A stretch of DNA of 64,000 nucleotides from positions 1-64,000 of the forward strand of contig CAHJWN010000008.1 in the NCBI GenBank assembly GCA_903642265.1, read 5' to 3'. The stretch's first letter is position 1. Each line of letters begins with the position of its first letter. The notes beneath the pieces are model-generated. The model was not told the DNA's origin, did not search any database, and worked only from the letters and a program-made list of their open reading frames with translations. This DNA comes from Acidobacteriaceae bacterium. Its GTDB lineage: Bacteria; Acidobacteriota; Terriglobia; Terriglobales; Acidobacteriaceae. Shown one piece after another: positions 1 through 64,000 of this stretch. A program made the translations under genes and the position numbers.

Positions 1-541
1 GGGCTTCGTAGAGCGGGACGGTGCCGATGGGGACGGGCGAGTGGCGCAGGATCTGCTCCCGAATCATAGGAATATCCCCGCCTGTAGACAGGTCCATGAC
101 GGTGTCCGCGCCAAAGTGGACGGCGGTGTGGAGCTTACGGAGCTCTTCATCGACGTTCGAAGAGAGGGCGGAGTTGCCGATGTTGGCGTTGATCTTGCAG
201 AGCGACTCGACGCCGATGGCCATGGGCTCGAGCTCAGGGTGATTGATGTTCGCCGGAATGATCATGGTGCCCTTGGCGACCTCAGAACGAACGAGTTCGG
301 CGGCGATCTTTTCCTTGTGGGCGATGAAGGCCATCTCCTCGGTGATGAGGCCTTTGCGGGCGAAGTGCATCTGGCTCATGTTGGTGTCGCCGGTGCGAGC
401 AGCTTCGGCCTTACGGGCGACGATCCACTCGCCGCGCGGGGTGGGAACGGGGTAGTCGTTGCCGGTCAACTGCTCGTTCGGGGCCGCGTGATGGCCGTTG
501 CCGTTTCCGTTCGAATGTCCGCCATTACCAAGTCCGCTCAT
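1..541 (-). CDS. thiC: ThiC, phosphomethylpyrimidine synthase (partial, 5' part)
   Basis: The first 180 residues of ThiC, the radical-SAM enzyme that converts aminoimidazole ribotide to the hydroxymethylpyrimidine phosphate of thiamine. The 3' part, including the C-terminal Fe-S cysteines, lies outside the window. Visible family blocks are [27 protein letters not shown] and [15 protein letters not shown]. The start is the ATG at 541, preceded by AGGAG four bases upstream. The N-terminus is short and Gly/Asn/His-rich and lacks the long ThiC-associated domain of enterobacterial enzymes. I looked for a TPP riboswitch in the 190 bases upstream and saw none. Identity is secure. Confidence 0.93.
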
Positions 542-731
542 GCATCTCCTAAGTTATTTCCGCTATCCATTCTTGCTGGTTGTCGCGCTGTTCCCAAAGT
601 ATACGCCGCTCAATCTGTGTACCGTGGTGGCCGGAAAAAGGCAGTTGCAGTCATCAAAAGCCATGGCGTTTTTCACGTCGGCATCATTTCATTATCTGCA
701 GCTTCGCCAGCGGCGTAAACTGTTACTAGCT

Positions 732-1184
732 ATGAGCAAAGCCGGGAAAAAGCCTATTGGGATTATTGTTGCCAGCGTCATTATCCTGGCGACCGTCGCT
801 TACCTAGCCGTCACGTCCATTGGCGCGACAAAGAGCTACTACGTCACAATCACCGAACTGCAAGGAATGGGCGATAAGGTCTACACGCGGCATCTGCGCG
901 TGGCGGGGAATGTGGCTCCGGGCAGCATCAAGCGGGTAGGCACCAATGCGAGCTTTCAATTGATCGAGCAGGGCAAGATGCTGCAGGTAGCGTACCAGGG
1001 ATCGGAGCCGCCGCCGGATACGTTCAAGGACGATGCACAGGCGCTCGCGGTTGGCACGTATGGGCGTGATGGCGTATTTCATGCGACTCAGTTGCAGGCA
1101 AAATGCGCCTCGAAGTACGCTCCGGCCGATACGAAGCCGGGGGCTGCGCCGAAGACTACCGCTGCGGTTTTGCCGGGACTTTAA
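732..1184 (+). CDS. ccmE: CcmE, haem chaperone of cytochrome c maturation, Cys-type (System I*)
   Basis: 150 aa. One N-terminal membrane anchor (about residues 8-30) is followed by a periplasmic OB-fold. CcmE takes haem from CcmC/CcmAB and passes it to the apocytochrome ligase. The family block FQLIEQGKMLQVAYQGSEPPDTF-like region and the C-terminal AKCASKYAP motif are visible. In classical CcmE the haem-binding residue is His in HxxxY; here it is Cys125 in CASKY (Tyr129). That is the CxxxY type known from Desulfovibrio-like bacteria and archaea. The longer frame opening at 498 has no family similarity before 732, so the ATG at 732 is chosen. ccmABCD lie about 2.3 kb downstream, beyond an unrelated peptidase. 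Confidence 0.9.
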   Translation: MSKAGKKPIGIIVASVIILATVAYLAVTSIGATKSYYVTITELQGMGDKVYTRHLRVAGNVAPGSIKRVGTNASFQLIEQGKMLQVAYQGSEPPPDTFKDDAQALAVGTYGRDGVFHATQLQAKCASKYAPADTKPGAAPKTTAAVLPGL

Positions 1185-1194
1185 CGTGGGAAGA

Positions 1195-1231
1195 CCCACT
1201 ATCGCAAGGGCGCGGTGAATGGGGCACATGG
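1195..1231. repeat. Palindromic intergenic repeat, copy 1
   Basis: Starts CCCAC, has a TCGC core and ends in the shared 25-base block that runs to GGGGCACATGG. The block at 1207-1231 matches 3011-3035 at 24 of 25 positions in the same orientation. Reverse-complement relatives occur twice at 62.2 kb. A small GTGGG/CCCAC hairpin (1186-1199) overlaps its start, directly after the ccmE stop. Confidence 0.75.
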
Positions 1232-1395
1232 ATTTTAGAGCGGTAAAAACAGGTCTCCGCCTTCACGATGGATGATAAGGGTAGGGCTGAAGGATTGTGG
1301 ATCCTTCATCTACTAGTCAAGATTCAGGACTCGGCGTTGATTGCAGAAAGGTTCAAACGATCTGGGTGATGTGAGCGGCGTCGGGATTCTTCGCC

Positions 1396-1409
1396 GCGCT
1401 CAGAATGAC
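1396..1409 (+). repeat. Short dispersed repeat GCGCTCAGAATGAC, copy 1
   Basis: Exact 14-base match to 26030-26043. Both copies are intergenic and both are preceded by a pyrimidine-rich TTC/TCTT stretch. Probably a fragment of a genome-wide intergenic repeat. Confidence 0.5.
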
Positions 1410-1488
1410 AGCCTTCCTATCCAGAGGTGAAGGGTTCCCGGCGAAGTGCAACGCAGATTCCCTCCAAGAATGACGATAAAAACGAGTG

Positions 1489-2934
1489 CTACTTGCCGCC
1501 TAGTGCTTGCAGATAGCGGTAGTAGAAGTCGACTCCGCGGTCGAATGATAGGATGTTGACGTTCTCGTCGCGGGCGTGGGCTCGCTCGTCGTTCGTGTCG
1601 ATGGCTACTCCGTTGATGCCATAGCTGGGGATACCGGCAGCGATGGTGTACACGCTGTCTGAGGCACCGGTCTCCATCTGCGGGAGGATGGGCAGGCCGG
1701 GGTACATCTCGGCCATGACCTTGTGGAGTGGATCGAAGATGTCCGCGCGGAGGGGTGGCGGTGCGGGTGAGACGCGCTCGGTTCCCTTATCGAAGAGGGT
1801 GCCGGCGTCATCTTTATATTGAACTTTGATGCCCGAGTCGGCTAGTACCTTGATGAGCGTTTGGCGAGTCTCTTCCTGGGTGTGGCCGGGGAGGATGCGG
1901 CAGTTTACGTTGGCATTCGCAAACTGCGGCAGGGCGTTGGGAGCCTGGCCAGCGGAGAGCATGGTCGCAATGCAGGTAGTGCGGACGGTGGCATTATAGC
2001 GAGGCGTGGCTTCGAGGCGAGCGAGGGCAGTCGGATCGGGCGGGGTGTTGAGGATGGCGAGCATGTCGGCTGCTGTCTGGGTGTCGCCTGAGGCTTTGTT
2101 GATTGCAGCCATCTGGGTGAAATAGGCGCGGGTCACGGCGTTCAGCTCGAAGGGGAACACGTATTTATTGAGGCGGCTGAGGGCGTCGGTAAGTTGGTAG
2201 ATGGCGCTGTCGCGGGTGGGGAGCGAGCTGTGGCCGCCTGGATTCTGGGTGGACAGCTCGAAGTCGCCGTAGAGCTTTTCGGTGGCTTCGAGAACCATGA
2301 CGACGGGCTTGCCGGCCTCGGAGTCGATGCCGCCGGAGTCGGGGTTGAGCACGGCGTCGGCCTTAACCAGCTCAGGCTTATTGGTGAGGAGCCAGTCGAC
2401 ACCGTTCGATTTGCCGCCCTCTTCATCAGCGGTTAGGGCCAGAATGAAGTCACGGCTGGGGACGAAGCCCTGCTTTTTGAGGCGGATGAAGTTGGTGACC
2501 AGAATGGCGTCCGAGTCCTTCATGTCCTGGGTGCCGCGACCATAAAAGAAGCCGTCTTTCTCGACCAGCTTGAAGGGGTTGGTGGCCCACTCGGCCTGTG
2601 GAGCCTCAACGACGTCGAGGTGGCAGATGATCAGGATGGGCTTGAGCGCGCCTCCGGGAGTGCCGCGATAGCGGGCGACGAGGTTCATCTTGCGGGCGTT
2701 AGGGCCGGCAAGGGTAAGGTCGGAGGCGGGAAATCCAGCATCAAGCAGGCGCTTCTGCATGGCCTCGGCGGCGGAGGTGACGCTACCAATAGAGTCGGTG
2801 GTGTTGATCTCTACAAGCTGCTTGAAGATGGAATGCGACAGCGACTCGGTGGCAGGGTCAAGCGGGGAATTTTGGGCGAAGAGGGTTCCGACTGAGAGCG
2901 CGGTGAGAAGGAGCAGGGCGGGATTGAGTTTCAT
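1489..2934 (-). CDS. Secreted M20-family metallopeptidase
   Basis: 481 aa with a clear signal peptide (residues 1-20, cleavage after LFA), so periplasmic or outside. M20/ArgE-DapE family: the metal-ligand motif HLDVV, the bridging Asp in GRGTQDMKDSD and the catalytic Glu pair in ADEEGG are all present, followed by a dimerisation domain with GGHSS. Such enzymes hydrolyse dipeptides or N-acyl amino acids; the substrate cannot be told from sequence. The gene stands alone, is oriented against the flanking ccm genes, and sits between two copies of a palindromic repeat, which suggests it was inserted into the ccm locus. Confidence 0.88.
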   Translation of the reverse strand: MKLNPALLLLTALSVGTLFAQNSPLDPATESLSHSIFKQLVEINTTDSIGSVTSAAEAMQKRLLDAGFPASDLTLAGPNARKMNLVARYRGTPGGALKPILIICHLDVVEAPQAEWATNPFKLVEKDGFFYGRGTQDMKDSDAILVTNFIRLKKQGFVPSRDFILALTADEEGGKSNGVDWLLTNKPELVKADAVLNPDSGGIDSEAGKPVVMVLEATEKLYGDFELSTQNPGGHSSLPTRDSAIYQLTDALSRLNKYVFPFELNAVTRAYFTQMAAINKASGDTQTAADMLAILNTPPDPTALARLEATPRYNATVRTTCIATMLSAGQAPNALPQFANANVNCRILPGHTQEETRQTLIKVLADSGIKVQYKDDAGTLFDKGTERVSPAPPPLRADIFDPLHKVMAEMYPGLPILPQMETGASDSVYTIAAGIPSYGINGVAIDTNDERAHARDENVNILSFDRGVDFYYRYLQALGGK

Positions 2935-2991
2935 ACTTCGGATGACCTCTTCTTATAAGGGTGAAAGCTGGCTGGTTCGGGTTTGTTCATC

Positions 2992-3035
2992 CCACTGCTC
3001 GCGAAAGACTAGGGCGCGATGAATGGGGCACATGG
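2992..3035. repeat. Palindromic intergenic repeat, copy 2
   Basis: CCCACTGCTCGCGAAAGACT followed by the 25-base block shared with copy 1, ending GGGGCACATGG. Same orientation as copy 1. The two copies flank the M20 peptidase gene. Confidence 0.75.
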
Positions 3036-3069
3036 TCGTCCATTACCCGGTCAATTGTCTGAGAGTGCA

Positions 3070-3207
3070 TCACTTTGAACTTAGGGCCAACGAGCGAAAA
3101 TCAAATCCTTCTTCGTATATATAACCAATACTTTGAAGTTCTGAGCGACGCACCAGTGTGCCTTCGGCAGCAAGTGCCTCCAACAGTTTATTGATTTTCC
3201 TCAGCAT
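3070..3207 (-). CDS. Possible small protein or gene remnant, 45 aa
   Basis: ATG-started frame of 45 codons (MLRKINKLLEALAAEG, then YIYEEGFDFRSLALSSK), with a hydrophilic helix-like N-terminal half. An overlapping frame just upstream, without a usable start, encodes CLDGWRILKESGLEQFW and ends inside this one. The pair may therefore be the frameshifted tail of a decayed gene. I do not recognise the family. It could also be chance. Confidence 0.25.
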   Translation of the reverse strand: MLRKINKLLEALAAEGTLVRRSELQSIGYIYEEGFDFRSLALSSK

Positions 3208-3470
3208 ATCTTCTATTCGCTGCGTCAGCGTCTGACCAGAATTGTTCGAGGCCGCTCTCCTTTAGAATTCGCCAGCCGTCCAGACATATTTTCGGGAGCG
3301 CTCTACCTTTCGACTTACAGCTAAACCCTCATAGGAGCTGTTGGGAAAACTGTCATATCTGGCAATGCTACTTCGTACGCGGCTTATGCACCGCGAAACG
3401 TCTCGGCCAGGGTGACCACTTCGTACGAGTGTGTTTACCGCTTTACGGTTCTATACTCGCATGGGACGCT

Positions 3471-4205
3471 ATGCTGACGGAAAAGACACAACTCGGAGCT
3501 GCGCCTGGGACGGGGCTGGAACCGGCAGCGGAGTTGCGCGCAGTTTCGAAAGTCTACGGAACATTTGCGGCTCTGCGGAACGTCACAGTGGCATTTGAGC
3601 CGGGGAGTTGCACGATGGTCCTGGGCGAGAATGGCGCGGGCAAGTCAACGCTGCTTCGGCTGGTTGCGGGATTGATCACGCCGTCCCGTGGAACGCTTCA
3701 GGTTCTAGGCGAAGAGGCTGGCGAACGCCGCGGACGCGTTGCGTACATGAGCCATGCGCCAATGCTGTATGACGAGCTTTCGGCGATGGAGAACCTCAAA
3801 TACTTTGCGGGACTTGGTGCAGGTGGCTGCTGCGATTGCGTGGGTAGTCCGGAGATGGCGCTCAGGGCGGTGGGTTTAGATCCGGCGCTGAAGCGACCCG
3901 TGGGTCAGTACTCGCAGGGCATGCGGCAAAGGGCTTCGCTGGCGAGGGTGATCCAAAGCGATCCAGAGCTGTTGTTGCTGGATGAGCCCTTTTCAAACCT
4001 CGACGTCGAGTCAGCGCACGCGATGGTCACATTGCTTGCCGATTTCAAATCTTGGCCGGTGTACGGGGCGGATTCCAGTGGTAAGCGGACGCTGATCTTT
4101 ACGACGCACCAGGCGCGCCTGGGTGAGCCTATTGCCGACCGGACGCTTGCGATGCGTGCGGGCAAGATTGGCTCGGATTCGATGCAGGATGGTGCAGGAG
4201 CTTGA
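3471..4205 (+). CDS. ccmA: CcmA, ATPase subunit of the haem-handling ABC complex
   Basis: 244 aa from the ATG at 3471 (a GTG at 3429 is in frame but adds residues without family similarity). ABC ATPase with Walker A GENGAGKST, signature YSQGMRQRAS, Walker B LLLLDEPFSNLD and the switch His in FTTHQ. With CcmB and CcmC it drives release of holo-CcmE. It is the first gene of a tight plus-strand run: its stop overlaps the ybaK start, and ccmB, ccmC and ccmD follow. CcmA is short compared with general ABC exporters, as is usual. Confidence 0.92.
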   Translation: MLTEKTQLGAAPGTGLEPAAELRAVSKVYGTFAALRNVTVAFEPGSCTMVLGENGAGKSTLLRLVAGLITPSRGTLQVLGEEAGERRGRVAYMSHAPMLYDELSAMENLKYFAGLGAGGCCDCVGSPEMALRAVGLDPALKRPVGQYSQGMRQRASLARVIQSDPELLLLDEPFSNLDVESAHAMVTLLADFKSWPVYGADSSGKRTLIFTTHQARLGEPIADRTLAMRAGKIGSDSMQDGAGA

Positions 4206-4735
4206 GCACGGGCAAAACTGCGAAGACCAACGCCGCAAGGATGCTGGATGCATTAGGGATTCTTTACGAACTTCGGCCGTATCAGGTCGACCTCGATGAC
4301 CTAACCGCTGTATCAGTGGCGAAAAAGATTGGAATGCCGACTGAGCAGGTATATAAGACGCTGCTGGCGATTACAGGCGCAGGTGAGTATGTGTTCGCAG
4401 TCATACCGGGCGACATGGAACTCGATCTGAAGAAGTTGGCGCATGCTGCTGGAGCGAAGAAGGCAGAGCTTGCGGCGCTTAAGGAAGTCGAGCCGCTGAC
4501 AGGGTACATTCGTGGCGGAGTGACCGTTATGGCGGCAAAGAAGCCGTTTCCGGCGTATGCGGATGAAACGATCGGGATGTTCGATCGAATCTCGATCTCG
4601 GCCGGCATGCGGGGGTTGCAGTTGGTGATGGCTCCGGTAGATTACCTGAAGGCGTCGAAGGCGGTGATTGCGGATTTGACCAGGGCCGAGCGTCCAGCAG
4701 CACATCAGGCGCCCAGGGCGGCGACGCACGGATGA
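4202..4735 (+). CDS. ybaK: YbaK/EbsC-type aminoacyl-tRNA deacylase
   Basis: 177 aa. The N-terminal TNAARMLDALGILYEL, the VYKTLL block (catalytic Lys) and GGVTVMAAKK identify the YbaK/ProX editing family, which clears Cys-tRNA(Pro) and related misacylated tRNAs in the cytosol. The frame opens with TTG at 4202, overlapping the ccmA stop; AGGAG lies only one base upstream of it. The next in-frame start, ATG at 4241, would cut the conserved TNA segment, so TTG is preferred. The gene overlaps ccmB by ATGA, so it is co-transcribed with ccm genes although it has no known role in cytochrome maturation. Confidence 0.85.
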   Translation: MSTGKTAKTNAARMLDALGILYELRPYQVDLDDLTAVSVAKKIGMPTEQVYKTLLAITGAGEYVFAVIPGDMELDLKKLAHAAGAKKAELAALKEVEPLTGYIRGGVTVMAAKKPFPAYADETIGMFDRISISAGMRGLQLVMAPVDYLKASKAVIADLTRAERPAAHQAPRAATHG

Positions 4736-5421
4736 ACTACATTCGCCAGGTGCTCGGCCACATTGGAAAAGATCTGCGACTGGAGTGGCGGTCGCGCGAT
4801 TCTATTAACGGGATGCTGTTTTTCTCACTGCTCGTAGTGGTGGTGTTCAGCCTGGCATTCGATCCGACGGGAAACCCCACCACAACCCGGCAGATTGCCG
4901 GCGGCATCTTGTGGATTGCACTGCTGTTTGCTTCGGTGACGGCGCTGAACCAGAGCTGGACGCGCGAGGTGCGGAACAGCGTTTTGGACGCGCAACGGAT
5001 GGCTCCGGCACCGGCTTCGGCGCTGTTTCTAGGCAAGGCACTGGCAAACTTTCTATTCGTCTGTGTGGTGGAGTTGGTGATCGCGCCACTATTCATCGTG
5101 TTCTTCAACATTCATGCGCTGGGGAACGGCTGGCTGCTCTTTGCGATTATGCCGCTGGGCACGTGGGCGCTGGTGGTGAATGGGACGTTTTTTGCGGCGC
5201 TGGGCTTGCGAACAAAGAACCGGGAATTGCTGCTGCCGCTGCTCCTGTTTCCGATCTCGGTTCCGGCGCTGCTGGCAATGGTTAATGCAACGACGGACGT
5301 GCTGACGGCAGAGGTAGACCCGATTCAGCCATATTTTTGGATCAAGCTGCTAGCGGCATACGATATTGTTTTCACGACGGTATGCCTGCTGCTGTTCGAG
5401 ACAATTTTGAACGCGGAGTAG
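4732..5421 (+). CDS. ccmB: CcmB, membrane subunit of the haem-handling ABC complex
   Basis: 229 aa integral membrane protein with six predicted hydrophobic segments, close to the usual length of about 220. The N-terminal DLRLEWRSRDSINGMLFFSL block and the central WTREVRNSVLDAQRMAP are typical of CcmB. It pairs with CcmA. The start ATGA overlaps the ybaK stop, indicating translational coupling. Confidence 0.92.
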   Translation: MNYIRQVLGHIGKDLRLEWRSRDSINGMLFFSLLVVVVFSLAFDPTGNPTTTRQIAGGILWIALLFASVTALNQSWTREVRNSVLDAQRMAPAPASALFLGKALANFLFVCVVELVIAPLFIVFFNIHALGNGWLLFAIMPLGTWALVVNGTFFAALGLRTKNRELLLPLLLFPISVPALLAMVNATTDVLTAEVDPIQPYFWIKLLAAYDIVFTTVCLLLFETILNAE

Positions 5422-5446
5422 GCCCGCGGGGCGATAGACTAATGAT

Positions 5447-6190
5447 GTGCAAATTGCCAGCAAAACCAGAACTATAGTGCCGCGGGTCGCGACTGCGACG
5501 TGGTTTGTCGTAGCGCTGGTGGTGCTTGGAATTGGATTCCGGCAGGCGATCTTCCTGGTGCCGAAGGAATCGAGCATGGGGGATCTGCAGCGGATCTTCT
5601 ACTACCATGTGCCTTCGGCAATCCTGGGGATGATTTTCCCGTACATCAATTGCGTGGCGTCGCTTGCCTTCCTTTACTGGCGCAGACGCGATCCATGGAA
5701 GGCACTTGGTGCGGATGCGCTGGCCGTTGCTTCGGCGGAGGTAACGCTGATCTTTGTAACAATCGGGCTGGTGACGGGATCGTTGTGGGCCAAACCGGCG
5801 TGGGGCGTATGGTGGGCGTGGGATGCAAGAACAACAACCTTCCTGGCGCTTTGGCTGCTGTTCGCCAGCTACCTCATTACGCGGAAGTTTGCCGGCGCGA
5901 CAAGTGAGGGGCACACGGTCGCGGCGGTGATCTCGATCTTTGCGGCGATCGATGTGCCGATCAGCTTCATGTCGATCCGCTGGTGGCGTACGCAGCACCC
6001 GGCCCCTGTGTTTGAGAGCGGCAATCTAGATCCGAGCTTCTGGCCAGGGATCTTATGGAATCTGGCGGGTTGGGCACTGTGGGGTTTTTTGGCGATGGGG
6101 CTGCGCTATGCGCTGGAACGGCGGCGGCAGCGGGTGCAGGAAGAGCGCGCGCTCGAAGCCATCGAAGCTTCTCTGGAAATCACGCAGTAA
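5447..6190 (+). CDS. ccmC: CcmC, haem-handling membrane protein
   Basis: 247 aa with six hydrophobic segments. The haem-handling tryptophan-rich motif WGVWWAWD is present (around residue 122), as are the periplasmic His residues in FYYHVPSA and in RTQHPAPV expected to bind haem. CcmC loads haem on CcmE. The frame starts with GTG at 5447, 25 bases after ccmB. It is followed 13 bases later by ccmD. Confidence 0.93.
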   Translation: MQIASKTRTIVPRVATATWFVVALVVLGIGFRQAIFLVPKESSMGDLQRIFYYHVPSAILGMIFPYINCVASLAFLYWRRRDPWKALGADALAVASAEVTLIFVTIGLVTGSLWAKPAWGVWWAWDARTTTFLALWLLFASYLITRKFAGATSEGHTVAAVISIFAAIDVPISFMSIRWWRTQHPAPVFESGNLDPSFWPGILWNLAGWALWGFLAMGLRYALERRRQRVQEERALEAIEASLEITQ

Positions 6191-6203
6191 TGGAGACCGC
6201 GCA

Positions 6204-6344
6204 GTGACCTGGCATAACTTCTTTACGCTTCCCTTCTATACGTATTCTCACAACCTGGTTTATGCCTATGCGGCGGTGTGGATTCTGCAGGGCGGGTACC
6301 TGGGTTGGATAGCGCGAAATTGGGTGCGATCGGGACGGCGGTAG
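6204..6344 (+). CDS. ccmD: CcmD-like small membrane protein, 46 aa
   Basis: GTG-started frame giving MTWHNFFTLPFYTYSHNLVY and one membrane helix (about residues 17-38), ending in a basic tail. Its size, single helix, basic C-terminus and position directly after ccmC fit CcmD, which helps release holo-CcmE from CcmC/CcmAB. The call rests mainly on context, since CcmD sequences are poorly conserved. No ccmF, ccmG or ccmH follows in this window. Confidence 0.65.
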   Translation: MTWHNFFTLPFYTYSHNLVYAYAAVWILQGGYLGWIARNWVRSGRR

Positions 6345-6350
6345 CTGCGC

Positions 6351-6393
6351 CGGACAAAAAGCAACGAAGCCGTTGATCTGGCTTCGTTGTCCG
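6351..6393 (+). terminator. Hairpin after the ccm operon
   Basis: CGGACAA and ACGAAGCC pair with GGCTTCGTTGTCCG around an eight-base loop, leaving a small A-rich bulge on the left arm. It begins seven bases after the ccmD stop. There is no T-run, so it may be Rho-assisted or only an mRNA-stabilising stem. Confidence 0.6.
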
Positions 6394-6628
6394 AGGAGAT
6401 ATGCATTTGAGGTTCCGACGTCATCGTGTCGATGCCGCGAGAATCTCCTCTCCTATAACCCTGCGCGCATTGGAAGTTTCGGTCCGCCTGAACTTTAGTC
6501 GCTTAGGCCATTACGAAGGGCGAGACTGTGCGATCCTCGTGGTCAGAGTGGCTTGGACAGCAACCTCTTCGATACTGCTAACATGCAAGGATTCGGCGTG
6601 ATGCGATCACGCTGCCCTGCACCTGCCT

Positions 6629-8158
6629 ATGACAAGCCTCCATCCGATAGCCCTAACCATATTCTGTGCGGTGTTCCTGCTGGTGACATTGGCAGGCTTC
6701 TGGGCGGCGCGGTGGCGAAGACCGGCCGCGGGAATGCATTCACTCGAGGAATGGGGGCTGGCAGGAAGGAGCTTCGGAACGTGGGTCACATGGTTCCTCA
6801 TTGGCGGCGACCTGTATACCGCGTACACGGTAATTGCGGTTCCGGCGGCGCTGTATGGCGCAGGCGCGATGGGATTCTTTGCGGTACCGTACGCCGTGAT
6901 TGCGTATCCGTACATGATGGTGGTGCTGCCCAGGCTTTGGAAGGTCTGCCATCGGCATGGATACATTACGTTTGCTGACTTTGTCGCCGGACGCTACGGG
7001 AATCGATGGCTGACCGTGGCAATCGCTCTTACAGGCATCCTGGCCCTGATGCCGTACATCGCGTTGCAACTTGTGGGCATGCGGGTGGTGATTGCGGCGC
7101 TGGGGGTGAAGGGCGAGTGGCCGCTGGCAGTCGCGTTTGTGATCCTGGCCGCGTACACGTACTCGAGCGGGTTGCGGGCACCGGCCGTGATCGCGATCGT
7201 CAAAGACGTGATGCTTTACATCATGGTGATCGCGGCTTTGGTAATCCTGCCATGGAAGCTGGGTGGTTATGCCCGTGTCTTCGAACTCGCAAATGCGGCG
7301 CTGGCGACGCACAAACCAGCGGGGTCAATACTGCTGCATCCGCAACAGTATCTTGGATATTCAACGCTGGCAATCGGATCGGCAATTGCACTCATGCTGT
7401 ACCCGCATACGGCAACGGCAGTGCTGAGTGCGAAGAGCGCAAACACAGTGCGCAGGAATGCAGCAATGCTGCCGGCGTACAGCTTCATGCTGGGGATGAT
7501 TGCGCTGCTGGGCTTTGTCGCGCTTGCTGCCGGTGTGGTCACGAAGAACCCGAGCGCGGCGGTGCCGCTGCTGTTTCTGAAGATGTTCCCGGAGTGGTTT
7601 GCAGGGTTCTGCCTGGCGGCGATTGCAGTGGGCGCGCTGGTACCTGCGTCGATCATGTCGATTGCGGCTTCGAACTTGTTTACACGCAATCTCTACGGGG
7701 AGTTTGCCAGGAGAAAAGCGACACCGAAGCAGGAGTCGCAGATGGCAAAGATCGTTTCGCTCATCGTTAAATTCGGCGCGCTGGTGTTCGTACTCAAGCT
7801 GGAATCGTCGTACGCAATTGAGATGCAGTTGCTGGGTGGTATCTGGATGACGCAGCTGTTCCCTTCCGTGGTGATCGGCGTGTTCACGCGATGGTTCAAT
7901 CCATGGGCACTGCTGACCGGGTGGGTGGCGGGCATGGGCGCAGGAACCGCGATGGCAGTGTCACTGCACTTAGAAGCTTCGGTATACCCGCTGCACGTAG
8001 CTGGCGGAACGTATGCGATGTACGCAGCGGTTCCGGCGCTGGTGTTAAATCTTGTCGTGTCGGCTGGGCTGACACTTCTCATGCGTGCCAGTGGGATCGA
8101 GCGTTCGACGGCAGTCTCTGGAACAGATACGACGGCGGCCGAGGCGTACGCGGACTAG
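6629..8158 (+). CDS. Sodium:solute symporter, monocarboxylate (MctP-like) type
   Basis: 509 aa with about 13 hydrophobic segments, of the SSF family. EEWGLAGRSFGTWVTWFLIGGDLYTAYT and the GRYGNRWL region resemble the MctP branch, which imports lactate, pyruvate and other short monocarboxylates with sodium or protons. The exact substrate is inferred. It starts at ATG 6629, within a 280-base spacer after the ccm hairpin. No regulator or two-component pair is adjacent. The C-terminal tail is hydrophilic. Confidence 0.82.
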   Translation: MTSLHPIALTIFCAVFLLVTLAGFWAARWRRPAAGMHSLEEWGLAGRSFGTWVTWFLIGGDLYTAYTVIAVPAALYGAGAMGFFAVPYAVIAYPYMMVVLPRLWKVCHRHGYITFADFVAGRYGNRWLTVAIALTGILALMPYIALQLVGMRVVIAALGVKGEWPLAVAFVILAAYTYSSGLRAPAVIAIVKDVMLYIMVIAALVILPWKLGGYARVFELANAALATHKPAGSILLHPQQYLGYSTLAIGSAIALMLYPHTATAVLSAKSANTVRRNAAMLPAYSFMLGMIALLGFVALAAGVVTKNPSAAVPLLFLKMFPEWFAGFCLAAIAVGALVPASIMSIAASNLFTRNLYGEFARRKATPKQESQMAKIVSLIVKFGALVFVLKLESSYAIEMQLLGGIWMTQLFPSVVIGVFTRWFNPWALLTGWVAGMGAGTAMAVSLHLEASVYPLHVAGGTYAMYAAVPALVLNLVVSAGLTLLMRASGIERSTAVSGTDTTAAEAYAD

Positions 8159-8220
8159 CGAGTAGCCAGCAGTTGCAATAGGGCATCAAAGGGTACATAG
8201 GTTTGTGAAGAGGAGTTCTA

Positions 8221-8697
8221 ATGAGCGCTGAGATAAAGCAGATGCAGGAGAAGTCTTTCGCAAAGGGGCTGCTCGCAGGGATGATCGGTGGATTGGTTGC
8301 GACTGCGGCGAAGTCGTTTGGCGAAAAGATTTATCCTCCTCGCACAGAGGGTCAACCGGAGCCACCGGAAGTTCTTGCGCAGAAGATCGCGGGTCGCCAG
8401 TTGAGCGGCACTTCTAAAACGATTGCGGCGGAGACGATCCACTGGGGATTTGGCGCGACGGTTGGCGCTGCCTATGGCGTGTTGGCGGAGTACTTCCCTG
8501 CCGCGACGTCGAAGGACGGGGCCAGTTTCGGTATGGCGCTAGAGGCGCTGACGCACGAGGGAGCTCTGCCTGCGATGGGATTGTCGGCAACGCCTGACCA
8601 GCAGACCGCCCGGGAACACACGAGTGAGATGGCGACACATCTGGTGTTCGGCGTAGTGACTGAAACAGTACGGCGGTTCGTCCGGAAGCTGCTCTAG
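8221..8697 (+). CDS. DUF1440 / YagU-like membrane protein
   Basis: 158 aa. KGLLAGMIGGLVATAAKSFGEKIYPPR and ETIHWGFGATVGAAYGVLAEYFP match the DUF1440 pattern: a Gly/Ala-rich N-terminal helix, a second helix and a conserved THE motif. E. coli YagU is an inner-membrane protein linked to acid resistance; the function here is unknown. The start has a good AGGAG seven bases upstream. It stands alone between the symporter and the carotenoid operon. Confidence 0.65.
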   Translation: MSAEIKQMQEKSFAKGLLAGMIGGLVATAAKSFGEKIYPPRTEGQPEPPEVLAQKIAGRQLSGTSKTIAAETIHWGFGATVGAAYGVLAEYFPAATSKDGASFGMALEALTHEGALPAMGLSATPDQQTAREHTSEMATHLVFGVVTETVRRFVRKLL

Positions 8698-8888
8698 TAG
8701 CTTCATACCAATTCTCTCCGGGGTCCTGTTATGTCAGCTAAGTTACGCTTGCAGTCCTGTAAAGATGAATCCCTCTATCCTTGACCGCACTTGAACCGAG
8801 CCGAGGAGCGGGAGACCGCGCCGTCCGAATTCACGTCTACTGGTAACAGGTAATTGCTGGATAACAAACTCAAAGGCGCGTTCAACCA

Positions 8889-10472
8889 ATGAAGGAATAT
8901 CTACGCGGGGCGAAGAAGGAACCACGGAACGCAGTGATTGTGGGAGCAGGACCCGGCGGCTTGGCCGCAGCCATGCTGTTGGCGAAGTCCGGTGTAAAGG
9001 TAACGGTGGTTGAGAAGCGCGGCGTAGTAGGTGGACGCACTTCAACGATCGAGCAGGACGGCTTCAAGTTCGATGTCGGGCCTACTTTCTTTTTGTATCC
9101 TCGCGTGCTGAAAGAAATTTTTTCCGCAGCTGGCTACGACCTTGCGTCTGAAGTTCCCATGACTCGGCTGGATCCACAGTACCGGCTTGTATTTGGAGCC
9201 GGCGGTGAGCTGCTCGCTACACCCAATGTTGAGCGCATGGAGAAAGCAATTGCGGCCATCTCGCCCGAGGATGCGCAACAATTTCACAAGTTCATTAAGC
9301 ACAATCGTAATAAGTTGGAAAAGTTTCTGCCCTTCTTGCAATCGCCGTTCGAGAGCTGGCGTGATCTTGCGAAGATCGACATGCTAAAGCTTGTGCCGCT
9401 ACTGTCACCCTGGAAATCACTCGACGGAGATCTTCAGACACACTTCAAGGATGAACGTATACGGTTGGGTTTCAGCTTTCAATCAAAATACCTGGGAATG
9501 AGCCCATTTCGTTGCCCCAGCTTGTTTTCGATTCTTTCGTTCCTCGAGTATGAGCATGGCGTATTTCATCCGACGGGTGGATGCGGCGCGGTGACGAAGG
9601 CCATGGCGCGAATCTGCCGTGAGATGGGTGTCGAGATCCTGCTGAATGAACCGGTAGAGCGGGTGCTGATCGAAGATGGTAAGGCGATTGGCGTTAAGAC
9701 GGCAAATCACAGCCTGCCTGCAAACGCTGTTGTGGTAAACGCCGACTTCGCAGGGGCAATGAAGAAGATGGTGCCAAACCGCCTTCGCAACAGGTGGACG
9801 GACGAAAGGCTTGCCAAGAAGAAGTACTCCTGCTCAACGTTCATGATGTATCTCGGCATCGATGGCCGATACGACGATGTGTCGCACCATACCATCTACC
9901 TGGAAAAGAACTACAAACAGAATTTGAGAGACATCGAGGAACTGCACAAACTATCGGAAGAGCCGAGCTTCTATGTGCAGAACGCCAGCGTAACAGATAA
10001 GACCCTTGCTCCCGACGGAAAAAGCACACTTTATGTCCTCCTCCCGGTGACGCACGAATCGGACAAAGTGGATTGGGCGAAGGAAACGCCGCGTTATCGT
10101 GAACTCGCGTTGGACCAGATGGAGAAGATCGGGATTACGGACGTGCGGCGTCGTATTCGGACAGAGAGGATCGTGACGCCAACTGGTTGGGCAAGCGACT
10201 TTGATCTATATAAAGGTGCAACGTTCTCGATGGCACACTCTCTGGATCAAATGCTGCATCTTCGGCCCCACAACCGCTTTGAGGATGTGGACCAGATGTA
10301 TCTGGTTGGGGGCGGTACTCATCCTGGAAGCGGTCTGCCAGTAATCTTCGAGTCGGCGCGGATCACGTCAAAGCTGCTCCTGGAGGACTTGAAGATGGAG
10401 CCGCAGTGGCATGTAACGGATACTGTCGGCGACGCGATTGCGAGGGATGCGCTCGTAGGGGTGGCCTCGTAG
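8889..10472 (+). CDS. Carotenoid desaturase/oxidase, CrtN/CrtI family (first copy)
   Basis: 527 aa flavoprotein. The N-terminal dinucleotide motif VIVGAGPGGLAAAMLLA binds FAD, and the C-terminal family signature GGGTHPGSGLPVIFESA is intact. Such enzymes desaturate phytoene or dehydrosqualene, or (CrtP type) oxidise a terminal methyl group. It is the first gene of a tight operon with an aldehyde dehydrogenase two bases downstream, a second paralogue, an acyltransferase and a glycosyltransferase. Which copy desaturates and which oxidises cannot be told by eye. It follows a 190-base spacer that should hold the operon promoter. Confidence 0.88.
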   Translation: MKEYLRGAKKEPRNAVIVGAGPGGLAAAMLLAKSGVKVTVVEKRGVVGGRTSTIEQDGFKFDVGPTFFLYPRVLKEIFSAAGYDLASEVPMTRLDPQYRLVFGAGGELLATPNVERMEKAIAAISPEDAQQFHKFIKHNRNKLEKFLPFLQSPFESWRDLAKIDMLKLVPLLSPWKSLDGDLQTHFKDERIRLGFSFQSKYLGMSPFRCPSLFSILSFLEYEHGVFHPTGGCGAVTKAMARICREMGVEILLNEPVERVLIEDGKAIGVKTANHSLPANAVVVNADFAGAMKKMVPNRLRNRWTDERLAKKKYSCSTFMMYLGIDGRYDDVSHHTIYLEKNYKQNLRDIEELHKLSEEPSFYVQNASVTDKTLAPDGKSTLYVLLPVTHESDKVDWAKETPRYRELALDQMEKIGITDVRRRIRTERIVTPTGWASDFDLYKGATFSMAHSLDQMLHLRPHNRFEDVDQMYLVGGGTHPGSGLPVIFESARITSKLLLEDLKMEPQWHVTDTVGDAIARDALVGVAS

Positions 10473-10474
10473 TC

Positions 10475-11956
10475 ATGTCAGTCACTCTGTTGGAGGAGCA
10501 GGTCACATCGGGCTCAGAGCGTGGTATGGTCACGCCCATGATGGGACGACACGGCTCAGCTGTTCAGCGCGATTGGGCGACCAGGCCCATTTCGCAGCGT
10601 CTTCAAGTTATCAGACGGGCTCGAAACCTTCTGGCTGAGCAGACTGAATCGCTTTGTGCTGCGGTGCCTGCCGGGCTGGCGCGCAATGCGGCAGACACCA
10701 TGTGCGCGGAGATCCTTCCATTGCTGGCTGCGATGAAGTTCCTTGAGACCGACGCGCAAGCCATTTTGAGGCTTCGGCATGTCGGTGAGAAAGGCCGTCC
10801 CATCTGGCTTGCGGGGGTGGTGAGCGAGGTGAGCCGCGCTCCTATGGGCCATGTGCTGGTGATTGCGCCTTCAAACTACGCCCTATTTCTGCCTGGAGTT
10901 CAGGTGGTGCAGGCGCTGGCAGCGGGAAATGCCGCAACCTGGAAGCCAGGTAGCGGAGGACGCAGGGTAGCGCTCTTGTTTGCGCAGACTATGCGCGCAG
11001 CTGGTCTACCGGAAGGTTTACTGCGAGTCACGGACGAAACGGTGCAAGCAGCGAGAGAAGTGATCGCTTCGGGCGTTGATAAGGTTTTCTTTACCGGGTC
11101 CGCGGACTCAGGCAGAACACTACTGAAGCAGCTTGCGGAAACTCTAACGCCTTGCGTGGCGGAGCTTTCTGGATGTGATGCAGTGTTCGTACTGCCATCC
11201 GCAAACATACCTCGGTTGGTAAAGGCTCTTGCATTCGGAATGCGGCTGAATGGCTCGGCCACGTGCATGGCTCCGCGGCGAATCATCCTGGTCGGTGCGA
11301 GTGATACGCGGCGCGACGCGCTTGTCAGTGCGCTGCTGACAGCGCTCGGTCGGGTGATGCGCGTCGCCTTAGAGCCCCGCGTCAAGCAACAGTTGGCCTT
11401 GCTGCTTCACGATGCCGAAGCCCGCGGGGCACAAGTGCATGGTGGGATCGAAGATTTTCAGCGGCCAGTTCTCGTGACCAACGCACTCCCTTCGATGCAG
11501 CTTACGCAGGCAGACATCTTCGCGCCTGTTCTGTCGTTAATGGAAGCACGCAGTATTCAGGAAGCTCTCGCGATCAATGAGGCGTGTCCATACGCATTAA
11601 CAGCGGGGATCTTCGGCTATGAGAAAGATGCGCTGGCATTGGCAGCGGAGGTAAACGCGGGCACGGTAACAATCAACGATCTTATGCTGCCGGCCGCAGA
11701 CCCGCGGACACCGTTTGGCGGTCGCCGAAGCAGTGGTTTTGGTACCACGCAAGGGTCAGAAGGTCTGCTTGAAATGACGACCCCCAAGACGGTTGCGGTG
11801 CGAAGAGGGCGAAACACCCGCCATTTTGACGCAACGACTCAAGCGCATGAGCCATTCTTTCGAGGAATACTCCGCGCTACCCATTCCGATGGTTGGCGTG
11901 AGAGGCTGGCGGGTTTGAGAGATGCGGTTTCGGCGGCTCGTAAGCTGAATGACTGA
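10475..11956 (+). CDS. Aldehyde dehydrogenase of the carotenoid operon
   Basis: 493 aa from ATG 10475, two bases after the preceding stop (an upstream in-frame start would overlap the desaturase by 67 bases). ALDH superfamily: the catalytic Cys lies in GSATCMAPRR, the general-base Glu in AELSGCD, and the nucleotide-binding block VFFTGSADSG is present. In staphyloxanthin synthesis an ALDH turns the diaponeurosporene aldehyde into the carboxylic acid that is then glycosylated. Its position between two CrtN-type genes supports that role here. The tail of about 50 residues after the ALDH core is unusual. Confidence 0.85.
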   Translation: MSVTLLEEQVTSGSERGMVTPMMGRHGSAVQRDWATRPISQRLQVIRRARNLLAEQTESLCAAVPAGLARNAADTMCAEILPLLAAMKFLETDAQAILRLRHVGEKGRPIWLAGVVSEVSRAPMGHVLVIAPSNYALFLPGVQVVQALAAGNAATWKPGSGGRRVALLFAQTMRAAGLPEGLLRVTDETVQAAREVIASGVDKVFFTGSADSGRTLLKQLAETLTPCVAELSGCDAVFVLPSANIPRLVKALAFGMRLNGSATCMAPRRIILVGASDTRRDALVSALLTALGRVMRVALEPRVKQQLALLLHDAEARGAQVHGGIEDFQRPVLVTNALPSMQLTQADIFAPVLSLMEARSIQEALAINEACPYALTAGIFGYEKDALALAAEVNAGTVTINDLMLPAADPRTPFGGRRSSGFGTTQGSEGLLEMTTPKTVAVRRGRNTRHFDATTQAHEPFFRGILRATHSDGWRERLAGLRDAVSAARKLND

Positions 11957-11997
11957 GATAAGGACTAAGCAATTAACACGGAAATATGAGGAGCAAG

Positions 11998-13554
11998 ATG
12001 TCTCAGGTTAAGAATGGAAGCGGCAAGGTAAGTGAGCATGTTGGGGTGATTGGCAGCGGCCTCGCGGGGCTTGCAGCGGCATGCACGCTGGCGGCACGTG
12101 GACATCGTGTCGAGGTCTTCGAAAAAAACCCATGGCTCGGCGGGAAGGCGGCGCAGTTGCGTGAGAAGGGCTTCCGTTTTGACATGGGGCCTACCATTTT
12201 GATTCAGCCGTCAGTGCTGCGGAAGATTTTCGATGAGGCCGGTCGAAAGCTCGAGGACTACGTGCCTATGGTGCGACTGGACCCGCAATGGCGCTGCTTC
12301 TTTGAGGACGGTACCACTCTCGATCTGAAAGACAATGATGAGGAGATGGCGGCACAACTCGAGACTGTATGGCCTGCGATGGGTAAGGGTTACCTGAAGT
12401 TTCTCGAGACATCGAAACAGCTGCACTCGATCAGCGACAGGTTCTTCTTCTGGCGATCGATTGGATCGATGCGCGACACGATGGATGTGGGTGGAGCGTT
12501 CGACCTGAATGTGCTGCGGGATGTGATGCGCATGCGCCTGGGCAAGACAGTTGCAGGCACGATTCGAGAGTTCATCCCAGATGCAAATACGGCGCAGATG
12601 CTTGATCATTTTGTGCAGTATGTCGGCAGTTCACCGGACTCCTCGCCAGCAATCCTCTGCGCAATTGGGCACATGCAGATGGAAGAGGGCATCTGGTATC
12701 CCAAAGGCGGAACACGCGCCGTGCCGGAGGGTCTTGTTAAGCTAGCGACAGAATTAGGGGTCGTATTTCACACAGAGACGGATATCGCAAAGATCCTGAC
12801 TGACGCTCCAGCACATGGACAGAAGGCAGGCGGCAATGCCACCGGCTTGGTGACAACCAAGGGGATCGTGCACGAGTTCGACGCAATCGTGTCTAATTCT
12901 GACGCGGTACGGACCCACCGCGAGCTGCTGGGAGGCGCGTCGGCGAGGCACTTCGATTCGAAGCGCGCATACGAGCCCGCGTGTTCCGGTGTGGTGTTGT
13001 ATCTCGGACTGAATAAGCGCTATGAGCATCTGGCGCATCATGACTTTGTATTCTCGCGCGACCCGCACGAAGAGTTTCATCACATCTACGATCTAGGCGA
13101 GCCTGCGCCTGATCCGACTTGCTATCTTGCAGCAACCTCGTTCAGCGATTCAACGAGCGCACCGGAAGGTGGCGAGGCGTTGTACGTGCTGGTGCATACG
13201 CCCTACCTGCGTGAGCATCACGACTGGAAAAAGATGTTTCCTGCGTACCGGCAGGTGATTCTCGACAAGCTGAAGCGGACGGCAGGTATGGAAGATATTG
13301 AGGAACGTATTGTGTTTGAGTCCGCGCTTACCCCGCAGGATATTCACGATCGCTATCGCGTGTTGAATGGTGCGATCTACGGAATTTCCAGCCATGGGGT
13401 ATTTCAGGGGGCGTTCAAGCCAGCGAACAAGAGTAGAGAGATGGATGGGCTTTACCTTGCTGGCGGAGCAGCGCACCCTGGACCAGGAATGCCGATGGTG
13501 ATGATGTCGGGATGGATTGCAGCTGACACACTGGACCAGACAGCACAGGCATGA
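11998..13554 (+). CDS. Carotenoid desaturase/oxidase, CrtN/CrtP family (second copy)
   Basis: 518 aa. FAD motif VGVIGSGLAGLAAACTLA near the N-terminus; C-terminal signature LAGGAAHPGPGMPMVMMSG. Clearly a distant paralogue of the first copy in the same operon. The start at 11998 is preferred over ATG 11986 because GAGGAG lies at the right distance before it. One of the two copies is expected to desaturate the C30 (or C40) backbone and the other to oxidise an end group. The gap to the preceding gene is 41 bases. Confidence 0.87.
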   Translation: MSQVKNGSGKVSEHVGVIGSGLAGLAAACTLAARGHRVEVFEKNPWLGGKAAQLREKGFRFDMGPTILIQPSVLRKIFDEAGRKLEDYVPMVRLDPQWRCFFEDGTTLDLKDNDEEMAAQLETVWPAMGKGYLKFLETSKQLHSISDRFFFWRSIGSMRDTMDVGGAFDLNVLRDVMRMRLGKTVAGTIREFIPDANTAQMLDHFVQYVGSSPDSSPAILCAIGHMQMEEGIWYPKGGTRAVPEGLVKLATELGVVFHTETDIAKILTDAPAHGQKAGGNATGLVTTKGIVHEFDAIVSNSDAVRTHRELLGGASARHFDSKRAYEPACSGVVLYLGLNKRYEHLAHHDFVFSRDPHEEFHHIYDLGEPAPDPTCYLAATSFSDSTSAPEGGEALYVLVHTPYLREHHDWKKMFPAYRQVILDKLKRTAGMEDIEERIVFESALTPQDIHDRYRVLNGAIYGISSHGVFQGAFKPANKSREMDGLYLAGGAAHPGPGMPMVMMSGWIAADTLDQTAQA

Positions 13555-13595
13555 TGTCTGAGTGTCGTCTCGCAACGATAGGCTAAGCTACATCC

Positions 13596-14393
13596 ATGAG
13601 TGTTCCTGCAATCTCGAAGCCGGCGTTAGTGTTCTTCCGGCGGATTGTGCGTGGATACTTTCAACGTCACTTCCATGCAGTGCGGATTGCGGGAGCGAAT
13701 CGGTTTAGAGACGTGCATGGACCGCTGATTGTTTATGCAAACCACAGTTCCTGGTGGGACCCAATGGTCTCTGTGCTGCTCGCTGCGGAGTTGAAGCCGG
13801 AGCTTAGACACTATGCGCCGATGGATGCGGTGGCGCTCGAGAAATACGGTATTCTCAAGCGGATCGGGATCTTCCCGGTGGAGATGAAGACGGCGCGTGG
13901 TGCCGTACAATTCCTCCGCACGGGCGAGGCAATCCTGAAAGCAGGTGGGGTTCTCTGGGTGACTCCACAAGGCAAATTTTGCGATCCTCGCGAGCGGCCC
14001 CTGCAGTTCAAAGCGGGCATGGCTGCCCTGGCGGCACGGGTTGCTGCATCCGAGGGTTCCTGCACCCTGCTGCCACTCACAATCGAATACCCGTTTTGGG
14101 ACGAGCGGCTGCCAGAGACGCTGCTGTACTTCGCGGAGCCCGTGCGGGTGCTGGCAGGCGAGTCTGCGGAGGTGGTGCAGCAGCGAGCAATCACGGCGTT
14201 GGAGACGACGCTCTACGAGATGCAAACAATGGCAATCGCTCGGAGCGCTGACGGTTTTGATGTGCTCTCGCGAGGAAGGCTGGGGGCGGGGGGATTTTAT
14301 GCATTCGGTAAGCGAATCAAGGCGCTTGTAACGCGACGGCCTTACGTTGCGGAACATACGCCGCTCGTGAAGATGCAGGAAGGTACAAAGTGA
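13596..14393 (+). CDS. PlsC-type acyltransferase, probable carotenoid glycoside acylation
   Basis: 265 aa. The HX4D acyltransferase motif appears as NHSSWWDPMV, and the later TPQGKFCDPRERPLQF region corresponds to the glycerophosphate-acyltransferase EGTR-type block. The family normally acylates lysophosphatidate. In this operon a role in fatty-acyl transfer to a glycosylated carotenoid is inferred; it would be analogous to, but not homologous with, staphylococcal CrtO. The stop overlaps the start of the following glycosyltransferase gene. Confidence 0.8.
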   Translation: MSVPAISKPALVFFRRIVRGYFQRHFHAVRIAGANRFRDVHGPLIVYANHSSWWDPMVSVLLAAELKPELRHYAPMDAVALEKYGILKRIGIFPVEMKTARGAVQFLRTGEAILKAGGVLWVTPQGKFCDPRERPLQFKAGMAALAARVAASEGSCTLLPLTIEYPFWDERLPETLLYFAEPVRVLAGESAEVVQQRAITALETTLYEMQTMAIARSADGFDVLSRGRLGAGGFYAFGKRIKALVTRRPYVAEHTPLVKMQEGTK

Positions 14394-15541
14394 CGCCACT
14401 GATCTTTTATGGGCTGTCAGTCGCTTCAATGCTGTGCGCGATTACGCCCGCAGTGCTGTTCTTGATCAACCTGCAGCTTTACAACGTGCCGCCGCTTCCG
14501 GGTGATGCTTCCGCAAAGCTTCGCGCAATCTCTGTCTTAATTCCGGCGCGGGACGAGGCGCATGGCATCGAGGCCGCGGTCGCTTCGATACTTGACAGCG
14601 AAGGTGTCGACTTCGAAATCGTAGTCATGGATGACAGTTCCACCGATGGCACGGGAGCACTGGTTGCGGCGATGGCTGCACGCGATCCACGCGTACGTCT
14701 GGAAAAAGCTCCGAAGCTGCCCCTGGGGTGGAATGGGAAACAGCATGCGTGCTGGTCACTGGCGCATGTGGCGCGGCACGATTTGTTTTGTTTTATAGAT
14801 GCTGACGTGCGCCTTGAGCCGCAGGCACTCGCGCGGATGGCGGAGTTCCTTCAGGCAAAGGACGCGGCCTTGGTAAGTGGCTTTCCGAGGCAGGTAACAG
14901 AAACATTTATGGAGTGGCTGCTGCTGCCGCTCATCCACTTCGTTCTACTTGGTTTCTTACCAATCGACAGGATGCGGAAGACAACTGATCTTGCGTTTGC
15001 TGCCGGCTGCGGGCAGTTCATCATGGTGGAGCGTGGCGCTTACTTTGCGTCCGGCGGACATGCAGAAATGAAAGCGACGATGCACGATGGACTGATGCTG
15101 CCCAGGGTTTTTCGTCAACACGGGATGCGGACGGACCTTGCCGACATCACTTCGCTGGCACGATGCAGGATGTACCGCAATGCGGGACAGGTCTGGCAGG
15201 GCCTGGCGAAGAATGCTACCGAAGGATTAGCGGCGCCGGTGCGCATACTTCCGATCTCGCTGGTGCTTGCAATGGGGCAGATCGTGCCTTATCTGCTGCT
15301 GATTTCTTTGATCATGGGACGCAAAGTAAAGCCCGAAATGATGGTCTTCGTGCTGGTCGCGGTTGGCTGTGCGTGGCTACCTCGAGTGCTTGCGGCAGTA
15401 CGGTTCAGGCAAGATTGGCGAGGGGCACTGTTGCATCCGCTCGGTATTGCGACACTGCTGGCGATCCAGTGGTACTCGTTTGCACGTAAGCTGATGGGCG
15501 GCGCGGTGTCCTGGAAAGACCGGGCCTACGCCGGCGAGTGA
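14390..15541 (+). CDS. Family 2 glycosyltransferase, CrtQ-like
   Basis: 383 aa. An N-terminal membrane helix, then a GT2 domain with SVLIPARDEA, the nucleotide-binding VVMDDSSTDGT and the metal-binding FIDADVRL, then three C-terminal membrane helices. It resembles CrtQ (4,4'-diaponeurosporenoate glycosyltransferase) and the related HpnB-type enzymes. It probably glycosylates the carotenoic acid made by the upstream enzymes. The GTG start overlaps the acyltransferase stop by four bases, indicating coupling. Confidence 0.83.
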   Translation: MTPLIFYGLSVASMLCAITPAVLFLINLQLYNVPPLPGDASAKLRAISVLIPARDEAHGIEAAVASILDSEGVDFEIVVMDDSSTDGTGALVAAMAARDPRVRLEKAPKLPLGWNGKQHACWSLAHVARHDLFCFIDADVRLEPQALARMAEFLQAKDAALVSGFPRQVTETFMEWLLLPLIHFVLLGFLPIDRMRKTTDLAFAAGCGQFIMVERGAYFASGGHAEMKATMHDGLMLPRVFRQHGMRTDLADITSLARCRMYRNAGQVWQGLAKNATEGLAAPVRILPISLVLAMGQIVPYLLLISLIMGRKVKPEMMVFVLVAVGCAWLPRVLAAVRFRQDWRGALLHPLGIATLLAIQWYSFARKLMGGAVSWKDRAYAGE

Positions 15542-15584
15542 TTTGCGATCCCGGGCGTCGAACGCAGACACTATGATTGTTTGT

Positions 15585-17324
15585 ATGAAACGCAGGGATC
15601 TCCTGAAATACCTCGCTGCCGCTGCGACTGCGGCGACTGGCCGCGCAACTGGGTTCGCCAAGATGCTTTCTAAACCGTCAGCTTCACCACCTGTGTCACA
15701 GGGCATGTATCTAAACCAGCTCGGCTTTCAATCAGGGCGCATGAAGGTTGCCACCGTGCTGGCCTCGAATGGCTCGGCTGCGACATCCTTTCGTGTGGTC
15801 GATGAGGTGAGCCGCAGGGCCGTCTTTAAAGGCGTGCTTTCGCCAGTGATTAAGGACGAGGCCTCGGGCGACCTGGTGCGGCAGGCCGACTTTTCTGCAC
15901 TGCAAACTCTCGGTGTTTATCACATTGAAGTGGGCAACCTCTCAAGCGACCTGTTCCCTGTTCGCGAAGACGTCTATGAAAACGCGCTCTATCTCACGAT
16001 GCGGGCTTACTATGGGCAGCGCTGTGGGTGCCCGGTGGATCTGGGCAATGGCTATCGCCATCCCGCGTGCCACACAGACGCTGCATACCATGCGTCTTCG
16101 GGGAGAACCGGGAAACTGCGAAATAACGGCGGCTGGCATGACGCTGGGGACTACGGGCGTTATGTTGTGAACTCCGGCATTACGTGCGGCACGCTGCTGT
16201 GGGCATGGGAGATGTATCCTGACGTGCTGCATAAGCTGGTGCTTGATATACCGGAATCAGGGAAGAGTACACCCGATTTTCTGGCTGAGGTTCGATGGAA
16301 TCTCGAATGGATGCTAAGCCTGCAGGACAGTGATGGTGGCGTGTTCCACAAGCAGACAAGCGAGCACTTCTGCGACTTCATCATGCCGGAACAAGACCAG
16401 CTGCCGAGCTATGTGATTGGTACCGGCAGCGCGCCCTTCAAGAACACCTGCGCAACGGCTGACCTCGCGGCAGTGATGGCGATTGCGTCCCGATGCTATC
16501 GGGCGTTCGATGCGAGCTTCGCCGATCGTTGCCTGAAGGCGTCGCGAGCTGCATGGACCTGGGCTAAAGCCAACCCGGATGTTGAGTTCGTAAATCCGGC
16601 CAAGATAACGACAGGAGAGTATGGCGATAAGCATTGCGGCGACGAGCTTGCTTGGGCCTCGGCCGAACTATGGAGAACTACGGGAGAGCCGAAGTACGAA
16701 GACACATTTCTGGCGCTGCTACCGAAGGAACTAAAGCTGGAAGCACCGGGATGGAGCAGTGTCATGCCAATGGCCTGCTGGACCTATTTGATGAATGAGC
16801 GGGGCGGGTCTGCGGAAGCGAAGCAGACGATACGAGAGGCGACGCTGCATGCCGCCGATGCCCTGGTGATGCGTGGCAAAGCCAGCGGCTATGGCAACAC
16901 GATGAGCCTGCATGACTATGAATGGGGATCAAACTCAGTGGCGGCGAACCAGTCACTGCTGCTGTTTGTTGCTGACCGCGTGGCGAAGGGCAAGTATGCA
17001 GCGTGCGCCATGCAGAATCTCGACTACCTGATCGGACGCAACTGCCTGGGCGTATCGTGGGTTACGCAGCTAGGAACTCGACCGTTCATGCATCCGCACC
17101 ACAGGCCAAGCGTGGCAGACAAGATCGATAAGCCATGGCCTGGATTGCTCTCCGGCGGCCCTAACCCTGGACGCGGTGACGTTGTTGCGAAGACGCTGCC
17201 GCAGATGCCCGCAATGCGGATGTGGATAGATGACGACCGCGCTTACTCCCTCAACGAGATTGCTATCAACTGGAATGCGCCGCTTGTGTTCCTGCTGGCC
17301 GCGGCAAACTCGCCGCAGGGCTAA
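15585..17324 (+). CDS. Tat-exported glycoside hydrolase family 9 (endoglucanase type)
   Basis: 579 aa. The start at 15585 gives a twin-arginine signal (MKRRDLLKYLAAAATAATG). After an N-terminal Ig-like domain of the CelD type comes the (alpha/alpha)6 GH9 domain: catalytic Asp pair in GGWHDAGDYGRYV (about residues 182-193), conserved HPHHRPS, and the acid Glu in NEIAINWNAP (about residue 558). GH9 enzymes cleave beta-1,4-glucans. It starts 43 bases after the glycosyltransferase and is probably transcribed with the carotenoid operon, although no biochemical link is evident. Confidence 0.9.
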   Translation: MKRRDLLKYLAAAATAATGRATGFAKMLSKPSASPPVSQGMYLNQLGFQSGRMKVATVLASNGSAATSFRVVDEVSRRAVFKGVLSPVIKDEASGDLVRQADFSALQTLGVYHIEVGNLSSDLFPVREDVYENALYLTMRAYYGQRCGCPVDLGNGYRHPACHTDAAYHASSGRTGKLRNNGGWHDAGDYGRYVVNSGITCGTLLWAWEMYPDVLHKLVLDIPESGKSTPDFLAEVRWNLEWMLSLQDSDGGVFHKQTSEHFCDFIMPEQDQLPSYVIGTGSAPFKNTCATADLAAVMAIASRCYRAFDASFADRCLKASRAAWTWAKANPDVEFVNPAKITTGEYGDKHCGDELAWASAELWRTTGEPKYEDTFLALLPKELKLEAPGWSSVMPMACWTYLMNERGGSAEAKQTIREATLHAADALVMRGKASGYGNTMSLHDYEWGSNSVAANQSLLLFVADRVAKGKYAACAMQNLDYLIGRNCLGVSWVTQLGTRPFMHPHHRPSVADKIDKPWPGLLSGGPNPGRGDVVAKTLPQMPAMRMWIDDDRAYSLNEIAINWNAPLVFLLAAANSPQG

Positions 17325-17326
17325 GC

Positions 17327-17704
17327 TTATTCGTAGTAGCGAGCGAAACTGGTGTCGGTCTCGTAGACGGTTGCATCCTTGATCCGGACACGGCCGCCGG
17401 TCATCTCGACAAGTTGCTGGCGGGTTTGGAGATAGAAGTAGCGGGCGATGTTTTCAGCGGATGGATTGATCTCGTCGAAGGGCCTGAGGTCGTTGATCAT
17501 CCTGTGATCAAGATAGTCGACTACCGGGCGCAGCACTTGCTTGAGGAGTTTAAAATCCAGCAGGAGGCCGGTCTCGTCAAGTGCGTCGCCAATGAGTGTG
17601 ACGAAGACCTTGTAGTTATGACCATGCGGATTTTCGCACTTGCCCTGGTAGTTGCGAAGGTAGTGGCCGGAGGAGAACCCAGCCTCCACGGTAACTTCAA
17701 ACAT
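17327..17704 (-). CDS. queD: 6-carboxy-tetrahydropterin synthase QueD
   Basis: 125 aa of the 6-pyruvoyl-tetrahydropterin synthase fold. Zinc ligands are visible in SSGHYL and NPHGHNY, with the catalytic Cys in GKCENPHGH, and the C-terminal Glu in VYETDTS. It makes the queuosine precursor 6-carboxy-tetrahydropterin from dihydroneopterin triphosphate. It is a lone gene, convergent with the GH9 gene with two bases between them. Other que genes are not in the window. A PTPS role in pterin synthesis is less likely given the length and the Cys spacing. Confidence 0.88.
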   Translation of the reverse strand: MFEVTVEAGFSSGHYLRNYQGKCENPHGHNYKVFVTLIGDALDETGLLLDFKLLKQVLRPVVDYLDHRMINDLRPFDEINPSAENIARYFYLQTRQQLVEMTGGRVRIKDATVYETDTSFARYYE

Positions 17705-17777
17705 ACTTTGGTCGTCCCTTCAATATTGCAATACTGTGACTTTTACGCGTCGGAGATTCGTTTGTATCGGCTGGAAT

Positions 17778-18023
17778 TTACCGCGAGCGGTTGCGGCGGC
17801 GTTGCTCCGCGGCACGGCGCTCCGCCTGTTCGAAGAGTGAAGAGAAGATACCGCCAAGCGTAACCAGGAGCGCAATGACGAACATGCCGAGCCCCATCGT
17901 TCGCCAGAGGGATTGGTCTCCCGGGGAGCCCGGCTGCTGCGCAATGTTGCTGTACGAGAGACCGCAGGAGACAAGGGCGAGAACGAGAAGCGTGGCGGCG
18001 AGGATGAAAAGATTGCGTCCCAT
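17778..18023 (-). CDS. Small two-helix membrane protein, 81 aa
   Basis: Two hydrophobic stretches (about residues 5-24 and 45-66) separated by a polar loop, with a strongly basic C-terminal tail rich in Arg and Gln. The first helix ends in LVSCG, so a lipoprotein is conceivable, but the second helix argues for an inner-membrane protein. I do not recognise the family. It is divergent from the alkyltransferase-like gene and lies upstream of queD in the same direction. Confidence 0.6.
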   Translation of the reverse strand: MGRNLFILAATLLVLALVSCGLSYSNIAQQPGSPGDQSLWRTMGLGMFVIALLVTLGGIFSSLFEQAERRAAEQRRRNRSR

Positions 18024-18113
18024 GAGCTAATGTCAGGATACGTGAGGAGCGAGCCTGCATTTGAGCAGGCTCGAGCAGCCGGTAAGCTTCTTTCCGTGCC
18101 ATGGGTAAACACG

Positions 18114-18530
18114 ATGAAGGCTGCCAACAAACCTGGGTCCAAGGCACTCGTTCTCGACCAGGCTTCATTCGCGAGAGCGAAGAGGAGAGTTCTTCGGGAA
18201 TCGTCCGCGCCTAGCGAAGATCGCGACCGGGTATTACGAAAGATCATCCTTTCCATTCCGTCAGGCAAGGTGAGCACGTATGGGAAGGTTGCGGCGGCGG
18301 CCGGATATCCCTTGCATCACCGGGCAGTGGCACGGCTTCTGCGAACGGAGTTGCCGGACATGCTTCCCTGGCACCGGGTGGTGGGTGCTGGTGGCGAGAT
18401 CAAACTGCCAGGAGAGGCTGCTGGGGAGCAACGGACGCGGCTTCAGATGGAAAGTGTGCAATTTCGCGAGAAACGGGTTGATATGGGTCGGTTTGAAGCG
18501 AAGCTGAGGCCTTGGGAGGTCTGGGAGTGA
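18114..18530 (+). CDS. Alkyltransferase-like DNA-repair protein (ATL, MGMT fold without the active Cys)
   Basis: 138 aa from ATG 18114. A possible upstream start at 18030 would leave only six bases to the divergent gene. The MGMT C-terminal domain is recognisable: VLRKIILSIPSGKVSTYGKVAAAAG, the helix-turn-helix region and HHRAVARLLR. Where methyltransferases have PCHRV this protein has PWHRVV (Trp86), the hallmark of ATL proteins. They bind O6-alkylguanine without repairing it and hand the lesion to nucleotide excision repair. It is therefore a sensor rather than a suicide enzyme. Confidence 0.85.
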   Translation: MKAANKPGSKALVLDQASFARAKRRVLRESSAPSEDRDRVLRKIILSIPSGKVSTYGKVAAAAGYPLHHRAVARLLRTELPDMLPWHRVVGAGGEIKLPGEAAGEQRTRLQMESVQFREKRVDMGRFEAKLRPWEVWE

Positions 18531-18651
18531 GATCCGCCCAACGCGAAGTTCCTGCTGCGTTTGCTCATGCCTTTGAAGCCTTCAATTACTCAGCCACCGT
18601 ACGATGCAACCAGGGAGGCATCTGCAGATGGGTAAATACCCTCATCAAATC

Positions 18652-20760
18652 TCAGCCAAAGAATTTCTCCACATCGGTGATCTCCTGCGTAATGCGGTAC
18701 GGCGGAAGTGAGTCGAGGAAGATCTTGCCGTAGCGCTGGCGCTGGATGCGAGGGTCGAGAAGCATGAGGACGCCGCGATCATCGAGTGAACGAATGAGAC
18801 GGCCAAATCCCTGCTTGAGCGTAATGACAGCGGCGGGAACCTGGTAGTCGAAGAACGGCTTGCCGCCGTCGGCCTCGATGGCGTCCATGCGAGCCTTGAC
18901 AACGGGGTCGGAAGGAACGGCGAAAGGCAGGCGGTCAATGATGACGCAGGAAAGCTGCTCGCCCTGCACATCGACACCCTGCCAGAAGCTTGATGTCCCA
19001 AACAGCACCGCATTCGGAGTGTCCCGGAACTGCTGCAGCAGGACGTGGCGTGGAGCGGTGCCATGGAGAAGCAGTGGGTAAGGTAACTGCGTAGCGATCC
19101 GCTCGTGCATGTCCCGCATGGCGGTGTAGCTGGTGAAAAGACAGAAGGCGCGGCCATGAGTGATTTCGAGGACGCGGCGGATGCGCTCCGAGGCGCGAGA
19201 GGCAAAGTCGGGATCGCTGGGAATCGGCAGGTTCGGCGGCAGGTAAAGCAGCGCCTGCTTTTGATAGTTGAAGTGGCTGGGAACGACGAGCTCGCGCGTA
19301 GTGATCAGGCCGAGGCGTTTGCGGATGTGGTCGAAACCGGCACCGGCTTCTTTCGTCTGAACGTGGTTCGAGCCGGGGGTTGAGGCGACGGTGAGTGTGG
19401 CCGAGGTGAGGATGACCGAGCAGTAAACGTCGAAGAGCGAGGTGGTCAGCAGCTCCGAGACGTCGATGGGCGTGGCCTGCAGGTGAGTGTTGAAGGCTGG
19501 TGCTTGCGGTGCACGGGTGAGATTGCGGACGCCTCCGGCTGCTCGACGTTCAATCCAGAAGACGGTGTTGCGGTCTGTCGATTCAAGCAGGAAGGACAGA
19601 CTGCGCCGAATGTCCGAGGCGCGGTTGCGCAGGCCAGGAATCTCGTCGACGTTCTTGACACGCTCGAGCTCGCCTTCAAGGCGGGTCAGGGCGTTTAGGG
19701 TCGCGGTGTAGTAGTCGCCGCTCTCCTCGAGAAAATCAGATCGGCGGTCGAAGGGCATGCGGCCTATGCTGCTGTTGGCTTCGGCAGGCAGCGCGGCGAA
19801 AAACATACGGGCACGATCGTGGAGACTGGTGCAGGAGCTGACGATGGAGCTCGAGAGCGCGTCTTTTGACTTGAGCATAAGCTCAATATCCCGGGTGAGT
19901 TCGTCAAAGCGTTGGGTGGAGAGGCCAATACCGAAGTAGTTGCTCGCAACCTCCTCGAGCTCATGAGCTTCGTCGAAGATGACCGCAGCAGCCTCAGGCA
20001 GGATGCCGGCGTCCTGCGCGCCACCGTCTCTCGATCCGGCTTGCTGCTTGATTGCGAGATCGGCGAAGAAGAGGTGATGGTTAACAATGACGATGTCGGA
20101 TTCGAGGGCCTTGCGGCGCATCGATGTAACGAAGCAGCGCTCCCAGTCAGGGCAGGTTTGGCCAAGGCAGGCCTCGGTTCTGGCATCGAGCTTATGCCAA
20201 ATTGCAGAGCTTTCAGGCAGGTCGTCGATCTCGGCGCGGTCGCCGGTTTCGGTCTCGGGCTCCCATGCGGAGATAGCATTGAATTGTGAGATCTCATCAA
20301 GGCCGCTGAGCAGCGGGGAGGCGCGCAGAGCGTAGAGCTTGTGCCGGCACAGGTAGTTGCCGCGTCCCTTCATGTAGCAGACCTTCAACGGACCAAGAAT
20401 CGACTCAAGAAACGGAATGTCTTTGAAGTACAGCTGTTCTTGCAGGTTCTTTGTGCCGGTGGAGATGATGATGCGTTGGCCGCGTTCCCGGGCCAGGCGG
20501 ATGGCAGGCAGCAGATAAGCGAGGGTCTTGCCCGTGCCGGTGCCGGCTTCGACGATCAGGTGGCGCTTATCGGTAAGCGCCGCCTCGACGGCTTTCGCCA
20601 TCTCGAACTGGCCAGGACGATGCTCAAACGCCAGAGAGGATTTTGCGAGGAGGCCGCCGGGGGCAAAGAACTCCTTCAGCGTGGGCAGGCGCAGCTGTTT
20701 ATCTTCCGGATGAGTAGACAATCCGGGAGACAAGGATGCGATCTGAATGGGCGATGGCAC
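18652..20760 (-). CDS. dinG: DinG-family ATP-dependent DNA helicase
   Basis: 702 aa superfamily 2 helicase of the XPD/DinG class. Motif I VEAGTGTGKTLAYLLPA and the DEAH box FDEAHELEEV are intact. Between them four cysteines (CYMKGRGNYLC, then CLGQTC with a further CF) fit the Fe-S cluster of DinG/YoaA. The C-terminal motifs include FGTSSFWQGVDVQGE and GFGRLIRS. It unwinds 5'-3' and helps resolve R-loops and damaged forks. It starts with GTG at 20760 and is divergent from der. Confidence 0.88.
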   Translation of the reverse strand: MPSPIQIASLSPGLSTHPEDKQLRLPTLKEFFAPGGLLAKSSLAFEHRPGQFEMAKAVEAALTDKRHLIVEAGTGTGKTLAYLLPAIRLARERGQRIIISTGTKNLQEQLYFKDIPFLESILGPLKVCYMKGRGNYLCRHKLYALRASPLLSGLDEISQFNAISAWEPETETGDRAEIDDLPESSAIWHKLDARTEACLGQTCPDWERCFVTSMRRKALESDIVIVNHHLFFADLAIKQQAGSRDGGAQDAGILPEAAAVIFDEAHELEEVASNYFGIGLSTQRFDELTRDIELMLKSKDALSSSIVSSCTSLHDRARMFFAALPAEANSSIGRMPFDRRSDFLEESGDYYTATLNALTRLEGELERVKNVDEIPGLRNRASDIRRSLSFLLESTDRNTVFWIERRAAGGVRNLTRAPQAPAFNTHLQATPIDVSELLTTSLFDVYCSVILTSATLTVASTPGSNHVQTKEAGAGFDHIRKRLGLITTRELVVPSHFNYQKQALLYLPPNLPIPSDPDFASRASERIRRVLEITHGRAFCLFTSYTAMRDMHERIATQLPYPLLLHGTAPRHVLLQQFRDTPNAVLFGTSSFWQGVDVQGEQLSCVIIDRLPFAVPSDPVVKARMDAIEADGGKPFFDYQVPAAVITLKQGFGRLIRSLDDRGVLMLLDPRIQRQRYGKIFLDSLPPYRITQEITDVEKFFG

Positions 20761-20931
20761 GTTCCTGAAGCAATTCTATTTGGATATTCGCATTTCCTTC
20801 GATTGCAGCCGTCGCTATTTCGCGGCGAACAAAACGATCCTCTCGAGAATGAGTGGGTAGGATGCTCAGTGATTGCCTACTTAGTTTCTATAATGGTGGA
20901 GGCGCTGCGGTGCCGAAAGAAGGCATGAGCG

Positions 20932-22893
20932 ATGGCGCAACGGGACGATAGAAAACGACTAGGCAAAAAGCACAGGACGGCAGCGACAAGGCCGAAGAAG
21001 GGGCGTGCTCCAAAGTCCACGCCAACCACAGGAGCAGTCGATCCGCGCAAGCGCAAGGTGATCTCGACCGCGGCCGCAAAGAAGGCGGCGGCGAAACGGG
21101 TCTCGAGAAGGTCGCCGGAGTTTGAATCGAAGCGCACGATCTCGCCTGCGGGCAAATCCGCCCATCACGAGAAGGCTGCGAGCGACGTGGAGTCCGGTCG
21201 TGGCGCAGCAAAGAAGCAGGTACTTCGCTCAGCGAAAGACGGCAAGGCAAAGAAGGTAGATGCGCGACCTGCGGATGGCATTGTTGGGCGGCAGACTCCC
21301 CGGTCGGCAAACGTGGCAGGACACGAGCGCTTGCAGGATGACGATGAAAAGGCCTGGCGCGACGTTGAAGCGATCGCTGCCGGCTTCTCGGTTAAGACTA
21401 GCGGGGAGAATGCGGACCTGCCATTGATCGCTGTCTGCGGGCGACCGAACGTGGGGAAGAGTACGCTCTTCAATCGTCTCACGGGATCGCGGCGTTCCAT
21501 TGTCGGCGACGAGCCTGGGATCACGCGGGACCGCATCTATGGCGAAATTGAGTGGATGGGCCGCGATGCGCGCATCGTCGATACAGGCGGCGTGGTGCCC
21601 GATGATGAGGCGCTGATTCCAAGTGAAATCTTTCGCCAGGCGCAGGTCGCGCTTGAAGAAGCGGACGCAATTGTCATGGTCGTCGACGGGCGGACGGAGC
21701 TTGCTTCGCCTGATCTTGAACTGGCAAGGCTGCTGCTGCGTGGCGGCAAGCCCATCTTTCTGGCTGTAAATAAGATGGACACCGACGCGATGAACGCCGG
21801 AGCGGAGAACTTCCGGCGGCTGGGTTTCAGGAATGTGCTGCCGATCTCGGCCGAGCACGGGTCGGGCATCGGAGACCTGCTCGACGCAGTGTTCGAGGTG
21901 TTGCCGGAGGAAGATGAGACCGAGCCGGAAGCCGTGATGCTCACCACGGACGATGAGCTTGAAGAAGATGAAGATGGTCCGGATTTTGCGCCGGAACCTC
22001 TGCAAGTACCGGTCAGGGTCCGCAGAATGCGGTCGCATGGCGAGTACGACGCAAAAGAGACGAAGGTCGCAATCATCGGACGTCCGAATGTGGGTAAGAG
22101 CACGCTGCTGAATGCACTTACCGGGACCGATCGTGCCATCGTCTCGCCAATTGCGGGAACGACGCGCGATGCTGTGGATGAGGTAGTTGAGCGCGGCGGG
22201 CATAATTTCCGGTTCGTCGATACCGCAGGAATTCGCCGCAAGGGCAAGACCAAGCTGATGGCGGAGAAGCTGTCGGTAATCATGGCGAGAAAACACCTGG
22301 AGGCAGCAGATGTATCGCTGCTCGTAATCGATGCGGGCGAAGGAGTTGCAGCCGCTGATGCAAATATCGGTGGCTATGCGCACGAGAGCGGACGCAGTGT
22401 GATCATTGTGATCAACAAATGGGATTTGATGACGAAGGTCGGGCCGGATGGGATGCGGCTGTTTGATGGCAAGCCACCCGCAGATCAGAAGATCTATGAG
22501 CAGGATGTCCGGGATAAGTTGAAGTACCTGGACTATGCTCCACTGCTGTTTATCTCTGCAGCAGACGGGAAGAATATTGAGTCGGTATTTAAGAAGGTTG
22601 AGTTAGTCTCACGAGAAAGACGCAAGCGAGTTACTACTGGCCAGATGAACAAGTTTCTGGAGAAGGTTGATTTCCAGAAGGCTTCTGTACCGATGAATAA
22701 GCGGGTGCGCATTTACTACATGACCCAGGCTGCTGTGGCTCCGCCAACCTTTGTGCTTTTCACGGATAAAGATGTGAAGTTGCACTTCTCGTTCGAGAGA
22801 TTCCTGGGAAACCAGATCAGGGAAAACTTCGGGTTCATTGGAAGCCCGATCTGGTTCAAGGTGAAGGCCAGGAACAAGAAGAAGACAGAGTGA
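20932..22893 (+). CDS. der: Der (EngA) ribosome-assembly GTPase with a long basic N-terminal extension
   Basis: 653 aa, about 160 residues longer than usual. The canonical part begins near residue 165 with the first G domain (GRPNVGKST near 169, NKMD, SAEHG). An acidic linker (EEDETEPE to EEDEDGPD) and the second G domain (GRPNVGKST near 383, NKWD) follow, then the KH-like domain. Der promotes 50S assembly. The extension (residues 1 to about 130) is Lys/Arg/Ala-rich and low in complexity, with AAAKKAAAKR-type runs. No better internal start was seen, and the frame stays open without interruption. Confidence 0.92.
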   Translation: MAQRDDRKRLGKKHRTAATRPKKGRAPKSTPTTGAVDPRKRKVISTAAAKKAAAKRVSRRSPEFESKRTISPAGKSAHHEKAASDVESGRGAAKKQVLRSAKDGKAKKVDARPADGIVGRQTPRSANVAGHERLQDDDEKAWRDVEAIAAGFSVKTSGENADLPLIAVCGRPNVGKSTLFNRLTGSRRSIVGDEPGITRDRIYGEIEWMGRDARIVDTGGVVPDDEALIPSEIFRQAQVALEEADAIVMVVDGRTELASPDLELARLLLRGGKPIFLAVNKMDTDAMNAGAENFRRLGFRNVLPISAEHGSGIGDLLDAVFEVLPEEDETEPEAVMLTTDDELEEDEDGPDFAPEPLQVPVRVRRMRSHGEYDAKETKVAIIGRPNVGKSTLLNALTGTDRAIVSPIAGTTRDAVDEVVERGGHNFRFVDTAGIRRKGKTKLMAEKLSVIMARKHLEAADVSLLVIDAGEGVAAADANIGGYAHESGRSVIIVINKWDLMTKVGPDGMRLFDGKPPADQKIYEQDVRDKLKYLDYAPLLFISAADGKNIESVFKKVELVSRERRKRVTTGQMNKFLEKVDFQKASVPMNKRVRIYYMTQAAVAPPTFVLFTDKDVKLHFSFERFLGNQIRENFGFIGSPIWFKVKARNKKKTE

Positions 22894-22927
22894 GAGCGGG
22901 GCATCAGGACCGTGCATCTTACGGTGC

Positions 22928-24631
22928 ATGGCTGAAACATATGACGCAATCATAGTTGGGACTGGAGCAGGTGGCGGCGCGCTCGCTTACCGTCTCGCCA
23001 GGGCAGGTAAGAAACTTTTGATCCTTGAGCGTGGAAGCTTTCTTCCGCAGGAGAAGCTCAATTGGGATACGTCCGCCGTATTCCTGGACAATCGGTATCA
23101 CACCAAAGAAGAGTGGCAGGATAAGGATGGCAAGCCGCTCCATCCGCAGCAGGCGTACTTCGTTGGAGGACAGACGAAGGTTTATGGCGCGGCCATGTTC
23201 CGGATGCGTGCCGAAGACTTCGGAATCATCCACCATAAGGGCGGAGTATCGCCTGCGTGGCCAATCGCATATACCGACCTGGAACCGTACTACACAGAAG
23301 CGGAAGAACTCTTTCACGTTCATGGCAGTCTGGGGCCTGAAGGGAAAGGGCCTTGCGTTGCGGGCGGCATGGGTAGCGCCTTCGATCCGACGGAGCCGTT
23401 TCATTCGAAGCCATACGCTTTCGCGGCTTTTGAAAATGAGCCAAGAATGCAGGACATTGAAAATAGTGTGCGCGAGCTTGGAGTGAATACCTTCCCTATC
23501 CCCCTGGGATTAAAGCGGGATGCTGCTGATCCCGTTGCGAGTAAATGCATTCGATGCGACACCTGCGACGGCTATCCTTGCCTGTTGCATGCAAAATCCG
23601 ACTCCGATATCAACTGCATTCGGGAGATCATGCATCTTCCCAATGTCACCCTCATGATCAACTCTCGCGTGCTGCGCTTGCTGACAAATTCGTCAGGTAC
23701 CGCAATCGCATCGATTGAGGTCGATCATGGCAAGGACGGCCTGGCCAGTTACCAGGCAGGCTTCTTTGCCTTATGCGCAGGAGCTATCAATTCTGCTGTG
23801 ATTTTGCTTGCCTCCGCCGACGACAAACATCCACGAGGACTCGCTAACGGTTCAGATCAGGTTGGTCGCAACTTCATGTATCACCAGGCAGACGCGCTGC
23901 TGGCACTGTCGACCGAAACGAACTATGACAGTTACACGAAGACGTGGGGCACCAACGAATTTTATCTCAGAGACACTGACGAGAGTTATCCATATCCCTT
24001 GGGACAGGTGCAGCCCGTCGGGAGCTTCCATCACGAGATGATGAAGGGCGACGCTCCACCTCTTACCCCAGGTTTTGTACTTGAGACGATGAAGCAACAC
24101 GCTGTGCCGTGGTGGTTGACGACGGAAGACCTTCCCGACCCGAATAATCGCGTCACGCTGCACAACCGAACTCCCAGTTCAGCCGTAAGCAAGCAGCCTG
24201 GGACCTCGGGAGCTCATGGGTCCGGCGACACGGGTCGCGTCAACGAGGCAGCGAAGATCCAGATTGCGGCGCCTGGAAGGATTCAATTGTCCTACACGCC
24301 GAATAATGTAGAAAGCTTCAACCGTTTGAAGGACCGGTGGGTGGACACTTTGAAACGTGCCGGTCACGCATCCACTTCTGTGCCGCTGCACGCCTACTTC
24401 AAGAAGCGCATCCCCCTTGAAGGAGTTGGCCATCAGAATGGCACATGCCGAATGGGTAAGGATGCTGCGACAAGTGTGCTTGATGCTAACTGCAAAGCGC
24501 ACGAACTCGACAATCTTTACGTAGTCGATGCGAGCTGTTTCGTATCGGCAAGCGCAGTCAATCCCTCGCTCACCATCATTGCGAATGCCCTGCGTGTGGC
24601 TGACCACCTGCTTGCGGAGCGGCTGAACTAA
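22928..24631 (+). CDS. GMC-family FAD oxidoreductase with a cysteine cluster
   Basis: 567 aa. FAD-binding IIVGTGAGGGALAYRLA at the N-terminus, and the C-terminal GMC block with active-site His in GHQNGTCRMG and Asn in NPSLTIIAN. It probably oxidises an alcohol or sugar. A cluster CIRCDTCDGYPC (about residues 206-218) resembles the segment that binds an Fe-S cluster in FAD-dependent sugar dehydrogenases. No signal peptide is seen. No small subunit or cytochrome partner is adjacent. It is convergent with trmFO, sharing four bases at the stops. Confidence 0.85.
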   Translation: MAETYDAIIVGTGAGGGALAYRLARAGKKLLILERGSFLPQEKLNWDTSAVFLDNRYHTKEEWQDKDGKPLHPQQAYFVGGQTKVYGAAMFRMRAEDFGIIHHKGGVSPAWPIAYTDLEPYYTEAEELFHVHGSLGPEGKGPCVAGGMGSAFDPTEPFHSKPYAFAAFENEPRMQDIENSVRELGVNTFPIPLGLKRDAADPVASKCIRCDTCDGYPCLLHAKSDSDINCIREIMHLPNVTLMINSRVLRLLTNSSGTAIASIEVDHGKDGLASYQAGFFALCAGAINSAVILLASADDKHPRGLANGSDQVGRNFMYHQADALLALSTETNYDSYTKTWGTNEFYLRDTDESYPYPLGQVQPVGSFHHEMMKGDAPPLTPGFVLETMKQHAVPWWLTTEDLPDPNNRVTLHNRTPSSAVSKQPGTSGAHGSGDTGRVNEAAKIQIAAPGRIQLSYTPNNVESFNRLKDRWVDTLKRAGHASTSVPLHAYFKKRIPLEGVGHQNGTCRMGKDAATSVLDANCKAHELDNLYVVDASCFVSASAVNPSLTIIANALRVADHLLAERLN

Positions 24632-25992
24632 GTTCGCCCGCTGGTGTCGGCGAGCCAGTTATCCCAGGCTGCGAGGGCGCGGTCACATTGCAGTTTGTGG
24701 CGTTCTTTCTTGTCTCGCATCTTCTTGCGAAGCTCAGTTTCAAGCGGCGGGAGCAGGTCAAAGGTGATGTTGGCGGGAGTGAACTTCTTTTGTTCGGCGT
24801 GCGTGATGTAGTGGGTCAAGCTGCCATTGGCTGAGGCCCGGGGTGCGGGTGTGGGCGCGTTGCCGTTTGCGAGCGCTGCGGCATACCGGCCGGCCAACAT
24901 ACCGCTGGCAATCGATTCGGTGTAGCCTTCGACGCCGGAGAGTTGACCGGCGATCATGATGGAAGGGTGAGCCTTGAGCTGAAGAGTCTCGGTAAGCAGG
25001 CTGGGCGCGTGGATGTAGGTGTTTCGGTGGATCTGGCCATACCGTAGGAAGGTTGCGCGTTCGAGGCCGGGAATGAGGCGTAGCACGCGTGCCTGCTCGC
25101 CATACCTCAGGTGATTCTGGAAGCCAACCAGGTTATAGCTATCAGCGCGAAGGTTCTCCTGCCGAAGCTGGACAGCGGCATAAGGCCAGCGTCCGGTCTT
25201 CGGGTCGGTAAGGCCGACAGGCTTCATAGGGCCGAATCGGAGGGTGTCACGGCCGCGGCGGGCGGTCTCTTCAATCGGGAGACAGCCTTCAAAGTATTGG
25301 AGCTTATTTGCTGTTCCGTCGACAGGGAACTTCTCCCAGTCCTTTGCTTCGACGTTCTCCGCGGTTGTGAGGGCATCCAGGAAGATCTCGTACTCTTCTT
25401 GGGTGAAGGGGCAGTTGATGTAGTCGGCCGTGCCTTTGTCATACCGGGCAGCGAAGTAGACCTTGTCCATGTCGATAGTGGTGGCGTCGACGATGGGTGA
25501 GATGGAGTCATAGAAAGCGAGGTGCTCAGCCCCGGTGAGACGCTGCAGTTCGGTGGCGAGAGCGGGGCTGGTGAGCGGCCCACTGGCAAGGATAGTGATG
25601 GTGTCGGGGTCGTCTTCGTGAAGGGTAATCACCTCTTCGCGATGGACGGTGATGCGCGAATCAAACGCGATGCAAGCAGCTATGCGGGCAGAGAAGAGTT
25701 CGCGATCCACAGCAAGCGCATGTCCGGCAGGCACGGCAGTAGCGTCCGCTTCGGCGAGGAGGATCGAGCCGGCGCGACGCATCTCCTGCTTGAGCAGCCA
25801 GGGCGCAGAATTTTCGGATTCGGACTTGAGGGAGTTAGAGCAGACGAGTTCGGCAAAGTCTGAGGTCTGGTGCGCTTCTGTAGACCGGTGCGGGCGCATC
25901 TCGTAGAGAGCTACTTCGCAGCCGAGGCGGGCGGCGGTAAGTGCGGCTTCCGGGCCTGCGAGACCTCCGCCGATGATTTTGATTTTTTTCAT
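24628..25992 (-). CDS. trmFO: TrmFO, folate/FAD-dependent tRNA (uracil-54) methyltransferase
   Basis: 454 aa. N-terminal IKIIGGGLAGPEAAL, then EMRP, FAELVCSNSL and the later GQLSGVEGYTESIASGMLAG and THAEQKKFTPANI blocks are diagnostic. The enzyme methylates U54 to T54 in tRNA using methylene-tetrahydrofolate and FAD. The start ATG at 25992 is followed by a Lys-Lys-Ile run. A GNAT gene lies 60 bases upstream on the same strand, with a copy of a dispersed repeat between them. Confidence 0.94.
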   Translation of the reverse strand: MKKIKIIGGGLAGPEAALTAARLGCEVALYEMRPHRSTEAHQTSDFAELVCSNSLKSESENSAPWLLKQEMRRAGSILLAEADATAVPAGHALAVDRELFSARIAACIAFDSRITVHREEVITLHEDDPDTITILASGPLTSPALATELQRLTGAEHLAFYDSISPIVDATTIDMDKVYFAARYDKGTADYINCPFTQEEYEIFLDALTTAENVEAKDWEKFPVDGTANKLQYFEGCLPIEETARRGRDTLRFGPMKPVGLTDPKTGRWPYAAVQLRQENLRADSYNLVGFQNHLRYGEQARVLRLIPGLERATFLRYGQIHRNTYIHAPSLLTETLQLKAHPSIMIAGQLSGVEGYTESIASGMLAGRYAAALANGNAPTPAPRASANGSLTHYITHAEQKKFTPANITFDLLPPLETELRKKMRDKKERHKLQCDRALAAWDNWLADTSGRT

Positions 25993-26029
25993 GGTTTGGT
26001 GGAGTGCGAGATGACGGGAAATCTTGGCT

Positions 26030-26043
26030 GCGCTCAGAATGAC
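26030..26043 (+). repeat. Short dispersed repeat GCGCTCAGAATGAC, copy 2
   Basis: Exact 14-base match to 1396-1409, in the spacer between trmFO and the GNAT gene. Likely part of a longer, degenerate intergenic repeat. Confidence 0.5.
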
Positions 26044-26052
26044 GGCAGTGTC

Positions 26053-26568
26053 TTACTTTATGACTAAGTCCGTCACAAATTGCGCAGCTAGGTTGGTCAG
26101 AGCTTCGCCTGTGACACGCATTCCAAGCCATTCAGACTTCATGACTGCACCCATCCGCTGGTAAAAATCGATGGAGGGCTGGTTCCAGTCGAGAACGCTC
26201 CACTCGAGTCTCGGCAGACCTTCATCTATAGCAATGGAAGCGACCTTCGCAAGAAGAGCCCTGCCAATTCCCTGCCCGCGAAATTTAGGACGGACAAAGA
26301 GATCCTCAAGGTAAATTCCGGCGCGGCCCTGCCACGTTGAATAACTGTAGAAGTAGAGGGCAAAGCCTGCAGGTTGACCATTCCATTCAGCAATGAGGGC
26401 GTGAAAGCGTTGAGGCACCTTGGAGTCAGGCAAGGGGAACCCATCGCGGAGGAGATCGGCTTCTGTCGCAAGGACGGCATTGGGTTCGCGTTCGTACTCT
26501 GCAAGTTCCCGGATGAAGGCGAGTATGTTCGGGACATCTCTCGGTGTGGCCGGACGAAGTTCTAGCAT
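26053..26568 (-). CDS. GNAT-family N-acetyltransferase
   Basis: 171 aa. The acetyl-CoA motif A appears as DLFVRPKFRGQGIGRALL, followed by LEWSVLDWNQPSIDFYQRMGA, the pattern of diamine/amino-acid acetyltransferases. The substrate is unknown. The gene precedes trmFO in the same direction. Confidence 0.83.
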   Translation of the reverse strand: MLELRPATPRDVPNILAFIRELAEYEREPNAVLATEADLLRDGFPLPDSKVPQRFHALIAEWNGQPAGFALYFYSYSTWQGRAGIYLEDLFVRPKFRGQGIGRALLAKVASIAIDEGLPRLEWSVLDWNQPSIDFYQRMGAVMKSEWLGMRVTGEALTNLAAQFVTDLVIK

Positions 26569-26768
26569 TGTGTCTCTCTATTCCATTGTAGGCGTTGGGC
26601 GTGGGGATGTTCTAGGTGCACGAGTAGCTTTGTGTAAGGAAAGTCCAGCACCCAGGTGATTACGCCTGCGTGCCTTATCGCGCACGTCGTGACAGCAGTA
26701 ATTAGCGGGGAAGTAGGTGCCAGGAACTTAGATCGTCTCGATTAAGCGGCACGCATTTCGCAACGCAG

Positions 26769-26794
26769 AAAGGCCCGGCAAATCGCCGGGCCTT
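26769..26794 (-). terminator. Rho-independent-like terminator of the outer-membrane protein gene
   Basis: AAGGCCCGGC and GCCGGGCCTT arms around a short loop, 22 bases after the stop at 26817. On the minus strand the stem is followed by TTTCT. Confidence 0.8.
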
Positions 26795-26816
26795 CCTAGT
26801 TGGGAGAGTGGTGCAG

Positions 26817-27842
26817 TTAGAAACGAATGCCGAAAGTGACAGGGATGAACGTGGTCGGAGCGCTGTTTTGTGGGAACACGTTGAAGTAGTTCACGCTTGC
26901 GGTGGGATTCGTCGTTCCTGGAGCGCCATCAAAGTAGGGCCGCCGTGAGTTTGCAGTGTAGACATAACGGGCCTCGGCGTAGAATTTGAGATCGCTGAAG
27001 CGAGAGCCCTTGTAGGTAAATCCCAGGCCGCCGTTGTAGCCGACTGCATTGCTGACATAGCTATCGATGGTCTGATTGGCCTCGTATGAATAGCAGCCAT
27101 AGTAGTAGTCGCAGTATTGACCGACCGCAGGTGTAGTGAAGTCGGTGACCTTATGGTAAAAACCAACTCCGCCAATGACATAGCCGCCGAGCTTATCGTG
27201 ATCCATGTAGGTGTACATGGGTTCTGCTGCGATCGAAAGATTATGGTTCGTTCCGCCAAGTTGACCGAGTGCACTGCCATCCTGGCCCGTTGCTCCGAGA
27301 TTGACATAGGTGACAAGGAGATTGTTAAGAGTGTTCGTCTGGATGTTGGCATGGTCGTAGTCGACCTCTGCAAGCAGGGCGAGTTTCTTGTTGAAGTTAC
27401 GTCCGGCGCCCCCATGAATGGCATAGCCGGTCGAAAGGTAATTATGGGTTCCCCCGGTTGGCAGCACAAAGCCGCCGCCTATAAAGAAAGCATACTTATT
27501 CGAACCGTCCGCGTTGTGGTGGGAGTCTGCATACACGGGCCGACGGCCATAGCGCCGCGGGGGAGGCTGAGGTGAAGGGTCTGCTGCAAGCGACGATGAA
27601 ATGTATGACTCGGCGGAAGCGGTCTCCTCTGCGCCTGCACTGCTGCTGTACCCGATTGTGGCAGGTGTCTCGTTCGCGGCGAGCAGCGTTGTGGCTGAAA
27701 AGAGCGGCTGTGAGTAGGCGCCATGAGTTTCGTCGATACCTTTTGACCGCTGGGCCTGGAGGCTCAGGGTCGCGGCTGCCGCGAAAGTAATGATGGCCGC
27801 AGAGCGGCTGATAAAACGGATAGGATTTTGCGTAATGTGCAT
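26817..27842 (-). CDS. Outer-membrane beta-barrel protein
   Basis: 341 aa from the ATG at 27842, which begins a good signal peptide (to LSLQAQ). The frame opens further upstream but without secretory features. The mature part starts with a Ser/Ala/Pro-rich stretch. Alternating amphipathic strands then follow (GYAIHGGAGRNFN, LALLAEVDYDHANI, LKFYAEARYVYTA) and the C-terminal FIPVTFGIRF ends in Phe, as outer-membrane barrels do. Its size suggests an 8-10-strand barrel of the OmpA/OmpW kind. A paired-Cys/Tyr-rich loop (YCDYYYGCYSYE) is notable. Function unknown. It has its own terminator. Confidence 0.75.
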   Translation of the reverse strand: MHITQNPIRFISRSAAIITFAAAATLSLQAQRSKGIDETHGAYSQPLFSATTLLAANETPATIGYSSSAGAEETASAESYISSSLAADPSPQPPPRRYGRRPVYADSHHNADGSNKYAFFIGGGFVLPTGGTHNYLSTGYAIHGGAGRNFNKKLALLAEVDYDHANIQTNTLNNLLVTYVNLGATGQDGSALGQLGGTNHNLSIAAEPMYTYMDHDKLGGYVIGGVGFYHKVTDFTTPAVGQYCDYYYGCYSYEANQTIDSYVSNAVGYNGGLGFTYKGSRFSDLKFYAEARYVYTANSRRPYFDGAPGTTNPTASVNYFNVFPQNSAPTTFIPVTFGIRF

Positions 27843-28027
27843 CGATGAGGCTCCCTTATGGGTACTTCGTTCTTGATACTGTTCAACCCGGCTAAGTGAC
27901 CGTTGTTGCGGAGTCTCTGCTGTTAAGACCTTGTTGTATGACGCATGAAATGGGTATAAGGCTACACGCGATGTTTCATGTGCCAGCGTTTGGGGGCAGT
28001 CAGGTGCCTGTACAAAATGCAAGACGT

Positions 28028-28068
28028 GGCAGCGCTGCCCACCTAAAATCGTGGGCAGCTTTGCTGCC
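28028..28068 (-). terminator. Strong hairpin downstream of the RNase E/G gene
   Basis: GGCAGCGCTGCCCAC pairs with GTGGGCAGCTTTGCTGCC around CTAAAATC, with a three-base bulge. It lies 45 bases after the RNase stop. It has no T-run; it could be a terminator, a 3' processing stem or a palindromic repeat. Confidence 0.55.
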
Positions 28069-28112
28069 GGATACCACTCTGTCGCATGCCGATACGTGTA
28101 GCCAGGAACGCT

Positions 28113-31100
28113 CTAGTGGATGTCGAACTGCTCGGGATGTAGGCTGGGATCGCTCTTCACTAGAATCGTCTTGCCTACCATCTCTTCCATCTCCTGCAGC
28201 CACTTGGACGTGCCGGACTTTAGCTGCTTGACCACTTCAGGATGAACGCGGAGCATCACGTCGCCGCGATCGAGATGCTTGTGCATCTTGCGCATCTCGA
28301 TGTAGATGTCGTTGCAGACGGTGATGGGCGACTTGGTCATGCCGGTTCCCTGGCAGACGCCGCACGTGGTCGAAAGGGTGCGTTCGAGCGACTGCTTGAC
28401 GCGCTTGCGCGTGATAGCTACAAGGCCGAAATCGTTGAACTGGAGCACCTTCGATGGGGCACGATCAAGCTTCAATTCTTCCTCGAGCGCGGCCATTACC
28501 TTGTTGCGGTTCTTGCGCTCGTCCATGTCGATGAAATCGATGATAATGATGCCGCCGAGATCGCGCAGACGGATCTGGCGGACGATCTCCGGGATAGCGT
28601 CGAGGTTGGTTTTGACGATGGTGTCTTCGAGACGGGCAGTCTTGCCGACGAACTTGCCGGTGTTGATGTCGATCGCGACAAGGGCCTCAGTCTGGTTAAT
28701 AACAATGGAGCCGCCAGACTTGAGCCAGACCTTCGACCGAAGCGCCTTATTGATCTCCTCGGTAATGCCGAACTGTTCGAAGAGCGGTGTGTCCTTGCTG
28801 TACAGCTTGACACGGCGGATGAGCGAAGGCTGAAAACGCTGCAGAAAGCGAAGAACTCGCTCGTATTCAGTTTCGGTATCAACCCAGATGGCCGAGAAGT
28901 TGTCGGTGACCTGGTCGCGGAGAATGCGCTCGACAAGGTTAAGGTCGTGGTAGATCAGGGCCGGAGACTTGCTGGATTCCGAGCGCTGCTTGATGTCGGC
29001 CCAAAGGTTCAGCAGGAAGCGAAGATCGGAGCGTAACTCCTCCTCGCTTGCGCCAGAGGCTGCGGTGCGAACGATGAAGCCGCCTGCCGCGTCACCCTTC
29101 TCCGAGAGAAGGATCTCTTTCAGTCGGCGACGTTCGCCGTCCGACTCGATCTTGCGCGACACACCGGTATGGCTGACGGTCGGCATAAAGACGAGGAAGC
29201 GACCCGGAAGCGCGATATGAGACGTGATGCGCGCGCCCTTCTTGGCAATTGGCTCCTTTGCGATCTGTACCAGGATTTCCTGGCCGGGTTTAAGGAGATC
29301 GCTAATGGCTGGAAGGTTGGTAGCCTGCATCGTCCGGCGTTGTCCACCATGGCCGGAGCGGCTGCGGTCAGATTCTCCCCCGGTGCTACGTGGGCGGTTG
29401 CGATCGCGGTCGCGGCCATCACGACGGCCGTCTCGGCTGCGGCCACTTTCGCGGCGAGGACGCTCTGATCCGGAACCCTGGGCTTCCCCGGCTGCTTCGG
29501 TGCCTGGCTCGCGGAATGTGTTGGCGAAGAACTCGGCGTCGGAGGCGGATTGTTCGGTCGTCTTATCGCCCTCCGCAAAGCTCTCTCCCGCCTCTTCGAA
29601 CTCTTCGCCCTGGTACTCACCAGAGTTGGCGGACTCTTCTTCCTCGAAGTCGTCGTCTTCCTCTTCAGACTCTGCCTGCCCATCCTCTGGACGGGTGATC
29701 TGGTCAATGGACATCTCACGAATCATCGTGCCGAGATCGGCTGCGCCCTCGAGGGTCTCTTCTTCCAAATCGTCAAACTCTTCTTCGTGGTACGCATGAA
29801 GGCTGGTGCCTTCATGCTCTTCTTCGTCCATCACTTCTTCTTCGAGCGCGCCAGAGCCAGGCGCAAATTGATGGGGTGTAGCAATGGCGGACTCGTGCAG
29901 CAGCGGGGAGGTGGGATCGTGGGGAGCATCGACGACTGGCGTCACGAGGAATGGTTCAGAGTGCATCTCGCCTGCGGAAGAGATGGAGGTTACATCGGCC
30001 GTCTCGATTGCGGAAGCAGCAGAGGCGAAGGACGGGGGCGGCGGTGGTGGTACGCCGGTGGTGTCCATGTCTCCCAGGTGTAGCTCAGACTGATGGTTTG
30101 CGACCACTTCGTGAACTGGCGCTTCGCCGTGAACTGGAGCTTCATAGACTGGTGCTTTGCCGTGAACTGGAGCTTCGTAGACCGGTGCAGCGGTGGCCTC
30201 AAGCTCGACCGTCGTGTCAGCCTCGTCAAGGCGGTTGAACGGGTGTGAGTGGTCAACGTGCACGGTGACGGGTTCGGAAGCTGGTTCAGCGGCTACGGGC
30301 TGTGGGGTTTCAGAGAAGTCCTCGGAAAGGACATCTTCTTCGATGTCCTCCTCTAAAAATTCCTCTTCGAGCACCGGCGCACCTTGACGGAATTCACTGG
30401 GAGCTGCCGGGTCGACGCGGAACGAAGCTGAGGCTTCAGTCGGTTCGTACTCGGCTTCGTGAACTTCAGGCTCCGGGGCGGCAGCGATCGAGTCGAGAGG
30501 CGCGGGAACGTCCAGAATGAATGGCGAAGGCGCCTCATGCAGAAATTCGTTTGCGGGAACGTGGTCGAGATGTGAGGACTGGTCTGCTTCGGGCTGCTGC
30601 TCTTGCGCGGACAGGACACTGAAGCCCTCGGAATCGGAGACGACATTCGGCTGCTCGGGCGTAGACGTTACGAAGTTACTGCGGGATTGATCCAAACCGG
30701 GGCTTGCACTTGGCTGGTTTCTCGAGTCCCGACGGGGTTCACGCGAGTCGCGGCGGGGCGGACGGCCACCTTCGCGGCGGGGTTCCGAGCGACCTTCCGG
30801 CCGGCTGCGACGAGAGAGCGTCTCGCCGGGGAGCACTGCGCCACCATCCCATGAGGTGGCTATGAAGGAGTCATCGATTATGTTTGCGGGCTTCGCGAGG
30901 ATGACGCTCGAAGCGGGGGCGGGACTTTGCGTCACGTCCGCTTCAGAGCCGCGACGATACTTCGAGAGAGATTCGCCGGGAAGGATGATCGGCTCTGCCG
31001 GTGCTTCCGATTCGTGACTTTCTACGCCATAGAGATTGGTTGAGGGAGCAAAGCCGCGAGGAGCGCGGTCGCCACCTTCGTTTCTGCTACCACGATCGTT

Positions 31101-32129
31101 GCGGCCACCGCGGCCATTTTGATCGCCACGTGCGCCGCGGTCGTTTCGGCCATTTCGGCCGCCTCGCTCGCCACGAGGTTGTTCTTCGCGCGACTGACCT
31201 TCGCGTGTTGAAGCGGAGCGAGCGGGTTCGCCTTCGCCGGTGTAGGGCTCAGGATAGGCGTTGAGAATGGGTGCGGTTGCCGGGGCAGGAGTGCGTGGCT
31301 CTTCGGCTTCCGGAGTCGAATCGATTTGGACCGAGTAGTCGGCAAAGTCATTCTCGTTTGCCGGGCTGCTGGTCGTGACTTCCGTTGTGGCTTCGGAAAT
31401 GGCTTCGCCAGGCTGGCCGGTTCCACTGCGTCCACGGCGACGTCCACGACGACCACGCCAGCGACGGCTGCCGTCGGCACCGGGTGCGCCTTCACCAAGC
31501 TCTCCGACTTCGGGCGCGGCGGAAGGTAGAACGGGAATCTGGGGTTCCACACTGCGCGGAACTTCGGTGCCTTCGGGAACTGGCGCGCGGTCAGGACGGC
31601 CGTTACGGTCGCCACGTCCACGGCGGTTGCGGCCTCGACCGCTGCGTTCGCCACGACTGTTCGGGTCGCGATCGGAGCGGCCTTCCTGCGGCCGTTCGGA
31701 GCTGGCTTCGATGTTGCCTTCAAGAACGATGGGGGCGGGGCGTTCGCTTCGATCTCCCCGGTCTCCCCGATCCGAGCGGCCGTTGCGATCGCCGCGAGGG
31801 ACGTCGGAGCCCTGCCTGTCGGAACCCTGTTTGTCGGACCGAGGCGTGCGCGCTTCCCCACTTCCGCCATGTGTAGTTTCGAAGTCAGCAGAGTCGCCTG
31901 CTTCTTCCATGAAATCAGTGATGTAAAGAAAAGCGTCGCGTTCGAGGCCGATCTCCACGAACGAGCTCTGCATTCCAGGTAAAACACGGGTAACGCGGCC
32001 GTTATAGATGGAGCCGGCTAGGGTATATTCGTTTTCGCGCTCGTAGTAGATCTCGGCGAGTTCGTCATTTTCAACGATGGCGAGGCGGGTCTCGTGGGGG
32101 GTGCTGCTGATGTATATTTCTTTCGACAT
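28113..32129 (-). CDS. rng: RNase E/G-family endoribonuclease with a giant insertion in the S1 domain
   Basis: 1338 aa; RNase G is usually about 490-520. Residues 1 to about 72 are the first half of the S1 domain (YISSTPHETRLAIVENDELA, VLPGMQSSFVEIGLERDAFLY). From about 75 to 935 the sequence is low-complexity: Arg/Gly/Asp-rich first, then Pro/Glu/Ala-rich and acidic, with a VYEAPVHG tandem repeat. The S1 domain resumes at LLKPGQEILVQIAKEPIAKKGARIT and the catalytic domain follows, with DIN, IIIIDFIDM and the zinc-link TTCGVCQGTG. The frame is open throughout. It processes rRNA and mRNA; the insertion may act as a scaffold or RNA-binding arm (inference). Confidence 0.9.
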   Translation of the reverse strand: MSKEIYISSTPHETRLAIVENDELAEIYYERENEYTLAGSIYNGRVTRVLPGMQSSFVEIGLERDAFLYITDFMEEAGDSADFETTHGGSGEARTPRSDKQGSDRQGSDVPRGDRNGRSDRGDRGDRSERPAPIVLEGNIEASSERPQEGRSDRDPNSRGERSGRGRNRRGRGDRNGRPDRAPVPEGTEVPRSVEPQIPVLPSAAPEVGELGEGAPGADGSRRWRGRRGRRRGRSGTGQPGEAISEATTEVTTSSPANENDFADYSVQIDSTPEAEEPRTPAPATAPILNAYPEPYTGEGEPARSASTREGQSREEQPRGERGGRNGRNDRGARGDQNGRGGRNDRGSRNEGGDRAPRGFAPSTNLYGVESHESEAPAEPIILPGESLSKYRRGSEADVTQSPAPASSVILAKPANIIDDSFIATSWDGGAVLPGETLSRRSRPEGRSEPRREGGRPPRRDSREPRRDSRNQPSASPGLDQSRSNFVTSTPEQPNVVSDSEGFSVLSAQEQQPEADQSSHLDHVPANEFLHEAPSPFILDVPAPLDSIAAAPEPEVHEAEYEPTEASASFRVDPAAPSEFRQGAPVLEEEFLEEDIEEDVLSEDFSETPQPVAAEPASEPVTVHVDHSHPFNRLDEADTTVELEATAAPVYEAPVHGKAPVYEAPVHGEAPVHEVVANHQSELHLGDMDTTGVPPPPPPSFASAASAIETADVTSISSAGEMHSEPFLVTPVVDAPHDPTSPLLHESAIATPHQFAPGSGALEEEVMDEEEHEGTSLHAYHEEEFDDLEEETLEGAADLGTMIREMSIDQITRPEDGQAESEEEDDDFEEEESANSGEYQGEEFEEAGESFAEGDKTTEQSASDAEFFANTFREPGTEAAGEAQGSGSERPRRESGRSRDGRRDGRDRDRNRPRSTGGESDRSRSGHGGQRRTMQATNLPAISDLLKPGQEILVQIAKEPIAKKGARITSHIALPGRFLVFMPTVSHTGVSRKIESDGERRRLKEILLSEKGDAAGGFIVRTAASGASEEELRSDLRFLLNLWADIKQRSESSKSPALIYHDLNLVERILRDQVTDNFSAIWVDTETEYERVLRFLQRFQPSLIRRVKLYSKDTPLFEQFGITEEINKALRSKVWLKSGGSIVINQTEALVAIDINTGKFVGKTARLEDTIVKTNLDAIPEIVRQIRLRDLGGIIIIDFIDMDERKNRNKVMAALEEELKLDRAPSKVLQFNDFGLVAITRKRVKQSLERTLSTTCGVCQGTGMTKSPITVCNDIYIEMRKMHKHLDRGDVMLRVHPEVVKQLKSGTSKWLQEMEEMVGKTILVKSDPSLHPEQFDIH

Positions 32130-32720
32130 TGCTTCTGCTTTCTGCCCGGCCTATGGAGGCGCGAGCGGCAGGCAGACGAAAGATCGGGAGCCGTTTCTAG
32201 CTGGAAGCTAGGCGGGGCTCACCTCTGGTGCGGACAGGATGCGGAGTGCGGAAGCGGCAAGGGCGACTGCGTGCGTGGGTGCTGCCAGATATCTCCAGAA
32301 AGAGAGATCTGGAGCGGCGCAGAGTGCGTCGGAACCAAGTGGATGTGCTTCGTGCGCGATTCGACATGCGGAGGTGACCATGACAGCCTCAGTAAGAGGC
32401 GGGGCCGTTTGCCTTCCGGATGCAATCATTCCTAAAATCCTGCCCGGCCATGGGAATCGATCCTTGTCTGGCCGGCCTTTTTCTAAAGTCTTGTTGCCGC
32501 TGCCGGCGCCATGCGCCAAAGGGAGCGGGTGCAGCGCTGCATGGCATCTGGCCGTGCAGGGTATGACGGTAGTATTGCACCAAATCTGCTGCAACTACGA
32601 GATCGATCAAAAGTGGCGAGTGGGTCAACCGCTCTTGATCGCAGGCTCTTCGGGGGTTAGTTCCCGGTTCCGCTGGAGTACGCGGAGCACCTGCATCCTT
32701 TCTACCACTTTACCGGCCGT
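32130..32720 (-). promoter_or_regulatory. Long, structured leader region of the RNase E/G gene
   Basis: About 590 bases upstream of the RNase start hold no recognisable gene. Two stem-loops lie close to the start: GAGCC/GGCTC enclosing CTAGC/GCTAG (about 32189-32220), and CCAGATATCTC/GAGAGATCTGG (32285-32312). Another GC-rich stem with GGCCGG arms lies near 32445-32480, with a T-run on the plus strand. In E. coli the rne leader mediates autoregulation by cleavage; a similar role here is inference. Confidence 0.35.
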
Positions 32721-32759
32721 TCACAAAGGGGGAGCTTCGGGAGAGCGATTGAATGGCGC

Positions 32760-33005
32760 TTAATCAAAGTGGCGACAATCGCGTATGAGGTGCGTTTGGT
32801 CGTAATACCCTGCAGCCTAGGCAATCTCCGTCCAATTCATCGAGCGTTTCAGGTTGCGGCTCTGATGCAGTTTGAGCGCACGAAGGAAGCGAGCCACCGT
32901 TTGCGGTGGCATGCCCGCATACTCAAGCGATCGTCGTTCAAGTTGTCGAACACTGACGTTCAGAGATGCAGCGACTAAGCGAACTCTAAGTGGTTCTCGA
33001 TTCAG
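32760..33005 (-). pseudogene. Remnant of an AraC-family transcription regulator (C-terminal HTH)
   Basis: Read on the minus strand, the frame encodes LRVRLVAASLNVSVRQLERR, continues through GMPPQTVARFLRALKLH and WTEIA, then meets TAG (32817-32819) and goes on in the same frame with AAGYYDQTHLIRDCRHFD before TAA at 32760. These are the two helix-turn-helix halves and the GYYDQxHLIRDFR signature of AraC proteins. The amber codon stands where the family has a hydrophobic residue. The N-terminal domain is missing: the rodA stop lies immediately upstream. It is a decayed fragment, too short in each open piece to be called as a gene. Confidence 0.75.
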
Positions 33006-34099
33006 TTCACAAACCGCCGCATGCGAATGTTCATTACGATTCCGAGCGCAAGGAAGGTGAACAGGATGGATGAGCCGCCGTAGCTCATCAGCGGGAGCGG
33101 GATGCCGGTAACGGGCATCAGGCCGACAACCATGCCGATGTTTACCGCGATCTGAAAGACGATAACGGCCACAACCCCCATGATAATGAACGCTCCGGGG
33201 AGATCGGAAGCGGTCTGTGCGTTCTGGATAAGGCGCATGAGGATTAGAAAGTACAGGACCAGCACGCCGACTGCACCAATAAACCCGTGCTCCTCTGAGA
33301 ACGCGGCGAAGATGAAATCTGTGTAAGGGATGGGGAGAAAGTCACCTTGCGTCTGGGTGCCCTTGTTCGATCCCTTGCCCCAGATACCACCTGAACCTAC
33401 GGCAATGAGCGATTGACGAATCTGGTAGCCGGAGCCTTTGGGGTCATTATCGGGATCCATGAAAGCGGTGAGGCGTGCCTTCTGGTAGGGCTTCAAGAGC
33501 TTGCCGGACTTCCACGCAATGCCGCCGATCATCACCACGCCCAGCAATAAAATTGCAGCCTGTTTGAACTTGAGGCCACCGAGCAACAGGCCGCAGAGCA
33601 GGATCGGCACGTAGGTGAGAGACGTTCCGAGGTCGGGCTGGATGAGGACCATCGCCATGGGAATGCATACGAGGGCGAAGACTTTGCCAATATCTTTCCA
33701 GCTGAGTTCCCTTCCCGCGAGGCCCCAGAAGTAGCGCGCGACTACCACGATGAGAACGAGCTTGACCCACTCCGATGGCTGGAAGTGAAAGCTGCCGATC
33801 TTGATCCAACGGCGTGCTCCAAGAACCTTGCTGCCAACAAGTTTTACGGCCACAAGCGAGACCAGCGATAGCCCGTAGGCCCACGGTGCGATATCGATGA
33901 GGGTGTGGTAATCGACGAGAGAGATAAGGAACATGAGAGCAAGGCCGGCAATAAGGAACTCGACCTGCTTGGTCTCAAAGCCGCGGAACTTTGTTTGAAG
34001 CGTGGCGGACTTGATCTCAAGCACGCTGATGATTGAGAGCAGGACGACAAAGCCAAGCAGCACCCAGTCGAAGTCGCGAAATGAGGAGAAACGCCGCAT
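33002..34099 (-). CDS. rodA: RodA, peptidoglycan glycosyltransferase of the elongasome
   Basis: 365 aa SEDS protein with about ten membrane helices. SEDS blocks are clear: GARRWIKIGSFHFQPSEWVKL, LIQPDLGTSLTYVPIL, NKGTQTQGDFLPIPYTDFIF and TGIPLPLMSYGGSS. It polymerises glycan strands together with PBP2, encoded by mrdA just upstream on the same strand beyond an opposite-strand NIF3-like gene. Length and motifs fit RodA rather than FtsW. Confidence 0.93.
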   Translation of the reverse strand: MRRFSSFRDFDWVLLGFVVLLSIISVLEIKSATLQTKFRGFETKQVEFLIAGLALMFLISLVDYHTLIDIAPWAYGLSLVSLVAVKLVGSKVLGARRWIKIGSFHFQPSEWVKLVLIVVVARYFWGLAGRELSWKDIGKVFALVCIPMAMVLIQPDLGTSLTYVPILLCGLLLGGLKFKQAAILLLGVVMIGGIAWKSGKLLKPYQKARLTAFMDPDNDPKGSGYQIRQSLIAVGSGGIWGKGSNKGTQTQGDFLPIPYTDFIFAAFSEEHGFIGAVGVLVLYFLILMRLIQNAQTASDLPGAFIIMGVVAVIVFQIAVNIGMVVGLMPVTGIPLPLMSYGGSSILFTFLALGIVMNIRMRRFVN

Positions 34100-34195
34100 G
34101 GACTAAGTGTGGTCTAAAACTCTCAGAATGGCTATTAACCAGGCAAATGTGGACACTGAGTTGCTACCTTCTGCTCGCGTCATCTTTGATCGTTC

Positions 34196-35131
34196 ATGAA
34201 GAATAAGATGGCATGCATGAAGATCTTCCTGAACTGTTCGCTGCGGCTGTTTGCGCTTGCCATTCTCTTCGTATCGCCTCTTAGCGCCAGGGCGCAGCCC
34301 CCCACAGCAGGTGAAATGTGGCTCAAGATTCAGCATCGTTACCTGCCGAGTCCTCCGCCGGACACGGTCGACACGCTGAAGGGTGGCGATCCGTCGACAC
34401 CAGTCACGGGCATCGCGACGACCTTTCTCGACACGATGGATGTTCTTCGAGAGGCGGTAAAGCGCGGCGACAATCTCATCATCACGCATGAGCCTACGTT
34501 CTATAACCATCGCGACGAGACGAAGGACTTCATCGACGATCCTGTGTATAAGGAGAAGCGCGCCTATATCGAGGAACATCACCTGGTGGTGTATCGACTG
34601 CACGATGAGATACACGCCGATCCGGCGGGCGACCATATTCTTCAAGGAGTCTACGAGGCGTTTGGATGGGAGAAGCTCCCGCATCCTGCCTGGGCAGCCG
34701 AGCAAAATTCTGCGCAATACTTCGTGACGATTCCGCCGACCACCCTTAGAAAGTTGTCAAAGATGCTGGAAGTTAAGTTGCATGCGCAGACGGTGCGGGT
34801 GGAAGGAAGCCCTGACCTGAAGATCACGCACGTCGCGCTCATCCCAGGCGCGGCTGGATTGCAGGAACAGGTCAGGGCGCTAAATGCACCTGATGTGGAT
34901 GTACTCATTGCGGGCGAGGCGAGCGAGTGGGAGACGGTCGAGTATGTTCGCGACGCGGTGGCGCAAGGCAGACCGAAGGGGATGATCCTGCTCGGGCATC
35001 AAGTGTCGGAAGAGCCGGGGATGGAGCGATGCGCAAAGGACCTGCGCGAGCTGTTTCCAGGCATGAAGGTGGACCACATTGTGGCGGGGCAGGCGCTCTG
35101 GAGTCCGGACCATCCGGCTGCAGCGAAATAA
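34196..35131 (+). CDS. Secreted NIF3-like (DUF34) protein
   Basis: 311 aa. A signal peptide covers about residues 8-33 (ending SARAQ), which is unusual because NIF3 proteins are cytosolic. The remaining sequence shows the NIF3 dinuclear-metal pattern in part: NLIITHEPTFYNH at the N-terminal metal site, DEIHADPAGDHILQG, and the C-terminal DVLIAGEASEWETVEY and LLGHQVSEEPGME. The first site has HE where canonical NIF3 has HH. Function unknown. It lies on the opposite strand between rodA and mrdA. Confidence 0.78.
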   Translation: MKNKMACMKIFLNCSLRLFALAILFVSPLSARAQPPTAGEMWLKIQHRYLPSPPPDTVDTLKGGDPSTPVTGIATTFLDTMDVLREAVKRGDNLIITHEPTFYNHRDETKDFIDDPVYKEKRAYIEEHHLVVYRLHDEIHADPAGDHILQGVYEAFGWEKLPHPAWAAEQNSAQYFVTIPPTTLRKLSKMLEVKLHAQTVRVEGSPDLKITHVALIPGAAGLQEQVRALNAPDVDVLIAGEASEWETVEYVRDAVAQGRPKGMILLGHQVSEEPGMERCAKDLRELFPGMKVDHIVAGQALWSPDHPAAAK

Positions 35132-35133
35132 AC

Positions 35134-37083
35134 TTACTCGGTGGCAGAGGTCTGTTTCTCAAGCTGCTTTTCAGCGACAGGAGCAGTCGTATCGGGTGGC
35201 GCGAGAGTTGCGGGTTTGGGAACTTCGGCGATACGCAGATTGTTCTGCTGCTTGCGCTGTTTGGTAACAAATGTATTGACCACACGTGCGGCGAGTGGCG
35301 CAGAACCCGCGCCCCATCCACCGTGCTCCCACAACACGGCAACAACAATGTCAGGATTGCGGCGCGGAGCCATGCCAACAAACCAGGCGTTGGCCCGCTC
35401 ATTCCCCTTGCCGAGGCTGGTGGCACCGGCGCTATGATTGACCACTTGCGCGGTGCCGGTCTTACCGGCAAAATCAATACCGTCAAGATGTGCCGCGGCA
35501 CCGGTACCGGAGATGGTGGTCTGCGCCATGGCATCGGTGATAAGTTGCCAGTTGTCGGTCGAGAGCGCGATGGTGCGGTCTCCCGATCCAGAGAAGTTTT
35601 CGAGTACCGCTTGCTTCATCTCGGCCGGGATTTCATCCGGAAAGACCATGTGGGGCCGACGGAGCACGCCACCCGAGGCGATGCCGCCCAAGGCGCGGGC
35701 GAGCTGGATCGGGGTTGCGGCGACAGCTCCCTGGCCAATGCCCACGGAGATGGTCTCGCCGGCATACCAGGGCTGGTGCTGTGTTTTGAGCTTCCAGGCG
35801 GTTGAGGGCATGGTGCCGCTGACCTCGTCGGGAAGGTCGATCCCGGTTTTCTGCGCCAGGCCGAGCGCAGTCGCGTACCTGGCGATGGTGTCGATGCCGA
35901 GGCGGTTCGCCAGGGTGTAGTAAAACGTGTCGCAGGAGTACGGTATTGCATTGTTGATATTCACTGCGCCGTGGTGCTTGTCGCAGGCGTAAAAGTGGCC
36001 GTAGAAGGTCGCACCACCGTTGCACTGGACGTGCAGGTCCTGAGCCACCCCCTCCTGCAGGCCTGCAACCGACATGATGATCTTAAACGTCGATCCCGGC
36101 GCAAGTTGAGCCTGGATGGCCTTGTTCAGAAGCGGGTGATCGGGATCGTTGACGATCTGCGACCAGTACGCCTTGGTCAGGCGAACAGCAAAGGCATTGG
36201 GATCAAAGGTAGGGCGCGAGGCCATCGCAAGGATCTCGCCCGTATGGGGATCCATGGCGACAATCGCGCCGGTCTTGCCTTGAAGTGCACGTTCGGCGGC
36301 CATCTGGATGTCGAGGTCGATGGTGAGCTTTAGGTCCTGCCCGGGAATGGCAAGTTGCTGGCCAAGCTGGCCGACTTCCTTACCGTGGCTGTTGACGATT
36401 ATGTTGCGATATCCGTCTGTGCCACGCAGCAGGGCGTCGTAGGTTTGCTCAACGCCGGAGCGACCGACAACATCGCCGGCGGAGTAGGAGGCGTACCGCT
36501 CGTCGTCGAGCATCTGCTCGGAAACCTCGCCAACATAGCCGATCAGGTGAGCAGCGAAGCCGTCGCGGGGATAAAGACGGCGTTGCTCATCCTGGGTTTC
36601 AAGTTCGGGGAGTTCGTTACGGTGGGCCTCGATGAAGGCCTGCTCATCGGGGTTGATGTCTTTCTTGAGCGGTATCGGCTCGTACTTCGGAGCAAGCTGA
36701 TAGTGATGCAGGATCGTCTCGATCTGATCGACCGGCATATTCAGGCCGCGCGAGATCATGGCAAGCTCGGGGCTGTCTTTACCGGCGTCGTGAATCTGCT
36801 CACGCAGGATGTAACAGGTGACAGAAGGATAGTTGTCGACGAGGATTCGCCCCTCGCGGTCAAAGAGTTTGCCGCGCGGCGCCAGGACAGGGACTCTGCG
36901 GATCCGGTTGGCCTCAGCCAGTACCTTATAGTTGCTGGCCCCGACGACCTGCAGCCGCCAGAGTCCACCAAGCAGGACGACAAGGATGATGGCGATGATG
37001 TACTGCGCTGCATGGAGCTTGCCGGGAGCGAGCTTCTCTTCGTTGCTGGCGCGGACGACCTCGGCTTGTGGCGTGTTCTCCAT
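35134..37083 (-). CDS. mrdA: MrdA, penicillin-binding protein 2
   Basis: 649 aa class B PBP. One N-terminal membrane helix (about residues 25-45), a dimerisation domain, and a transpeptidase domain with the active-site Ser in APGSTFKII, the second motif SCDTF and the KTGTAQVV triad. A GGIASGGV/RRPH region also matches PBP2. It crosslinks side-wall peptidoglycan with RodA. It follows mreD by 24 bases in the mre operon. The C-terminal tail (about 50 residues, Pro/Gln/Lys-rich) extends past the domain. Confidence 0.94.
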   Translation of the reverse strand: MENTPQAEVVRASNEEKLAPGKLHAAQYIIAIILVVLLGGLWRLQVVGASNYKVLAEANRIRRVPVLAPRGKLFDREGRILVDNYPSVTCYILREQIHDAGKDSPELAMISRGLNMPVDQIETILHHYQLAPKYEPIPLKKDINPDEQAFIEAHRNELPELETQDEQRRLYPRDGFAAHLIGYVGEVSEQMLDDERYASYSAGDVVGRSGVEQTYDALLRGTDGYRNIIVNSHGKEVGQLGQQLAIPGQDLKLTIDLDIQMAAERALQGKTGAIVAMDPHTGEILAMASRPTFDPNAFAVRLTKAYWSQIVNDPDHPLLNKAIQAQLAPGSTFKIIMSVAGLQEGVAQDLHVQCNGGATFYGHFYACDKHHGAVNINNAIPYSCDTFYYTLANRLGIDTIARYATALGLAQKTGIDLPDEVSGTMPSTAWKLKTQHQPWYAGETISVGIGQGAVAATPIQLARALGGIASGGVLRRPHMVFPDEIPAEMKQAVLENFSGSGDRTIALSTDNWQLITDAMAQTTISGTGAAAHLDGIDFAGKTGTAQVVNHSAGATSLGKGNERANAWFVGMAPRRNPDIVVAVLWEHGGWGAGSAPLAARVVNTFVTKQRKQQNNLRIAEVPKPATLAPPDTTAPVAEKQLEKQTSATE

Positions 37084-37107
37084 CGTGTTGCTCCAGTTTA
37101 GACGGTG

Positions 37108-37629
37108 CTACTCGTCGGATCGGGTGCGGTCCAGAAGAAAGAAGATCGGGATAGCGATGAGCGTATTCACGATGGCGCGGACGAACTCGTGCAGCCACAA
37201 CATATGTATGCCCTGTCCCAGCAGGTGGTTCTGAATCAGGTAGAGCAGGCCGCTCTGGGCAAGGCAGAACACGAAGCTCATCAGCACACGAGTCATAAGG
37301 GTGTCGACGTCGACCTTGAAACCAATGCTGGCCGCCGCATACCCGATCAGCGCTTTGGTAATCCCGTTGATGCCGATGTATTGGTTGGTAAGGGCGTCCT
37401 GAAGCAGACCGATGGCAGCTCCGGTGAGCGTTCCGGCGATCGGGCTGCGGCGGGAAACGGCGAAGAAGATGGTGGCAATGAGCGGGAGATCGAGGATCGC
37501 CAGCTTCGGGAACGGCTTGGGCAGAAGTGCTTGCAGAATAATAAACGCGACGGGAACCAGAAGCGCGACGGCAGGGTGGAAGGTGTGCTCGTCGAGCTCG
37601 CGGCGGGAGGTGTAACTGCGGGTGGCCAT
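37108..37629 (-). CDS. mreD: MreD, rod-shape-determining membrane protein
   Basis: 173 aa with five to six hydrophobic segments. The ATIFFAVSRRSPIAGTLTGAAIGLLQD segment and GINGITKALIGYAAAS are typical of MreD. It lies eight bases after mreC and just before mrdA, the standard order. Confidence 0.87.
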   Translation of the reverse strand: MATRSYTSRRELDEHTFHPAVALLVPVAFIILQALLPKPFPKLAILDLPLIATIFFAVSRRSPIAGTLTGAAIGLLQDALTNQYIGINGITKALIGYAAASIGFKVDVDTLMTRVLMSFVFCLAQSGLLYLIQNHLLGQGIHMLWLHEFVRAIVNTLIAIPIFFLLDRTRSDE

Positions 37630-37637
37630 GGCTGCGC

Positions 37638-38924
37638 TTAGCGCTGTGGCTCCTTTGGTGTCGCGGGCGTGGTCGCGGGTGCAGTATCAGGCGCGGGTGC
37701 CGTTGCCTTCGGTTTCCTTGGTTTTGGCGTGGAAGTCGCAGCCGCAGGTGGATCCGAAGGCGACGGATCGTCAAACGTCTGCGTTGCCGCAGCATTGGAG
37801 TTGTTGCCACCCGGAGTAAGTGATGAAGCTGACGGTGTCTGGCCGGGCGAGTAGCGGTCAGGATGCAGTGCAGGGGTTGCTTTCGGGGCAGTGACATTTG
37901 GGTGCAATGGATCGATGGCGGGCTCCGGGGGAGCGGGTGTGCCGTCGGGATTTGCTGGAGGCGCGAGACTGGGCAGGCGCTCGGCAGCGATCTCGGCCGC
38001 ACGCTTGGCTTCAGCCTTTAGTTCGACCGACGTAGCTTCACCGGTTGCGAGGTCCTGCTGCGCCACGGACGGAAGATCGGGCTGTGTGCCAGTCACGATG
38101 AGCACTTCTTCAAGCTGCGAGAGGTTGACGGCCGGGTGGACCTTGATCAGCGAGTAGATTTGGCGATCATGGTCCGGGGCAACCGATTCAATGGTGCCGA
38201 CCTTCAGACCGCGCGGGAACACCTGGTCGCCGCCCGATGTAAGGATCTCTTCGCCGGGCTTGATGCGGGAGTCGGCGCCGAGATTGCCGATCTGCACAGT
38301 GCCGTCGGAACCTCCGCGAATGATGGCTCGCATACGAGTGGTCGCGAGGATGACGCCTGCTCCAGAGGATGGGTCGTTGATCTCCAGCACCTGCGCTGTA
38401 TGGGGAAACACATCGCGGACCTTGCCGACGATGCCGTCAGGGGTAATCACCGCCATATCGGATTTAATGTGGTAGTCGGCACCCTTATCGATGAGGAGCA
38501 CCTTCGAAGAGTCCACGCCGCTGGTGCCGATGACCTGAGCAGCGACGGTACTGGAAACGTACTGCTGCCGAAAGTCGAGGAGCGCCTGAAGTCGGCGACC
38601 CTGGAGCGCGTCTTCGGCAAACTCTGCCTGTTCAAGCCGAAGCCGCGCAACTTCTTTTTGCAAATCGGCATTCTGCCGGCGGGTGTTACGGAGGTCGATG
38701 TAGTTGTCCCAATTGCCGCGTACCCCACGTCCAAAGAAGCTGGTGATGCGCTCAAATGGCGAGACGGCACCGACAACCCAGGACCGGAACAGCGTCACTT
38801 TGTGGCCGTCGGGCTGACTGGGTCCGCGGACGTCGCGGACCTGCACGGCGAGCAGGATCGTCTGCGCAAGCAGAACGGCAACCAGCACCAGAGCATTCCT
38901 GAAACGGACGAAGAAGGATTCCAT
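37638..38924 (-). CDS. mreC: MreC, rod-shape-determining protein
   Basis: 428 aa. One N-terminal membrane helix, a coiled-coil (about residues 75-110), then the two beta-barrel lobes with VIGTSGVDSSKVLLIDKG, MAVITPDGIVGKV and EEILTSGGDQVFPRGLKVG. The last 120 residues are a Pro/Ala/Thr-rich tail that most MreC proteins lack. MreC organises PBP2 and RodA. mreB is not directly upstream here: a P460 gene and an esterase gene intervene. Confidence 0.92.
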   Translation of the reverse strand: MESFFVRFRNALVLVAVLLAQTILLAVQVRDVRGPSQPDGHKVTLFRSWVVGAVSPFERITSFFGRGVRGNWDNYIDLRNTRRQNADLQKEVARLRLEQAEFAEDALQGRRLQALLDFRQQYVSSTVAAQVIGTSGVDSSKVLLIDKGADYHIKSDMAVITPDGIVGKVRDVFPHTAQVLEINDPSSGAGVILATTRMRAIIRGGSDGTVQIGNLGADSRIKPGEEILTSGGDQVFPRGLKVGTIESVAPDHDRQIYSLIKVHPAVNLSQLEEVLIVTGTQPDLPSVAQQDLATGEATSVELKAEAKRAAEIAAERLPSLAPPANPDGTPAPPEPAIDPLHPNVTAPKATPALHPDRYSPGQTPSASSLTPGGNNSNAAATQTFDDPSPSDPPAAATSTPKPRKPKATAPAPDTAPATTPATPKEPQR

Positions 38925-39088
38925 CAGCTAAAAGCGACCTACCCTTATTATCCCGTAGATTTAGGCCGGAAGCAGTGCTATGAAGAGTGGCGACAAAGGG
39001 ACTTCCTGTAGATTCACAAGCAGCGGGAACTTGCCGACATGAGGATGCGTAGCAGCATCTTACCTGCGGCTCTCCTCAAGGAATCTCT

Positions 39089-39727
39089 ATGCTCGTTCGG
39101 TCTCTTCTCTCAACGGCGATGGTCTCGACAATGCTGCTTGGAGGATCGTCCCCTTCGCCGAAGACTTCATCTGTTGCCGCTACAGTCGATGCTGCAGACG
39201 GTCCGGAATTTGCGGCGGACAAGCAGCTTGAGTTTCCAGTGAAATATCGCGAGTGGACTTATGTGGGTTCGGGTGTGGACATGAGCTACACGCTGAAGGA
39301 AGAAGCCGCTGATCACTCCACGTTCAACACAGTCTTCGTGAATCCATCCAGCTATCGTGAATTCATGAAGACGGGAACCTGGCCCGATGGTACAGCGCTT
39401 GTGCTTGAAAATCGGGTAGCCGTGCACGGCGGAGAACGCCAGGCGTCGCTGAACAAGCACGGCCTGACGCAGACCAACGAAGTGACGGGGCTGGAGGTGC
39501 ATGTGAAGAATGCATTCCTGCCAGGCGGCTGGGGCTTTTACGCTTTCGATAACAAGAAGAGCGCCAAGATCATTCCACAGGCGGCGTCCTGCTACTCCTG
39601 TCATCAGCAACATGCGGCGGTCGATACGACGTTCGTCCAGTTCTATCCGACGCTGATGGAAGTTGCGAACGAGAAAAAGATACTCAGTAAGGCTTATTCG
39701 GATGAGATGGGCAAAGCCGCAAAGTGA
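39089..39727 (+). CDS. Cytochrome P460-family c-type haem protein
   Basis: 212 aa with an N-terminal export signal and the haem motif CYSCH followed by QQHAAVDTTFVQFYPTL, the standard C-terminal block of cytochrome P460 (PF16694). Family members include the P460 hydroxylamine or NO enzymes and cytochrome c'-beta. The crosslinking Lys cannot be confirmed by eye. Covalent haem attachment would depend on the Ccm system encoded at the left end of the window. It is a single gene, divergent from mreC, and interrupts the mre cluster. Confidence 0.87.
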   Translation: MLVRSLLSTAMVSTMLLGGSSPSPKTSSVAATVDAADGPEFAADKQLEFPVKYREWTYVGSGVDMSYTLKEEAADHSTFNTVFVNPSSYREFMKTGTWPDGTALVLENRVAVHGGERQASLNKHGLTQTNEVTGLEVHVKNAFLPGGWGFYAFDNKKSAKIIPQAASCYSCHQQHAAVDTTFVQFYPTLMEVANEKKILSKAYSDEMGKAAK

Positions 39728-39775
39728 AGTCCCCATGCCTGGAATGTGAGACATGGAGCAACCAGCCTCGAGCAG

Positions 39776-42008
<2,233 letters not shown>

Positions 42009-42233
42009 GTTGTGGATGCGCGAGTACCGCATTTGATAACCGTTCGATGACATTAGGCTGGTCGTTTCCTGTTATTCGAGACTAGCCACGATTGTAATGC
42101 CTGCGACCGACGAAGCTCAGGTGCCAACTGCGTCGCGACGGCGTTCGTACTAGCAGCTAACTTATCCTCGCGAACTGCAGGTAAAGCTGCGTCCGCAAGC
42201 GCTCGTACTAGAATTACGATTGCGAGGGATTTG

Positions 42234-43346
42234 ATGATTATTGGCGTGCCGAAGGAAGTGAAAGACCATGAGAGCCGCGTCGGGGTGACTCCCGCTGGCG
42301 TAAAGTCACTAGCCGAAGCCGGGCACAAGGTGCTGGTGGAAAAAGACGCTGGCGCACTTTCAGCGATGCCGGATGACGATTTTCAGGCTGCGGGAGCAGA
42401 GATTGTCGGCTCAGCGTACGACGTTTGGCGGCTTTCGGAGATGGTCGTCAAGGTAAAGGAGCCCACCGAGAAGGAGTACAGCCATTTCCGACCGGATCTT
42501 CTCCTGTTCACCTACCTTCACCTGGCGCCCCTGGATGATCTTACCGATGCGTTGCTTCAGAATAAGGTCACTGGTATCGCCTATGAGACGGTCCGGGATA
42601 ACTCCGGAGGCCTGCCTCTGTTAACTCCAATGAGCGAGGTTGCAGGCAGAATGAGTGTGCAGGTGGGCGCGGCTTACCTCGAAAAGGAGCATGGCGGGCG
42701 CGGCGTGCTCCTGGGCGGCGTTCCGGGCGTAGCTCCCGGCAACGTGTGCATCATCGGCGGAGGGATCGTTGGCACAAATGCGGCGAAGATTGCGCTGGGA
42801 ATGGGCGCGAAGGTAACACTGATCGACCTGAATCTGAACCGGTTGCGTGAGCTTGACGATATCTTCGGGGGACGCCTCTATACGGTAGCGTCGAACAGTT
42901 ACAACGTCGAGCAGGCCGTGCGGGAGGCGGACCTGGTGATCGGCGGTGTTCTGATCCCGGGAGCGGCAGCGCCCAAGATCGTGACAAAAGCCATGGTTGC
43001 CAAGATGAAGAAAGGGGCCGTCATCGTGGACGTTGCAATAGATCAGGGCGGATGCATTGAGACGGCAAGACCAACAACGCACAGCGATCCGTCCTACGTT
43101 GTGGACGGGGTCGTCCACTACTGCGTGACCAACATGCCAGCCGCAGTGCCGAATACTTCAACACTGGCCTTGACCAACGCGACGTTCCCTTACGTCATGA
43201 AGCTGGCGAAGCTGGGCGCAAAGATGGCGATTCAACAGGACAAAGGCATCGCTGAAGGCGTGAACACGTATAACGGCCACCTTACGTACGAGGCTGTAGC
43301 GAACGCGCAGAAGCGGCAGTGGCGAGCAATTTCGGAACTGGTTTAG
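42234..43346 (+). CDS. ald: Alanine dehydrogenase
   Basis: 370 aa. Starts MIIGVPKEVKDHESRVGVTP; the substrate-binding Lys and catalytic His (FTYLHLAPL) and the NAD motif IIGGGIVGTNAAKIALGMGA are present. It interconverts L-alanine and pyruvate plus ammonium with NAD. ATG 42234 is preferred to TTG 42231 because AGGGA lies at a better distance. A 12-base repeat TTCGGAACTGGT spans the end of the gene (43331-43342 and 43349-43360). The NtrYX-like pair follows on the same strand. Confidence 0.94.
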   Translation: MIIGVPKEVKDHESRVGVTPAGVKSLAEAGHKVLVEKDAGALSAMPDDDFQAAGAEIVGSAYDVWRLSEMVVKVKEPTEKEYSHFRPDLLLFTYLHLAPLDDLTDALLQNKVTGIAYETVRDNSGGLPLLTPMSEVAGRMSVQVGAAYLEKEHGGRGVLLGGVPGVAPGNVCIIGGGIVGTNAAKIALGMGAKVTLIDLNLNRLRELDDIFGGRLYTVASNSYNVEQAVREADLVIGGVLIPGAAAPKIVTKAMVAKMKKGAVIVDVAIDQGGCIETARPTTHSDPSYVVDGVVHYCVTNMPAAVPNTSTLALTNATFPYVMKLAKLGAKMAIQQDKGIAEGVNTYNGHLTYEAVANAQKRQWRAISELV

Positions 43347-43474
43347 ATTCGGAACTGGTCCAGAGACAGGGAGAAAGAACCAGTGACCAGGGAACAGATT
43401 TCGGACGCTGTATCGCAGGTCAGCGGTCGAGACTGTCCCCTCAACCCTGTTCCCGACCGTAAGAGGTTTTGCCC

Positions 43475-45949
43475 ATGGAGATGAGCACAGTCCGGCGCAA
43501 GATGATCAGCATCGCGCTTGGAGTGTTTCTGCTCGCCATCATTGCAACGCTGACGACCCTGAACAACAATCTGCGCTTCGTCAATCCTTCGACCACGGAA
43601 GAGATCTTCGTCTTCACCGGACTCTCGGCCGTTGTATTCCTGGTCTTCGTCCTTGTCCTTGTAATGCTGGTGCGCAACGTTCTCAAGCTTTATGCCGACC
43701 AGCGCAGCCGCGTGATGGGAACACGCTTGCGAACGCGAATGCTCTGGGGTGCGGTGCTTGTAAGTCTTCTGCCCATCGCGTTTATGTCGCTCTTCAACTT
43801 TGTGCTGATGAATCGCGCAGTCGATCACTGGTTCTCAACCCCGGTGACCGGGATGCGCGATGACAGCAACCAGATGGCGCTTGAGCTCTCGCGCTACTCG
43901 ACCGCAAATGCGCGGGCCGAGGCAGATTCGATTGCAGCTTCGCTTAATAGTGAGCCCGTGGCAAAGGCCGCACCGCACAACCCCCATGCTATCGAGAACA
44001 TCAAGCAGGTGCTCCAGCAGCATGAAATTACGTTGCAGGGCGGGTTTGCACTGGTTTACCAGGAAGGGCGTGTCGTGGCGGGCTTCCATGTGCCTAGCCC
44101 GAAAGATGAGTCGGGCGAGGTGAAGCCGTGGTTGCCGACAACAGGAACAGGCGACGAAGAGGACCAGCCGCGAGCGCCTGAGGTTCAAAAGCCTGCACAG
44201 TCCGCTGAAGGATCGACCCAGCCCAAGCACCCAGCGGCTTTGACCGGCAAGAGTAGAAACGACGCGACCGCAGCCACGATCCTGGCTACGGCGCAGCGTT
44301 CGGACGCCCCGCTGTTCAGCCTCGACAAAACGGACTATGCCCTGGGTACAGCGGCAGTGAAGCAGAGCGGCGTGATCGTAGTTGGCTTACCCATGCCCTA
44401 CGGCATGGCAGCGACGATGACGCGGCTGCGCGGAGATGCGGACAGCTACTGGGCGCTGTTTCGCGGGCGCCGCCAGATTCGCAGCGTGTATATGCAGCTG
44501 TTGCTGATGATTACGTGCCTGGCGCTGTTCGCTTCCAGTTGGCTGGCGCTGCATCTTTCAAAGCAGGTGACGCGGCCGGTCGAGGCTTTGGCCGATGCGA
44601 TGGACCAGATCGCCACCGGCGACTATGCGCATCGCGTGAAAGAAAGCGCAACGGAGGAGCTCGGTGACCTGGTACACAGTTTCAATCGCATGGTAGGCGA
44701 TCTTGAGAGCAGCCGTGCCCAGGTGGACGAATCAACAATCCAGATCAGCCGGGCAAATGCGGCGCTCGAGGCGCGACGCAATGAACTCGAGACCATGCTT
44801 GAAACAATTCCGAGTGGCGTAGCGACGCTTGATGCGGAGCGCCGTATTGTTCTTGCCAACCGTTCACTCAGCGAGATGATGGATCCGGGAGGGCAGCGGC
44901 CCTTCCTCGGCATGGTCATGGAAGAAGTCTTTCCTGCCGAAGTGGCCGAGGTGATTGAGCGGCTGATGCGACGAAGTCATCGCATGGGTTCGGCATCAAG
45001 CGAACTGGAGATGAATCGTCCCGCCATTGGCAATGAAGGTTCAAGCACGGTAAGTCTCCTCGCCAGCGTTGCTCTACTCGAGAACGTGATGGGCACGGAG
45101 CGCGTCGTGCGCGGTTATGTGGTCGTGCTCGAGGATGCAAGCGAGTTGCTCCAAGCCCAGAAGCAGTCCGCATGGAAGGAAGTCGCGCGCCGCGTTGCGC
45201 ACGAGATCAAGAATCCGCTCACCCCGATATCGCTTTCAGCCGAACAGATCCACAGGCATATCGGGCGGCTCGCTGGAACACTGGCCGAGAATCAGGTGGC
45301 ATCGCCTTCAATCGATGTGATTCGTCGGTGCAGTGAGGTAATCACGGCGTCCGTGGAAAGCATGCGGTCGCTTGTCGACCAGTTTGCGGCTCTCGCCGAA
45401 TTTCCAACGGCGCGCCCGCGGCCGGCGGATCTGAACACAATTGTCGAAAACTCATTGGCGATGTTTGCCGGTCGAATGCAGAACATCCGCCTTATCCGGC
45501 GCATGGGTGAAGAACTGCCGCTGGTAATGGCTGATCCTGAAGCCTTGAAGCGCGCACTCGGCAACCTGATTGACAACGCAGCGGAGGCAATGCACACAAG
45601 TCTGTTGCGCGAATTGCGCGTCACGACAGGCCTTCTCGATAGCGGAATGGTAGAACTGACGATTGCTGACACCGGCAGCGGTCTTACGGACGATATGCGG
45701 GAGCGGCTGTTTCTGCCCTACTTCTCGACCAAGCAGCGGGGCACGGGACTGGGATTGGCGATTGCGGCCAAGATCATCCAGGAGCACCAGGGCAGCATCC
45801 GCGCCGAGAAAAACGAGCCTGCGGGAGCGAAGTTCATCGTTGAACTGCGTGCGGCATCGGTGAGTGATGGTGATACAACGGTGGCCATCGAGACCGAACA
45901 CGTTAGAGTAGCCGTGGGCGCGGGCGTCGACGCAGGGAGGGTGGTTTGA
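43475..45949 (+). CDS. NtrY-like sensor histidine kinase
   Basis: 824 aa. Two N-terminal membrane helices and a third near residue 90, a periplasmic sensor region, another helix near residue 340, a HAMP domain (about 355-405) and a PAS-type domain. HisKA with the phospho-acceptor His in VAHEIKNPLTPISLS (about residue 576) follows, then an ATPase domain with NLIDNAAEAM, DTGSGL and GTGLGLAI. This architecture is NtrY, which responds to nitrogen or redox state in proteobacteria. The stop overlaps the start of the response regulator gene, so the two are coupled. Confidence 0.88.
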   Translation: MEMSTVRRKMISIALGVFLLAIIATLTTLNNNLRFVNPSTTEEIFVFTGLSAVVFLVFVLVLVMLVRNVLKLYADQRSRVMGTRLRTRMLWGAVLVSLLPIAFMSLFNFVLMNRAVDHWFSTPVTGMRDDSNQMALELSRYSTANARAEADSIAASLNSEPVAKAAPHNPHAIENIKQVLQQHEITLQGGFALVYQEGRVVAGFHVPSPKDESGEVKPWLPTTGTGDEEDQPRAPEVQKPAQSAEGSTQPKHPAALTGKSRNDATAATILATAQRSDAPLFSLDKTDYALGTAAVKQSGVIVVGLPMPYGMAATMTRLRGDADSYWALFRGRRQIRSVYMQLLLMITCLALFASSWLALHLSKQVTRPVEALADAMDQIATGDYAHRVKESATEELGDLVHSFNRMVGDLESSRAQVDESTIQISRANAALEARRNELETMLETIPSGVATLDAERRIVLANRSLSEMMDPGGQRPFLGMVMEEVFPAEVAEVIERLMRRSHRMGSASSELEMNRPAIGNEGSSTVSLLASVALLENVMGTERVVRGYVVVLEDASELLQAQKQSAWKEVARRVAHEIKNPLTPISLSAEQIHRHIGRLAGTLAENQVASPSIDVIRRCSEVITASVESMRSLVDQFAALAEFPTARPRPADLNTIVENSLAMFAGRMQNIRLIRRMGEELPLVMADPEALKRALGNLIDNAAEAMHTSLLRELRVTTGLLDSGMVELTIADTGSGLTDDMRERLFLPYFSTKQRGTGLGLAIAAKIIQEHQGSIRAEKNEPAGAKFIVELRAASVSDGDTTVAIETEHVRVAVGAGVDAGRVV

Positions 45950-47337
45950 ACCACGTGTTGATCGTCGACGACGAGCAGGATATTCGGGAGTCACTCAGGA
46001 GCATTCTGCGCGAAGAAGATTACCTCGTCACCACCGCCGCAACGGCGACCGAGGCCATGGAGCTGCTCCGCGATGCCGCTTACGATGTCGTGCTCCTCGA
46101 CGTATGGCTACCCGACCGCGATGGCCTCGACATGCTGGTCGAAGTGAAGCAGATGGAAAGCTCGCCCGAGGTCGTCATCATCAGCGGGCATGGCACGATC
46201 GAAGCCGCAGTGAAAGCAACGAAGCTGGGCGCATACGACTTTCTGGAGAAGCCGCTATCGCTGGAACGTACGCTCCTTGTGCTTAAGAATGCGACACAGG
46301 CACGCAAGATGCGTGAAGACAACGCAGAGTTCGCCCGGCAGCTCGCGGTGAAAGGCACGGTCACAGGCCAGTCCGTTCCAATGAAGGCGCTCCGTCAGCA
46401 AATAAAGCTGATGGCCCCCACGAATGGACGGGTGTTGATCTTCGGCGAGAGCGGCACGGGTAAGGAGTTGATTGGGCGTGCCATGCATGCGGAGAGTCTG
46501 CGCAACGACCGCGTCTTTGTAGAGCTCAACTGCGCAGCGATTCCAGAGGACTACATAGAGACCGAGCTCTTTGGCTATCGCAATGGCGCGGGGCCGGGTG
46601 GAGGTACCCCGGGAAACGGCAGGCCGACCGAGAAGCGTGGGACGTTCGAGCGCGCTGACGGCGGTACGCTCTTTCTGGACGAGGTCGGCGACATGAGCCT
46701 GAAGACGCAGGCGAAGGTGCTCCGGGCCCTCGATGAACAGCGGTTTCTGCCTGTAGGAGCTTCACACCCCGTGCATGTGGATGTCCGGGTGATCGCTGCG
46801 ACAAACAAGGACCTGGAAGAAGAGATCGCGCGCGGGAACTTTCGCGAAGACCTCTTCTATCGACTGAATGTAATTCCCTTCTTCGTGCCCCCGCTGCGCG
46901 ATCGCAAAGAGGACATACCACTGCTGGTCAAGGAATTCTTCACGGAGTTTGGGCAGCAGTACGGGCGCGCCCGCGTGGAGATGAACGACGATGCTCTCGA
47001 TGCGCTGAAGAAGTATCACTGGCCGGGCAATGTGCGCGAACTGCGGAATCTGGTGGAACGAGTAATGATCCTGAACCCCAAAATTCAGCGCATCGAACGA
47101 AAGCATCTGCCCATGTTGGTCTACCGCGATGCAGGCAAGACCGCAGGCCAAACTGCAGGGCGCGGTGAGGAGTTTGCCACGCTGCTAGAAGCGCGAGAGG
47201 CCTATGAACGCGACTACATCCTGAAAAAGCTTGATGAGTTCCGCGGCAATGTGAGCCGTGCGGCGGAAGGGCTGGGTCTGGAGCGCAGCCACCTGTATCG
47301 CAAGATGAAGGCCCTTGGCGTGACGCTGAAGGAATAG
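45946..47337 (+). CDS. NtrX-like response regulator with AAA+ domain lacking GAFTGA
   Basis: 463 aa. Receiver domain (VDDEQD, phospho-Asp in LLDVWLPDRDG, KP at LEKPLS), AAA+ domain with Walker A GESGTGKE and Walker B GTLFLDEVGDM, and C-terminal Fis-type HTH (NVSRAAEGLGLERSHLYRKM). Where sigma-54 activators carry GAFTGA after ELFG, this one has RNGAGPGGGTPGNGRP. It probably does not remodel sigma-54 holoenzyme in the usual way. TTG start at 45946 with GGGAGG five bases upstream, overlapping the kinase stop. Confidence 0.88.
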   Translation: MNHVLIVDDEQDIRESLRSILREEDYLVTTAATATEAMELLRDAAYDVVLLDVWLPDRDGLDMLVEVKQMESSPEVVIISGHGTIEAAVKATKLGAYDFLEKPLSLERTLLVLKNATQARKMREDNAEFARQLAVKGTVTGQSVPMKALRQQIKLMAPTNGRVLIFGESGTGKELIGRAMHAESLRNDRVFVELNCAAIPEDYIETELFGYRNGAGPGGGTPGNGRPTEKRGTFERADGGTLFLDEVGDMSLKTQAKVLRALDEQRFLPVGASHPVHVDVRVIAATNKDLEEEIARGNFREDLFYRLNVIPFFVPPLRDRKEDIPLLVKEFFTEFGQQYGRARVEMNDDALDALKKYHWPGNVRELRNLVERVMILNPKIQRIERKHLPMLVYRDAGKTAGQTAGRGEEFATLLEAREAYERDYILKKLDEFRGNVSRAAEGLGLERSHLYRKMKALGVTLKE

Positions 47338-47347
47338 GCCCGCTGAC

Positions 47348-47368
47348 CCTCTCAGCTGTGCCGAGAGG
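47348..47368 (+). terminator. Small hairpin after the NtrX-like gene
   Basis: CCTCTC and GAGAGG arms around a nine-base loop, ten bases after the stop, in the convergent spacer before a minus-strand GNAT gene. No T-run, so weak. Confidence 0.35.
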
Positions 47369-47438
47369 TGACCATGGCTGTAGCAATGTGGGTCGCGACG
47401 CCAAGTACATTACTGAAGATCCAGGTCCTGAAGGATGT

Positions 47439-47993
47439 CTACCGCTGCTTCACAAAGCGAATGGTTCCAGGTTCGACTCCGGGCCCTTCGCGTTTGAAGT
47501 TGCAATGATCCAGAATGCGTATGGAGCCTATATGTTCGGCATACGTGTGGGCGATGATGGTGATCGTGGGGTCGATCGCTTCCATCCAGGTGACCATAGC
47601 TTTAGCAGCCTCGGTAGCATAGCCGTGAAGACGGAACTCCGGAAGAATTCCGTAGCCAAGTTCGACTTCAGTGGGATTGCTTGGCCAGTGAAACGCACCC
47701 AGGGAGCCAATCAGTATCGGCTTGGATGCAGTGGCAGATTCGCTCTCAGCGCGCAGGAGGATGTAGCGGTGCCAGCCAATTTCGTCGGGCCGCTCCGTGA
47801 AGGCGTCGAGCACCAGCGAAAGCACGTGTGGCTCCCAATCTGCGGGAGGCCACTCCGAGGTCACGCGGCAGCCAAGAATTTGTGCAAGACATCCGTCAGC
47901 GGCTAATTCCGAGCGCAGGGCTTCAGGAGTTATGGCGACTAGATCGAGGCGCGCAGTGGAGATAGGGTCGAGTTTCACGGGATGATCGTACAC
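47439..47993 (-). CDS. GNAT acetyltransferase, RimJ/RimL-like
   Basis: 184 aa. ISTARLDLVAITPEALRSEL at the N-terminus and LGYGILPEFRLHGYATEAAKAM (acetyl-CoA motif) place it in the RimJ/RimL-type Acetyltransf_3 group. AEHIGSIRILDHCNFKREG completes the fold. The substrate is unknown. It is the last gene whose plus strand is G-rich before the composition flip near 48.0 kb. Confidence 0.83.
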   Translation of the reverse strand: MYDHPVKLDPISTARLDLVAITPEALRSELAADGCLAQILGCRVTSEWPPADWEPHVLSLVLDAFTERPDEIGWHRYILLRAESESATASKPILIGSLGAFHWPSNPTEVELGYGILPEFRLHGYATEAAKAMVTWMEAIDPTITIIAHTYAEHIGSIRILDHCNFKREGPGVEPGTIRFVKQR

Positions 47994-48009
47994 CTGGGAG
48001 CAATAGGAA

Positions 48010-48028
48010 AGGCCGCTCTATGCGGCCT
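48010..48028 (-). terminator. Terminator of the enolase gene
   Basis: GGCCGC and GCGGCC arms around a five-base loop, 20 bases after the enolase stop. On the minus strand the stem is followed by TTTCCT. Confidence 0.75.
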
Positions 48029-48048
48029 CTCCTGTTCAAACTCCAGCG

Positions 48049-49680
<1,632 letters not shown>

Positions 49681-50697
49681 ATGAAGCTACTTCTCACGAC
49701 CGCCGCGTTTGCGCTTGCCGCCCTTCCCGCTATTGCCACAAACGTTGCCGAGGCCCAGGAGACAGGCGTCTCAAATCCCCCATCGGCGATCATCACCTCC
49801 AATGAGGATGAGGTTGTCGCGCCAGTCCAGAAGAGCAAGCCATCAGCCGCAGTCGCCTACGCGCCTGGCTCTCGAATCTCGGACCCCCAAACCACACCAG
49901 CGCCCCAGTCCGCGCCCCAGTCATCGAGCCAGATCTCTGGTCAGGCCTACGGCAGATACGTTCCTTATTCGCCATCCGGTAGTGGCCCTGCCCTGCTTCA
50001 GGCCCCACTCGATCCGGATGCTGAAATTGTCACGGCGGTACCTTCACACGGCCTCGCGGTGCATTCTCAAGATACCCTCAACACCTCGGACGAAGATGCC
50101 GGCATCGTCACCTATGTTCCCTCACGCCCGAACGAAGTGCCTGCCGGCACGTTGCTCGCAACCCGCATCCGCGAAACGATCTCCACTGTCAACACTCCCC
50201 TTGGTACCCGCTTCACTGCCGAAGTGATCGCCCCCATGGAGCGTGACGGACGCGTGATCATTCCCGCCGGCTCGACACTGGAAGGCCATGTCTCCGTCGT
50301 ACGCGGCGGACGTCGCGTGTCGGGCGCAGCAGCGATCCATCTACTTCCGGAATCGGTCACGCTCCCAGACGGTACGCACTACCTCGTGCACGCGCAGGTC
50401 GTCGATACCAGTCAGCACAACGTGACCCGGATCGATAATGAAGGCACCATCCTCCGTCGCGACCATATCAAGGGCACGATCGCCGCGATGTCGCTCACCA
50501 CTGGCGGCGCAGCAGCTACAGGAGCGGTCTTTGGCGGTGTACCCGGTTTCTTCATCGGTGCCGGAATCGGTGCCGGCGTCAGCACCGTATGGTGGCTCAA
50601 GCAGGATCGTCAGGAAGTTGTCCCCGAAAACACCGGCGTCATCTTTAGCCTTAACACGCCTATGACGATCACGCCCCTCACCCTGGGCACCAACTAG
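49681..50697 (+). CDS. Secreted protein with TrbI/VirB10-like domain
   Basis: 338 aa. A signal peptide (cleavage near AEAQE) is followed by a Pro/Ser/Gln-rich linker. From about residue 150 a domain with VPAGTLLATRIRETISTVNTP, GTRFTAEVIAP and VIIPAGSTLEGHVS follows, patterns seen in the C-terminal barrel of VirB10/TrbI. A Gly-rich hydrophobic segment (GGAAATGAVFGGVPGFFIGAG) then follows. No other secretion genes are near. It is probably a stand-alone envelope protein rather than a type IV secretion component. Confidence 0.6.
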   Translation: MKLLLTTAAFALAALPAIATNVAEAQETGVSNPPSAIITSNEDEVVAPVQKSKPSAAVAYAPGSRISDPQTTPAPQSAPQSSSQISGQAYGRYVPYSPSGSGPALLQAPLDPDAEIVTAVPSHGLAVHSQDTLNTSDEDAGIVTYVPSRPNEVPAGTLLATRIRETISTVNTPLGTRFTAEVIAPMERDGRVIIPAGSTLEGHVSVVRGGRRVSGAAAIHLLPESVTLPDGTHYLVHAQVVDTSQHNVTRIDNEGTILRRDHIKGTIAAMSLTTGGAAATGAVFGGVPGFFIGAGIGAGVSTVWWLKQDRQEVVPENTGVIFSLNTPMTITPLTLGTN

Positions 50698-50745
50698 ACC
50701 CTCATCCTTGTTCGATTCCTGCTGACGACTACGTCGCAGCCCAGC

Positions 50746-51234
50746 CTAGGACGTCACGACCGTGAGACACAGCAGAATGCCCACGGTCGCCACGTCAAAA
50801 ACTACATGCAGCGTATTTGGTCGAATGCCGTTATGCTCAGGCAGGAACGAATGCGTGCCCCCGTACATCGTTTGATAACGAGCTATCTGCGTGGCATCGC
50901 GACGGAATAGGTATGGCATCCACCAGGCCTTGAACGACCCGTAACAAGCTAGCCCATACGTGATCCACAGCCACCAGGAGACCCAGCCGGGGTAAGTTCT
51001 GTGGATGTAGAAGGCTGTGCCCGCGAGTCCTACTACCACCGGCGTGAAGTTCAGTAACGTGGTCCAAATGAGCTTGCCCGTTGGAAACTCTACCCTCACG
51101 CCTCTAACGTTATTGAGCGTTCCGAGCGGTATCCAGTTATGCAGCCCGACGAACAGCACAACAAAGCACTCAAGCGCGAGCAGTACGATTCTGGCGACTG
51201 GATGCATGATGCTGGAAGTATACCGCCACATCAC
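50746..51234 (-). CDS. Four-helix membrane protein, unknown function
   Basis: 162 aa with four hydrophobic segments (about residues 12-32, 58-75, 82-100 and 145-160). The charged loop YLFRRDATQIARYQTMYGGTHSFLP carries a conserved-looking GGTHSFLP. No family recognised. A shorter start at 51207 (MHPVARIVLL) is equally plausible. It sits just downstream of a Ser/Thr kinase gene on the same strand, 18 bases from its stop. Confidence 0.65.
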   Translation of the reverse strand: MMWRYTSSIMHPVARIVLLALECFVVLFVGLHNWIPLGTLNNVRGVRVEFPTGKLIWTTLLNFTPVVVGLAGTAFYIHRTYPGWVSWWLWITYGLACYGSFKAWWMPYLFRRDATQIARYQTMYGGTHSFLPEHNGIRPNTLHVVFDVATVGILLCLTVVTS

Positions 51235-51252
51235 ATCCGCAAACCAGATGCG

Positions 51253-53754
51253 CTAATCCCGTACCTGTGCCAGCAGCCGCTTCCAGTTCTTCTGATTCCT
51301 TCTGTAGCTCTTCTTCAAATCTTCAAGAATGCGCTCGAAGTCGCCATGCCCCTGCAGCTTTCGCCATGCAGGATTTTTTGAGAACCAAGGATAGTTTTCA
51401 TTCCCTAGATAGATTGCCCGCCGCAGCCAGTGCAGCGCTTCGGACTCGTCTCCTTCCAACGCAAAGTAGGTCGCCAGGCGATAGGACATTTCACTGTCCG
51501 CCTCTGCTGCCGACAGCGTCTCTTCCAGGATGAACGAAGCCGCTTTCTTTCGATCTCCTAATTGCACATAGCAGAGCGCAATGGTCGGAAATACGATGCG
51601 CAGGGAAGATTCGTCGCTGATCACATTCTCCAGCGTCTGGATTGCCCGGTTCAGATCTCCGAGCCGCATCTGTTGATATCCCAACGAGATCCGCAGCAGC
51701 GGCTGTCTCGGCTCCAGCGTAAGTCCCTTCTCAATCTCCTCGCCCGCAAGCTCCAATTGGTTCTGATATTGATAAACCCGCGCGCGATGGTTGTAGATCA
51801 TGGCTGCATTTGAAGGGTTCATGCGGAGCGAGATGTTGAATTGATCCAACGATTCTTCATACATGCCGTCGATGCGCAGCGTCTGTCCGGCTACAAGGTG
51901 CACGTTCCAGTCATTTCCTGCCGTCTGCAACAGGTGCTCGATGCCATGTCGGGCGGACTCCTTCTCACCCCGCGACAGCAACATATACACGCGATACAGG
52001 TTTGCCTCCACTGATCCCGAATCGAGCGCCAGCGCCTTATCGAACGCCCGTCTTGCTTCAAGCACATGCATCTGCCCGCCCAGCCCGTGCCGTGCATACT
52101 GCAGATGCGTAATTCCCAGACCGGACCACCCCGGCGCATAGTCCTCATCCTGCTTTACAACGGATTCAAACAGCTCTCGCGCCCGGTCAAGATCATCACG
52201 GCTTCCAGTTCTGGAGATGAACGAGGACAGCACCGCCCTCGCTTGCAGGTAGTCCTCAGAGAGCACCTGCGTCAACGAGGCGTCCCGTGCATTGTCCGTC
52301 GCACTTTTCAGGTCGCCGAAGCCATGCAGCGTGCTGAACACCTCGTTGCAGATCTCCGATTGCACTGAGATCAGATCGAACGATTCGACGTTGATCGATC
52401 CACCTGTCCGCACGCTCTGCCTCGGCACATCCAACAACTGCCAGTTCAGGTCGAATCCCTTCTCCGAACGCATAAAGTTCCCCGCCAGCACATACTGCAC
52501 CAGCAGCTTCTTCCCTACGCTCAGCGGATCCAGCTGCTGAGTAGAAACCGCCATTAACGTGCTCGACGGACGCACCACGAGGGATGGCATGCGCGCCAGC
52601 CTGGCTCCCAACGCGTCCGCCAGCGCATATCCATATAGCGGAGCCGTATCGTCCGAGCCCCCATTTGAAGCTCCGAGGTTCACGAACGGCAGCACCACGA
52701 TGCTGTTCTGCTTCGCCGCTGTGGTGGCGCCCGGCTCGCGAAACCTCTCCGCCAGCATCGACAGAATACCCGTCGTTCTCTTCTCCTCCTCTGGTGTCTG
52801 CAGCGCAAGCCGGCTCTGCGAAGGCAGCAGCGCTAAGGAATCCCCGGGCATGCCCACCGAGTCCAGCTGCATCTTCATCATGATCGTCTTCAGCGCTTCG
52901 CGGACATCCGCCGCCGAAGCATACCGCGCCGAGGGCTGCTTCTCGAGACACCGCAGGATCACCGACTCCAACTCCACCGGAAGGTTCGGCACAATCTCGC
53001 GAAGCGACGGCGGATCGGCGAACTGGATCGCCCGTATGCTTTGGAACTCCTGTGCATCCGGTCGATGGAACGGATGCCGCCCGGTAGCAAACTCGAACAG
53101 GATCAATCCCAGCGCAAATATGTCCGATTGCACACTTGATTGCCCCGTAACAAACTGCTCCGGCGCCATATACGCAATCGTTCCACCGCGTGCTGTGTAC
53201 GTTCCACCCTGCCCCGCGCTGCGCTTGTTCGTCGGTCTCGCCGGATCGAACTCGGCCTCATCCACATTCAGCCGACGTGCCAGCCCAAAGTCCAGGATTT
53301 TGATCAGCCCGCCCTCGGTCAGCATCACGTTAGCCGGTTTTAGATCGCGATGAAAGATCCCCAACTGGTGGGCTGCCGATAAACCATCCGCCACCTGTAT
53401 CCCGCCCGAAAGCACCAGCTGCAGACTCGATGGCCCAGCCTGGATGAGCTTGTCGAGACTCTTGCCCGGAATGTACTGCATTACGATGTACGCTTCTTCG
53501 ACTGTCCCGGCTTCGTTCGGCGCCTCGCCCACATCGTAGATAGCGCAGACATTTGGATGATCAATCGCTGAAGCCAACCGCGCCTCGCGCAGCTGCGTCG
53601 TCCGCATCTGCTCCAGCGTCAACGCACCGCGCTTCAAAAGCTTCATCACCACAGGGCGCTGCAGCAGCGTGTCGTTCGCCAGGTACACGACGCCGCTGCC
53701 GCCTGCACCAATCTTGCGAACAAATTCATAGTGCTTTATTACCCTTCGAGCCAT
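51253..53754 (-). CDS. Cytosolic Ser/Thr protein kinase with TolB-like and TPR domains
   Basis: 833 aa. Residues 1 to about 285 are a Hanks-type kinase: IGAGGSGVVYLA (Gly loop), VVMKLLK (ATP Lys), HRDLKPANVML (catalytic), DFGLARR and MAPEQF. No transmembrane helix follows. Instead a block starting SIVVLPFVNLG (TolB/FlgO-like, about 345-480) is followed by at least six TPR-like repeats (EANLYRVYMLLSRGEKESAR, and PSNAAMIYNHRARVYQYQNQ). This layout is common in acidobacteria, where such kinases are numerous. Targets unknown. Confidence 0.88.
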   Translation of the reverse strand: MARRVIKHYEFVRKIGAGGSGVVYLANDTLLQRPVVMKLLKRGALTLEQMRTTQLREARLASAIDHPNVCAIYDVGEAPNEAGTVEEAYIVMQYIPGKSLDKLIQAGPSSLQLVLSGGIQVADGLSAAHQLGIFHRDLKPANVMLTEGGLIKILDFGLARRLNVDEAEFDPARPTNKRSAGQGGTYTARGGTIAYMAPEQFVTGQSSVQSDIFALGLILFEFATGRHPFHRPDAQEFQSIRAIQFADPPSLREIVPNLPVELESVILRCLEKQPSARYASAADVREALKTIMMKMQLDSVGMPGDSLALLPSQSRLALQTPEEEKRTTGILSMLAERFREPGATTAAKQNSIVVLPFVNLGASNGGSDDTAPLYGYALADALGARLARMPSLVVRPSSTLMAVSTQQLDPLSVGKKLLVQYVLAGNFMRSEKGFDLNWQLLDVPRQSVRTGGSINVESFDLISVQSEICNEVFSTLHGFGDLKSATDNARDASLTQVLSEDYLQARAVLSSFISRTGSRDDLDRARELFESVVKQDEDYAPGWSGLGITHLQYARHGLGGQMHVLEARRAFDKALALDSGSVEANLYRVYMLLSRGEKESARHGIEHLLQTAGNDWNVHLVAGQTLRIDGMYEESLDQFNISLRMNPSNAAMIYNHRARVYQYQNQLELAGEEIEKGLTLEPRQPLLRISLGYQQMRLGDLNRAIQTLENVISDESSLRIVFPTIALCYVQLGDRKKAASFILEETLSAAEADSEMSYRLATYFALEGDESEALHWLRRAIYLGNENYPWFSKNPAWRKLQGHGDFERILEDLKKSYRRNQKNWKRLLAQVRD

Positions 53755-54032
53755 TCCACCATTATCGCAAGCCGCAACAACGAAAAGATAAATACGACGG
53801 CTTGGTTAATCGCTCGAAGCATGAAAGGGCCAAATTACGGCGTAGGACCTGTGCCGGGGATGAATTTAGACCAAACTTAGTCCTGTGCCAGCCTGCTCTG
53901 CCCTGGATCAGGACTATCCAAAAGCTCACAGTCAAGTTCTAGAGCGCTAGAGTAATCGCTTTACTTTAGGGGTAGGGGCGTCGCCAAGTCCGTTTTTACG
54001 CTTTACCGTATTCGGCGTAACGGCTTCGCCAG

Positions 54033-54284
54033 CTAGCGCCGCGGCCCATCCCCGCGCTCCCAAGGCCTCGGACTCACCGGGTCGTCCTGCCATTTCTGCC
54101 GTCTGCCGAAGAAGAACATGATCGCCCCAAACACCACCATCACCAGGCCCCACCCAATGTTCAGGTTCACGCCCATCGACTTCTCATAGATCGCGCTGTT
54201 TCGCGTCAAGAATCCATACACAGACATAATTCCGCCTGTGATCAGGAAGATCAATCCCAACGGCACACGAATATCGAGACCCAT
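54033..54284 (-). CDS. Small two-helix membrane protein, 83 aa
   Basis: Start at 54284 chosen because a strong AGGAGG lies five bases upstream; the longer frame to 54368 would overlap the symporter. Two helices (about residues 6-27 and 40-58, the latter with WGLVMVVFGAIMFFFGRR) and a polar, Trp/Arg-rich tail. It begins nine bases after the SSF symporter stop, so it is co-transcribed and may be an accessory protein. Function unknown. Confidence 0.7.
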   Translation of the reverse strand: MGLDIRVPLGLIFLITGGIMSVYGFLTRNSAIYEKSMGVNLNIGWGLVMVVFGAIMFFFGRRQKWQDDPVSPRPWERGDGPRR

Positions 54285-54292
54285 TGAACCTC

Positions 54293-56104
54293 CTAGGCAA
54301 AGATCAGGTTCAGAACCACAAGCATTGCCAGGACTCCAATCCCAAGCGTCGCCGGCTTTTGCCACCATGTCAGGTGTTCTTCAATCGGCTTCGGCGTCAG
54401 CGAATACACTAGCCCGACCAATTCCGCCTCTTTCCGGGGCTTAGTAACGACGCTGATCGCGACCGTTACGACGAGGTTCACAGAGAAGGCAAAGATCGCC
54501 GTCCAGAAATTCTGTGCCATGTCGCTTGGATATTGATGCACAACCGAGATCCATCCGCCATGCAGCCCCCGGTGAGCTCCATCCGGAAGAGTGAGTCCAT
54601 GATGCAGCAGCGCAGCACTCGTTCCAGCAAGCAACCCGGTAAACGCACCGTGGCCGGTCGTCCTCTTCCAAAACATCCCCAACAGAAATGTCGCAAACAG
54701 GGGCGCATTGACCAGCGAAAAAATGAGCTGCAGCGCATCCATGATGTTGTTGAACGACGTCGCCGCGTACGCCGCCCCGATTGACAGCACAATCCCGCCG
54801 ATCGTCGCCATCCGCCCCATCCATAAATAGTGCGCGTCAGTACCCTTCTTATTGATGTAGGCCTGGTAGATGTCGTACGTCCACACCGTGTTGAATGCCG
54901 TTACGTTGCCTGCCATGCCCGACATGAAGCTGGCCAGCAGCGCAGTAAGACCAAGCCCTAGGATCCCGGTCGGAAAAAAGTGCAACAGCATTACCGGAAT
55001 CGCAAGGTCGTAGTTATAGACCAGATTACCGTTGCTGTCTACTTCTGCAATTCCCGTTTGCTCATTCGTCTTTACCGGGATCAGGCCGTGGGGATGCGAC
55101 GGCCCCTCGGGCAGTGCCTGGTGTGACTCGCTTACAGAGACAGCACGCTGTACCACAGGCACCGGCGGCTGCGCCATATGCGAGGTGACGGTGACTGCAA
55201 TGATGCCCGGCAGAATGACCAGGAACGGGAAAAACATCTTTGGAAGCGCCGCAATCAAAGGTACTCGACGCGCGTTCTCTTCCGAGTCCGCGGCCATCGC
55301 CCGCTGGACCACAAGGAAATCCGTGCACCAGTATCCAAAGCTCAACACGAAGCCCAGTCCCATCGCCAGGCCAACCCACTCCACCCCCAGCGAGTTTGTC
55401 GACGCATGCGCCATCCCATGCCAGGACCGCGTCATCGTCACCGGCAGCGTCCGCTTGATGCCGTCCCATCCACCAACATTCCTAAGCCCGATCCAGACCA
55501 GCGGCCCAAAGCCTGCCACAATCAGGAAGAACTGCAGCACCTCGTTATAGATGGCGCTCGTCAGTCCTCCCAGGAAGATGTAGGCGAGCACAATAAGCGC
55601 GGACAACAGTATCGACACATGGAAGATGTACGCGTCAGGAATGATCCCATGGAACAGCCCCAGCGTCTGGATCAGCAGTGCCATTGCGTACATCGAGATG
55701 CCCGAGCTGAACACGGTCATGATTGCAAACGAAAACGCATTCACCGCGCGAGTCTTCTCGTCGAAGCGCATCCGCAGGTACTCCGGCACCGAGCGCGCCT
55801 TCGATCCGTAATAGAACGGCATCATGAACACGCCGACAAAGACCATCGCCGGGACCGCACCAATCCAGTAGAAGTGACTCGTAACGATGCCATACTTCGC
55901 ACCCGAGGCCCCCATGCCGATCACTTCCTGCGCTCCCAGGTTGGCGGAGATAAATGCCAGCCCGCACACCCAGGACGGGATCGACCGCCCCGCCAGAAAA
56001 AAATCGTTACTGGTGCGCATGTAGCGCTTCAGCGCGAAGCCAATACCCAGGACGAAAGCGAAGTAGACCAGCATAATTAGCCAGTCGATGTACGAGAGGT
56101 TCAC
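54293..56104 (-). CDS. Sodium:solute symporter (SSF), sugar-transporter type
   Basis: 603 aa with about 14 hydrophobic segments. The SSF core motifs DFFLAGRSIPSWVCGLAFISANLGAQEV and GGLTSAIYNEVLQFFLIVAGF are typical of the SglT-like branch, which imports sugars such as galactose or related polyols. The substrate is inferred only from the subfamily. A large extramembrane loop rich in Pro/Val and charged residues lies near residue 330-375. GTG start. An 83-aa membrane protein gene follows. Confidence 0.83.
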   Translation of the reverse strand: MNLSYIDWLIMLVYFAFVLGIGFALKRYMRTSNDFFLAGRSIPSWVCGLAFISANLGAQEVIGMGASGAKYGIVTSHFYWIGAVPAMVFVGVFMMPFYYGSKARSVPEYLRMRFDEKTRAVNAFSFAIMTVFSSGISMYAMALLIQTLGLFHGIIPDAYIFHVSILLSALIVLAYIFLGGLTSAIYNEVLQFFLIVAGFGPLVWIGLRNVGGWDGIKRTLPVTMTRSWHGMAHASTNSLGVEWVGLAMGLGFVLSFGYWCTDFLVVQRAMAADSEENARRVPLIAALPKMFFPFLVILPGIIAVTVTSHMAQPPVPVVQRAVSVSESHQALPEGPSHPHGLIPVKTNEQTGIAEVDSNGNLVYNYDLAIPVMLLHFFPTGILGLGLTALLASFMSGMAGNVTAFNTVWTYDIYQAYINKKGTDAHYLWMGRMATIGGIVLSIGAAYAATSFNNIMDALQLIFSLVNAPLFATFLLGMFWKRTTGHGAFTGLLAGTSAALLHHGLTLPDGAHRGLHGGWISVVHQYPSDMAQNFWTAIFAFSVNLVVTVAISVVTKPRKEAELVGLVYSLTPKPIEEHLTWWQKPATLGIGVLAMLVVLNLIFA

Positions 56105-56369
56105 GGCATCCCTTGGCTTATAGGTAGTTCAACGATTAGCTGAAGCTCCGCAGCAGACCACAAGCAGCACGAATCCTTAGGGACACTGTTCCATTCTGGC
56201 CCCGATGACCTTGCACCTTTATATCTCATCTGTTCCTTGTACCTGACTTCAACTTTTCCGTCGTGCGATCCACCATAGATACAGTTTCTTGCATCCTACC
56301 CGTCAAGCAAGAGCAAACCTGCGTCCTTCGACCCTCGGTGAAGTACCGCCATCTCGATAAGGCATCAAA

Positions 56370-56825
56370 ATGACACAAAGTCCAGCAATCCTTCTTATCG
56401 ACGACAATGCTATTCAGGCAGCCACGCGCCAGACAATCCTTCGACGCGCGGGTTACTTTGTGATCGCGGCTCTGAGTCCGCAGCGCACTTTAGAACAATT
56501 TCAACATTCTGAATTCTCAGAGGAAATTGGCCTTGTCATCACGGACCACATCATGCCTGGCATGAACGGTTCCGTTTTCGTTACGCGTCTGCGCGAAACG
56601 CACCCTGATCTGCCTGTACTAGTCATAAGCGGCCTTGAAGAGGCTGAGACAGAGTATTCCGGCTTGAACATAGTCTTCCGCCTCAAGCCGCTACTTCCGG
56701 ACAATCTCCTGGCAAGTGTCCACTCGCTCTTACCGGTCAACGCTACGCCCCTCGAAAACGATCCTGACTCATCGGTTTCTGATCTCTCTTCGGACCTAGA
56801 GATCAGCGATCCCTCGCCAAGCTAG
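56370..56825 (+). CDS. Single-domain response regulator
   Basis: 151 aa receiver domain only: acidic pair LLIDDNA, phospho-Asp in VITDHIMPGMNG, Ser/Thr switch at VLVISGLEE and Lys in FRLKPLLPDNLL. The C-terminal 30 residues are Ser/Asp-rich and probably disordered. No output domain or adjacent kinase, so it may act as a phosphate sink or in a phosphorelay. It precedes the exopolysaccharide enzyme gene by 155 bases. Confidence 0.85.
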   Translation: MTQSPAILLIDDNAIQAATRQTILRRAGYFVIAALSPQRTLEQFQHSEFSEEIGLVITDHIMPGMNGSVFVTRLRETHPDLPVLVISGLEEAETEYSGLNIVFRLKPLLPDNLLASVHSLLPVNATPLENDPDSSVSDLSSDLEISDPSPS

Positions 56826-56979
56826 TCAAGTCGTCTACTGAGCTTCCACTGGAACCGCGCGCTTCGGTTGCAGACGTATTTTGCAACCGGGTCCCATTCC
56901 CTTCGCTTGCGTTGACTCACACCCGCCATCCCAATACCATCGGCTCTAGGCGGATGTCCGTCTCGATGAGCCAAGCCGC

Positions 56980-59900
56980 ATGAATGATCAAGTTTTTTTC
57001 GACCCGCAGAAAAAACGCTGGAAGCGCCTCCGTCGCATTTTCGACGTCCTGGCCTTGCTTGGTCTGATTGTTGGTGTCGTGTTTATCATCGGCCTCCTGC
57101 GCATCAAGCCGATGAAAGAGTTGCTGCTCCCTTCACAAACCCACAACTTCCGCGCTCTCAGCACACCGCCCGTCCTGAAGACGCCGCAAAAGCTTCGCCG
57201 CGCTGCGCATCGCAAAACAGATCGTGCCCCCTCGGACATTCCGCTGAACTCCGGCGAAGGCCTGCGCGCCGCCTTCTATGTTGAGTGGGACCCCTCCAGC
57301 TACTCCTCGCTCAAAGATCACATTAAGCAGATCGACCTCCTCTTTCCGGAGTGGCTGCACATCGTCTCCTCAGACGGAAACCTCACCGGCTACAGCGTAG
57401 ACAACCGGCCCTTCGCCGTTGTTGACCGTTCGGGCGTCCACGGTGTCGACCGGGAAAACAAGGTAGCTCGCGTCATCTCCGACGCCCATGAAGACACCGA
57501 GATCTTCCCGCTCGTCAGCAACTTCGATCCTGTCTCCGGGGATTACAACCTGGCTGTTGCGGACTTCTTGAAAAGTCCGGATGCTCGTGCCAACTTCATC
57601 AAGCAGGCCGACCTCTTCCTCGCAAAAAACCCCAACTATCATGGCCTAACCCTGAACTTCCGAAGCGTCGCCGCAGACGCCGAGCCCGGTTACCAGGCCC
57701 TCCTCGCAGCCCTATACGCAGACTTTCACGCCTCCGGACGCAATCTGCGTGTCTACGTCAACACCCAGACCGACGACATGGACTTCGACCTGAAGTTCAT
57801 GGCCGACCACTCTGACGGTCTTATCCTCATGAACTACGATGAGCACCAGACTGACTCTGAGCCGGGTGCTATCGCGTCCGAGGACTGGTTCGTCGATAAT
57901 CTCAAGAACCTTCTGAAGTTTGTTCCGAAAGAGAAGATCATCTGCTCAATCGGCAGTTATGGGTACGATTGGTCATTGCCGCTGCCTCCAGCAGCCGATC
58001 CCAAGGCAAAACGCCTGAGCACCTCAGCCAGGCCCGTTCCCGCAAAGGCGCTCAGTGCGCAGGAGATGTCTACCCAGGAAGCCTGGCAGGCAGCTTCCGA
58101 CTCCGAGGCCTCGGTTGAGCTCGATCACGACACCCTCAACGCCCATTTCGCCTACGATGACGAAGACGCTCATATTCGTCACCAGATCTGGTTCCTCGAT
58201 GCCGTCACTGTCCTGAACCAGATGCGCGACGCCCGTGCCCTTGGGATCTCCACCGTCGCCCTCTGGCGGCTTGGATCGGAGGACGGCTCACTCTGGAAGA
58301 TCTGGGATGCACCCATCAAGGTCGATCCTGTGAGCGCTCTCGCGAAGGTCGACCCCGGCTACGATGTCGACAATGAGGGTGAAGGTGACATCATGCGTGT
58401 CACCAAGAAGCCTGTCTCCGGCGAGCGCCAGACCACGCTCGACGACGACGACACCATCGACCCTCAATATCGCAACATCGTTACAGAAAAAATGTTGTCC
58501 TATCCCCTGCCCTACACCGTGCAATACGTCGGCTACAGCCCCAGGCAGGTCTCTCTTTCCTTCGACGATGGTCCCGATCCTGAGTGGACCCCGAAGATCC
58601 TCGACGTTCTCAAGAAATACGGAGTGGTTGGTACCTTCTTCCTGATCGGTGACGAGGCCCAGGAAAACGTCGGCATCATGCGTCGTATCTACCGCGAAGG
58701 TCACGAGATCGGCAATCATACCTATACCCATCCAGACATCAGCAGCATCTCGATCCGGCAAGTCGAACTGGAGCTGGCCCTAACGCAACGGCTCTTTGCC
58801 TCTAAACTTGGCGTCAATCCCGTCTTCTTCCGGCCGCCTTACTCGATCGACCAGGAACCCGACACGAACGACCAGGCCGCGCCCGTCGAGACTATTCAGA
58901 ACAGGGGATACGTCGTCGTTGGCAACAAAATTGACACTGACGATTGGGACGAGCACCCCCGTAAGTCGCCTGAGGAGATTACTGAGAGTGTTCTGAAGCA
59001 GCTCGAAGGTATGAAAACTCAAGCCTGGATGCGCGGCTCGGTCATCCTTCTTCACGACGGCGGCGGCGACCGCTCCCCTACCGTGGCCGCGCTGCCACTC
59101 CTTATCGAGACTCTCCGCGCCCGCGGTTACCAGATCGTTCCCGTTTCACAACTCGTCGGCCAGACTCGCGAACAGGTCATGCCGCCGCTCACCGGATGGC
59201 GTCAGCATCTGCCCGCCTTCGTCGACTCGGTGGCCTTCTTCTTCATCTCACTCTTCAATCACTTCATCATCTTCGTATTTTTCGTCGGCGACATCCTGAT
59301 GAGCGCGCGCCTCATCATCATCGGCCTCTTCGCTGTCATTGATCGACTTCGTAAACGCAAGGACTTCTCCACGCCTGATTACACACCGCGCGTCGCCGTT
59401 CTCATCCCTGCCTACAACGAGGAAAAGGTAATTGTTCGCACCATCCGATCCGTGATGATGTCGAACTACAAGAACATGCACATCATCGTGATTGATGACG
59501 GATCCAAGGACCGCACCAGCGAAGTAGCCCGCGACGCCTACCCCAAAGACATTGAGTCCGGTCGCCTCACCGTTCTCACCAAGCCCAACGGTGGCAAGGC
59601 TGACGCCCTTAACTATGCTCTCGACTATGTAGACGAAGACATCTACATTGGCATCGATGCCGACGGCGTCATCGCTCACGATGCTATTACCCGGCTCGTC
59701 CCTCACTTTGCCAATCCGAAGATCGGCGCTGTCGCCGGCAATGCGAAGGTCGGCAATCGCGTGAATCTATGGACGCGGTGGCAGGCCCTCGAATACATCA
59801 CCAGCCAGAACTTCGAACGCCGTGCTCTGGACCTCTTCGACGTCGTTATGGTCGTGCCCGGAGCCATCGGAGCGTGGCGCACCGCAGCCGTCAAAGCCGG

Positions 59901-60540
59901 CAACGGATATCACACCAACACCGTTGCCGAGGACGCCGACCTTACCATGAACATCCTCGAGCAGGGTTACTCCGTCATCTACGAAGACCAGGCGCTTGCC
60001 TTCACCGAGGCCCCCGTCAACGCCGATGGGCTGATGCGTCAACGCTTCCGTTGGTCCTTTGGAATCCTGCAGGCCCTCTACAAACATAAGGGTGCAATCC
60101 AAAAGCATCGTGCCATGGGCCTCTTCGCCCTTCCGAACATCCTGATCTTCCAGATTTTGTTGCCGCTTGTCTCGCCGCTGATTGACCTGATGTTCGTCGT
60201 AGGAGTCTTCCACTACATCCTCGACCGCTACTATCATCCTGACTCTGCCTCTACTGCCAGCTTTTATAAGCTCATCGCCTTCTTTCTCAGTTTCCTGATG
60301 ATTGACTTTGTTGCCTCGGCACTCGCCTTCACCCTCGAGCGCAAGCACCCCGCCAGTAAGGGCGACAGCTGGCTGCTCTTTCACATTTGGATCCAGCGCT
60401 TTACCTACCGACAGGTGTTCTCTGTTGTTCTTCTCAAAACGGTCAAACGCGCGATTGACGGCAAGCCCTTCAACTGGGACAAACTCGACCGCACTGCCAA
60501 GATGTCAGCAGCGACCGAAAAACTCACTGCCGGCGACTGA
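56980..60540 (+). CDS. Three-domain exopolysaccharide enzyme: GH18-like, NodB deacetylase, GT2 synthase
   Basis: 1186 aa. Cytoplasmic N-terminus and one membrane helix (about 20-42), then a GH18-type barrel (about 92-430), a NodB polysaccharide deacetylase (FDDGPD near 528, GNHTYTHP, RPPYSID, LLHDGGGD), two helices (about 745-790), a processive GT2 domain (LIPAYNEE near 805, VIDDGS, IDADG, AEDAD, QRFRW near 1020) and C-terminal helices. It fuses functions split between PgaB and PgaC in poly-N-acetylglucosamine synthesis. In the barrel, the acids expected in DGxNxDxE are replaced (HGLTLNFRS, residues 221-229), so the GH18 unit looks inactive. Confidence 0.9.
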   Translation: MNDQVFFDPQKKRWKRLRRIFDVLALLGLIVGVVFIIGLLRIKPMKELLLPSQTHNFRALSTPPVLKTPQKLRRAAHRKTDRAPSDIPLNSGEGLRAAFYVEWDPSSYSSLKDHIKQIDLLFPEWLHIVSSDGNLTGYSVDNRPFAVVDRSGVHGVDRENKVARVISDAHEDTEIFPLVSNFDPVSGDYNLAVADFLKSPDARANFIKQADLFLAKNPNYHGLTLNFRSVAADAEPGYQALLAALYADFHASGRNLRVYVNTQTDDMDFDLKFMADHSDGLILMNYDEHQTDSEPGAIASEDWFVDNLKNLLKFVPKEKIICSIGSYGYDWSLPLPPAADPKAKRLSTSARPVPAKALSAQEMSTQEAWQAASDSEASVELDHDTLNAHFAYDDEDAHIRHQIWFLDAVTVLNQMRDARALGISTVALWRLGSEDGSLWKIWDAPIKVDPVSALAKVDPGYDVDNEGEGDIMRVTKKPVSGERQTTLDDDDTIDPQYRNIVTEKMLSYPLPYTVQYVGYSPRQVSLSFDDGPDPEWTPKILDVLKKYGVVGTFFLIGDEAQENVGIMRRIYREGHEIGNHTYTHPDISSISIRQVELELALTQRLFASKLGVNPVFFRPPYSIDQEPDTNDQAAPVETIQNRGYVVVGNKIDTDDWDEHPRKSPEEITESVLKQLEGMKTQAWMRGSVILLHDGGGDRSPTVAALPLLIETLRARGYQIVPVSQLVGQTREQVMPPLTGWRQHLPAFVDSVAFFFISLFNHFIIFVFFVGDILMSARLIIIGLFAVIDRLRKRKDFSTPDYTPRVAVLIPAYNEEKVIVRTIRSVMMSNYKNMHIIVIDDGSKDRTSEVARDAYPKDIESGRLTVLTKPNGGKADALNYALDYVDEDIYIGIDADGVIAHDAITRLVPHFANPKIGAVAGNAKVGNRVNLWTRWQALEYITSQNFERRALDLFDVVMVVPGAIGAWRTAAVKAGNGYHTNTVAEDADLTMNILEQGYSVIYEDQALAFTEAPVNADGLMRQRFRWSFGILQALYKHKGAIQKHRAMGLFALPNILIFQILLPLVSPLIDLMFVVGVFHYILDRYYHPDSASTASFYKLIAFFLSFLMIDFVASALAFTLERKHPASKGDSWLLFHIWIQRFTYRQVFSVVLLKTVKRAIDGKPFNWDKLDRTAKMSAATEKLTAGD

Positions 60541-60754
60541 CGCAACACATACCTGCACACCACAGGTCAGTGCGCCTTCGCAAGTCGTTCGAACGTTGCG
60601 AAGAAGTCTCTCAATTGTCATCCCGGTAATCTGTTCACCTGCCGTCGCCACTTACCTGCTAATTGCCAGGTCAGCAACTCGAAGCCGCAGCTCGTAACCA
60701 GGCTGAGGTACGATCTGAGTGCGTTTCTACACAGAGAATCAATCAGGACTGTCC

Positions 60755-61195
60755 ATGTCTCCGCTCGTCGCCTTCGCATTCCCGATCAATGTTCCCAGCA
60801 TCTCTCCCTACACCAGCCTCTTCGCATTCCTCGTCGGCCTGCCCACTCTGGTCGGCACCTACTACCAGACCTGGAAAACTCGCCAGGAGAGCAAAGCCGC
60901 GCGACAAGGCCTGGTTTACAGCGAAAACTGTTTGGAATTCGTGCTTCATGACGGCACCACCATCAACCTTGTTCCTTTGGAAACACTGCACACCCTGCCG
61001 AAATCCGGCGATGTCGTTCTACTTCCAGGCAATGCCGACTCAGATGCAGCAGATCCGAAACACGGGGCCTATCGCGTAAGTCGCGTCGAGTTCATATATT
61101 CCCGCGTTGAAAACCGGTTCGCCCAGTCCGGCCAGGCTCGCCTCGCCAAAGCGGTCGCTCACGTCGATGCCGTCAGCGCACTGCCTTTCAACTAG
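60755..61195 (+). CDS. Hypothetical protein with N-terminal membrane segment, 146 aa
   Basis: Start at 60755 (MSPLVAFAF) is preferred to the longer frame because AGGA lies at a suitable distance. One hydrophobic stretch (about residues 17-33), then a soluble domain with CLEFVLHDGTTINLVPLETLH and LPKSGDVVLLPG. No family recognised. The next gene is a lipase on the same strand, 110 bases on; a link is possible but unproven. Confidence 0.6.
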   Translation: MSPLVAFAFPINVPSISPYTSLFAFLVGLPTLVGTYYQTWKTRQESKAARQGLVYSENCLEFVLHDGTTINLVPLETLHTLPKSGDVVLLPGNADSDAADPKHGAYRVSRVEFIYSRVENRFAQSGQARLAKAVAHVDAVSALPFN

Positions 61196-61305
61196 GTCGA
61201 ACGGCTGACCCGCTGACAAACAGACGTGCTGATTCTTTCCTTGACCCTTTATCCAGACGGCGCGATACTCCATCACCGGGCCCATCACACTCTTGGAGAG
61301 TCTCT

Positions 61306-62157
61306 GTGAATGTTCAACTAGCCATCAACGCCGGTCTGGCCGTCCAATTCGTTTACGACCGATGTGAGTCAGCAGGCGCGCCCATCGACCTCACCGGCGA
61401 AATCTTTCCGATCGGCGGTACCTCATATCGGGTGACGAATACCCTCTTCGCCAACGATTTGGCGACCGGCATCTCCGGACGATTTCAGGAGTTCAACACC
61501 ATCGGCGTCATCGCGGGAAATACCTTGGATCCAACAGACATCTACATCGCCATCCGCGGCACCTCGAATGTTTGGGAGTGGATCCAGGATTGCAAATTCC
61601 TCCCAAAACCTTTCCCGCGCGTTCCTGGCAGCGGATACACCGAGGACGGCTTTACCGATATGTATCTCTCCATGTCCATGACTCCTAATCCGCATGCTGG
61701 TAGCTTCATTGACGACCTCTACGCACTCTTCCCGCCGAATGCAAAGGTCACCGTAGCTGGCCACAGCCTCGGTGCTTCGCTCGCTACGCTTCTTGCCTTT
61801 GACCTGGCCGCCAACTCCCCATTCCGGGACACTTCTGCGGTCTCCCTCTACACCCTTGCCAGTCCCCGAGTTGGCGATCTTAGCTTCATGCAGCTCTTCA
61901 ATCATGTCGTCGGCAACGCCTACCGCATCCACAACCGTCTCGACATCGTCACCAAGACCCCGCCACCCCTGCTTTACTTCCATGTCGGCGACGAGACCGA
62001 GCTCATCCCCAGCAAAGACATGAAGTTCGACCTCCTCTGCGAACATCACCTGCCAAACTATCTCAACATGCTCGCCAGCGTCCTGGACCTTCCTGGCTAC
62101 CCCATCTCTCCCGGATGTTCGAGGACTCCTCCCGCTGTGGCCCAGGAAATCACCTAA
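61306..62157 (+). CDS. Class 3 lipase family protein
   Basis: 283 aa alpha/beta hydrolase of the Lipase_3 family. The oxyanion region is YIAIRGTSN, the nucleophile Ser is in VAGHSLGASLA, the Asp in HNRLDIV and the His probably in CEHHLPNYL. It hydrolyses acylglycerols or related esters. No signal peptide is seen, so it is cytosolic unless exported otherwise. GTG start at 61306 with GGAGAG five bases upstream. Two palindromic repeat copies follow directly after it. Confidence 0.87.
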   Translation: MNVQLAINAGLAVQFVYDRCESAGAPIDLTGEIFPIGGTSYRVTNTLFANDLATGISGRFQEFNTIGVIAGNTLDPTDIYIAIRGTSNVWEWIQDCKFLPKPFPRVPGSGYTEDGFTDMYLSMSMTPNPHAGSFIDDLYALFPPNAKVTVAGHSLGASLATLLAFDLAANSPFRDTSAVSLYTLASPRVGDLSFMQLFNHVVGNAYRIHNRLDIVTKTPPPLLYFHVGDETELIPSKDMKFDLLCEHHLPNYLNMLASVLDLPGYPISPGCSRTPPAVAQEIT

Positions 62158-62158
62158 T

Positions 62159-62227
62159 CACAAATCCGGGTGCCCCATCTTCGCGCAGCCCTATCGCGCT
62201 AAGGTGGGCATTTCTGCAAAGCACGAA
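62159..62227. repeat. Tandem intergenic repeat unit 1 with palindromic core
   Basis: Unit CACAAATCCGGG, GTGCCCCATC, TCGCG, then CGCG, AAGGTGGGCA and a GCAAAGCACGAA tail. The core pairs TGCCC(C)A with TGGGCA, forming a hairpin. Its reverse complement resembles the repeats near 1.2 and 3.0 kb. Confidence 0.8.
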
Positions 62228-62246
62228 TCACACCCCTGCACCCAAC

Positions 62247-62316
62247 CACAAGTCCGGGTGCCCCATCTTCGCGCAGCCCTACCGCGCTAAAGGTGGGCAT
62301 TTGTGCAAAGCACGAA
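62247..62316. repeat. Tandem intergenic repeat unit 2
   Basis: Repeats unit 1 with an offset of 88 bases, nearly identical (one extra A before GGTGGGCAT and a few substitutions). It lies between the lipase gene and rocA and overlaps the spurious upstream extension of the rocA frame. Confidence 0.8.
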
Positions 62317-62367
62317 CCGCACTCCTCGCCCTACACGCTTCCCCCTAAGCGCGTAAAATCGAACGCG

Positions 62368-63990
62368 ATGGCAACCCTCACAATCACCCCCGCTCTTGCG
62401 CCCTTCACCACCGAACTCTTCGTGGATTTCACCGCCTCCGCCAACAAGCGTGCCATGGAAGCCGCCCTGGCGCAGGTAGCCACCGAACTCGGCCGTGAAT
62501 ATGACCTCGTCATCGGCGGCAAGCGCATCCGCACCGAAGGCAAGATCATCTCGACCAACCCAGCAAACCCGTCGCAGATCGTCGGGACCCACCAGCGTGC
62601 GGCAGCCGAACACGCAGAGACTGCCATGCTTGCCGCTCAGCAAGCTTTCGCGAAGTGGTCCCGAACTCCGCTTGCTGACCGCGTCGACCTCCTCCTGCGC
62701 GCCGCTGCACTCATCCGTGAACGTAAGTTCCTCTTTTGCGCCTGGCTCACCTATGAAGTGGGCAAGAACTGGGCTGAGGCGGACGCCGACGTGGCCGAGT
62801 GCATCGACTTCCTCGAGTTCTACGCCCGCGAAGCCCTCCGCCTCGATACGGCCACCACACCGATTCAATACCCTGGCGAGCGAAATCTTCTTCGCTACAT
62901 CCCACTGGGCGTCGGCGCTGTCATTCCGCCCTGGAATTTCCCCTTCGCGATCATGGCCGGCATGACCACTGCCGCCATTGTCACCGGGAATACGGTGATC
63001 CTTAAACCTTCAGTAGACGCTTCAACTATTGCAGCTATCTTCTTCAATCTGCTTGAGGAAGTTGGACTTCCTGACGGTGTAGTGAATTTCTGCCCGGGAG
63101 AAGGCCCTGAGTTTGGTTCCGAGATCGTGGCGAACCCGAAGACACGTTTCATTGCCTTTACGGGTTCCAAAAAGGTTGGTCTTGAGATCCACGAATCCGC
63201 TGCAAAGACCCGGCCGGGACAGATCTGGATCAAGCGCACTGTTCTCGAGATGGGTGGCAAAGACTCAATCATCGTCGACCGCGACTGCGATCTGGATGCC
63301 GCCATCGAAGGCGTGACCTCCTCAGCATTCGGCTTCAACGGCCAGAAGTGCTCCGCCTGCTCTCGCGCCATCGTTGATGCGGAGATCTATGACATCTTCT
63401 GCGATCGAATTACCGAGCGTGTTGCCGCGATCAGGCAGGGCGATCCCGTCAAGAACTTCTACGCCGGTCCTGTCATTAACGATATCGCTGTAAAACGCAT
63501 TCTCGACTACATTGAAATCGGCAAATCTCAAGGTCGTCTCCTTACCGGCGGCACGTTCGTAGATACCCCAGAAAAAGGCCGCTACATCGCCCCCACCGTC
63601 TTCGCAGACGTCGCCCCCATGGCCCGCATCGCGCAGGAAGAGATCTTTGGACCCGTCCTGGCCATCATCAAGTCATCAAGCTTTGAAGACGCTCTCGCTA
63701 TAGCCAATAACACCGAATATGGCCTGACCGGCGCCATCTACTCCGATTCACGCGACAATCTCGACCGTGCGCGCGAGGAGTTTCACGTGGGCAATCTGTA
63801 CCTCAACCGCAAATGCACAGGCGCCATGGTCGCCGCGCACCCTTTTGGCGGCTTCAACATGTCCGGCACAGACTCCAAGGCAGGCGGCCCCGATTACCTG
63901 CTGCTCTTCACCCAGGCCAAATCAATTGCCGAGAAGGTGACCCACGTCAGCGCCTTGCTGGATGAGCAGGAAGATCGAATGGGCATCTGA
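62368..63990 (+). CDS. rocA: L-glutamate gamma-semialdehyde dehydrogenase (1-pyrroline-5-carboxylate dehydrogenase)
   Basis: 540 aa from ATG 62368; the upstream in-frame part lies in a repeat. ALDH superfamily of the RocA/PutA type: IPPWNFPFAI, GSKKVGLEI, catalytic Glu in VLEMGGKDS and Cys in FGFNGQKCSACSR, and C-terminal PFGGFNMSGTDSKAGG. It oxidises glutamate semialdehyde from proline or arginine to glutamate with NAD. A proline dehydrogenase gene is not in the window but could lie downstream. Confidence 0.93.
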   Translation: MATLTITPALAPFTTELFVDFTASANKRAMEAALAQVATELGREYDLVIGGKRIRTEGKIISTNPANPSQIVGTHQRAAAEHAETAMLAAQQAFAKWSRTPLADRVDLLLRAAALIRERKFLFCAWLTYEVGKNWAEADADVAECIDFLEFYAREALRLDTATTPIQYPGERNLLRYIPLGVGAVIPPWNFPFAIMAGMTTAAIVTGNTVILKPSVDASTIAAIFFNLLEEVGLPDGVVNFCPGEGPEFGSEIVANPKTRFIAFTGSKKVGLEIHESAAKTRPGQIWIKRTVLEMGGKDSIIVDRDCDLDAAIEGVTSSAFGFNGQKCSACSRAIVDAEIYDIFCDRITERVAAIRQGDPVKNFYAGPVINDIAVKRILDYIEIGKSQGRLLTGGTFVDTPEKGRYIAPTVFADVAPMARIAQEEIFGPVLAIIKSSSFEDALAIANNTEYGLTGAIYSDSRDNLDRAREEFHVGNLYLNRKCTGAMVAAHPFGGFNMSGTDSKAGGPDYLLLFTQAKSIAEKVTHVSALLDEQEDRMGI

Positions 63991-64000
63991 CATCAATGCG

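Follow-up and report, generated by a model that had tools for sequence, protein, structure and literature searches.

A predicted single-chain polysaccharide synthase-deacetylase of Acidobacteriaceae carries a GH18-like barrel whose catalytic pair has been lost repeatedly

Introduction

MatB of Streptomyces is described as an extracellular CE4 domain and an intracellular GT2 domain on one chain, with one predicted membrane helix (PMC4391728, PMC5972031). Its GT2 domain is nearest to PgaC and its CE4 domain to PgdA, with NodB among the top hits (PMC4391728, PMC5972031), and MatB is needed, together with MatA, for poly-beta-1,6-GlcNAc (PNAG) (PMC5972031). In the account given of PgaB, a GH153 barrel hydrolyzes via D474 and has no equivalent of the second catalytic residue (PMC5933820); elsewhere the biological role of this hydrolase activity is called unknown (PMC7112194). 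The latter paper also reports divergent pgaB/icaB clades in which Gram-negative deacetylase domains are fused to GT domains and pgaA and pgaD were undetected, and one of its figure legends mentions C-terminal putative hydrolase fusions too (PMC7112194).

Here we describe a gene for a predicted polysaccharide synthase-deacetylase that also carries a GH18-like barrel. The gene lies in a stretch of acidobacterial DNA of 64,000 nucleotides, called the window below. The interest of the system is the repeated natural loss of the cutting residues inside a barrel that has been retained. Among close relatives of one and the same single-chain synthase, some have these residues and others lack them, which makes cutting separable from binding; Granulicella aggregans (intact) and Bryocella elongata DSM 22489 (Glu-to-Gln) are an example of such a natural pair.

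Results

Domain organization and predicted topology

The position of the open reading frame was confirmed exactly in the ORF list of the window, and its ATG start matches the starts of its relatives (Table 1). The host is an acidobacterium from soil. GH18-like, NodB and GT2 domains had been placed on one chain in a preliminary description of this DNA, and we found the same three, CE4 and GT2 by Pfam and GH18 by phmmer and structure matches. The CE4 domain matched PF01522 above the cut-off (residues 521-623, 2.1e-31, 108.9 bits against a cut-off of 23.1), as the GT2 domain matched PF13641 (residues 803-1028, 3.1e-30). All the CE4 metal-site and catalytic residues (DD, HxxxH, R, D, H) are present, as are the DxD, ED and QxxRW residues of a processive GT2 (D893, D895, D985, Q1021, R1024 and W1025). 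Every CE4 and GT2 residue tested is invariant in 136 of 136 distinct family rows, with the exception of D530 (135 of 136). The best NCBIfam model for the protein was PgaC/IcaA (TIGR03937), at 176.2 bits, a score below the curated cut-off of 422.3 for equivalog status.

A model of the full-length protein (pLDDT 77.8; pTM 0.54, at which domain packing is unreliable) contains a strand at residues 222-226, a helix at residues 740-790 and the C-terminal hydrophobic helices. Foldseek matches to this model include the Chlorella virus hyaluronan synthase and the deacetylase Bc1960. From hydropathy, positive charges and the modeled helix 740-790, we infer that the GH18 and CE4 domains are outside and the GT2 domain is inside.

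Table 1. Coordinates of the gene and of its domains and motifs in the window.
Feature	Position	Strand	Description
Whole gene	56980..60540	+	Putative single-chain GH18-like / CE4 / GT2 polysaccharide synthase, 1186 aa
N-terminal helix, residues 12-40	57013..57099	+	Hydrophobic, preceded by positive residues; N-terminus taken as inside
GH18-like (beta/alpha)8 barrel, residues 89-445	57244..58314	+	Presumed to lie outside the cytoplasmic membrane
Degenerate GH18 motif HGLTLNFR, residues 221-228	57640..57663	+	Carries D226N and E228R; a compensated frameshift may affect the sequence from ~57661
Linker with short beta segments, residues 446-510	58315..58509	+	From the full-length model
CE4/NodB deacetylase, residues 511-731	58510..59172	+	Retains D529, D530, H580, H584, R618, D655, H692
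Long single helix, residues 740-790	59197..59349	+	Taken as the out-to-in crossing ahead of the synthase
GT2 synthase, residues 796-1186	59365..60537	+	D893/D895, D985, QRFRW 1021-1025; C-terminal hydrophobic helices 1044-1081 and 1092-1119

The GH18 fold is retained and the catalytic pair is replaced

The Pfam GH18 model PF00704 had no match in the whole protein at E <= 1, or in the domain alone at E <= 10; it does match four of six relatives of three-domain size (L138, L140, L142 and L130; not L143 or L146) and also L052. Phmmer aligned the domain to the chitinase 5jh8 (7.9e-16) and to YdhD 3cz8 (9.2e-16). A model of residues 85-520 (pLDDT 92.3, pTM 0.90) is a GH18 barrel that matches 5jh8 (VIA Z 33.2, rmsd 2.3, 307 residues aligned; Foldseek TM 0.85 on the target) and, with Z of about 30, the chi-lectins, which are non-catalytic. 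The matched structures include, by the titles of 1ehn, 3alg and 4mnl, Glu-to-Gln GH18 mutants with bound chitin oligomers.

The catalytic DxE, an Asp and a Glu after beta-4, is absent from the barrel. We place N226 and R228 at these two positions because HMMER pairs the YdhD sequence GGVTIDFE with HGLTLNFR of the window, at the C-terminal end of the modeled strand 222-226. With DxE replaced in this way, the barrel, as judged from its sequence, is not filed as an active GH18. Y286, D287, H289 and W429 are retained, and we take Y286, D287 and W429 to be usual GH18 site positions.

Most relatives keep both acids

The protein is present (E <= 1e-100, own genome included) in 144 of 299 sampled Terriglobia genomes and in 61 of the 62 genomes of the window's genus. 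The window's genome sits with the class Terriglobia; among its named matches, Granulicella aggregans (78% identity) is the nearest. Homologs are also found on plasmids of Pseudomonadota, Deinococcota and Bacteroidota, and in 20 plasmid records a single place spans at least 80% of the protein; homologs on Streptomyces and Kocuria plasmids align over CE4-GT2. After merging of identical proteins, 153 loci gave 136 distinct rows, five of which are gapped at the motif (L110, L111 and L115, and also L146 and L147, both matching only over CE4-GT2). Structure work used 62 of the 80 named loci.

Among the 131 distinct rows that cover the motif region, the window included, Glu is retained in 122, Asp in 126 and both in 121. 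The preliminary description had the catalytic acids replaced and the barrel dead; this applies to the window's own protein, with N226 and R228, and fails for the system, and a dead barrel as a property of the whole family is ruled out by the retained Glu. The ten rows without the full pair are the window, five Q-bearing Acidobacteriaceae, L159 (Asp-to-His) and three Rhodobacterales. In an additional survey of 80 gene fragments, some of them from genomes already among the named loci and thus not 80 independent additions, D and E were found in 76 and Q in four. Glu was absent from all six of the Rhodobacterales plasmid copies examined (of nine hits listed) and retained in seven rows from Sphingomonadaceae (L138, L139, L141, L251, L255), Prevotella (L142) and Deinococcus (L140), all of these far relatives being only 30-37% identical to the window, so that their motif alignment is less sure. 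Given both acids in 121 of 131 rows, the ancestral design looks like a synthase, a deacetylase and a hydrolase.

Genes near the locus were also compared. Of 152 loci, 119 have a divergent upstream gene for a membrane protein, at a median distance of 111 bases, and many of the remaining loci hold little flank; a representative of this protein had no Pfam match at 0.01. As an operon partner here it was rejected: its homolog in the window's genome is on another contig (C73), and the place upstream of the gene is taken by a response-regulator receiver protein. The window's genome (94.74% complete) had no PgaA exporter match above the cut-off, with 16 weak matches, and neither the protein nor the genome matched the PgaB hydrolase model PF14883 (GHL13/GH153), for which the E. 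coli control was positive.

The loss is derived and recurrent

We built trees from the CE4 and GT2 columns alone, which keeps the barrel from influencing their shape. In a quick tree of 99 rows, three changes are needed to account for the loss of the pair. A more careful tree of 58 rows was made by adding four more lost copies and three outgroups and leaving out rows with <= 63% identity and twelve named rows; here loss of the pair needs four changes (bootstrap range 4-4), all forced by starred branches, and loss of Glu alone needs three. The first event is that of the window, whose sister (100/100) is Granulicella aggregans (L009/L148), which retains DLE with both acids. The second is that of an eight-row clade (100/100) that includes Bryocella elongata DSM 22489, and all eight rows have Q. 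The others are G318/L246 (Q) and L159 (Asp-to-His only). Within Acidobacteriaceae, then, the pair was lost on four or more occasions, with different outcomes among rows (NR, DQ, NQ, GQ and HE). We also considered that the window might belong to the Glu-to-Gln clade, with R228 a later step from Q, as suggested by the LTL common to both and by the short path between the codons; its pairing with the intact G. aggregans led us to reject this.

The barrel has continued to change slowly

We counted changes unique to the window and to its intact sister relative to seven outgroups (ten were named, and L010, L020 and L022 are absent from the collapsed alignment). The dS between the window and G. aggregans was saturated, giving no finite value, and the comparison is one of rates, not of dN/dS. 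In GH18 the window had 36-45 unique changes and the sister 30-37, the window being higher in six of seven comparisons. The corresponding numbers were 9-14 and 8-13 in GT2, and 14-24 and 5-10 in CE4. By these counts the barrel is not markedly faster than in the intact sister, and CE4 is.

These numbers bear on whether the barrel is merely decaying, hydrolysis being dispensable and the domain a passive spacer with no role in binding. Repeated losses with differing outcomes are what a dispensable cut would give, and a compensated frameshift may lie within the window's motif (see below). In the Q clade some rows have also lost further site residues, D287 in L062 and L248 and W429 in L034 and L248, and the GH18 excess of the window, though small, points the same way. 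However, GH18 identity within five rows of the Q clade (0.696) is about that within nine intact rows (0.685), Q is held by every sampled row of that clade, and the window retains its other site residues, Y286, D287, H289 and W429. We consider simple decay unlikely. Since the barrel changes about as slowly as in the intact sister, it has probably been kept as a non-catalytic part that holds the polymer. The suggestion in the preliminary description that it only binds or guides the polymer is thus plausible.

The deacetylase also differs in rows that lack Glu. V615, three residues ahead of R618 in CE4, is found in nine of ten Glu-less rows and in one of 96 intact family rows, an association that comes from two independent events and is absent from a third. 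We also considered whether residues 99 and 615 change in step with the loss of Glu and set this aside, since three independent pairs (median sign-test p 0.5) are too few for significance.

A second alternative is that the barrel still cuts with other residues, either by a single-Asp mechanism like that of GH153 in the Q clade or with another acid in the window. PgaB is a precedent for a single Asp (PMC5933820), and D226 is retained in six of nine Q-bearing rows. Position 301, which is Q in 95 of 96 intact family rows, is E in the window and in no other of the 11 lost rows. In the window, however, D226 is gone as well, and to our knowledge position 301 has no catalytic role. We regard continued cutting as improbable, more so than decay.

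Codons at the replaced Glu

The motif codons are CTG AAC TTC CGA AGC GTC GCC in the window and CTG GAC TTC GAA GAG ATT CCC in the intact L011. Over the 12 bases from residue 228, a shifted frame fits better by at least four bases in 23 of 54 relatives (>= 67% identity); this is the strongest such place in the gene, the next having 8 of 54. The alignments to L011 and L021 each call for a single-base insertion and a single-base deletion some eight bases apart. Signals also point the other way: the remaining 31 relatives have no shift excess at residue 228, the best alignment to the sister L009 has its gaps elsewhere and in the opposite order, and no gaps are needed here in the alignments to the Q rows L034 and L052. 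A compensated micro-frameshift may therefore be the origin of R228, and with mixed evidence we regard it as a good lead; D226N is a change separate from the R228 patch. That the patch is instead a sequencing or assembly error, the real protein having Glu, is the least probable of the alternatives: the allele comes from one draft genome (94.74% complete, 5.66% contamination, 196 contigs) and residue 228 is where the shift signal peaks, but it is unlikely that two opposite indel errors, separated by some eight bases, should both fall in the catalytic motif when the 1186-codon frame is otherwise open, and the separate D226N, the relatives that give no such signal, the different gap places in the sister, and the loss of Glu by plain Glu-to-Gln changes in other lineages all speak against it.

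Discussion

We favor, with moderate confidence, the view that the gene encodes a one-chain amino-polysaccharide synthase-deacetylase in which a former hydrolase barrel now probably only binds the emerging chain. We read the protein in this way because of the MatB design, the TIM-barrel hydrolase of PgaB and the known deacetylase-GT fusions. The cytoplasmic GT2 would add N-acetylglucosamine-type sugars from a nucleotide sugar and push the chain through the membrane helices, and the outer CE4 would strip some acetyl groups from it. The outermost GH18 barrel would have had chain-cutting residues in the ancestor, as in most relatives; here, with its acids lost, it would bind or hold the polymer, and the chains might be longer or uncut. 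Synthesis, guidance and deacetylation could then be coupled at one pore, as the preliminary description proposed. Signals for the linkage conflict: the GT2 scores best as PgaC (1,6), whereas the CE4 and GH18 matches are mostly to enzymes that act on 1,4-linked substrates.

A further-reaching reading, which we hold tentatively and with less than even confidence, is that the built-in hydrolase of a one-chain synthase has more than once become a non-catalytic clamp on the polymer, in effect a bacterial chi-lectin placed where the chain leaves the enzyme, and that the neighboring deacetylase has been re-tuned. The re-tuning is suggested by the excess of unique changes in CE4 and by V615 in Glu-less rows, which we take as signs. 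If the clamp reading is true, polymer length would be under an evolutionary switch, set by whether or not the barrel cuts.

A search of the open-licence literature found no title or abstract on a GH18-CE4-GT2 chain, and the closest systems each share part of the design. YdhD, SleL/YaaH and the chitinase 5jh8 share the barrel by sequence and fold; they have no synthase domain, and 5jh8 and YdhD have DFE where the window has NFR. The chi-lectins (CHI3L1/YKL-40, Ym1, SPX-40) share the GH18 barrel and have lost the catalytic Glu while keeping sugar binding, but they are secreted animal proteins and not part of a synthase. PgaB and PgaC of E. coli and Bordetella likewise bring a deacetylase, a TIM-barrel hydrolase and a GT2 to one polymer; as described, however, these are separate proteins, the GH153 barrel is C-terminal to CE4, and the PgaA porin and PgaD are present (PMC5933820). 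For the fusions in the pgaB/icaB clades, the main text of PMC7112194 does not contain the term GH18, and its passages on these fusions describe no catalytic loss. MatB (SCO2962/SLI_3306), compared here by its description, is alike in having CE4, a predicted crossing and then GT2 on one chain. It is described as having two domains without a GH18 barrel, PNAG production there also requires MatA, and its product, unlike the one here, has been identified as PNAG. One-chain synthesis and deacetylation is thus already known from MatB, and what is new here is the added, repeatedly disabled GH18 barrel.

Synthase copies in related loci

The five copies of the synthase on Rhodobacterales plasmids at loci L143, L144, L145, L253 and L254 lack the GH18 Glu, one of the two catalytic acids of the barrel DxE motif, and each is followed immediately 3' by a gene annotated as DUF3131. 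At L252, another Rhodobacterales plasmid copy, the annotation of the synthase is split over two reading frames, and there is an internal stop within the stretch. The Kocuria rosea plasmid (L147) carries a CE4-GT2 fusion, which is adjoined by a separate chitinase-annotated gene on the opposite strand. The match of this neighbor to PF00704 (8.1e-05) was below the cut-off. The copy at L047, on a contig labeled Rhodanobacteraceae, had 71% identity and was placed among the Granulicella rows in the tree; the contig is probably from a mis-binned or mislabeled MAG. In the CE4 domain (window 58510-59172), 14-24 changes were unique to the window and 5-10 to its sister, Granulicella aggregans, using 7 outgroups.

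Genes flanking the synthase

A Pfam search at 0.01 gave no match for the 158-aa ORF 3' of the synthase gene. Homologues of the aldehyde dehydrogenase-like ORF were present at 56 loci.

At 119 of 152 loci, a membrane protein gene lies 5' of the synthase gene in the opposite orientation, separated from it by a median of 111 bases; in the genome containing the window, its homologue is on a different contig (C73). A Pfam search with one representative gave no match. The protein is ~460-610 aa, appears to be multi-spanning, and presumably resembles a GT39/ArnT-type transferase.

Coordinates of features in the window and in related loci
Feature	Coordinates	Location or remark
158-aa ORF	window 60719-61195	3' of synthase gene
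Class 3 lipase	window 61306-62157	beyond 158-aa ORF
Aldehyde dehydrogenase-like ORF	window 62293-63990	beyond class 3 lipase; named by eye
Divergent membrane protein, example locus (sister)	L009:5166-6554	divergent from synthase gene
CE4-GT2 fusion without GH18 match	L147:3668-6973	Kocuria rosea plasmid
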